A stretch of 31,569 nt of DNA from a virus. Positions 1 through 31,569 of the stretch are shown here, piece by piece (the first letter of the stretch is position 1; each line of letters starts with the position of its first letter). The notes beneath the pieces were generated by a model that saw only the letters and a program-made list of their open reading frames with translations, was not told the origin of the DNA and made no database searches. Position numbers and translations under genes: made by a program. Location of the stretch: positions 1-31,569 of IMG/VR virus record IMGVR_UViG_3300042468_000288, one strand, 5' to 3'.

Positions 1-246
1 GCTATTGAAATACTTAACGCTGCCATCCTTTCCTTGGTATTGCTTGCCTCGTAGGTTATAGCATACGGTTACGTTGTCGCCCACCATGTACTTATCCAGC
101 ATCGTGCATTTGTCTTGTGTGAATTGAATGGTGATGTGTTGCGGGTATTTGTCGGCAACGGTGACGACCATTTCGCGTTTGGCGAAGTTGTCGTTTACTT
201 GTTGGGTGTTGTAGATTTCTCTAATTGTACCTGTGATTGTGTTCAT
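1..246 (-). CDS. DUF3127 family protein, C-terminus cut by window edge
   Basis: Not named by function; the fold in this family is thought to be a small OB-like beta barrel and members are common in Bacteroidota phages near replication genes, so a single-strand DNA-binding role is possible but unproven. The translation has the family signatures KREMVVTVADKYPQ, IQFTQDKC and NLRGKQYQGKDGSVKYFN in the expected order. About 82 residues are visible and the reading frame is still open at base 1, so the last few residues are missing. The start is an ATG at 246 behind an A-rich leader with no Shine-Dalgarno. A TATATTTA box seven bases upstream may be its -7 element. Confidence 0.85.
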   Translation of the reverse strand, partial: MNTITGTIREIYNTQQVNDNFAKREMVVTVADKYPQHITIQFTQDKCTMLDKYMVGDNVTVCYNLRGKQYQGKDGSVKYFNS

Positions 247-251
247 TTGTT

Positions 252-521
252 TTAAATATAAAATTGGTTAATAATTCCTGTAAATAATTCGTTCGGCAAT
301 GCCTTGGCATCATCACTCACGTTGGAGTATTCGTGTTCAGTCCAATGCTCATCACCTTGGCTTCTATTAACGTGTTTTACCGACATTGTGATACGTACAT
401 CCGTGCGCCCCTCAAAGTGAGTTAAAATCTTATCTAATAGCTGCGTGTTAAGTTCGCTGCAATCTGCTGACCACTCGGCAATAAGTCCGAGTTTGTCAAG
501 GGAGTACCACACATCTATCAT
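252..521 (-). CDS. hypothetical protein, 89 aa
   Basis: I do not recognise this family. The protein is acidic and mixed alpha/beta in appearance, with no membrane segment or metal motif. The start codon overlaps the stop of the upstream gene as ATGA and is preceded by GGAGGTG at 524-530, four bases from the ATG, a good Shine-Dalgarno. That coupling supports it as a real gene translated together with the alpha-CTD-like protein upstream. Confidence 0.7.
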   Translation of the reverse strand: MIDVWYSLDKLGLIAEWSADCSELNTQLLDKILTHFEGRTDVRITMSVKHVNRSQGDEHWTEHEYSNVSDDAKALPNELFTGIINQFYI

Positions 522-793
522 AGCACCTCCGATATTAACTGATTAAACTCGCTTATTGTCAACTGCCCACATCCTCGCACGGTCAATAATTTGCCCTCGG
601 TTAGGTCCTCCACGGTGTCGAATTTAGCCGTGGCTTTATTCAGCACATTCACCAACCGTTTGCTCATTCGGTGCTTGTTGTATTCGATAAACGAGCGCAA
701 TGGTGTGCGCCCGATTTCGCTATCTATCTGCGCCCGGTATTGCTGACAGATAAGAAGTGCCTTGTTGTAGTCGTTAAGCGTTATTTTGCTCAT
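518..793 (-). CDS. RNA polymerase alpha-CTD-like helix-hairpin-helix protein
   Basis: The C-terminal half (about residues 42-91) follows the pattern of the RpoA C-terminal domain: a helix with MSKRLVNVLNKA, then FDTVEDLTEGKLLTVRGCGQ, then TISEFNQLI, matching the family theme of 'R..N.L...(i/v)..dL...LL.i...G..si.E'. The N-terminal 40 residues (NKALLICQQYRAQI) resemble those of the 106-aa protein encoded at 1116-1436, so the two are probably paralogs. In RpoA this fold binds UP-element DNA and activators; a role in DNA binding or in tuning host transcription is inference. It is coupled by ATGA to the next gene. Its start at 793 lacks a Shine-Dalgarno and overlaps the end of the upstream 774-1043 gene by 20 bases. 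Confidence 0.7.
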   Translation of the reverse strand: MSKITLNDYNKALLICQQYRAQIDSEIGRTPLRSFIEYNKHRMSKRLVNVLNKATAKFDTVEDLTEGKLLTVRGCGQLTISEFNQLISEVL

Positions 794-1043
794 TGTTTGT
801 TAATATAAAGTGAACGAATTTAGGATTGTCGATGTAATCTTTACCTGCAAGGTGTATGGTTTCAACACCACTTGCACATAGCTTAATGATGTCATCGTTT
901 TCTTTGCTTTCCCACGCAGCTATTAACTGCCCTGTGGTGTCATAAAGGTAGTAGTAATCAGTATCGCTTTCGTACTGTAATTTTTCAAGCGTGTCTGCAT
1001 TGAGCCACGTTGTTAGTGTTGTTGTAATTGTTGTAATGTTCAT
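774..1043 (-). CDS. hypothetical protein, 89 aa
   Basis: Not recognised. The N-terminus is threonine-rich, followed by an acidic central part with SDTDYYYLYD and a C-terminus ending in LTNNEQNNA. It is probably soluble and has no signal or membrane segment. The start at 1043 follows the leader AACCCTATG, like several other first-in-transcript genes here, and a -7-like CATATTTG lies 23 bases upstream at 1067-1074. The 3' end overlaps the next gene by 20 bases. Confidence 0.65.
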   Translation of the reverse strand: MNITTITTTLTTWLNADTLEKLQYESDTDYYYLYDTTGQLIAAWESKENDDIIKLCASGVETIHLAGKDYIDNPKFVHFILTNNEQNNA

Positions 1044-1066
1044 AGGGTTTGTTTTTGATTAGGGTG

Positions 1067-1113
1067 CAAATATGGGGTTTAATTTGATATGTATTTGTTA
1101 AGATTTGTTAAAA
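1067..1113 (-). promoter_or_regulatory. Possible promoter with tandem TTTGTTAA operator-like repeat
   Basis: On the minus strand CATATTTG (1067-1074) matches the Bacteroidota -7 box TAnnTTTG at 7 of 8 positions and sits 23 bases before the ATG at 1043. No clear -33 box is seen. Just upstream, 1093-1113 on the plus strand holds two copies of TTTGTTAA about 11 bases apart. The same 21-base arrangement recurs on the minus strand at 5362-5382 next to another promoter. A repressor operator is a reasonable inference. Confidence 0.4.
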
Positions 1114-1115
1114 GG

Positions 1116-1436
1116 TTAAGTTAAAACTATACCTGCTTGCAATAAGCATTGCTCAATTTCATCAATTCCTTTTTTGCCAATATGCCTAAAATTGCGCAAA
1201 TCGGCTCTCGTATAATTTTTTAAATCACCAAGTTTATTAATATTATTTTGTTTCATAATATTAGTAATTTTAGCGCACAAACCTGCGTCATAAATATAAG
1301 TATTTTCATCCAAAATCAAATGAGTAAACTTCTTATCTTCCAATGCTGCTTTCATTCTATCAAGTTTTAAATAAACTTGTTTTTTATAATTGTTAACTAT
1401 TTCTATTGCTTTTAAAAATTCTTCTTCTGTTATCAT
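1116..1436 (-). CDS. Second RNA polymerase alpha-CTD-like protein, 106 aa
   Basis: The C-terminal part carries an alpha-CTD/HhH pattern: INKLGDLKNYTRADLRNFRH, then IGKKGIDEIEQCLLQAGI, closely following the RpoA theme of dL.....dL..i...GkkgidEI...L...G. The N-terminus (FLKAIEIVNNYKKQV) parallels that of the 518-793 product, so they look like diverged duplicates. The gene is noticeably AT-richer than its neighbours. It starts with ATG at 1436 behind an A/T-rich leader. DNA binding is inferred from the fold; the target is unknown. Confidence 0.75.
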   Translation of the reverse strand: MITEEEFLKAIEIVNNYKKQVYLKLDRMKAALEDKKFTHLILDENTYIYDAGLCAKITNIMKQNNINKLGDLKNYTRADLRNFRHIGKKGIDEIEQCLLQAGIVLT

Positions 1437-1456
1437 TTTTTATTAATTTTTAAAGA

Positions 1457-1798
1457 TTAAACCTCACTCATTATAGTCACCACCCTCATCCCCGACAACC
1501 GTGCCAATTCAACATTCTGCTTTATCCTGTTACGGAATGCTTCGGCTTGGTGTACGCTTGTGAAATCATCATCTAACTTTGACACTTTGCGCTTTAACCG
1601 CTCGACAACATCGCTGATAATATCAACCACATCGTGAATAGTTGTGTTGTGTACCATTGCAATTTCGGTTGTGGTTAAGCCGTTGTTGTATTGCAGCCAC
1701 ATATCCCAATGTTTAATCTCAATAGTTGCAGGTCGGATGCTATCCCGGTACGCATCTGACACCACACGTATTGCTTTGCGTGTTTTAGTTTTAGCCAT
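1457..1798 (-). CDS. Small helix-turn-helix protein (sigma region 4-like)
   Basis: The start is placed at the ATG at 1798 (MAKTKTRKAIRV, 113 aa) because a near-perfect Shine-Dalgarno AAAGGAGGTGG lies directly upstream at 1802-1812; a longer reading to 1843 lies inside the preceding gene and has no such signal. Residues about 35-75 (YNNGLTTTEIAMVHNTTIHD, then helices with VVERLKRK) form a helix-turn-helix like that of sigma-70 region 4 and phage regulators. The basic N-terminus is consistent with DNA binding. It overlaps the upstream gene by 8 bases. Together with the two alpha-CTD-like neighbours it suggests a small transcription-control cluster, which is inference. Confidence 0.65.
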   Translation of the reverse strand: MAKTKTRKAIRVVSDAYRDSIRPATIEIKHWDMWLQYNNGLTTTEIAMVHNTTIHDVVDIISDVVERLKRKVSKLDDDFTSVHQAEAFRNRIKQNVELARLSGMRVVTIMSEV

Positions 1799-1985
1799 TT
1801 GCCACCTCCTTTCTCCATTCAATAAGGTGCGTATGCAACTCATTGAAGTTTGTGCATCTGCGAGGTTGGGTTAGTTTCGCACCGCCATTAATTCGTGTTG
1901 CATTGGCAGTTGGGATGTGGCAGAATATTGCCTGCATCCATTCTCGTGCGCTGAATTGAGCGCGGATTTCTTTTAGTAGGTTCAT
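1791..1985 (-). CDS. hypothetical protein, 64 aa
   Basis: Not recognised. Contains EIRAQFSAREWMQAIFCHIP near the N-terminus and a basic, mostly helical C-terminus. The leader contains the 8-mer AACTAAAC (1997-2004 on the complementary strand) and ends in ACCTATG, a pattern repeated before 2780, 3125, 4960 and in variant form 7825. Its 3' end supplies the Shine-Dalgarno of the next gene. Confidence 0.6.
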   Translation of the reverse strand: MNLLKEIRAQFSAREWMQAIFCHIPTANATRINGGAKLTQPRRCTNFNELHTHLIEWRKEVANG

Positions 1986-2066
1986 AGGTATTTGGGGTTT
2001 AGTTTGTTGTGTATGCGATATAATTTAGCGGGTAGCGGGTAGTTATGACCAATGCAGTTGGAACGC

Positions 2067-2780
2067 TCAAAAAAGACGTTGTTGCGAAATAAAATCTGCA
2101 TATCGTTTGTTTTGTTTATCAAAATAATCCTTATCAATTTCGCATCCGATAAAGTTTAATTTATATCTATTCGCTGAAATTCTACTACTGCCAGAACCTA
2201 AATGAGTATCAAGTATTTTCATCCCATCTTTTGCGTATTTGTAAAAAATCCAATCGTATAATTTTACAGGTTTTTGCGTTGGATGAAATTTACTTTGTTT
2301 GTCCAAATAAGCCGAGTATCTAAACATTTTAGGAGCTTTATCGTACGAAGTCCAAGCCATTTCACAATCTGCAAATGATAGTCCTTCTGGTATTTCTTTG
2401 TCCCAAATAATGTAGTTTTTACAAGGTGGCAAATCGAAGTAATTTCCACCCCAAATAATTTGCTCTTTTGATACTCTAAATAATTGTTCAAAATATTCAG
2501 CAGTTGGCGTTTCTTTATCCCAGTCTTTTGGCTTCCATTTTCTATTTTGTATTTTAGAAGCCTTTTTGCTTTTACCTGCGCCCATATTCATATTAGCTAA
2601 ATCTAATCCGTATGGTGGGTCAACAACGGCTAAATCAAAGTAATTATCTGGATAACGCTTCATTACTTCAATACAATCTTCGTTATAAACATCGGAGAAG
2701 CACTGGTCATAACAAGTGCTATAAGAAATAGCGGGTTCTGTGCTTTCTGAAAGTTCAGGTGTATTTTTAAAATCAGTCAT
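2067..2780 (-). CDS. Beta-class DNA amino methyltransferase (N6-adenine or N4-cytosine)
   Basis: Transfers methyl from S-adenosylmethionine to an exocyclic amino group in DNA. The catalytic motif IV DPPY is at residues 54-57, HPTQKP at 166-171 and the SAM-binding motif I LDTHLGSGSS at 190-199. Motif IV before motif I defines the beta class. Length (237 aa) is normal for phage enzymes. No restriction endonuclease is next to it, so it is an orphan; protecting phage DNA from host restriction is the likely role. It is the last of four same-direction units separated by attC-like repeats, and its leader (GCGGATTAATAA, AACTAAAC) resembles that of the cytosine methyltransferase unit. AT-rich relative to the virion genes. 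Confidence 0.92.
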   Translation of the reverse strand: MTDFKNTPELSESTEPAISYSTCYDQCFSDVYNEDCIEVMKRYPDNYFDLAVVDPPYGLDLANMNMGAGKSKKASKIQNRKWKPKDWDKETPTAEYFEQLFRVSKEQIIWGGNYFDLPPCKNYIIWDKEIPEGLSFADCEMAWTSYDKAPKMFRYSAYLDKQSKFHPTQKPVKLYDWIFYKYAKDGMKILDTHLGSGSSRISANRYKLNFIGCEIDKDYFDKQNKRYADFISQQRLF

Positions 2781-2815
2781 AAATTTAAAGTTTAGTTTTT
2801 ATTAATCCGCTACTT

Positions 2816-2838
2816 CTCATAGCACCATACGTTATAAG
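2816..2838 (-). repeat. Collapsed attC-like site D
   Basis: On the plus strand a degenerate box CTCATAGCAC (2816-2825) is followed five bases later by GTTATAAG (2831-2838), the same outer boxes that bound sites A-C but with the long inverted-repeat arms missing. The flank AATCCGC just to its left (2805-2811) is also present left of site A (4467-4474 region). It looks like a site whose hairpin was deleted. The upstream ORF stops in it (TGCTTATAACG). Confidence 0.45.
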
Positions 2839-3125
2839 CAATTGCTAAGAACCTGCTTCCAATTGACTTTTTCGCCACAATAAGGACAGTAAACAAATCT
2901 GCTTAAATATCCTTTTCTACCATCTACTATTTGATTTTTAGTTTGTGGTTCACCATTCAATAATCCATACTTTTTAAAAGTTGGTTGAATGTTTACAATC
3001 TTTTCTACTTCATAATCAATGGTAGATTTGTTTACTTTTTCTCCGCTAAGAAATCCTACTAAGCAATCGCAACTGCTTATAACATCGGTTTTGCAATAGT
3101 GGGGCTTTTGTGCTTTATTGGTCAT
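2832..3125 (-). CDS. Small Cys-rich (zinc-ribbon-like) protein, 97 aa
   Basis: Function unknown. A CDC pair near residue 20 and CPYCGEKVNW near the C-terminus look like the two halves of a small zinc-binding fold, a pattern seen in many short phage proteins. The only usable ATG is at 3125, which places the first 17 codons inside attC-like site C: codons for D-V-I-S are read from the GTTATAAGC box. The ORF ends N-C-L-stop with the TAA inside the next box (TTGCTTATAACG, site D). So the coding frame runs from inside one repeat to the next. Leader contains AACTAAAC. Confidence 0.65.
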   Translation of the reverse strand: MTNKAQKPHYCKTDVISSCDCLVGFLSGEKVNKSTIDYEVEKIVNIQPTFKKYGLLNGEPQTKNQIVDGRKGYLSRFVYCPYCGEKVNWKQVLSNCL

Positions 3126-3208
3126 TTGTATTTCTATTTAAGTTTAGTTGTGGGTTGAACATTTGTGCCTTGAAACCCCACCATCGCAAAGCCGCAATCC
3201 GTTATAGG
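3076..3208 (-). repeat. attC-like inverted repeat, site C (133 bp)
   Basis: Outer boxes on the plus strand are CTTATAAC (3076-3083) and GTTATAGG (3201-3208). Inside them, arms at 3087-3104 and 3176-3193 are inverted copies matching at 15 of 18 positions, with a 71-base centre. The three differences are transitions; the two at the CAATA/CGATG positions coincide with those in sites A and B. The upstream WDGH gene stops within the GTTATAGG box, and the downstream gene starts inside the element. Length and layout fit the 57-141 bp range of integron attC sites, though the boxes do not meet the strict RYYYAAC/GTTRRRY consensus. Confidence 0.65.
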
Positions 3209-3618
3209 GCATTTAAAGAAGCCAGCCGCACAAGTACATCTTGCGGAGTGTGCCCATCAAATTCAAAATCCGCTTTTTCCGTAATTGGTACTTGGAATAA
3301 ATCCCAATCGCTCATTTTATAATGGTTGCTTATTTGCCCGCTTGGTAAAATCGCTACTACAATAAACCATCCGCCCCCAAAACATAATTCACCATTATAG
3401 TGTTTTACACTTTTGTGTACTTGGTATTTAGCGTTACCATTGCCGTCACCGCTTTTTGCCCATTCATTAAATAAGGCGGCATTATATTGTTTCCTAAAAT
3501 CATACAATTCATTAAAAGTATGGTATCCGTCCGATAGTTCGTTTTCTTTAAATTCGGAATCATTTGCCTTACCCCATTTAATTAAATCGTTAATAATGTC
3601 AATAAATTTACGTTCCAT
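3202..3618 (-). CDS. WDGH-type phage protein, 138 aa
   Basis: Resembles a small conserved phage family whose members share NELSDGYHTFNELYDFRK, CFGGGWFIVV, SGQISNHY.M.DWDLFQVP and a terminal W/F-DGHTPQDVL; here the WDGH is FDGH. Biochemical function is not known. The start is chosen at the ATG at 3618 (MERKFIDIINDL), where family similarity begins; a longer frame to 3657 runs into repeat B. The stop TAA lies in the CCCTATAACG box of site C. It forms a one-gene unit between attC-like sites B and C. Confidence 0.8.
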   Translation of the reverse strand: MERKFIDIINDLIKWGKANDSEFKENELSDGYHTFNELYDFRKQYNAALFNEWAKSGDGNGNAKYQVHKSVKHYNGELCFGGGWFIVVAILPSGQISNHYKMSDWDLFQVPITEKADFEFDGHTPQDVLVRLASLNAL

Positions 3619-3637
3619 TTTGATAAGAATAAACGCC

Positions 3638-3767
3638 CTATAACACAGTATAACCAAAATTGGGGGCGTGTGCCAGTTCGGTTATTTCGCTCACTATTGT
3701 AATTTTTAGTCGGTGGACAGGTAAGCGTTTCAAATCCCCCAACTTCGGTTATACTCAACGTTATAAG
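3638..3767 (-). repeat. attC-like inverted repeat, site B (130 bp)
   Basis: Outer boxes on the plus strand are CTATAAC (3638-3644) and GTTATAAG (3760-3767). Arms at 3747-ward are AGTATAACC.AA.TTGGGGG at 3647-3666 and its inverted copy at 3736-3755, matching at 18 of 20 positions, with a 69-base centre. The two differences are A/G transitions at the CAAAA/CGAAG positions, the same as in site A. The cytosine methyltransferase ORF stops in the right box (TGC TTA TAA), and the WDGH gene begins 20 bases past the left box. Confidence 0.7.
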
Positions 3768-4444
3768 CAAGCCGAGCTCTCAGCTCCGAACAAGCCTATC
3801 TGTTCAACATTATTTGCATTATAGATATTCATTGCACTTTCAAATATTGCCTTTCCAATTTCGGGGTCAACACAATTACGCAACAATTTATCTTTATCAT
3901 TAAAATCATATTTACTCAAATCAAACCCTAATTTGTCAAGGTTATTTTGCCTAATTTTAAATTGTGCCTCACCGCCTAAGTCTGATTTTTTGCCATTCAT
4001 TCTACCAATTTGTTTTTCTACTTTTAAGTTAGGTATTTTGAAATTTGACCAGAAATAATGCCTTCCGCTAATTTGAGGTTTTATTAAAGGTTCATAGTAT
4101 GATTTTACATTTTCAATACAATATTTGCCTTTAAAAAACTGCTCCAACAATATTATTTCTTGATACAATCCCATATCTGGATACCTAACTATTCCTTGTG
4201 GATTTAAAAAAAAATTAGTTACTGAATGAGTAGGGCAAGGCGGTGATGCCCAAATAAAATCAAACTCCGAATAATGCTCTAATAAAAATTGGTGAGCATC
4301 TCCTACAATAACCTTGTCATTAGGATATAAGTCTTGATAAATTGTTGCTATTTTAGCATCAAATTCTACTGCGGTAATATCGTGTTCGTTTCCCCACAAC
4401 TTTCTGTTGCCCCCGATACCAGCATATAAGTTCAATATTTTCAT
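3761..4444 (-). CDS. DNA cytosine-5 methyltransferase
   Basis: Methylates C5 of cytosine in DNA with SAM as donor. Motif I is NLYAGIGG (residues 5-12), motif IV is ASPPCPTHS with catalytic Cys70, motif VI is ENV (111-113), and a motif X-like stretch RNCVDPEIGKAIFESAM lies near the C-terminus. GRHYFWSNF (127-135) may stand in for motif VIII. At 227 aa it is short, so the target recognition region is small. No restriction partner is present. The gene is AT-rich and fills one unit between attC-like sites A and B; its stop TAA is part of the site B box. Likely role: shielding phage DNA from host restriction. Confidence 0.88.
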   Translation of the reverse strand: MKILNLYAGIGGNRKLWGNEHDITAVEFDAKIATIYQDLYPNDKVIVGDAHQFLLEHYSEFDFIWASPPCPTHSVTNFFLNPQGIVRYPDMGLYQEIILLEQFFKGKYCIENVKSYYEPLIKPQISGRHYFWSNFKIPNLKVEKQIGRMNGKKSDLGGEAQFKIRQNNLDKLGFDLSKYDFNDKDKLLRNCVDPEIGKAIFESAMNIYNANNVEQIGLFGAESSACL

Positions 4445-4480
4445 TTCAATTTAAGTTTTTCGTTAATAATCCGCAACTAC

Positions 4481-4569
4481 TTATAACACGGGTTTGGCAA
4501 AAGTGGGCAGACACATCCTGCTAAATTTGAGCATCCTAAAAGCCCACCTTCGCCAAGCCCGAAAACGTT
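4481..4569 (-). repeat. attC-like inverted repeat, site A (89 bp)
   Basis: On the plus strand a TTATAAC box (4481-4487) and a terminal GTT (4567-4569) enclose inverted arms CGGGTTTGGCAAAAGTGGGC (4489-4508) and its inverted copy at 4542-4561, matching 17 of 20, with a 33-base centre. Read on the minus strand, two of the three differences are G.U wobbles and one is a C.A mismatch; on the plus strand two are A.C mismatches. The upstream 57-aa ORF stops at the right end of the element. The shortest and most divergent outer box (GTTCAAT) of the set. Confidence 0.65.
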
Positions 4570-4742
4570 CAATCCCCCTCCTCATCATTTATCCGCTTCA
4601 CCACCGCCTTGTATTCGGCAGTAGCTTTAAGCCGTTTTATTTCGGCTCGGATGTGGTCACGGTACATTTCGGGTATGCGTATACGCACGGCTTTTGGCTC
4701 TAATTTGCGCCCTTGGTTTCGGTCGGAGTGTGGTCTGGTCAT
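4569..4742 (-). CDS. Small basic protein, 57 aa
   Basis: The start at 4742 (MTRPHSDRNQGRKLEPKAVR) is chosen because it overlaps the previous stop as ATGA; a longer frame to 4805 lies wholly inside that gene. The sequence RIRIPEMYRDHIRAEIKRLK has a short strand followed by a helix, as in ribbon-helix-helix DNA-binding proteins, but the family is not certain. It ends at attC-like site A. Confidence 0.6.
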   Translation of the reverse strand: MTRPHSDRNQGRKLEPKAVRIRIPEMYRDHIRAEIKRLKATAEYKAVVKRINDEEGD

Positions 4743-4960
4743 AGGATGTTTATTGTTACGGAGTTCATTGTTGTGCTTAAATTTAACGATGTTCCATTTA
4801 TACAAATTCCAACTGAACCTTGCCTGTTTTTTACCGTTGCTTTTTCAATATCAATACCAACGTAATGAGGTATTGATAATGCTATTAAATCTTTTTTATC
4901 ATTGATAAACTTCGGCAGGTAGTGTGCCGGGATGAGGTCGAATTTTTCTTGTGTTGTCAT
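4739..4960 (-). CDS. hypothetical protein, 73 aa
   Basis: Not recognised. N-terminal half (EKFDLIPAHYLPKFINDKKD) is helical, C-terminal half is strand-like with NGTSLNLSTTMNSVT. No membrane or metal motif. The leader is AACTAAACCTATG; the AACTAAAC (4963-4970) also contains the stop of the 27-aa ORF just upstream. ATGA overlap with the next gene. Confidence 0.6.
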   Translation of the reverse strand: MTTQEKFDLIPAHYLPKFINDKKDLIALSIPHYVGIDIEKATVKNRQGSVGICINGTSLNLSTTMNSVTINIL

Positions 4961-4964
4961 AGGT

Positions 4965-5048
4965 TTAGTTTTTAGAATTATTACGTTGTGATGTTGCCGC
5001 CCAAGTGAGCGTAGCAGTTGTGAAGATTACAAGTAGGATTGATGCCAT
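4965..5048 (-). CDS. Putative single-pass membrane micropeptide, 27 aa
   Basis: An ATG at 5048 opens MASILLVIFTTATLTWAATS and continues to a TAA at 4965-4967. About 16 hydrophobic residues directly after the start would form one membrane helix or a signal-like segment. It lies 4 bases before the next start, with no gap otherwise explained. No Shine-Dalgarno is visible, and at this length chance occurrence is possible. Confidence 0.35.
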   Translation of the reverse strand: MASILLVIFTTATLTWAATSQRNNSKN

Positions 5049-5063
5049 ATGGGGTTGTTTTAT

Positions 5064-5081
5064 GGGGGCATTGCTGCCCCC
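5064..5081 (-). terminator. GC-rich hairpin with GCAA tetraloop (no U-tract)
   Basis: On the minus strand GGGGGCA-GCAA-TGCCCCC gives a perfect 7-bp stem closed by a GNRA tetraloop, right after the stop of the 69-aa gene. It is followed by ATAAAAC, not by a T-run, so it is a weak terminator candidate; pausing or 3'-end protection is as likely. Confidence 0.45.
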
Positions 5082-5086
5082 GTTGG

Positions 5087-5296
5087 TTAGTTAGTTAGTT
5101 GTTTGTTTTGTTTTGCCCATTCTAAACATTTTTCACAAACAGCGGCTTTATCTTCTAAAAATAATCTTTTAAATTCAGTTGATTTTACAACATGTGTACC
5201 TTTTCCGTTTCTAAATAAATGTCTGCCGCACTGCATTCTTTGTGGGTGTAATTTGCCGTTTCCTAAACTTGCAAATAAATGTGCTTTGTAATTCAT
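5087..5296 (-). CDS. Small Cys-containing protein, 69 aa
   Basis: Function unknown. Basic N-terminal part with QCGRHLFRNGKG and a C-terminal CEKCLEWAKQ; the three to four cysteines could bind zinc. It is the first gene after a well-formed Bacteroidota-type promoter (5329-5359) and so heads the accessory transcript. The leader reads AACTAACTAACTATG, and the gene's own end is again (CTAA) repeats. Confidence 0.7.
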   Translation of the reverse strand: MNYKAHLFASLGNGKLHPQRMQCGRHLFRNGKGTHVVKSTEFKRLFLEDKAAVCEKCLEWAKQNKQLTN

Positions 5297-5328
5297 AGTT
5301 AGTTAGTTTTTTGTTTGTTTCTATGGCA

Positions 5329-5359
5329 CAAATATCAACATAATATCATTACCTCCAAA
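5329..5359 (-). promoter_or_regulatory. Bacteroidota-type promoter of the accessory operon
   Basis: Minus strand: TTTG (5356-5359), 19 bases, GATATTTG (5329-5336), matching the TTTG/TAnnTTTG consensus at all but one base, 32 bases upstream of the ATG at 5296. It lies just beyond the terminator of the late operon, so it should start a separate transcript. Confidence 0.65.
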
Positions 5360-5361
5360 TA

Positions 5362-5385
5362 TTTTAACATATTTTAACAAATATA
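5362..5385 (-). promoter_or_regulatory. Tandem TTTGTTAA-type operator overlapping a second -7 box
   Basis: Minus strand 5382-5362 reads ATTTGTTAAAATATGTTAAAA, 19 of 21 identical to plus strand 1093-1113. A perfect -7 box TATATTTG (5378-5385) overlaps it. No good -33 box is seen for that -7. Repression by binding here is an inference. Confidence 0.4.
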
Positions 5386-5413
5386 AATACACAAGTGCCT
5401 GTAAATCAGCAAC

Positions 5414-5442
5414 AAAAAAACGCAGTCCCTTACGAAACTGCG
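5414..5442 (-). terminator. Intrinsic terminator of the late (virion/lysis) operon
   Basis: Minus strand CGCAGTTTC-GTAA-GGGACTGCG forms a 9-bp stem (two G.U pairs) with a GNRA-type GUAA loop, followed by TTTTTTT (5414-5420). It lies about 50 bases after the stop of the spanin-like gene and faces the right way to end transcription from the structural genes. Confidence 0.85.
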
Positions 5443-5492
5443 CCTTACTATGAACAAACACCGCCTATGATAACGATGTGCAAATATAATAA

Positions 5493-5933
5493 TTATTTCA
5501 CAACCGCCAACACTCCTAAAATAATTACTCCCAACACCGCCATGCGCTTGTGTCTGCGTTGTTTTCTTATCTCTTTATCTTGCGCTACTATGAGCGTTGA
5601 GTCAGCCACAATAACGCTATCTTTAACCGCAATCTCAACTTCTTTGATTTGGACCAACGTGTCGCACTCTTGGACCACCAACTGAATGAAAGTATCACAT
5701 TCCGCAGGTGCAATTGAACGAATATACTTCACTCTGGTAACGTATATCGTATCACGCTCACGGCTTTTACTCTCCGCTATCCTTGCACGTTCCCGCAACA
5801 CTTCTGTTTGAGTGAGCAAGCTATCAATGTTGTGACCGATATTAAATGGCTCTACGTTCGTTCTGTGGCACGTTCGGTAAGTCATTGCTATAAGCACTAA
5901 CAACAATGCGGCTAACTGCAAGTAAATTCTCAT
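5493..5933 (-). CDS. Spanin-like protein with membrane segments at both ends
   Basis: Residues 5-18 (LQLAALLLVLIAMT) form an N-terminal membrane anchor; a charged, periodic middle (about 36-125) with RERDTIYVTRVKYIRS and repeated D-S/T-L-I-V blocks looks like a coiled coil; residues 129-145 (MAVLGVIILGVLAVV) form a second hydrophobic segment. Position at the end of the lysis region, right before the operon terminator, fits an Rz-like spanin that joins inner and outer membranes during lysis. Two hydrophobic ends are unusual for a classical i-spanin; an alternative is a membrane-bound structural or regulatory protein. No lipoprotein o-spanin partner was seen. Confidence 0.5.
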   Translation of the reverse strand: MRIYLQLAALLLVLIAMTYRTCHRTNVEPFNIGHNIDSLLTQTEVLRERARIAESKSRERDTIYVTRVKYIRSIAPAECDTFIQLVVQECDTLVQIKEVEIAVKDSVIVADSTLIVAQDKEIRKQRRHKRMAVLGVIILGVLAVVK

Positions 5934-6352
5934 ACTACAATAATATTTTTAACATCAACTTTGAACGGCACTCGGACACCGGTATGATCTTCTTCTGCAT
6001 ACGACCCTAAAGTATATCCAATCGGCAACGTTCTACGGCTCGGGAATGTAAACCCTTGCGCTGTTTCGTTCACTATGCAATAATACTCATAACGGCTCAT
6101 TTTAAGCGTTACGTGGCAAAGTTCGCCCACTTGCACCTCACAAATGTATTTGCTTATTTGCTTGCCGTTAAGATAGGTGTACAGGAATAATCTGCAAGTG
6201 CTTGTGTCTTCGCTTCGATTGATGCCTATTCTAACTGAATTTACGTGATGATGCCCACGGCTAAACCCCGCAATCTTCTGTATGCCCTCGCTCGGCTGCA
6301 TATCGGGTACGGCAAACTTAAAGGTCATTATTCGGGGGTTGCACACTAACAT
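5930..6352 (-). CDS. Conserved beta-rich protein of Bacteroidota phages, 140 aa
   Basis: No named function. The block KIAGFSRGHHHVNSVRIGI and the later strands (RTLPIGYTLGSYAEE, VRVPFKVDVKNIIV) resemble a recurrent small protein of Bacteroidota phages and mobile elements with an 'HxNS.R.G' motif, probably a beta sandwich. The ATG at 6352 overlaps the previous stop; an internal ATG at 6328 (MTFKFAVPDMQPS) is a reasonable alternative start. It sits between membrane and spanin-like genes in the lysis region. Confidence 0.6.
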   Translation of the reverse strand: MLVCNPRIMTFKFAVPDMQPSEGIQKIAGFSRGHHHVNSVRIGINRSEDTSTCRLFLYTYLNGKQISKYICEVQVGELCHVTLKMSRYEYYCIVNETAQGFTFPSRRTLPIGYTLGSYAEEDHTGVRVPFKVDVKNIIVV

Positions 6353-6603
6353 CCTGCGCCCTCCTCTCTTCGATCTATTCTCGGTTCGGGTGTGTTATTG
6401 CGTAAGTTAACTATCTGCTCAACGGTTACTATCCCCATACACACCGCAGCGAATATAAGCCACGCATACAACGCTTCTATTTGAGCGGCTGCGGGTATTA
6501 ATCGAGCGGTAATGTATATTGATGTTGCAACGGCTGCGAATGCCGATAGTTTCCGAGCAGAATAGTTGCCCTTGATGTTTTTGAATGATTGGAGTATTTT
6601 CAT
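6346..6603 (-). CDS. Small membrane protein, holin candidate
   Basis: Two hydrophobic stretches, about residues 21-42 (FAAVATSIYITARLIPAA) and 44-65 (LYAWLIFAAVCMGIVTVEQI), with a basic N-terminus and a charged C-terminal tail (EPRIDRREEG). This is the layout of a two-segment holin or a phage membrane accessory protein. It lies among DUF5675 and spanin-like genes, supporting a lysis role. Start ATG overlaps the previous stop. Confidence 0.5.
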   Translation of the reverse strand: MKILQSFKNIKGNYSARKLSAFAAVATSIYITARLIPAAAQIEALYAWLIFAAVCMGIVTVEQIVNLRNNTPEPRIDRREEGAGC

Positions 6604-6803
6604 TGCTTGTTTATTTCATGTTGTAAATACCACAATGCTTTTTGCAAATCTTGCTTTCGGTTGCCTTTTTTGTCCGACCTTAACACATATTTTATAACAT
6701 TCGCCAACTCAAAATTCAAGTTGTAGTGGTTGATTATTTTTATCACCTCCATTGGGTTATCCTCGCCTCCGTAGTGCTTTGGATGGTTGACTGCTTCGCT
6801 CAT
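6600..6803 (-). CDS. DUF3310 family protein
   Basis: Matches the DUF3310 pattern: NHPKHYGG near the N-terminus, EVIKIINHYNLNFELANVIK in the middle, YVLRSDKKGN and DLQKALWYL at the end. The family is widespread in phages; annotations range from unknown to nucleotide-metabolism related, so function is left open. 67 aa is close to the typical length. The start is preceded by AGGAGGTGAT, an exact complement of the 16S 3' tail, ending right at the ATG. It is coupled by ATGA to the 58-aa gene before it. Confidence 0.85.
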   Translation of the reverse strand: MSEAVNHPKHYGGEDNPMEVIKIINHYNLNFELANVIKYVLRSDKKGNRKQDLQKALWYLQHEINKQ

Positions 6804-6976
6804 ATCACCTCCTGCAACTTCAACCGTTCAAACTCTTTTATTGTCATCGTAAACTTATTACCGCTTTCGGCTGCGAACTCCATATGTGGCATTAACTTAC
6901 CACCAATGGGTATGTTAATTAGTCGCAAGTAGGTTATTACTTTGCCCGAGTAGTTGTATCGTTTGCCTTTAATCAT
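6800..6976 (-). CDS. Small protein, 58 aa
   Basis: Reads from ATG at 6976 (MIKGKRYNYSGKVITYLRL) to TGA at 6800-6802. It fills exactly the gap between the DUF5675 and DUF3310 genes with ATGA overlaps at both ends (6973-6976 and 6800-6803), which is strong support for a real gene. The composition is basic with a KFTMTIKEFERLKLQEV helix at the end. Function unknown. Confidence 0.8.
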   Translation of the reverse strand: MIKGKRYNYSGKVITYLRLINIPIGGKLMPHMEFAAESGNKFTMTIKEFERLKLQEVI

Positions 6977-7404
6977 AGTATTGTCAATCTAAAAGAGTTA
7001 GTACCAATAACCGTAAGCATTTGTTTTAGCGTTGCATTTGAGCGTGTTAGTTCAACGATGCCATCACCGTTGAGGTCAGCATAGCCACGACCAACACCGA
7101 TGCAACCTAATAGGTCTGCTTTGCGTGTGTTAGGGTTCTTACTGCCGACATAGTTGGCTTGATGAATTAATATCCAACTGCGAGCGGGTACGTTTTGAAT
7201 ATGATAGTGCCTTGGATATTTTGCGCTTTCACGATAAACTACGTTATAAGTTCCAATAGGTATGCAGGATATTTGCGGTTGGTTATTCAGCCACGGCAAT
7301 TCAATCGTGTCGCAATCGAATATTACTGCGTTGTTTTGCCTTACAATCAGTTTGCCGAGCGTTTGTGTTCGCTGCGGGATGCGGGTGAGTGTTGCTTCAA
7401 TCAT
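6973..7404 (-). CDS. DUF5675 family protein, possible endolysin-type enzyme
   Basis: Has the family pattern: PIGTYNV, YPRHYHIQNVPARSWILIH (His68, His81), then LLGCIGVG with Cys101. The paired His and Cys placement recalls L,D-transpeptidase-like peptidoglycan enzymes, and DUF5675 genes are found in phage lysis regions. A peptidoglycan-acting role is inference; no other endolysin is visible in this window, so this is the best candidate. No signal peptide. Coupled by ATGA on both sides, between a small membrane protein and the 58-aa gene. Confidence 0.8.
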   Translation of the reverse strand: MIEATLTRIPQRTQTLGKLIVRQNNAVIFDCDTIELPWLNNQPQISCIPIGTYNVVYRESAKYPRHYHIQNVPARSWILIHQANYVGSKNPNTRKADLLGCIGVGRGYADLNGDGIVELTRSNATLKQMLTVIGTNSFRLTIL

Positions 7405-7619
7405 CCCTTTATCGATTTATACCAAGTGAATAAAGTAATCGGCAACGTTGCAAGCACAGCACTCAATGAAAAGCAAACGAACGCTTGAAGCACTCGGCTT
7501 TCCATTGTAATAATTTCTAATGCAATGTTTTTAAAGTCGGATAATACCGCAGTATTAATCACGACTGAAACGACCGCAAACACGGTCGTTTGAAATAATT
7601 TTTTTTGATTTCGGCTCAT
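7401..7619 (-). CDS. Small two-segment membrane protein, holin candidate
   Basis: Hydrophobic stretches at about residues 10-27 (TTVFAVVSVVINTAVLS) and 45-66 (AFVCFSLSAVLATLPITLF), with KSIKG at the end. It directly precedes the DUF5675 gene with an ATGA overlap, the usual place for a holin. An AGGAGGG Shine-Dalgarno (7627-7633) lies 8 bases before the ATG. A perfect 9-bp inverted repeat is embedded in the gene (7568-7591). Confidence 0.55.
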   Translation of the reverse strand: MSRNQKKLFQTTVFAVVSVVINTAVLSDFKNIALEIITMESRVLQAFVCFSLSAVLATLPITLFTWYKSIKG

Positions 7620-7825
7620 CTTGCTGCCCTCCTATTCTTTGCCTTACGTGCTTGCGAACGATAGGTTTGTTTAGTGTGGTAGTAAGGAATGTATATTGGT
7701 GATGTGCCGTAGCTTACCGATGCTGCTTCATAGCCAACATTTGGATTGGTAAGTGTCATTGTTTGAGAGTCACCACTTGCCATCATTGCAGCCAAACCTG
7801 CAAGTAATACTGATTTGTTTTTCAT
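7616..7825 (-). CDS. Small secreted-like or structural protein, 69 aa
   Basis: Not recognised. KNKSVLLAGLAAMMASG is a short signal-like N-terminus; the middle is uncharged and rich in Y, S and T (YEAASVSYGTSPIYIPYY); the C-terminus is strongly basic (RSQARKAKNRRAAR). It is the first gene behind a perfect internal promoter at 7849-7879. Leader ends AAAAACCTATG. Confidence 0.65.
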   Translation of the reverse strand: MKNKSVLLAGLAAMMASGDSQTMTLTNPNVGYEAASVSYGTSPIYIPYYHTKQTYRSQARKAKNRRAAR

Positions 7826-7848
7826 AGGTTTTTAGTTTTAGTTCGCCG

Positions 7849-7879
7849 CAAATATACAAATATTTTTTATTCTCGCAAA
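7849..7879 (-). promoter_or_regulatory. Strong Bacteroidota-type internal promoter before lysis genes
   Basis: Minus strand TTTG (7876-7879), exactly 19 bases, TATATTTG (7849-7856): a full match to the Bacteroidota consensus, 24 bases before the ATG at 7825. It would let the lysis genes be transcribed independently of the long structural transcript. It overlaps the stop region of the 49-aa ORF. Confidence 0.75.
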
Positions 7880-8016
7880 CCTAACCAAACCAACACCGCC
7901 CCTAACACGGTCTTAACCGCCCTGCGATACTCTGCTCGCATAAGGATGACAAACACAACGGCCACGATTGCAACCGCTACGAATGGCTTAACGACCGTTA
8001 GCGTTTCGTTGGTCAT
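7867..8016 (-). CDS. Putative small membrane protein, 49 aa
   Basis: ATG at 8016 opens MTNETLTVVKPFVAVAIVAV and ends ...VLVWLGLRE, TAA at 7867. The first hydrophobic helix (about residues 11-26) is followed by RAEYRRAVK and a second apolar stretch, giving an N-out/C-in hairpin or a single-pass protein. It overlaps the end of the preceding gene by 29 bases in another frame and fills an otherwise empty gap. GAAAGG lies 8 bases before the ATG. Holin-like character is inference. Confidence 0.5.
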   Translation of the reverse strand: MTNETLTVVKPFVAVAIVAVVFVILMRAEYRRAVKTVLGAVLVWLGLRE

Positions 8017-8266
8017 TTTTTAACCTTTCCAACTCAATTTTGTTCTTTTTGTACGCAAGCCAACCGTTGACAATACCTAAAATAACCACGATTAACGAAC
8101 CTATTTTTATTGCCCACTTAGTAAATTCGTCCATATCAACTCCGCTTGTATAAAGTTCAACAAATAAAGTAGTAGTGCCTATCATCACTTGCAGTATAGC
8201 ACCTAATATAGTTCCGCCAAATAAATCAGTAATCGTGCTGTGCGCTTGCGCTATGTCGTGGTTCAT
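7988..8266 (-). CDS. Membrane protein, holin candidate, 92 aa
   Basis: Hydrophobic segments at about residues 15-36 (FGGTILGAILQVMIGTTTLF) and 51-70 (AIKIGSLIVVILGIVNGWLA), then a strongly charged C-tail (YKKNKIELERLKNDQRN). This is a typical class II holin-like profile, and the gene lies just after the tail fiber and before the lysis promoter. Start overlaps the previous stop as ATGA. Confidence 0.55.
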   Translation of the reverse strand: MNHDIAQAHSTITDLFGGTILGAILQVMIGTTTLFVELYTSGVDMDEFTKWAIKIGSLIVVILGIVNGWLAYKKNKIELERLKNDQRNANGR

Positions 8267-8421
8267 AAGGTTTCAACTGCTATTTTGAGTTCATCCATTG
8301 TTTTGTATTCGGTGTCGGCAAGGTAAACATATCTAATTGAATGTTCAAGTTCGATATGGCATCCAACATCATCAACTTGCTCAAAGTAGTTGCTTGTTAC
8401 TTTTAAATTGTATATTATCAT
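8263..8421 (-). CDS. Small protein, 52 aa
   Basis: Start chosen at the ATG at 8421 (MIIYNLKVTSNYFEQVDDVG) since it overlaps the stop of the tail fiber as ATGA; a longer reading to 8505 would lie inside the fiber gene. Short mixed alpha/beta protein without membrane segment or known motif. Directly follows the fiber, so a fiber chaperone or accessory role is possible but unsupported. Confidence 0.6.
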   Translation of the reverse strand: MIIYNLKVTSNYFEQVDDVGCHIELEHSIRYVYLADTEYKTMDELKIAVETL

Positions 8422-10631
8422 GTTAAAGAAATTATATTGCAATTTGAACTGTCGCCAGTTGAAGCATTTTGTATGGCTACGATTAAGAAACCCGAAACAG
8501 TCCAATTAATTGCAGCCGTTGTTAATGCTGCTGCAACTGCACCGTAACAATTATTAGCAGCAGTTGTTGCGTTAAATACTTGTGTTCCATTGCCTGTTCC
8601 ATCAGCAACTTCAATTCCTAAATGCCTAATTGTAAATTGCGTTGCAGTATTGTTTGACCCTGTGCTTGCAAGCAATATAGCCCCTGTTAATGATGCAGTT
8701 GTATTCCAATAAAGTCTAACCGTTGCACCACCTGCTGTACCTGTTTTTTTAATTTGAAAAAATACAATTGGAGCATCATTTGCCCCTCTTGCATTTGCTG
8801 ATAACGTCAATGTTTTACATAGTGTATTATTAGTTGTTCCAGTAACCGCAGTACCATCACCAACACTTGCAATTCTTGACAATGAATTTATCTGCGTTTG
8901 AATGTTACTTGTAACGCCATCTAAATAGCCAAATTCGGTATTGCTTACATTCGCATTAATGTCGGTTGCTGCTACTTGCCTTGCTGTCCATAAACCTGTT
9001 GTTGAATTGTAAAACAAACCATCCTTGTTGACAGGCGTTTGCGCACTTACATCATGCAATTCATCAAGTTCATAACCATTCTGCACTTTCACGTACATTC
9101 TACCTGCTGAACCTGCGCTTGCAGTGGTTACCGTTGCAACATAAACTAAATGATTTGGTGCAAATGGCTTTGTTCTTGTTATCGCTCCGTTTGTTGCTCC
9201 CAAGTAAACACTATCACCGTCAACAAATGGTGAACCTAATATGCTCAACCCATCAATTAAACCTTGCAATATAATTATACCCTTTTGATTGGCTGCTATA
9301 CTTGATGAAAACACAACACCAACTGTTCTTGCTGATGTAGCATCACTTGTATTGTTTGCTAACTTAACGGTCATTCTATCACCTGTACCACCAAATGCAT
9401 ACACTACTTGCCCCTTTGTAATAGATACGCTTTCAGCATTGGTAACGTATGCAAACAAGCTATTAGGCGAAGTTCCGATACATTGAAAACCATCCAATGT
9501 TGAGTTGAATACACAAAGCATTTCAGCACCATCCCATATATCGCCACCAATCAAAGCACCATCGTTATTGCGGTATAGTGATTTTGCCCCAAGCGTGTTA
9601 ATGTTCAACGTTGCTGCGGTTGTGTTTCCGTTTGTAAATCGTATTAAGTAAGTGTCCCCATCAACATACCCTGTAACACCTACTATTGTTGTTGTGTATG
9701 TGTCAGTACCTGCTGCGGTTGCCTTTGTGATGCCGCCTAAACCTGTCAAATCACTCAACATTGCAAAGGTTTCTGTGCCTGTTAGTTTGTCGGGTAGTTG
9801 TGCGAAGTAACCTGCGGTTGCTTGTGATGCATTTATGCTTACAACTCCTGTATTGCCCGTTGCTATGTCTATTACACCATTGTTTAATGTTGTTGCATTC
9901 CCTGCCCCATCATCCGATGATAATTTATTTGTCGTTGCAAACCCAACATCCGTAACTTGTTGCAAGTCGGGTGTGGAAGTTGTAGCGGTAAATGTATCGG
10001 TTGTGATGTTGTAAGTGCCTATTGTACCCGAAGCCACATCGATTGCATACACAACATTAGTATTGTTAGCTATGGCATACACTTGCAAAATAAGTGTGTT
10101 GCCTACCGCATCGGTTACGTTGTACAATGTTGTAGTGCTTAATGATGAGGTTGTTTGTAACCCTTGCAAACCTGTTACGGTTGTGCTTATTATCGAAGCA
10201 TTCCCACTACCTACCAACACCGTGAACGTATCTGTGTTGATGTTGTATGTACCAATCTCTGCCGTTGTCAAGTCAATGGCAAATGGGTAAAGTGTGATGT
10301 TACTATCGGCAATTACTAACAATATTTTAGTAGCACCAACGGCATCGTTTACTTGATATAATTTGTACCCAATTGCGGTGTTAGTGGTCAACAAAGTAAC
10401 CAAATCAGCACGTGATATATTCTCGTTGTAATAAGATGAAAACATACTCCCAACCGCATCAAGTCCAACGTAACCATTGGGTTGGTCTTTATCCGAAATT
10501 ATGTTCGGTGATGAGTCGAGCAAATTCACAAGTCGGTCTTGTGCATTCTGCCCGGTAATGAAATTTATTACGTTGTTAAAGATATTCGTAGTAATATCCG
10601 TGAGCATTTGCGCTCTATTCTTCTGTGCCAT
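8418..10631 (-). CDS. Tail fiber-like protein, 737 aa
   Basis: Long, Thr/Asn/Ala-rich, repetitive beta sequence without enzymatic motif, typical of trimeric tail fibers. It carries the fiber hallmark EFGYLDGVTSNIQTQINSL near residue 590. An internal duplication is clear: residues about 90-136 (KLYQVNDAVG ... EIGTYNINTDTF) match 168-214 (TLYNVTDAVG ... TIGTYNITTDTF). The C-terminal 130 residues are unrelated to the repeats and probably form the receptor-binding tip. It lies last among virion genes, right before lysis genes. Predicted role: host recognition at the tail end. Confidence 0.75.
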   Translation of the reverse strand: MAQKNRAQMLTDITTNIFNNVINFITGQNAQDRLVNLLDSSPNIISDKDQPNGYVGLDAVGSMFSSYYNENISRADLVTLLTTNTAIGYKLYQVNDAVGATKILLVIADSNITLYPFAIDLTTAEIGTYNINTDTFTVLVGSGNASIISTTVTGLQGLQTTSSLSTTTLYNVTDAVGNTLILQVYAIANNTNVVYAIDVASGTIGTYNITTDTFTATTSTPDLQQVTDVGFATTNKLSSDDGAGNATTLNNGVIDIATGNTGVVSINASQATAGYFAQLPDKLTGTETFAMLSDLTGLGGITKATAAGTDTYTTTIVGVTGYVDGDTYLIRFTNGNTTAATLNINTLGAKSLYRNNDGALIGGDIWDGAEMLCVFNSTLDGFQCIGTSPNSLFAYVTNAESVSITKGQVVYAFGGTGDRMTVKLANNTSDATSARTVGVVFSSSIAANQKGIIILQGLIDGLSILGSPFVDGDSVYLGATNGAITRTKPFAPNHLVYVATVTTASAGSAGRMYVKVQNGYELDELHDVSAQTPVNKDGLFYNSTTGLWTARQVAATDINANVSNTEFGYLDGVTSNIQTQINSLSRIASVGDGTAVTGTTNNTLCKTLTLSANARGANDAPIVFFQIKKTGTAGGATVRLYWNTTASLTGAILLASTGSNNTATQFTIRHLGIEVADGTGNGTQVFNATTAANNCYGAVAAALTTAAINWTVSGFLIVAIQNASTGDSSNCNIISLT

Positions 10632-10633
10632 CT

Positions 10634-11227
10634 TTACGGAATGTCAAATGAGTCATCAAAGCTATTATCAAATGAAGCACCATACACGTTCGTGCTAACA
10701 TTGCAAACGAACACGTTGTCGGGTTTCAAATATTGTTGTGGTAATTGGTCGTGAGTCCAACGTGCCGTAATGGTATACAACACATCATCTTTCACGCTAT
10801 TTTTTATTGGTAAATTTACCGTTAAATTGCAAGGTCTTTGCGCCAAGTGTAGCATCGTTTCTGTAATGAATGCAAGGTAATAATTTCTACTGCCATTTAT
10901 CGCATTGTAGTGGTCTACATTGCCATAAAAGTCGGGGTCTTGATACGTTACGATGTGGTTAAATGCCACAAATGTTTCTTCGCTATATCCGTAACCTCTG
11001 CCGTTGATAGGGTCTGCATTGTACTCGCCATTAGTTTCGGGCAATAATACTATCATTCCAAGGTTCACACCTGCCTGCCACACGACAGGGTTTTCGGGGT
11101 CAATTATTACTTGATTATAAAACGATTTGTGTATCAATGCAACACCTCGCACTCGACCCATTTCGGCCTCGCAGGTGCAAGATTGATGCGTTGGTATTTC
11201 ATTGCAGTTACTCGGATAGTAAGCCAT
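10634..11227 (-). CDS. Tail-tube-like structural protein, second paralog
   Basis: Paralog of the upstream 11278-11820 product: both begin MAYYPS.C, have a following Cys cluster (CTCEAEMGRVR), share G-S-R-N-Y/F near residue 112 and end with PDNVFVC. The sequence is beta-rich and about 200 aa, as expected for a tail tube subunit or its decorated variant. It follows tail completion genes in order and precedes the fiber. An additional C-terminal tail (SFDNSFDDSFDIP) is an Asp/Phe repeat absent from the paralog. Exact role (tube versus decoration) is not decided by sequence. Confidence 0.55.
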   Translation of the reverse strand: MAYYPSNCNEIPTHQSCTCEAEMGRVRGVALIHKSFYNQVIIDPENPVVWQAGVNLGMIVLLPETNGEYNADPINGRGYGYSEETFVAFNHIVTYQDPDFYGNVDHYNAINGSRNYYLAFITETMLHLAQRPCNLTVNLPIKNSVKDDVLYTITARWTHDQLPQQYLKPDNVFVCNVSTNVYGASFDNSFDDSFDIP

Positions 11228-11244
11228 TGCGTTGAGGTTTTAAA

Positions 11245-11277
11245 ATTGATGCGACCTTACGGGGTCGCTAAATCAAT
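11245..11277 (-). terminator. Hairpin between the two tail-tube-like paralogs
   Basis: Minus strand ATTGAT-tta-GCGACC-ccgtaa-GGTCGC-ATCAAT gives two stacked 6-bp helices with a 3-base bulge, followed by TTTTAAAA. The T-run is only four long, so partial termination or RNA processing is more likely than full stop. It would lower expression of the second paralog relative to the first. Confidence 0.55.
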
Positions 11278-11820
11278 TTATGGTACGTAACAAGTAAACA
11301 CGTTGTCTGGTGTTGTCGCTTCCGCAGGGAAATTCTCCGATGTCCATTTTACCTCGATATCCCAAGTACGCTCCAACTTTAAGTCGTTTGCGATAGGGTT
11401 CTTTGGTACGATTGTACACGGTTCATCACTTATTGCGATTACGGTTTCACTTCTGAATGCCACGTGGAAATTGCGCGAACCTTTGATTGAGTTGAAATGT
11501 GGTTGGTTGCCAACATAGTTAGGGTCTTTGTATGATAACATAAAGGTGTAGCTATTCAACTGCTCCTCTGTATCACCGTAACCTTGCCCCATATTTGGTG
11601 TTCCGCCATCAAATTCACCCTGTACTTCGGGATAAACATAAATGTCACCCGATGCGATACCTGCCGCCCATAACGATGAGTTTTCAATGTCGGTAATGAG
11701 CGTTGGGTAGTATTGTTTGTTAACGAATGCAACTGAACGTACGCGAGATAATTCAACCCCGCAAGTTCCGCATACGTGGTCTGCGATGTTTGAGTCGCAA
11801 CCCGATGGATAATATGCCAT
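11278..11820 (-). CDS. Tail-tube-like structural protein, first paralog (major tail candidate)
   Basis: 180-aa beta-rich protein starting MAYYPSGCDS with a Cys cluster (C..C near residues 17-20), then GRVR-like LSRVRSVAFVNKQYY, GSRNFHVAF and C-terminal TPDNVFTCYVP. It sits directly after the tail completion gene, the normal place of the major tail (tube) protein in siphophages. A hairpin after the gene separates it from its paralog. The call rests on position and size more than on recognised motifs. Confidence 0.55.
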   Translation of the reverse strand: MAYYPSGCDSNIADHVCGTCGVELSRVRSVAFVNKQYYPTLITDIENSSLWAAGIASGDIYVYPEVQGEFDGGTPNMGQGYGDTEEQLNSYTFMLSYKDPNYVGNQPHFNSIKGSRNFHVAFRSETVIAISDEPCTIVPKNPIANDLKLERTWDIEVKWTSENFPAEATTPDNVFTCYVP

Positions 11821-11834
11821 TTTTATTTATGGTT

Positions 11835-12386
11835 TTAGCATACGCAGAAATCTTGACAACCTCTGCGGTATGTTGATTTGATTGTGTATCGGACTGCTAT
11901 TAGTCCATATTGACCTCCAACTCTCACGGTTGGTTCGGTGCATTCTTCTTTGAAAACAACGTTGCTATTCATCTCCGTACTTGCTACCTCGATAGTGCAA
12001 CCGAATATTTGCAAGCTCTCACACGTTGCTTTACTCATCACACTTGGAAGCGCGGACACAAACCAATCTTTAATCGTTTCAAAACTGATTGCAGCGCGTG
12101 TAAATATTATTAGTTGAACAGGTGTTGTTTCCTCTACCTTGTCCATTTTGTTTCCGTAATCAAACTCCATCAAGTTGAATGATGAGGTTGATGTTCTGTG
12201 ATACCAACTTAATTTATATTGGTCTTGCAAAAAAGGATTGATAATATCCTCGCCATTAATAATGCCTGGGTATCTTTTTTCGCCATCGAAATAAAAGTCA
12301 GCCATACCAAACGCACGTTTGTTTTCAACCTTGATGGCTGCTAACAATGCTTTGTCAATCTCTGCTATGATGGTCTTATTTTGCAT
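11835..12386 (-). CDS. Tail completion / tail terminator-like protein
   Basis: 183 aa, located between the gp10-like protein and the tail-tube-like gene, where tail terminator (gpU-like) proteins usually lie. Helical N-terminus (EIDKALLAAIKVENKR), then strands with PVQLIIFTRAAISFETIKDW typical of the alpha/beta tail terminator fold. It ends in a Cys-rich RRGCQDFCVC. Assignment is from synteny plus general fold impression. Starts inside the end of the preceding gene. Confidence 0.5.
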   Translation of the reverse strand: MQNKTIIAEIDKALLAAIKVENKRAFGMADFYFDGEKRYPGIINGEDIINPFLQDQYKLSWYHRTSTSSFNLMEFDYGNKMDKVEETTPVQLIIFTRAAISFETIKDWFVSALPSVMSKATCESLQIFGCTIEVASTEMNSNVVFKEECTEPTVRVGGQYGLIAVRYTIKSTYRRGCQDFCVC

Positions 12387-12819
12387 TTAATATTGCTTGT
12401 GAGGTAGCTTCGGCAGCTATGCGAGTGATTTCTATTTCGTGTTCGGTCAACTGCCAAATGTCACCGTATTTTTCTGTTAAGTGTTTTATTTTTTCATCGT
12501 TGCTTGGTGATGTGTTGCCTATCGTGTAACCGTTGTCAGTTGCTTTCAATGTGTACCCATTTTCAAGTTCACGTGTTAACGATGCAACAACATCCTTATC
12601 GGCAGTCCTATTGTAACGTTCACGCACTTTCATATAGCTATTTGAGTACGTTCCAATCTTACTACCCTTGCTATTCTCGCCTTTAACGTGTATTCGCTCG
12701 CGTAATTCGGGCAACACCGCCAAAGCAGCAGCGCGTGATATGGTTTCGGGGTTGTCTAACTCCCGAAACTTTGCAAGCATTGTGCCTATTACAAATGGTA
12801 TGTTGTCCGTTATCTGCAT
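12376..12819 (-). CDS. HK97 gp10-like / virion morphogenesis protein
   Basis: 147 aa with the features of head-tail closure or gp10-like proteins: an N-terminal helix (IPFVIGTMLAKFRELDN), AALAVLPELRERIHVKGENS, followed by a YMKVRERYNR stretch and strand pairs (YTLKATDNGYTIGNTSP), ending in a long helix. Position between capsid-region genes and tail terminator agrees. Likely acts at the head-tail junction. Confidence 0.6.
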   Translation of the reverse strand: MQITDNIPFVIGTMLAKFRELDNPETISRAAALAVLPELRERIHVKGENSKGSKIGTYSNSYMKVRERYNRTADKDVVASLTRELENGYTLKATDNGYTIGNTSPSNDEKIKHLTEKYGDIWQLTEHEIEITRIAAEATSQAILNAK

Positions 12820-13830
12820 TTATGGTATTTGACTGAATACTTGTACTAAACTATTGCATTCCAAACACGCATCGCACTCAAATTTTAAGCCACCTAATGC
12901 GTTCTTTAATGCCTCTTCGTACCTTACTTGGTACAAAGATATCAACTCTTTTGCTTCCTCGCGTTTAATCGATGTATAAAAGTTTACACGTTCCGAGTAA
13001 AGTCGTTCTTCCAAAAATTCGATGCCGAGTAGATACCAAAATGCTTCCGCAAATAACAACCTATTGTTGCACACGGCAGCGTTGTAACTGCATCCGAGTG
13101 TTACGGTAGCACGTAAACTATTAATGGTTTGATTTTGCACGTAATTGCCGTTGCTCTCTGCAAAGCCGTAAATGTAACCGCAACCATCAACACCATAGCA
13201 CTCGTAAAAACACGATTGAAAATTTGCGTTAACATCTGCCGTTTGATAGGTCACACCGTTGACATCTTTGTCTTCGAAGCCGATGGCCAACAATGGTGCG
13301 TTAAATTCTTTTAATATGCTGATTTCATTCCAACCTGTCGATAAATCCGCCATCGTTAAGGTCTTTGTGAATAATACTTCTTTTGTGATGTAGTTGACAA
13401 ACTTAATGTCAAGTGTTGTAACCGTGTTTGTTGCCGATTTATAAAAAGAAATGCGGTCAACTTGAAGCGTTTGAAATGGACTAATCACCCAATTCTCGTT
13501 GAGTGTCCACGCTTGCACAAACACCATCCCCTTAAACACGTTGTCACTAACGGCAGCCACTTCGGGTTGACCTGTTACTGATACGGTTCTGCGCACACGT
13601 TTAATGTCGTAACGTGTGGACATTGCGCTGATGATTTGGTTCTTTATTCGTGCCTCTGCACGCTCGTTGATGGCATCCCAAACACCGAGGTAGTTGACTT
13701 GTTCACTATTGGCTACTTGCTCAAATGATTTCAATGAAATACCGGGTAGGCTGTTTAACGAGTAAACAGCCCCCGATACCTCTGTAATTTGGCATCCTGC
13801 AAGTTTTATTAATCCTTGTAGACAAGCCAT
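12820..13830 (-). CDS. Head-associated structural protein, 336 aa
   Basis: Directly follows the major capsid gene. The N-terminus has LPGISLKSFEQVANSEQVNY and a helical segment with NERAEARIKNQIISAMSTRY; the middle is a beta domain (residues about 100-210) and the C-terminus holds a long helical region followed by CDACLECNS. The pattern suggests a head-tail adaptor or minor capsid protein typical of Bacteroidota phages. Two Cys-rich clusters (CFYECYGVDGCGY and CDACLEC) could bind metal. Function is inferred from position. Confidence 0.5.
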   Translation of the reverse strand: MACLQGLIKLAGCQITEVSGAVYSLNSLPGISLKSFEQVANSEQVNYLGVWDAINERAEARIKNQIISAMSTRYDIKRVRRTVSVTGQPEVAAVSDNVFKGMVFVQAWTLNENWVISPFQTLQVDRISFYKSATNTVTTLDIKFVNYITKEVLFTKTLTMADLSTGWNEISILKEFNAPLLAIGFEDKDVNGVTYQTADVNANFQSCFYECYGVDGCGYIYGFAESNGNYVQNQTINSLRATVTLGCSYNAAVCNNRLLFAEAFWYLLGIEFLEERLYSERVNFYTSIKREEAKELISLYQVRYEEALKNALGGLKFECDACLECNSLVQVFSQIP

Positions 13831-13833
13831 TTG

Positions 13834-14946
13834 TTAAGCGTTTGTCGCGGTGTAACGAAGTGCGCCATTGTTGCCTGTTAAGCGGTCAGCAGCAAGGTAA
13901 GCATCCGATGGTACTTGCCACAATGCAAAACGCTTGCTCATAATCAATGAGTAACCTGCGCCAAGTGTGGTTTCGCTATATCCAACGGTTGTTTCTTGTG
14001 GGCAATCGATTTCCTTTAATTGAAAGTCGATGTTTAACATTCCCAACATACCATCTGCACCCGGTAAATCAACAGGTACGGCCATATTCCAAAACGTTGA
14101 AGTACCTAACTTCTTCGCACGGAAACCTCTGTATCTGTCAAGTTCAACAAGTCCGAATGTACCCGGCATAAACACTCCGAATTGGTTTGAACCCCAAGCA
14201 GATGTTGCGTAAAGGTCGTGATACCAATCGATATTCCCAGCGGCAGCGTTGTTGTTCAACTGCGCATATTGAGTCATTGCGGCATTGCTCGCCTGTATCA
14301 TTGCGCTATTTACTAAACCACTACCAATTACGATAGGTTTGCCATAACCCTCGTTCACTTGGTAGTCGGACAATACTTTTGTCCAACCCTCGCTAAACAA
14401 GTTGATAGTGTTGTCATCGTTAAAGTTAACGGTCACGGCTGAATTGTTGCCTGATACTGCGTTAGTACCCCATACAACTTGACCTAACAATGTTTGGTCA
14501 ATCTTGCCTACAAATCCATTCATTGCAGCCATAAGACCTGCAAGGTGTTCTTGCATAAATGGTGTTGGTGCTGAACCGATTTGAACGGAAGCAGATGCCT
14601 CATCGCAGTAACGTGCGATTGTTGCATCATCGAAATGTAAACCAAACTTCACAATAGAAGTTGTGTCGATGGTCATTTCATCGTATGCCTGTACCAAGTC
14701 AACATCGCAGTTGTCGCTTGTTGACATTTGAGCAGGGATTGTACGATTGTAATACTTTAAGCGTAAGTCCTTGATGTGACCTGCTTGATTACTTAAAGAA
14801 AGCGCATCTTGAACAGGTGTCGCTTGTGCGCCTTTTTCAAGTGTTGCGCGTAATAAACCACTTGGAGTGATTTTGTGTTCGGGTGCGTTTTGGCCTATCA
14901 CATATTTCATGTGCATAAGCATCGCGGGGCAATATCCTAAAGCCAT
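13834..14946 (-). CDS. Major capsid protein
   Basis: 370-aa protein directly after the scaffold gene. It has no enzymatic motif, an extended N-arm region (APEHKITPSGLLRATLEKGA), a long central alpha/beta part with NGFVGKIDQTLLGQVVWGTN, and GFRAKKLGTSTFWNMAVPVD near the end, consistent with an HK97-fold shell protein. No cleavable prodomain or protease domain is evident. Four bases separate it from the next gene. Called from synteny (portal, MuF, scaffold, capsid) and size. Confidence 0.75.
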   Translation of the reverse strand: MALGYCPAMLMHMKYVIGQNAPEHKITPSGLLRATLEKGAQATPVQDALSLSNQAGHIKDLRLKYYNRTIPAQMSTSDNCDVDLVQAYDEMTIDTTSIVKFGLHFDDATIARYCDEASASVQIGSAPTPFMQEHLAGLMAAMNGFVGKIDQTLLGQVVWGTNAVSGNNSAVTVNFNDDNTINLFSEGWTKVLSDYQVNEGYGKPIVIGSGLVNSAMIQASNAAMTQYAQLNNNAAAGNIDWYHDLYATSAWGSNQFGVFMPGTFGLVELDRYRGFRAKKLGTSTFWNMAVPVDLPGADGMLGMLNIDFQLKEIDCPQETTVGYSETTLGAGYSLIMSKRFALWQVPSDAYLAADRLTGNNGALRYTATNA

Positions 14947-14967
14947 TTTATTATTGTTGTTGTGCTA

Positions 14968-15816
14968 CTACTTAAATCCTTCAAGTGCCTTATCTAAATC
15001 GGCCATTGCGTTGTTCGCAGCGTTGTTAAGTTTTGGTGGTTCACCACCTTGTGTCGGCTTCGGTGGCGGTGCGCTACCATTGCCATTTACTTTTATAAAC
15101 TTATTGTCGGCCAAAGCCATGTTTGTGAGAGTGTCAAGGTCGAGTTCCTTTCCGTTGTCAAAGATAAACATTTTTTCATCATCTTTTGCAACTAATTTTA
15201 ATTTTCCATCAATTCTTTTTATTGCAGCGTTCCTCTCGGCTAACTTTTTGTTTAGAAACTCGCGTGCAATCTTACGCTCAACATCGGTGTCGAACTGACC
15301 GGGCAATGGTTTTGAGCCGATAATGGCATCTATTTCTTGCTCTGTAAAGCGTTGTTCATACTCATTGCGCACACTATTAACGGCCTCATCACGCTCACGT
15401 TGTTGTTGTGATAGCATCAAGTTTAACTCGTTTATCTTTTGCTTCAATTCAGCATCATTCGCTTTCGTTTGCGGTTTCGTTGCTGCGATTGCTGCGATGG
15501 CTTTCTCAATCTTCTCAAACGTGTTCTTGTTTTCGCTGATTGCCTTTGCATCATCATCACTAACACCGTTATCTTTTAGCCACGACTCAACTTTCTTGTT
15601 GAATGGGTCGAGTGCGTTGCCGTAGTAATGTGCCTTTAATGTCGGGTTGTGCTTTGCCTCATCGATGGTGAGCAATGTTGGTAGTGCTTCCTTTACTTTG
15701 TCGGGTACTTCAAACGCTACACCCTTATTTTGCACGATTGCATTGAATTCTTCCGTGCCTTGTTGTATGCCTATTTTCGGCAAAAGTTGTTCTAAAATTT
15801 CAGCTAATAATGCCAT
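14968..15816 (-). CDS. Scaffold protein
   Basis: 282 aa, highly charged and helical, with a coiled-coil segment (KQKINELNLMLSQQQRERDE, about residues 124-143) and a flexible Gly/Pro/Asn C-terminal part (SAPPPKPTQGGEPPKLNNAA). The composition and position immediately before the capsid gene are typical of scaffolds that organise procapsid assembly and are later expelled. The first 60 residues resemble a small helical domain (EILEQLLPKIGIQQGTEEF). No protease signature was seen. Confidence 0.75.
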   Translation of the reverse strand: MALLAEILEQLLPKIGIQQGTEEFNAIVQNKGVAFEVPDKVKEALPTLLTIDEAKHNPTLKAHYYGNALDPFNKKVESWLKDNGVSDDDAKAISENKNTFEKIEKAIAAIAATKPQTKANDAELKQKINELNLMLSQQQRERDEAVNSVRNEYEQRFTEQEIDAIIGSKPLPGQFDTDVERKIAREFLNKKLAERNAAIKRIDGKLKLVAKDDEKMFIFDNGKELDLDTLTNMALADNKFIKVNGNGSAPPPKPTQGGEPPKLNNAANNAMADLDKALEGFK

Positions 15817-15848
15817 ATTGTTTTTGTTTTAAAATTAAAAATAATTGA

Positions 15849-15905
15849 TTAACGACTACCACCGCAGCAACCGCCACGTGGTTTTGATGGTCTTGTTTTA
15901 GGCAT
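15849..15905 (-). CDS. Cys-Cys microprotein, 18 aa
   Basis: From ATG at 15905: MPKTRPSKPRGGCCGGSR, TAA at 15849. AAGGAGG lies six bases before the ATG, although this is also coding for the end of the previous gene (KKGGKNA). The basic head and GGCCGGSR tail look designed rather than random, and the ORF fills the gap before the scaffold gene. Possible but unproven as an expressed protein. Confidence 0.4.
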   Translation of the reverse strand: MPKTRPSKPRGGCCGGSR

Positions 15906-16257
15906 TTTTTCCTCCTTTTTTTGCTGACTCAATCACCGCCAATCTTTCGGCAAATTCTTGATTTTGTTTTAGCAACATTGCAACGATGTCATTTGACTGC
16001 TGCGATGCTTGACCTTTGCGTTGTGCAGGGTAAAGTTCAGCGTGCGCTTCTGCCACTCCAATGGCTGCGGCTTCTTCAGCAGTCATTTCAACTTCCTCGA
16101 TTTTGTACTTCTCGCGCTTGTCCTTTGATAAGGTTGACTTGTACGCGGTGTAGAAATCTTTGTTGGTTTTGTTTAGTGGCACGTGTTTTTCGTTACCTCG
16201 TGCATCGGTAATAAGTAGCAATTTGTACTTCTTTGTTTGTGTCGGATTTGTTTCCAT
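15898..16257 (-). CDS. hypothetical head-region protein, 119 aa
   Basis: Not recognised. The first part (KYKLLLITDARGNEKHVPLN) is strand-like, the rest is helical and charged, with AEEAAAIGVAEAHAELYPAQ and a final helix LLKQNQEFAERLAVIE. Lies between MuF-like and scaffold genes, so a minor head or assembly role is likely. Start behind an A-rich leader AATAAATAAACAAATG. Confidence 0.6.
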   Translation of the reverse strand: METNPTQTKKYKLLLITDARGNEKHVPLNKTNKDFYTAYKSTLSKDKREKYKIEEVEMTAEEAAAIGVAEAHAELYPAQRKGQASQQSNDIVAMLLKQNQEFAERLAVIESAKKGGKNA

Positions 16258-16261
16258 TTGT

Positions 16262-17173
16262 TTATTTATTTAGTGAATTGATAATTGTTTTCGGTACTAA
16301 CGCAGTCGGTACAGGGTACGCTTGATGTCCGCAATTGTAGCCACCTCTGTACACTTGAAAGTTGCTTGTGTTGGTATCTTCAATCATTCCATCGGGCAAA
16401 CCTGTGCGGTCATAGATGCGACCTTTCATTGCTTTAAATTCTTCAAAGTTACCCTTGATAATTTGAGGTAGTTCGCTGATGTGGTAGTATTGTTTTTTTG
16501 TGAGTGCCTTGCAAAACGTGCGTGTGGTCTTGATGTTGCTACCCACGTATCGAAACCACTCCCAACCCAAGTCCGATGCAAGCACACTATTGACCGTTGC
16601 GGTATATTGATTGATTGAGTCGGTTGCAATTTGCTTTGTGTACTTCACAAGCGCGCCATCAATCTCGGGTGTGCCGTTGATGTAGTTGTTTAACTCCTTG
16701 GTCATCTTTGAGTAACTACCACCTGTTGTTGTGTAGGCAGTAATCATTTCGCGTATGGGTGTAATCAATTCGGTATTCAATCCGCTTTCGGTCAAGCTAT
16801 CAACAAGTATCGAAACCGATTGTTTGCGGATGGCATCCATCACTTTGGGCGGTTTGAATTTCTTTTCAAGTGCCTTAAAATATGAGTAGTTGAGCGTGTC
16901 AACTTTCTCGTATAATTTACCAAGTTTGGTCACGCTTTCGAGGTAGTCCGTATCGTTTAAAATGATGTCTTCTAAATCACTTTTCAAACTCGATAACAAC
17001 TGAATATTCTTAACGCTATTCGTGATCGTGTCACCTTGCACGATTAACTCCTTTTGGAAGCGCAGCAACCTGCGGTAAATCTGCTCTTGTATGGCAGGTA
17101 TTGCCTCGTTAAAGGTAATCAATCCCTCATCAACTGCGTTTAAAACGTTTTGTATGTCTTTATTCGCTGCCAA
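16262..17173 (-). CDS. MuF-like minor head protein
   Basis: 303 aa; helical N-terminal two thirds and a C-terminal block FQVYRGGYNCGHQAYPV that matches the conserved end of Mu gpF / SPP1 gp7-like minor head proteins. These sit inside the head near the portal and help morphogenesis or DNA ejection. It follows the portal gene with a 14-base overlap, as expected. No toxin domain is fused. Confidence 0.8.
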   Translation of the reverse strand: MAANKDIQNVLNAVDEGLITFNEAIPAIQEQIYRRLLRFQKELIVQGDTITNSVKNIQLLSSLKSDLEDIILNDTDYLESVTKLGKLYEKVDTLNYSYFKALEKKFKPPKVMDAIRKQSVSILVDSLTESGLNTELITPIREMITAYTTTGGSYSKMTKELNNYINGTPEIDGALVKYTKQIATDSINQYTATVNSVLASDLGWEWFRYVGSNIKTTRTFCKALTKKQYYHISELPQIIKGNFEEFKAMKGRIYDRTGLPDGMIEDTNTSNFQVYRGGYNCGHQAYPVPTALVPKTIINSLNK

Positions 17174-18869
17174 GTATGGTTTCGATTAGTTTATCCTTAA
17201 CCTCAATATTCTTCAACTTCTCGGTTGCGTATTGCTCCAATATCGCATACTTCTGCGCTTTGGTTAGGTTTATAAAGTCCTTGTTTTCGGCTATTGCACG
17301 GTCAACAAAGTCAAAAATGTACGTGCTTATGATGGCATCTAACTTCGACATCAATCGGTTGCTCACTAACAACGCTTTTTCTTCATCCGTTTTGCCCGAT
17401 GCTGGGTCAAGTTCAAAGGCATTGCGTAGTTTATTCTGCATTTGGATGTCATTCGGAAAGCGTTTCTTGATAAACTCCAACTCCATCTCACTCAACACGG
17501 CATCGTTTAACGTGCTATCTTTGGCCGCTTTTATTTCTTCTACGATGGTTTGACTACCTAACACATCAAACGTATTAGGCACGATGCAAATCGGACACAT
17601 ACGCTTTAAATCTGCATCGGCATACAAACTGCCGTATCTCCACTTGGCAACAAGGAACGAAATGCGCTCCATCATTAAACCCAAGTTAGTGGCAACCGAA
17701 TAAAACGTGTTGTTGGTTTCATCACGGTCGTATGCTTTTGCAACACCGCTTTGTTGTGCAGGTGCGCTCTCTAAAAACTGCATATTTACCGCAGCCAAAG
17801 CACGATAGCGCATTTCATTTATGCGCCTATCTTGTAACTCTGCTATCTCTGTTTGCTTTTGGATGTAACCCATTGGCGGTGTCGGTGCAGGTACTTCACC
17901 CATCGATGTCTTTGCGGGTCTTACACGCAATGTTTCGTATGGTGATAACGGTATTTGACCACCTTTACATTCGCTATTGGTACACGGCACACGCTCGTTT
18001 TCGCGCATAAGCCAACCGTTGCCGTTACAAGTCGCACATTGTTGGTCTTGATAAATCCAAACCGTTGAATGTATGTGTTGCGTAATTTCTGCACGTAGGT
18101 CACTAAACTCAATTGTTGCCACGTTCAACCACGGCAACATAGCACGAAAAACCGATTGGTACTCTCTGCCGAGTTCTTCTTCTTCCTCAACAATGCCACC
18201 GATGGTAAACCCGGGGAAGATGCCAAGGTTGTGAATTGACTGCTCAACCATCACATATTTGTTGGTCTTATAGTCACGTTTGTACTTGTTCCAACTATAC
18301 TTGTCAATCGAATAGTAAACGTTCCTATCATCATCATCTTTGTAAACGATGGAGTTGCCCTCGTATGAGTAGATGATGCGGTCACTATTGATGATGTATG
18401 GTGTTGGCTTGGTGTATTCCGTTTCGCTTACTTCTTCTTCGTTCCATAAAATAATAACACCATTGACATCGATAACGGCTTGCTTTAATCCTACTTGAAA
18501 AGTCCAATTAAAAAGCGACTTCGATGCGGTAAAATGCTCGGTTAAATACACATCCAACTTCTCATCCTTGCTGATTTTGCTGAACTCGGATTGGTCGGGA
18601 AACTTTAACATAAACCCATCTGCACGTTGTATCTTGTTTAAGGAGTTTAACACACGGTCAAACACCTCACTAAACACAGGTTGGTAGGTTTTCTTGCGGT
18701 ACTCCTTTACGATTTCGTGTTCGTTAGGGCGGTTTTCATCAATAAGTTTATGCGGATATTCATCATCCGAATAAATCATAAAATTTTCGTATTCTTCGCT
18801 TTCGTAATCGGGGTCTTTTATTATTTCCGTTACGATTTTGGCATCGATAATTGTGAACTTCTTATCCAT
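17160..18869 (-). CDS. Portal protein with embedded zinc-ribbon-like insertion
   Basis: 569 aa, the typical length of a portal, forming the ring through which DNA enters the head. The core has the mixed alpha/beta clip region and a long helix near the C-terminus (INEMRYRALAAVNMQFLESA). Residues 278-301 carry C-A-T-C...C-x4-C (Cys278, 281, 296, 301) with DnaJ-like C-N-G-N-G-W and C-K-G-G spacing, probably a zinc ribbon in the stem or clip. Overlaps by one base (TAATG) with the glycosyltransferase upstream. Assigned from size, MuF neighbour and general sequence character. Confidence 0.75.
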   Translation of the reverse strand: MDKKFTIIDAKIVTEIIKDPDYESEEYENFMIYSDDEYPHKLIDENRPNEHEIVKEYRKKTYQPVFSEVFDRVLNSLNKIQRADGFMLKFPDQSEFSKISKDEKLDVYLTEHFTASKSLFNWTFQVGLKQAVIDVNGVIILWNEEEVSETEYTKPTPYIINSDRIIYSYEGNSIVYKDDDDRNVYYSIDKYSWNKYKRDYKTNKYVMVEQSIHNLGIFPGFTIGGIVEEEEELGREYQSVFRAMLPWLNVATIEFSDLRAEITQHIHSTVWIYQDQQCATCNGNGWLMRENERVPCTNSECKGGQIPLSPYETLRVRPAKTSMGEVPAPTPPMGYIQKQTEIAELQDRRINEMRYRALAAVNMQFLESAPAQQSGVAKAYDRDETNNTFYSVATNLGLMMERISFLVAKWRYGSLYADADLKRMCPICIVPNTFDVLGSQTIVEEIKAAKDSTLNDAVLSEMELEFIKKRFPNDIQMQNKLRNAFELDPASGKTDEEKALLVSNRLMSKLDAIISTYIFDFVDRAIAENKDFINLTKAQKYAILEQYATEKLKNIEVKDKLIETILGSE

Positions 18870-19741
18870 TATAAATGTGTTCTATTTGCAATCCATTTCT
18901 TCTTTGGTTGCGCTTTAAAAATGTATCGCAAATTTAACATCTTTGCATAGATTGTGACCAAAACATCGTAAGCTTCACGTTGTACGGTTGGTATGTTGTT
19001 GCCTCCTATACTCAACCCGCAGTAACCCTCTGCTTTCATATCTTTTAGTCGTTTTTGTTTTCGGCTATCCATTGGCCAATAAGTCGGATGATAGTTGCTA
19101 ATGTGTGGCTCAACATCAAGCTGGCACATTGCAATCCACAATGGCAATTCATCGGGTATGCAGCCGCCAAATTCGATATTCTCAACACGTATATTTTCAA
19201 AGTTTTCAACCCATTTGCTGAATACTTTGTGACCTTTCTTCCACCATATAAATTCCGAGTGTACATTCCAAATTCTTTCATTCGTAAAGCCGTATTTATC
19301 ACGCACTTCGTAGATGCTCGCCCATTGTTTGCTATCAGCATTAACGGTTTCGGCATCAAATGTTGTAAAGCCACTATTTTTAATTGCAAACTCAACACCC
19401 CGCAACTTCTCAATCTCTGCATTAATAGACCCATCGTTTAACGCAAGCACATCGGCATCGATAAACAACGTGTAATCATACGGAGTTAACTCATCCATAT
19501 GCGCTTTGGCTTTAATGTAGCATTCGATGTTATCGTTCAATGTGATATGCTCATCCTTGACCTCAACAAAGTCGGTAAACAAAGCCAAGTAATCTTCATC
19601 AAGTCGCGTGATGGTTTCTTTTTGGTGCGCCAAACATATCGGCAAGGTGCAATTATTAGCACGTAACGAGGCCGCTAACGAACCTGCTAATTGTCCGTAA
19701 CCCTTTGCCCCAACTGCGATTATTAAGATGCCTGTTGTCAT
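18869..19741 (-). CDS. Glycosyltransferase, GT-A type (GT8-like)
   Basis: 290 aa. DYTLFIDADVLAL holds a DxD motif (DAD at 95-97) that would bind metal and a nucleotide-sugar; the surrounding fold (GILIIAVG at the start, CLAHQKE, WWKKGHKVF, PLWIAMCQLD, HPTYWPMDS) follows GT-A enzymes of the GT8 type. Placed between tail and portal genes in the same transcript, so the acceptor may be a virion protein or host surface glycan; the substrate is not known. Unusual cargo for a structural operon. Confidence 0.75.
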   Translation of the reverse strand: MTTGILIIAVGAKGYGQLAGSLAASLRANNCTLPICLAHQKETITRLDEDYLALFTDFVEVKDEHITLNDNIECYIKAKAHMDELTPYDYTLFIDADVLALNDGSINAEIEKLRGVEFAIKNSGFTTFDAETVNADSKQWASIYEVRDKYGFTNERIWNVHSEFIWWKKGHKVFSKWVENFENIRVENIEFGGCIPDELPLWIAMCQLDVEPHISNYHPTYWPMDSRKQKRLKDMKAEGYCGLSIGGNNIPTVQREAYDVLVTIYAKMLNLRYIFKAQPKKKWIANRTHL

Positions 19742-20635
19742 TTATGAGCAGTTTGAATTGAAGTTATTAAATGGAGTTTCAAAGATAGTGAAATCTGCTG
19801 ACCAAATTGACACATTTTGCATCACTTCGGGAAAATTATTATTGTACTCATCCTCAAAACGTACACGAATGCCGTTTGTGATGTTGTCGGGATAAAATGT
19901 AACCTCATCGTGGTTAAGCGCAACAACTAAATTTTGATGCACTTCTTCGGGCACGTGGTCGACTAATGCCTTGTACTTCTTCGACAACCTTGCCGATAAT
20001 AATTTACGGCTGCCATCACTACGCACATACACGTTCTTGTCGCTACTAATGATTGGTTCTTTGAGGTAGAACGGCAAGCGGACTGCGTTGATGGTGGGTA
20101 GTATCAAAGGCGGTGCAGGTGGTGGATTGATTTGTATAACTGCAACGCGATAATCAAAGCCAAATGCATTCTCGTTATTGAAGTAAGTAACACGTGTAGT
20201 TAAACATTTATCTGCAATTTTTTTAAAGCATTGATTTGAAACGAAATTTGATGAGTCATCAAATACAATCGACAAAGTAAAGCAGTCACCATCGAATAAG
20301 CCATCAAGCAAGTTCGATGCAAAAAAAGTAAACCAAATATTATAGGTGTTAGTACCAACAAGATTAACCTTTGCAATCACTCCTGTGAGTGGTACTACAA
20401 ATGGCGGTGGAACAGGGTCATTGCGATATATTGGCGGTAAGTTTGCAGGGTCTAATAAATCGACATTCGTTGTCACTTGCACTTGAAATGACAAGTCATA
20501 AACATCGTAAATAGGCAAACAAAAATCTTTTTGAATACCACATATGGTGTCGGTAACATACTCACTTCTTCCGCTTTCGGTTGCAAAATTGTACCACGTT
20601 ACGAAGCTATTACTTATATTAGTTATAGTAGCCAT
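19742..20635 (-). CDS. Tail-associated protein, 297 aa
   Basis: Beta-rich, no known motif. Residues about 170-180 hold a proline-rich linker (INPPPAPPLILPT) that separates an N-terminal domain from a C-terminal one. It overlaps the stop of the large tail protein by one base (TAATG) and is followed directly by the glycosyltransferase. A minor tail or baseplate role is inferred from position. Confidence 0.55.
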   Translation of the reverse strand: MATITNISNSFVTWYNFATESGRSEYVTDTICGIQKDFCLPIYDVYDLSFQVQVTTNVDLLDPANLPPIYRNDPVPPPFVVPLTGVIAKVNLVGTNTYNIWFTFFASNLLDGLFDGDCFTLSIVFDDSSNFVSNQCFKKIADKCLTTRVTYFNNENAFGFDYRVAVIQINPPPAPPLILPTINAVRLPFYLKEPIISSDKNVYVRSDGSRKLLSARLSKKYKALVDHVPEEVHQNLVVALNHDEVTFYPDNITNGIRVRFEDEYNNNFPEVMQNVSIWSADFTIFETPFNNFNSNCS

Positions 20636-22830
20636 TATCTTCTCAATAGTAATTTAAAGGATGCTAACCCGGTATTCGGTTCGTGGCTCAATGTTACAAT
20701 GTTGCCAAGGTATAAATCATTCCCACAACGGAAGCGGATAGCACCGTATACGTTTGTTTTTATCGCTTCAAACTGCACCATTGTTAGCGGTGCATCAAAT
20801 GTCGCATATATTGTTTTCCAAATGGGTGTAGGTGCAACAACATCGGTGCTGATGATATTCTGTTGCTCCGACACAACACCTGTTTCAATGAAGCATTGGT
20901 CTGCAAATCGTGACTCGGCCAAGTAGTTTCCTGTGCCACTTGTGAACTTCAATGTTTCGTTTGTGATTGTCGGTTGTGCGCCTGCTAATGTCTTGAACCA
21001 GCGCATTAGATTACGCACAGGTGTCAATCTTAAATTCATTCGTGTCGATGGCGAGTACATATTTGCCGTATCCGATGCGCCTCTGTACGCATACAAACTG
21101 CCCTCATCGACAAAGGTATTTATTAAGAATATGTCATCATCATACCGCCAATCACTCGTACCTGTGTTCGCTTGGTTTTTTCTGCGTGTAACTTCAATCG
21201 TATAACCTGCCGTGATGATGTCACTCATCAAGTCAAGTTCCGATGGGTTGCTATTGATGTTTCTGCGATACTGCCTCTCGGTGTTCATTTCATCAAGGCC
21301 GTTGTATTCTTCGGCTTCCCATTTATTGTAACCGATTGTAATCGTGCCATAAACTAAATCTTTTGCCGTTGTAAATGTGGCTTTGTTTAATAGTCCAACA
21401 TCAACAATGATGGTGCTTTGGTAAAAATCTTCAATGTTTGCAATCGATAACTCTGTGTCGTTATTGTTGAAACCCCAACCGATGTTAAATATCTTACGGC
21501 ATTGGTCAAACATAAACTCGTAGTTAGTAAACAACTGCGGAACACTCGGCTCGGTTACGTTGCGGAGCATTGACCCCTTTGTTACTGAATAACGCTCCAA
21601 GCAGTCACGCAAATTTGGCTCAACTTCAAGTGTCGGGCAATCGGTAGGTAGGTATGCAGTCGGCAACCATTCAAGTAGGTTTGGAAGATAAACGGAGTCG
21701 GTTACGGATGTTGGGTTGGTGCTATTCGCTTCCATATTGAAGTAGTTTACACCGCCTGCATCGTAATCAACACTTATATCAACCGTATCAATTCCACCTG
21801 TTGATGTTTGTTTAACAATATCTAAATTGAAAAAAAAACTTAATTGGTCAAATGCTATTTGTGGATTATTACAAGTGCCTGTAAAAGACACATCAAAATT
21901 AATAACTAACGGAGTGAATGCTACTAAAGCCGTGCTTGCTATTAATGTGCTTCCTAATACTTGAGAATTTTGAATAAACCCTGCGTGTTCTGCAAAAATG
22001 TACACATCAATAGGGCCTTGATAGCTTGCCGTAATAGTCATTGTTCCTTTGCACCTCCATTCAATATCAATTGTTGTAACAATATTTTCGGAAACAGTAG
22101 CATTGTAAATTGACAAGTTAGTGTAAGCAGGCCAAACATCAGCTATTTTTGGAAAAATTAAAACATCTTGTCGAGCAAAATCAACATAAACAAGTGATGG
22201 TGAAACATTGGTCACATTAAAATCACCAAACTCCATAATCGGATTGTTTGGCAAATAAACAGGAAAATAATAAAATCTACCCCCAGTCAAAGTGATAGCA
22301 TCATCGTGATGCCCACTCCAATTTGCACCATCATCATTATTTGCCTTGTTTTGTAACAATATATCTTGCCCCTCAATATTTAATGGGTTATACCCCATCG
22401 GTGCAATCGTTTCGCCATCGAAGTTTTCCGTTGACAATACGTTGACATCTTGCCCCATACGTGACAGAAATATATCTGCACATCGTGTGGTCGTTACTGA
22501 ACACTTGATAAAGCAGTAGTCAAGGCATTGCCGTTCAAGTGTATTGAAGTCAAACTTGCCTTGGAAGTATGTTGTGTAGCCATCACCATCAGCGCACTCG
22601 TATTCAATGAGCAGTTGATAGTTGCCATTTGCGCCCTGTGCGTTGTACTCTGCCAACAATAAGTCGTATGCCGTATCAACCCACTCAAAGTCGGATGTGT
22701 TGATGTTGCTAAATATGCCGTGGTGCGACATATTGCGAGTGAATGAACACGAAATGCCATCCCACCCCACAGGTTCTTCAACAATGGTTGAAATGTTGTT
22801 GCTATCGATTAACCTAAATTGCCAAATCAT
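20635..22830 (-). CDS. Large tail protein (baseplate/distal tail candidate), 731 aa
   Basis: Directly after the tape measure gene (ATGA overlap), the place of distal tail and baseplate hub proteins. The N-terminus (EEPVGWDGISCSFTRNMSHH) is a beta domain with several Cys (CADGDGY, CLDYCFIKC). Residues about 150-347 form a separate beta-rich stretch encoded by visibly more AT-rich DNA than its flanks and may be an inserted carbohydrate-binding-like domain. The C-terminal part (ITNETLKFTSGTGNYLAES ... FKLLLRR) returns to the common style. Called by synteny. Confidence 0.65.
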   Translation of the reverse strand: MIWQFRLIDSNNISTIVEEPVGWDGISCSFTRNMSHHGIFSNINTSDFEWVDTAYDLLLAEYNAQGANGNYQLLIEYECADGDGYTTYFQGKFDFNTLERQCLDYCFIKCSVTTTRCADIFLSRMGQDVNVLSTENFDGETIAPMGYNPLNIEGQDILLQNKANNDDGANWSGHHDDAITLTGGRFYYFPVYLPNNPIMEFGDFNVTNVSPSLVYVDFARQDVLIFPKIADVWPAYTNLSIYNATVSENIVTTIDIEWRCKGTMTITASYQGPIDVYIFAEHAGFIQNSQVLGSTLIASTALVAFTPLVINFDVSFTGTCNNPQIAFDQLSFFFNLDIVKQTSTGGIDTVDISVDYDAGGVNYFNMEANSTNPTSVTDSVYLPNLLEWLPTAYLPTDCPTLEVEPNLRDCLERYSVTKGSMLRNVTEPSVPQLFTNYEFMFDQCRKIFNIGWGFNNNDTELSIANIEDFYQSTIIVDVGLLNKATFTTAKDLVYGTITIGYNKWEAEEYNGLDEMNTERQYRRNINSNPSELDLMSDIITAGYTIEVTRRKNQANTGTSDWRYDDDIFLINTFVDEGSLYAYRGASDTANMYSPSTRMNLRLTPVRNLMRWFKTLAGAQPTITNETLKFTSGTGNYLAESRFADQCFIETGVVSEQQNIISTDVVAPTPIWKTIYATFDAPLTMVQFEAIKTNVYGAIRFRCGNDLYLGNIVTLSHEPNTGLASFKLLLRR

Positions 22831-25262
22831 ACTTTTATACGCATTTTAGTGTTGCGAAATTCGGTTCGGCTGTGCATCTTCTCAACGTACTTGTTAAAGC
22901 CATTTTCATCAATGCTGATGTTCACATTTGACTTGTTGCGCTCCAACACCTTTCCGAGTTTATCGTAGTCAAGTGATTTTTTGCTGCTACCTTGCGCTGA
23001 TTGATATTGCGATGCGAGTTCAAACGTGCCGTTTGCAAGTGCCGTTAGTATGTTGTTGGCAAATGTCGGCTCAACTTCTCTATTGTGTATGGCCGACAAT
23101 GCCGGGAAGTAATCACTATTGACCGCAGCAGGTACAACACGTTCACCGTGCGATAGGTATGCAAGGTTGTTGTCGCTTCTTCCTGTGCCTGCGCCAACGA
23201 GAAACTCTGTACCATCCGCAAACTTTGGCGGCTTCGTGTTTGAAATAATTGCGATTTGTGCTGCACCTGCGATGCCTGCGCCAACCGCCCCAGGTATACC
23301 CGCAGGATAACCCAATGTTGCAAATGATTTAGTTACCGCCAATGCCGTGTTGATGATGGCTTGTGCAATGTCCGCTTGCTTTTGTTGCTCCCACGCTTGC
23401 CTTTTTAACTTGGCTTCTTCTTGTGCGTATCTCTTTTCAATCTGCGCACGTTGCGCTTCGGTTAAGTTTTTATTTGCAAGTTCGTTCTCACGTAAGAGGT
23501 TTAGTTGCTCAATCTCGGCATCGAATGTGGCTTGGCGGTTTTGTTGACCGATAGTGAATAAGGTATCACTTATTACACGTGCTTGGTCGACAATAAATGC
23601 TGCCTTTTGCCTTTCTAATTCAATCGACTTTTTGGATGTATCAACTTCGGCTTGATACCTTTTTCTCAACTCTGCATAAATCTGCTCGGATGTTGTCAAT
23701 CTGCCCTCTTGTGCTATGTCTGCGTAATCTTTGTCAACCTGCTCTTGTGTCTTTTTAAATTCGGTTTGTATGTCGGTTTGTGCGTAGTAGTTTTGCTTTA
23801 ACTGATTTGTTGAAGCTACATCAATCTGCGCTTTCTTAATGGCCGCTTCTTGTTCTGCACGCAAACGTTTGTCGATTTCCTCGTATATCTCTTGCGATGT
23901 TTTAAACCTGCGGTCTTGTGCTAATTCAGCGTACATCGCATCAATCTCATCAACGCTTTTAAAATACTCGGTTTGAATTTCTTCTTGCCTTATCATATTA
24001 CGTTGCAACTCTTCGGACAATGCAGCCAACAAAATAGCACGTGCATTGGCATCGGCTTCCGCTTTCTTGCGTGCTTCATCTGCTTTGGCATCGGCTTCTT
24101 TTTGCGCTTTTTCTCTCAATGCTTTTTCTTCATCCGCTTGCTTCTTGTCAAATTGAGCATTGAGTAATGCTTTTTCACGCTTTAATTCAACTTCCTTGTT
24201 TACAAGTTCGCCTAATTTTGCATAATAATCCTTGTCACCTTTCATCAAATAACCTCTCTGCCTACTATTTGCATCAAGTTCTTCTTGTATGCCTTTTAAT
24301 CTTGCATCTAATATTTCCTTATCACTTTTGCCCTGCGCTTGTGCTAAATCGGCTTGAAACTTATAACCATCGGAACGTATCTTACCTATGCGTTGGTAAA
24401 GGTCTAACTGCGCCAACAACTGCTTTTCGGCTCTTTCCATTTCTTCAGTTAAACGTTGTTGTTTGTCCTTGGCATCATTCATTGATAATGCAAGACCTGC
24501 CACGGCAGCAATAACCAACGACAACCCCATCGTAGCTGCTGCCATTGATGTGGTGATGGTAACACCTAACACACGACTGCTGACCGTTGCCAACTTCTGC
24601 GCCCCATCTAAAAACAATGTCTTGGCTGCGTTTTCCGATGTGGCTAACGCTGCAATCTCTTGCACACCTGCAAGCAATGCCATAGCTGCTTGTGCTTTCT
24701 GTGCTGCTTCGGCCATCTGCTTGTTTTCAGTTCCAAACAAGGCCGTTGCCCCTGCGGCAACAGATGCGGCTGCGGCAACACCTTTCATTGCGCCAACAAC
24801 TGCATCAATTCGCTTCGTGTCGGATGATAACGCTTTGATTTTTTCGTTCACATCACCCAAATGGTCGGTCAACTCTGCGGCTCTTTTGGTCATTTGCTCT
24901 AACTCTTTGCCGCTAAAATTACCCGATGCAATCTGCTTTTTAAGGTCACGCAATTCCGCTTTGAGCGACTTTGCCCCTTGCATTGCCTCGGTGCTGCTAT
25001 TGGTAAATTGTTCCAACTCATTTGCCGCTTTGCCGAGTACATTCTGCGACATCGTTTTCGCCAAATCTTCAACTTCATTCGACAACTTGCCAAACTCGGT
25101 AGCGGACTTGTTCACGTTTTGTATGAACTCCTTTTGTTCTTGATTTATTGCGTTAAATTTGGCCGCATCTTCATCGGTTATTTTGCCGAGTAGTTGCAAC
25201 TGCTTAATCGCAGGTTCAAGACCCGATGTGTCGGCTACAAACTTTATTATTATATTTTCCAC
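22827..25262 (-). CDS. Tail tape measure protein, 811 aa
   Basis: Sets tail length and is ejected during infection. Features: long helical, Ala/Gln/Lys/Glu-rich coiled-coil regions; two hydrophobic stretches (about residues 160-180, AAASVAAGATALFG, and 233-262, TTSMAAATMGLSLVIAAVAG); a second one near 640-670 (PAGIPGAVGAGIAGAAQIAI). Two segments with Q-I-E/D-x-T-E-x-x-K...Y-A-D/E-L/I-A-Q are repeated around residues 420-540. Start is GTG at 25262, overlapping the TAG of the frameshift ORF (TAGTG). At roughly 0.15 nm per residue the tail would be about 120 nm, a siphovirus-like length. Confidence 0.9.
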   Translation of the reverse strand: MENIIIKFVADTSGLEPAIKQLQLLGKITDEDAAKFNAINQEQKEFIQNVNKSATEFGKLSNEVEDLAKTMSQNVLGKAANELEQFTNSSTEAMQGAKSLKAELRDLKKQIASGNFSGKELEQMTKRAAELTDHLGDVNEKIKALSSDTKRIDAVVGAMKGVAAAASVAAGATALFGTENKQMAEAAQKAQAAMALLAGVQEIAALATSENAAKTLFLDGAQKLATVSSRVLGVTITTSMAAATMGLSLVIAAVAGLALSMNDAKDKQQRLTEEMERAEKQLLAQLDLYQRIGKIRSDGYKFQADLAQAQGKSDKEILDARLKGIQEELDANSRQRGYLMKGDKDYYAKLGELVNKEVELKREKALLNAQFDKKQADEEKALREKAQKEADAKADEARKKAEADANARAILLAALSEELQRNMIRQEEIQTEYFKSVDEIDAMYAELAQDRRFKTSQEIYEEIDKRLRAEQEAAIKKAQIDVASTNQLKQNYYAQTDIQTEFKKTQEQVDKDYADIAQEGRLTTSEQIYAELRKRYQAEVDTSKKSIELERQKAAFIVDQARVISDTLFTIGQQNRQATFDAEIEQLNLLRENELANKNLTEAQRAQIEKRYAQEEAKLKRQAWEQQKQADIAQAIINTALAVTKSFATLGYPAGIPGAVGAGIAGAAQIAIISNTKPPKFADGTEFLVGAGTGRSDNNLAYLSHGERVVPAAVNSDYFPALSAIHNREVEPTFANNILTALANGTFELASQYQSAQGSSKKSLDYDKLGKVLERNKSNVNISIDENGFNKYVEKMHSRTEFRNTKMRIKV

Positions 25263-25543
25263 TAACGTTTGGTTTGTTGTGGTTTAGGTGGTGTCTTCTT
25301 TGCTTCGTTTGCAAAGAAAAAGAAATCGTACAAAGATAATAAATTTATCGGATAATTAGCGGGCAAATATTTTAACACGGTTAGCTTCAATCTTTCTCGG
25401 CTTGCAATTCCCTCTCTAATGTTTGCAATGAAAGAATATCCTGTTGTATCTTGTCCATCTTTTCTACTATGTTCAAATACATCAGGGAAGTGTCGCCTGA
25501 TTTCTGCAAAAACGGCACTAATTTCTTTATTGGCATTGACAAA
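25262..25543 (-). CDS. -1 frameshift extension of the tail assembly chaperone
   Basis: In the -1 frame relative to the chaperone gene an open stretch runs from the T9 run at 25541-25549 to TAG at 25262-25264. It encodes 93 residues (FVNANKEISAVFAEIRRHFP ... KYLPANYPINLLSLYDFFFF ... QQTKR), giving a 237-aa fusion if the ribosome slips at T TTT TTT. It has no good start codon of its own and its stop overlaps the GTG start of the tape measure protein. This arrangement is the gpG-gpGT organisation known from lambda and many other long-tailed phages. Confidence 0.7.
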   Translation of the reverse strand, partial: FVNANKEISAVFAEIRRHFPDVFEHSRKDGQDTTGYSFIANIREGIASRERLKLTVLKYLPANYPINLLSLYDFFFFANEAKKTPPKPQQTKR

Positions 25544-25974
25544 AAAAAACTATCACCAGCATTCTCTTTCCAATTCGCAATCTTTTTCTCATTCATCTTG
25601 AAGTCGTAACGTGTCAATGGCTCGTTCTTGTCCACAAATGCTACCGATGCAACCTTGTAAATGATGTCTTTGCTTACGATATAATTGCAACGTTCTTCAA
25701 AGCGTGCCTGCAACTTTATAATCTCGTTGAGGTTAATCTTTCGTGGGTCGGATAATAGTTGGTTCATCTTTGCATTGTATGCTTTTAGGTAGTCGTTAGT
25801 GACACCGTTTTGCATTTCTTGGTAGAACGTTAACGCTTCCAGCCCACGCTCGTAAGGTAGATTGTTCTTGTCAACGAACTCAAAGTATTCAACACCATTG
25901 CAGGTGAATGCGTACTCCAAAGGATAGTCGGCTTTATACGTTGGCTTCGATTTCTTGAATAGTTTTAACAACAT
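25387..25974 (-). CDS. Tail assembly chaperone (gpG-like), 195 aa
   Basis: Upstream of the tape measure gene, the standard position of tail assembly chaperones. The short product is 195 aa, mostly helical (YKADYPLEYAFTCNGVEYFE, KIANWKENAG, LQTLERELQAEKD). A run of nine T at codons 142-145 (AGT TTT TTT TTG) provides a slippery site for the -1 extension. Start ATG at 25974 lies inside the preceding small gene (41-base overlap). Confidence 0.7.
   Translation of the reverse strand: MLLKLFKKSKPTYKADYPLEYAFTCNGVEYFEFVDKNNLPYERGLEALTFYQEMQNGVTNDYLKAYNAKMNQLLSDPRKINLNEIIKLQARFEERCNYIVSKDIIYKVASVAFVDKNEPLTRYDFKMNEKKIANWKENAGDSFFLSMPIKKLVPFLQKSGDTSLMYLNIVEKMDKIQQDILSLQTLERELQAEKD
25541..25549 (-). promoter_or_regulatory. 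T9 slippery run (predicted -1 frameshift site)
   Basis: Minus strand AG-TTTTTTTTT-GTC contains the heptamer T TTT TTT in the zero frame (AGT TTT TTT TTG). Slipping one base back yields TTT GTC AAT, the frame that stays open to the tape measure start. A sequencing homopolymer error is the main alternative, but the zero-frame tail is also open for 51 codons. Confidence 0.65.
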
Positions 25975-26125
25975 TGTTTACGGTTATTTTTTTTGTTCGT
26001 GTATAGTAAATAAGTTGGTCGCTGCCCTTAACGTAGGTGCGCTTCTTTTCTGCCCCACCACATCCGCAACTCTCGCGTTTAAACTGCCAACCTGCCTCGG
26101 TAATTATTCGTTCGTGTGTTCCCAT
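25934..26125 (-). CDS. Small protein with CGCGG motif, 63 aa
   Basis: Not assigned. Contains ESCGCGGAEKKRTYVKGSDQ, a Cys-Gly pair pattern seen in short phage proteins, followed by YYTRTKKITVNNVVKTIQEI. Overlaps both neighbours (22 and 41 bases). Position between a membrane protein and the chaperone gene gives no specific role. Confidence 0.55.
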   Translation of the reverse strand: MGTHERIITEAGWQFKRESCGCGGAEKKRTYVKGSDQLIYYTRTKKITVNNVVKTIQEIEANV

Positions 26126-26391
26126 GTCATGTAGAATATCGCTGATAGTAAACCGTTAAGTCCGCATAAAGCAAGTAAGTATAGAATGATATTGAAGTCG
26201 GGCGCAAAGTAAAGCCAACCTAATACCCCCCACACCGATGACATACACGGTGGGCAGTCGTACAATGGTTTGCGTATGTACTCGTTCCAATCATCGTTAA
26301 CGAATGGTTGTAGGAGCATACCGTGTCGTGTCAGCACGTGAATGCCCATAATAATCAAGCTATTCAGCGCAAGTGCATGGAATACTGACAT
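26104..26391 (-). CDS. Small membrane protein with CPPC motif, 95 aa
   Basis: Three hydrophobic stretches: residues about 5-20 (HALALNSLIIMGIHVL), 52-64 (SSVWGVLGWLYFA) and 68-86 (FNIILYLLALCGLNGLLSA). Between the first two, PLYDCPPCMSSVWG is a recurrent pattern in small Bacteroidota phage membrane proteins. No function known. The start at 26391 keeps the first membrane segment; an internal ATG at 26349 is possible. Confidence 0.6.
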   Translation of the reverse strand: MSVFHALALNSLIIMGIHVLTRHGMLLQPFVNDDWNEYIRKPLYDCPPCMSSVWGVLGWLYFAPDFNIILYLLALCGLNGLLSAIFYMTWEHTNE

Positions 26392-26719
26392 AGTCGTTGT
26401 CGGTTTGAATGTTTGTGAAATTGATGTTGATGCCGTTGTAGGTCACATCGCAATGGGTAAACTCAAAAGGTGCGCAGTTAGTTGCATCGTTGTAGAACTC
26501 AAACACGACCTCGCCTGTGCCAACGTGCCAATGGTTCTCATTGCTGATGGTGAACTCGTTAGTGTAGCCATTGAATATTATCGGTTGTTGCACAGATGCG
26601 CCCGATTGAAACGTGAACTTAACGTGCCAATCATCTGCCGAGGTGATGCCCGGTATTGAGAAGTTGAGGTCGCTTACGCAACCGCTTACTGACTGCGTGT
26701 AGTGTGTTGAGCAAATCAT
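26360..26719 (-). CDS. hypothetical beta-rich protein, 119 aa
   Basis: Not recognised. Cys-containing ends (MICSTHYTQSVSGCVSDLNF and DYVSIPCTCAE) flank strands such as WHVKFTFQSGASVQQPIIFN and EVVFEFYNDATN. Looks like a small all-beta virion protein. Overlaps the next gene by 32 bases and the preceding one as ATGA. Confidence 0.6.
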   Translation of the reverse strand: MICSTHYTQSVSGCVSDLNFSIPGITSADDWHVKFTFQSGASVQQPIIFNGYTNEFTISNENHWHVGTGEVVFEFYNDATNCAPFEFTHCDVTYNGININFTNIQTDNDYVSIPCTCAE

Positions 26720-27243
26720 TTTTTGATGCCGTAAAAATACAAATCTTGCGGGAACGTTGTGCGTGCCTTGAACTTGTATTGAGTAAATATCTTATCAATG
26801 TCAACCTCCGCACGTATATCGGCTTCGGTTAGGTTCTTGTAATAATCGGTGGTGAATGGACTATCTTTAGGTGATGTGCGCTTCGTGCCGTGTTCGGGTC
26901 TGCCCTCGGTAGCGCAAGTGAATATAAACAAACCGCCTTTTTTAAGTAGCTTGTTGCAAATGTTTCTCAATGTGTCACCGTAGTGGCTATCGTGTTCAAA
27001 GCACTCGGTACTTATCACAACATCGAACTTTGTTTTGGTCTTATATTCGTGGCCACTACAAACCTCATCAACATTCGCACCCTCACCAATGTCGATGCCT
27101 GTGTAGTCGCATTGCTCAAACAGGTAGCAATTGTTGCCGTTGATATCTAAACTCCCGACATCCAACACGGTAACACCGTGGAAGTATTCGGGATGTGCGA
27201 CCTTAACGAGGTTGCACCATTCTATTTGTTCAGCGTGTGCCAT
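26716..27243 (-). CDS. SAM-dependent methyltransferase (class I)
   Basis: 175 aa. Motif I is VLDVGSLDINGNN (26-38), the acidic motif II follows in YTGIDIGEGANVDEV, and DVVISTECFEHD is the post-motif typical of Methyltransf_11-like enzymes. No DNA-methylase DPPY or PPC motif, so a sugar, protein or small molecule acceptor is likely. It lies immediately after a glycosyltransferase (22-base overlap), suggesting that the two act on the same glycan. Inference. Confidence 0.8.
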   Translation of the reverse strand: MAHAEQIEWCNLVKVAHPEYFHGVTVLDVGSLDINGNNCYLFEQCDYTGIDIGEGANVDEVCSGHEYKTKTKFDVVISTECFEHDSHYGDTLRNICNKLLKKGGLFIFTCATEGRPEHGTKRTSPKDSPFTTDYYKNLTEADIRAEVDIDKIFTQYKFKARTTFPQDLYFYGIKK

Positions 27244-27818
27244 ATTTTGCTATCTTGTTCCGCAATGGCTATAAACTCGGCCTCGCGTGATGTTGTACTC
27301 ATTTCGGTGTTAACCCTTATGCCATTGATGTTGTAGCGGTTTGGTAGCTTCTTAAACAACCAATCATCACCGTAACTAACACGTAACTCATTTGGTATGG
27401 GTGGATAATCCTCATTGCGCATCAGCATTAAACATCCCCATCCGTGACCGCGTGAGTGCGTGTGTGAAACCGATGGGTAGTCCAATTCGATTTCAGTTTC
27501 GTAACAAGCCGACCCGATGCCGAAAATGTCCCCGTAATCGGGTTCTAATTCAAACATCTTGCTGGCATTGAAATTGATATCATCGTTGCAAAGCGCGATA
27601 AATGGATAGGTAGCAGCGTATACTCCCATATTCCAACTCGGATTAACGTAATTGTTTTGCCCATTTGAAATGATTTTAACTTTACCGCCCTCGGCTATTT
27701 GACCGTTATTGTTGTCAATGATGATGACTTCGCCAACACGACTGCATTGAACGAGGTCGCTAATCAATCGCAGCGTTCGTGTGCTGCGCCATAGTGTCGG
27801 AATGATTACGGAATACAT
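27222..27818 (-). CDS. Glycosyltransferase family 2-like, 198 aa
   Basis: N-terminus SVIIPTLWRSTRTLRLISDL and VGEVIIIDNNNG are GT-A / GT2 features; CNDDINFN holds the metal-binding N-D-D (78-80) in place of DxD; GWGCLMLMRNEDYP and SYGDDWLFKKL follow the GT2 acceptor-side pattern. Transfers a sugar from a nucleotide donor; the acceptor is unknown. Its own -7 box TACATTTG lies 5 bases before the ATG. Placed right after large terminase. Confidence 0.8.
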   Translation of the reverse strand: MYSVIIPTLWRSTRTLRLISDLVQCSRVGEVIIIDNNNGQIAEGGKVKIISNGQNNYVNPSWNMGVYAATYPFIALCNDDINFNASKMFELEPDYGDIFGIGSACYETEIELDYPSVSHTHSRGHGWGCLMLMRNEDYPPIPNELRVSYGDDWLFKKLPNRYNINGIRVNTEMSTTSREAEFIAIAEQDSKIWHTLNK

Positions 27819-27823
27819 CTTTG

Positions 27824-27831
27824 CAAATGTA
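27824..27831 (-). promoter_or_regulatory. -7 box for the glycosyltransferase gene (short or no leader)
   Basis: Minus strand TACATTTG matches TAnnTTTG completely and ends 5 bases before ATG 27818. No convincing -33 box is seen 17-20 bases upstream, so this is tentative. If used, the transcript would begin at or next to the start codon. Confidence 0.35.
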
Positions 27832-27842
27832 GTAATTTTTGT

Positions 27843-29084
27843 TTACGTTGTAATAAAATTATTCAAAAATACATTACAGGCATACCGAAACGTGTCGAGT
27901 GCATCGGCCTGTTGTGCAGGGTCGTTACGGTCTTGTTTTTTCAATGTACCATCAGCCAACACCGAAACGTTTTCTAAATCGAATTGAAGTGCCTTTGTTT
28001 TGTGTTTATGCAGTCGTACATTGCCTCTGCTCAATAACGAGTTGACAAGCACTCTATTCTCGGCTATCTTTGGGTTGATAGTAGGCACTTGGAATTGTCG
28101 CATATTCAAGTTGAGTTGTGTTGCAATTATCTTGTAGTAGTTGAGGTTATCCGCTACCATTGCGCTTCCCGACTTCCCCGAAGCATCACCTGTGACAATG
28201 TACAAGCGGTTACCGTATACGGTTTTAATGTAGTCGCACATTTGGTAAATGTCGGAGTTGGGTATCTTTATGGTTTCATACACATCAATGGAGTTGAACC
28301 TATCCGTTTGAACCACGGAGCAGGTCATTGGATTGCGGTTGAAGTCGAACGACAATATCGTTTCGCGTGCTGGGTTGAGGTCGAACTCGGCCAAGTGTTT
28401 ACTCGGCTCGTAAGCGTATGCCCACAACATTGAACCAATGCTCACATCCTCGGCCATGTACTCGCACAGAAAGAATAATGGGTCGGTTGTTAACTTTGCG
28501 CTTTCAATCTCATCGGGGTCTATAAATGGGTTGTCATACGTGCTGAACTTCCACGACTGCCACTCGTGTATGAACTTGTCAACGGTTGCTCTTTGGTGCA
28601 ACTCTTTGAAATAGGTCTTGCCAAACTGCGGGGTTGAAAGAAACCACGCATCACCCTTGAAATCGGTTAACGTTGCCCTTATAGTTCCATTCCAAGCGGT
28701 TTGTAAATGGCTCGCTTTCTCGCACTCATCAATCACAACACGCTTATACTTACGGCCTCGACCACTATCGGGGTCATCCATTGACCACATATCAATTACA
28801 CCATCAGTAATCAATCGTATTTGTTTCAACTGCTCGGACTTGGACTTGATGACATCGTGTACAATGTGCTTGATGATGTTCCAAAACTCCTCTAAATCCT
28901 TGTATGTTGGTGCGTAGTACGCTACCGGGAAGCCATCCAATGCAGGTTCAATGATTAACTCCTCTGCTAACGATGTCTTGCCGAACCTGCGACCGCACTT
29001 AAGCACGTTGAAACGCTTGGCAGTATCAATAATGTGCTGCTGATTTGCGTGTCGTTTGCGTAACTTGATTTGGATTTCACTCAC
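27843..29084 (-). CDS. terL: Terminase large subunit
   Basis: ATPase and nuclease that packages DNA into the head. Walker A GRRFGKTS (31-38), Walker B VVIDE (116-120), coupling motif STPQ (150-153). RNase H-like nuclease domain: SFDFNRN with Asp247, TGDASG with Asp300, and QADALDTFRYA with Asp394/Asp397 near the C-terminus. Length 413 aa is at the short end for TerL. The start overlaps the small terminase gene by 8 bases. Confidence 0.95.
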   Translation of the reverse strand: MSEIQIKLRKRHANQQHIIDTAKRFNVLKCGRRFGKTSLAEELIIEPALDGFPVAYYAPTYKDLEEFWNIIKHIVHDVIKSKSEQLKQIRLITDGVIDMWSMDDPDSGRGRKYKRVVIDECEKASHLQTAWNGTIRATLTDFKGDAWFLSTPQFGKTYFKELHQRATVDKFIHEWQSWKFSTYDNPFIDPDEIESAKLTTDPLFFLCEYMAEDVSIGSMLWAYAYEPSKHLAEFDLNPARETILSFDFNRNPMTCSVVQTDRFNSIDVYETIKIPNSDIYQMCDYIKTVYGNRLYIVTGDASGKSGSAMVADNLNYYKIIATQLNLNMRQFQVPTINPKIAENRVLVNSLLSRGNVRLHKHKTKALQFDLENVSVLADGTLKKQDRNDPAQQADALDTFRYACNVFLNNFITT

Positions 29085-29334
29085 GAATGACTTTGATTGT
29101 TGACAATGTTACTTCCCCACTTACATCGGACTTAACAGGCATCACAAATTTGAACATTGATACCATTATCTTTGCCCAATCAGTTGGGTTGTCCTCTCTT
29201 ATTTGGTTCATCGTGTCATTAAAATGTAACAACTGCCCATCGATGGCCGTGTTAATCATTTCTTTGGCTTTCATTGTGGCTTGGTTAGGTCTGCCCTTTC
29301 GACTACCCCCACCCGATTTCTTTCCGTATGCCAT
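29077..29334 (-). CDS. Small terminase-like protein, 85 aa
   Basis: Immediately before TerL. MAYGKKSGGGSRKGRPNQAT followed by a short helical part (KAKEMINTAIDGQLLHF) and DNPTDWAKIMVSMFKFVMP resembles the small 'GRPxG-x-N' proteins that precede TerL in many Bacteroidota phages and may serve in DNA recognition. It is shorter than classical TerS, so the call rests partly on position. First gene of the late transcript. Confidence 0.65.
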   Translation of the reverse strand: MAYGKKSGGGSRKGRPNQATMKAKEMINTAIDGQLLHFNDTMNQIREDNPTDWAKIMVSMFKFVMPVKSDVSGEVTLSTIKVIRE

Positions 29335-29362
29335 TTATTTCGCTTTTAAACGCATTTTGCGA

Positions 29363-29394
29363 CAAAGGTAATACAAATCATCGACTGATGCAAA
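29363..29394 (-). promoter_or_regulatory. Late promoter before the terminase genes
   Basis: Minus strand TTTG (29391-29394), 20 bases, TACCTTTG (29363-29370): complete match to both Bacteroidota boxes. The -7 box is 28 bases before the ATG at 29334. It probably starts the long virion transcript that ends at the 5414-5442 terminator. Confidence 0.7.
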
Positions 29395-29399
29395 TAAAA

Positions 29400-29864
29400 T
29401 CAACCTGCGATGAATTTAGCATACCACCCATGCCACGTTTCAAAATCCTTGGCAATCACATACACACCCCCAGCGCGTTCAATGTCTGCTTGGTACTTCT
29501 TCTGCACTTCGGATTGCCTATCCTTGCCTATTTTAATTTCCACCTTGACCGCTCGGCCTTTGATTGTGGCCGACAAATCACTACTTCCGTTCGTTCCCGT
29601 GCCTTTAATATACCGCCCCGTTCCCGCCTTGCGTGTTTGACCCATTACGTTCACATAGGTGTAGCTTTCATCTACATATCGGCCTGTGTTCTTAATGCGC
29701 TCGGCTTGCCATCCCTCCGCTTGCAGGAATGCAACAATGGCTTTTTCCAAACCGTTGGCAGTTTTGTCCGAATGCTTGACAGGAACCAATGCATGCTCGG
29801 GGAAGTTTGGGTTGTCCCTGCGCTTGATTTCAAATAGGTAAGTGTTGAGGTCTTTGATTGTCAT
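29400..29864 (-). CDS. VRR-NUC-like nuclease, 154 aa
   Basis: Contains GSSDLSATIKGRAVKVEIKI with Asp96, Glu109 and Lys111 (the D...ExK of PD-(D/E)XK nucleases), followed by QSEVQKKYQADIERAGG, the helix typical of VRR-NUC domains. N-terminal part is helical. These phage enzymes cut DNA and may resolve branched DNA. The start is ATG at 29864; a TTG at 29873 also keeps the frame but is the end of the -7 box, so is rejected. Its own promoter lies at 29871-29898. Confidence 0.8.
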   Translation of the reverse strand: MTIKDLNTYLFEIKRRDNPNFPEHALVPVKHSDKTANGLEKAIVAFLQAEGWQAERIKNTGRYVDESYTYVNVMGQTRKAGTGRYIKGTGTNGSSDLSATIKGRAVKVEIKIGKDRQSEVQKKYQADIERAGGVYVIAKDFETWHGWYAKFIAG

Positions 29865-29870
29865 CGGTTG

Positions 29871-29898
29871 CAAATATAAGCATTGTTTTGAATGTCAA
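29871..29898 (-). promoter_or_regulatory. Promoter of the VRR-NUC gene (near-leaderless)
   Basis: Minus strand TTG (29896-29898, within TTGACA), 17 bases, TATATTTG (29871-29878), a perfect -7. Only six bases separate the box from ATG 29864, so the transcript likely starts at or beside the start codon. Confidence 0.55.
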
Positions 29899-29904
29899 GA
29901 AAAA

Positions 29905-29959
29905 TTACTTTTTGGATTATTACCGAATTATTACCGACTTTATTACTAAAAAATTACCA
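29905..29959 (+). repeat. Phased TTAC repeats (iteron-like)
   Basis: ATTATTACCGA occurs twice in tandem (29916-29926, 29927-29937); related TTACT and TTACC units follow at 29943 and 29954, and another TTAC at 29905. Spacing of 15, 11, 12 and 11 bases puts most on one helix face. AT-rich setting. Candidate binding array for a replication or control protein. Confidence 0.5.
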
Positions 29960-29977
29960 CGGCAAACCCTTGCTACT

Positions 29978-30019
<42 letters not shown>

Positions 30020-30126
30020 AATAAAGAAATACGGAAAACTCCCACGTTTCTTATATTGCGAAAAAACACCGTAGTTATGTTCACTTTTTGCGAATTTATT
30101 ACTTTGCTGATTATCATATAGTTAGT

Positions 30127-30147
30127 TAGTAATAGTAATTTTAGTAA
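30127..30147 (+). repeat. TAGTAA repeats facing the TTAC array
   Basis: TAGTAA at 30127, 30133 and 30142 (one more at 30016). These are inverted relative to the TTACT/TTACC units at 29905-29959, so the two groups flank the AT palindrome in opposite orientation. The stretch 30020-30126 between them shows no ORF or further motif that I can support. Confidence 0.35.
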
Positions 30148-30155
30148 GATTACTT

Positions 30156-31569
30156 TTAGAAATCAACAGCATCCTCGATTGATGCCTTATTTTTCCTAAC
30201 ATCCTCATTATAAACTCGATAAGGATTTGTGAACACAAACGGCAATCCTGTCTTTTGCGAGGTCGAATTGGCATCTGGAAACCCTTTGTACTTTTTTGTT
30301 TCCAAATTGACCATTTTCATTTCATCCTTTAAAACTTTGCGGATGTAACTGATTGAAATTTGATTGTTAGTGCCAAACCATTTTTCTTTAATGTCCTTTG
30401 CCGTTACTTCAACCATATCGATATTGTCATTGTTAGCAAACCAATCAATAAATAGATATTCGATTTCTTTGCGTAATTGGCTTTTGCTTTCTTCCTTAAC
30501 TATTTCTAACGACTCGGTCATTATTTCTTCCTTGGTGAATACCATGCGCGATTTGCTAAAATCTATTTCAGGCAGTTGCAATAAGTATTTAATAAATTTT
30601 GGTATTTCGTTTTTAAGGTCATTTTCGATGTTGGTGTTTTTCTTCCCGGTAATAGGTTTAATTTTTCGCACCCAAAAACGTATTTCTTCTTCATCTATAC
30701 GCATAAAATCACTTTCTTTATTCGTGCAAAGAATAATTTTGCCGTAAAAAGGTACGGAGTAATGACTCACAAACTTTTGCGACACCGATATTGTTTTTGC
30801 CGTTGCCAATGATTTTAATTTTTCAATAGCATGCACTTTGTCAATGGTAGTTTCATCAATCATAATGATGTTTTTTGTCGCATACGCATCATTAAAATTC
30901 GATGTTAAGTCGGATGGGTTAATAAGTGTTGAATTTTCGCCAAATAACATCTGTATCCAATTTAAAAATGTGGTCTTACCTGTTTCACGCTCCGAAGAAA
31001 CAAGTGCCAATACAGGTGCAATTTGTCGCGGGTACTGATACAAAATTTTCATGTATTTCAAACCGTGTTCTAAATGTTCGCCAAAAATATGGTTCATCAA
31101 TCCCATTGTAACAGGAATGTTAGTTTGTTCAATATCATCAATAGCTTTATCGTGTGCAAATTTTGCATATAAATTATAGCAGTTGTTAAGCACAGGTTTG
31201 TAAGTGATGTTATCTGGGTAAATAGTAAAATCATCAAATTTAAAAATCATGTTCAGTAATTGCTTTCCGTGGTCTTGTTTGATTTCATCTTTCTTCCAAG
31301 GTTTGAGCAATCGATTGTGTGATCCAAATCGGTCTTTTTTGTCAATCAATTTAAAATAGTCAGTACCGACCCGAATGTAAGGTATTTCGGATTTCATCAG
31401 CGTAAAGTGAACGTATGACATAGCTGCGAAATTATCACCTTTAAATTTAACGGCAGATAGCAACATAAACTTTGACAACTTCGCACCCACGGCAAGTTGA
31501 TAATCGTTTTTTTTGACCACCTCAACAACATTGTTTTTGTTAAGTGTAAACGTGACTTTATTCAGTTCA
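30156..31569 (-). CDS. SF3 helicase (DUF5906/D5-like), N-terminus cut by window edge
   Basis: Superfamily 3 helicase for phage replication. Counting from the Val codon at 31520, SSERETGKTT (175-184) is Walker A, NIIMIDETT (217-225) is Walker B, and KIILCTNKESDFMRIDEEEI with its Asn is SF3 motif C. A C-terminal winged-helix-like part (ISISYIRKVLKDEMKM) follows. A GTG at 31520 could be mistaken for the start, but the frame stays open to 31569 (E-L-N-K-V-T-F-T-L...), so it continues beyond. A primase domain, if present, would be outside the window. Confidence 0.88.
   Translation of the reverse strand, partial: ELNKVTFTLNKNNVVEVVKKNDYQLAVGAKLSKFMLLSAVKFKGDNFAAMSYVHFTLMKSEIPYIRVGTDYFKLIDKKDRFGSHNRLLKPWKKDEIKQDHGKQLLNMIFKFDDFTIYPDNITYKPVLNNCYNLYAKFAHDKAIDDIEQTNIPVTMGLMNHIFGEHLEHGLKYMKILYQYPRQIAPVLALVSSERETGKTTFLNWIQMLFGENSTLINPSDLTSNFNDAYATKNIIMIDETTIDKVHAIEKLKSLATAKTISVSQKFVSHYSVPFYGKIILCTNKESDFMRIDEEEIRFWVRKIKPITGKKNTNIENDLKNEIPKFIKYLLQLPEIDFSKSRMVFTKEEIMTESLEIVKEESKSQLRKEIEYLFIDWFANNDNIDMVEVTAKDIKEKWFGTNNQISISYIRKVLKDEMKMVNLETKKYKGFPDANSTSQKTGLPFVFTNPYRVYNEDVRKNKASIEDAVDF

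Follow-up and report, generated by a model that had tools for sequence, protein, structure and literature searches.

The closest described systems are the sedentary chromosomal integrons (Vibrio) and the CALINs of virulent phages. Qi et al. 2023 (PMC9892861) reported phage CALINs with methyltransferases, including that of the Polaribacter (Bacteroidota) phage P12002L, and found some of the sites to be active with IntI1. In a survey of integrons (PMC9024848), these elements were reported as nearly absent from Bacteroidetes, with a complete one only in Salinibacter ruber, and the 11 attC taxon models of PMC8352920 include no Bacteroidetes class. The Muminviruses of the Baltic Sea (PMC7077304), which are cultured virulent phages, carry methyltransferases together with the same class of site as described below; the word “integron” is absent from that paper.

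We analysed a stretch of 31,569 bases from an IMG/VR virus record (hereafter the window), in which terminase, portal, tape-measure and primase genes are present. It contains an array of four minus-strand genes flanked by two resident phage genes (Table 1). Like the phage CALINs, the array combines attC-like sites and DNA methyltransferases without an integrase, in a setting of virulent phages. The sites of P12002L differ in that they score poorly with our covariance model R1 (best E 0.03), and the accessible part of PMC9892861 describes no attI-like landing site, no empty-site comparison and no exact cassette swaps for the CALIN phages. With sedentary chromosomal integrons the system shares a one-direction array of single genes, hairpin sites, G/TT boxes and complementary cassette ends and, in Bacteroidota chromosomes, a likely attI at one end beside a tyrosine recombinase. 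It departs from them in that the recombinase has no additional domain and the attC arms are conserved in sequence, with G-T wobbles, and in that the phage genes are reversed and the phage has no recombinase. The window phage belongs to another genus than the Muminviruses and has another attI-like sequence.

Table 1 Features of the array and its borders in the window
Feature	Position	Strand	Remarks
Resident phage gene, 64 aa, attI-like edge of the array	1791..1985	-	kept in related phages
attI-like site TAAC-TACCCGCTACCCGC	2028..2045	-	two TACCCGC repeats; 3' end of array; exact motif match
Terminal box GTTATGACCA of the last cassette	2042..2051	+	equals right box of site D (10/10); D hairpin ends at partner box
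Inserted segment, four cassettes, 2,523 bp	2046..4568	-	missing in related phage L356 (blastn)
Cassette 1 gene, N6/N4 DNA methyltransferase	2067..2780	-	PF01555, E 2.5e-13; start codon within site D
attC-like site D, full	2704..2840	-	R1 62 bits, E 2.7e-13; not among training sequences
Cassette 2 gene, Cys-rich 97-aa protein	2832..3125	-	start codon within site C; unit ends mapped in ten viral contigs
attC-like site C	3074..3210	-	R1 135 bits; training sequence; same arms, other flanks in viral contigs
Cassette 3 gene, WDGH-domain protein	3202..3618	-	PF25311, E 4e-33
attC-like site B	3635..3769	-	R1 48 bits, E 2e-9; 20-nt arms 90% complementary; not a training sequence
Cassette 4 gene, C5 DNA methyltransferase	3761..4444	-	PF00145, E 1e-7; PHROG DNA methyltransferase
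attC-like site A, outer end of the array	4478..4576	-	R1 77 bits; training sequence; in relatives, sites follow the same resident gene
Resident phage gene, 57 aa, outer array edge	4569..4742	-	kept in related phages and in the empty L356

Genes and attC-like sites of the array

The three long imperfect inverted repeats to which an earlier note on this DNA had drawn attention are present, and the covariance model finds them as sites A, B and C, on the minus strand like the genes. A fourth repeat (2816-2838), described there as collapsed, proved to be the left part of the complete site D, whose far arm lies in the reading frame of the N6-methyltransferase. The genes between the repeats (C5 methyltransferase, WDGH, Cys-rich and amino methyltransferase) are indeed single open reading frames in one direction, and all have Pfam or PHROG matches except the Cys-rich protein, for which comparison with both collections gave no match. 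The start codons of the N6-methyltransferase (2780) and Cys-rich (3125) genes fall within the sites, and both frames cross the far arm. The same arrangement was observed in L369 (7994 and 11038), where phage cassette genes start in the centre of an attC with their frames crossing the far arm. An Rfam scan of the array region gave no match.

Our site and CALIN calls rest on R1, our own covariance model of the site family. R1 was built from an alignment (A1) of 24 sequences that excludes window sites B and D and includes A and C, which match the model partly by construction because both are training sequences. Across the 24 sites, 94.6% of the stem pairs are kept, and we counted 28 compensatory base-pair cells versus 9.6 in shuffled alignments and at most one with the partner slid. 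The repeats are thus of attC type, with a structure that is kept while the sequence covaries. Folding of single-stranded DNA gave z-scores against shuffles of -4.1 (A), -2.4 (B) and only -1.1 (C), so that energy alone would not settle the matter; conservation does. All or almost all of the 24 sites have G-T wobbles at two stem positions, and a third position is a constant mismatch, which makes the two strands non-equivalent and gives the site polarity. The boxes TATAAC and GTTATA depart from the GTTRRRY rule, as had been noted before, and on one side of site A the box reads GAAC. The R box of a 500-kb bacterial array of the same family likewise keeps GTTR with positions 5-7 mixed and thus departs from GTTRRRY.

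Complementary ends of cassettes

The rationale was that, if a cassette was once a circle, the right box before its gene and the left box after its gene should be complementary, and that the two boxes of one site, which now stem from different cassettes, should not match. Among 45 adjacent pairs from phages, 37 show agreement at 5-6 of the 6 variable box positions, versus 7.5% at random, and the two boxes of one site match at the random level only. For the 193 adjacent pairs of the 500-kb bacterial array, agreement is 91-94% at box positions 4-7 (29-51% for random pairs) and 94% at position 8 (73% for random pairs); same-site pairs are again at the random level. Within the window, B-right and C-left, C-right and D-left, and D-right and the terminal box each match at 10 of 10 positions, and by eye A-right GTTATAAGTA and B-left GTTATAAGCA match at 9 of 10. 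The two ends of a cassette are thus complementary to each other, as expected if a site is whole only in the circle.

An attI-like site and an empty locus

Directly after the terminal box lies the 18-bp sequence TAAC-TACCCGCTACCCGC. Even allowing 3 mismatches, 0.03 chance matches to this motif are expected. A further 25 viral contigs contain it; none of the bacterial loci compared does. In most cases the box before the motif matches an upstream right box at 9-10 of 10 positions, and a hairpin often ends there. When the relatives' left sequence was used to look for exact matches to an empty site, none was found. Among the contigs with the motif, however, is the related viral contig L356, in which GTAAC-TACCCGCTACCCGC comes immediately after the resident gene; here the same locus is empty. 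In a blastn comparison, the flanks (87% and 79% identity) adjoin each other in L356, while 2,523 bp separate them in the window. The whole segment between them was thus inserted at one point, and the array has a putative attI that would take cassettes at that point.

In related phages the same flanking genes enclose other cargo. Some of these phages have, in addition, a second occupied site, which separates two genes whose window counterparts overlap by 4 nt. This second insertion point was seen in L281 (13.8-14.8 kb), L283 (10.6-10.9 kb), L286, L289 and L290. By eye, the cargo in L281 (17708-18595) and L287 (8489-9424) is glycosyltransferase-like and PAPS-reductase-like, possibly representing DNA modification genes.

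With four attC-like sites and no recombinase nearby, the array is a CALIN by the usual definition (at least two attC sites, no integrase nearby). The description as CALIN-like given in the earlier note therefore stands as far as the missing recombinase goes and falls short in another respect, since the attI-like site makes the array more than a CALIN.

Movement of whole cassettes between phages

The exact arm pattern was found in 18 other viral contigs with different genes outside the boxes. The Cys-rich cassette, present in ten viral contigs including the window, is common to them from the left box of the upstream site to the terminal box and differs outside. Because this unit ends exactly at the boxes, the site and the gene downstream of it travel together. 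The ten copies, otherwise near-identical, differ in the 5-6 nt that separate TAAC from the stem; simple cassette transfer does not predict this variation, which counts against the cassette explanation.

Cultured Flavobacterium phages gave closer comparisons. Mumin6-1 and its relatives (Muminvirus) have eight sites (R1 E 4e-25 to 1e-8) in an array that holds four methyltransferase genes; with site C as a blast query against cultured phages, the Muminviruses reached only E ~2, versus 4e-25 with the covariance model. Aside from one 0.5-kb cassette lying between TAACGTT repeats, mumin6-1 shows 99.9% identity to mumin6-3 across 14 kb. Mumin6-1 and mymlan6-1 each have a different methyltransferase in one unit, with flanks that are 100% and 99.7% identical and junctions at TAACG. 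A second attI-like sequence, TAAC-TACAATATTACATG, marks the end of the last cassette in mumin6-1, tooticki6-1 and filifjonk9-1, and these last cassettes differ. Related phages thus differ in cassette content, through an empty locus, other cargo, and the exact gain and swap of cassettes. These comparisons show that units move whole, gene together with attC, and that their ends lie precisely at the AAC/GTT box.

The cargo is probably anti-restriction in nature, with DNA methyltransferases that can be swapped between phages. Among these cultured Flavobacterium phages, the LMO9 phages that plate 1,000- to 10,000-fold lower on LMO6 are reported to be all without a particular methyltransferase (PMC7077304), and this plating phenotype may be linked to a given cassette. 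The suggestion that such arrays form a new route for exchanging anti-restriction genes holds in part: phage CALINs with methyltransferases were already published in 2023 (PMC9892861), so the route is not wholly new, whereas exact cassette exchange between phages is seen here.

Reversed genes in phage cassettes

We counted gene orientation in units with matching boxes only. In bacterial cassettes the attC lies at the 3' end of the gene (70 to 2, 131 to 7 and 151 to 27 in three counts), whereas in phage cassettes it lies at the 5' end in 26 of 28 (14 to 0 and 12 to 2). The gene-then-attC order of integrons is therefore found in Bacteroidota chromosomes and not in the phages, where each cassette has the opposite order, a site first and its gene downstream. 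An arrangement with the recombinase at the wrong array end and cassettes reversed everywhere was ruled out by the strand counts, the bacterial cassettes being canonical. The reversal may plausibly follow from the orientation of the attI-like site, which points opposite to phage transcription: only cassettes in reverse would then be read with the phage genes, and their attC would sit where start signals are needed.

Sites and recombinases in Bacteroidota

Sites were found in Bacteroidota genomes as well as in related phages, as the earlier note had led us to look for. Among bacteria, the exact arm pattern was detected in at least 118 genome regions, nearly all of them from Bacteroidota. R1 sites (E ≤ 0.001) were detected in 123 of 296 evenly drawn Bacteroidota genomes (about 40%), to be set against the near absence of integrons reported for this group (PMC9024848), and in 1 of 149 control genomes from the Planctomycetota, the phylum of a Phycisphaerales genome. 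The phylum of another genome, G325, was tried as a Proteobacteria control and dropped, as it returned the same Bacteroidota set. This MAG (JASGCW010000224.1 and other contigs) is titled Limnohabitans and has 85 sites; its phylum group is Bacteroidota and the title looks wrong.

The MAG chromosome CP058707.1 has 417 R1 matches within 3.38-4.02 Mb. We count at least 300 sites, among the matches listed all on one strand, at 3.475-3.983 Mb (about 0.5 of 4.27 Mb), because the remaining 117 matches may include opposite-strand echoes of strong sites. An IntI-like gene lies at the end of this array (L226-L252), which would be a very large superintegron.

At 25 of 25 loci, chosen because an IntI-like gene lies near sites, all sites are on one side of that gene, the side facing the left boxes; the exception is a weaker recombinase match in G020:C14, on the other side of a site. 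Flavobacterium seoulense also has an IntI-like gene beside sites. At many bacterial loci no hairpin separates the last cassette from the recombinase gene. Four Chryseobacterium-type loci (L264, L266, L267 and L268) have in this position a conserved non-hairpin sequence, TAAC-NNCCAAATWTACGCAWTGCG, with internal repeats, which is a likely candidate for a bacterial attI.

The array recombinases keep the H-LRH and (all but one) Tyr motifs and a C-terminal SPLD. In 24 from Bacteroidota, the equivalents of IntI1 residues 198-228 and 243-252 are missing, and a gap of about 43 residues relative to V. cholerae IntI4 (2A3V) falls in the same region. The missing region is the additional domain, which is reported both to define IntI and to be required by it (cited in PMC9668308). 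An IntI with the additional domain is not what these arrays have; the case that the system works like an integron remains strong, and “canonical integron” fails on a tested feature. An integron-like enzyme lacking a domain considered indispensable would offer a test of attC hairpin recognition. The enzymes resemble XerA and the “site-specific tyrosine recombinase/integron integrase” family NF040815, against which they score 208-235 bits, near or over the cut-off of 220, and their best solved relatives are XerA-type. They differ from that family in keeping the IntI-typical SPLD tail and in adjoining attC arrays. TIGR02249 alone fails to separate them from XerC/XerD, since 14 of 14 control genomes also match, and no match over the curated integron-integrase cut-off was found in 16 site-bearing genomes.

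No integrase gene in cis was found in the phages. In agreement with the earlier description of an array without integrase, a tyrosine recombinase was sought in the rest of the window and none was found; nor was an IntI-like recombinase found in three related phage contigs or in the complete mumin6-1, this absence being certain only for mumin6-1 because IMG/VR contigs may be fragments.

Interpretation and alternatives

The box rule, the empty site, the exact swaps between siblings and the same chromosomal sites beside an IntI-like gene in Bacteroidota support reading the array as integron-like cassettes without an integrase, the layout proposed in the earlier note. We give a probability of roughly 85% to the reading that the phage carries an integrase-less integron platform with host-driven cassette exchange. 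Counting against it are the R box that departs from GTTRRRY and the absence, from the array recombinases, of a domain that IntI activity is reported to need. In plus-strand order, the platform would consist of the attI-like site followed by four cassettes, each a gene and then its own attC-like hairpin. Cassettes would move as circles recombined at G/TT. Since the phages have no such enzyme, the natural candidate is an IntI-like tyrosine recombinase supplied in trans by the Bacteroidota host; we infer both its identity and its activity. Genes reversed in their cassettes would run in the direction of the phage genes and could be started by signals in their own attC. Phages would thereby gain a precise route to swap anti-restriction genes.

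The sites could instead serve as short homology at which a phage annealing recombinase or host RecA shuffles genes. They share arms, phages are mosaic, and similar repeats could pair. The junctions, however, share 5-7 nt only (TAACG, TAACGTT) and switch there and not in the longer conserved arms, and homology predicts neither box matches between unit ends with the two sides of one site unmatched nor a constant attI-like sequence at one end only. We therefore regard this explanation as unlikely. Slightly less likely again is that a canonical IntI with the additional domain, in unsampled hosts, moves the cassettes and that the domainless enzymes are unrelated neighbours: IntI1 does recombine some phage attC sites, including one of the Polaribacter phage (PMC9892861), but the 16 site-bearing genomes yielded no integron integrase over the cut-off, and the domainless enzymes lie at one array end at 25 loci.

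That another mobile system, for example homing endonucleases adjoining the genes, moved the cluster as a block is very improbable. HNH genes are often near phage methyltransferases (P12002L), yet the units here move singly, between boxes, and the Pfam and PHROG comparison found no endonuclease gene inside the window array. We give almost no weight to the sites being intergenic palindromes or transcription terminators without a role in gene movement; the palindrome objection had been raised in the earlier note itself. Sites are intergenic and fold as hairpins, but the box rule, the empty site and the exact cassette gain and swap contradict this view, which the comparison of sibling phages refutes, and sites C and D overlap coding sequence, unlike terminators.

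Beyond the platform itself, we lean, at little better than even odds, towards a wider picture in which Bacteroidota own a largely overlooked integron-like branch with a domainless IntI-like enzyme. Phages would exploit it in trans through attI-like sites and a separate pool of reversed cassettes, whose upstream attC would supply start signals, and would trade anti-restriction methyltransferases in this way. A literature search, thin on subscription journals and so no proof of absence, showed neither the site class nor an integrase-less attI-like platform in virulent phages to have been described, and likewise gave no account of cassettes reversed in phages or of array recombinases that lack the additional domain.

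Elsewhere in the window, a long AT palindrome with 25-nt arms and no loop lies near the primase gene (29974-30023).
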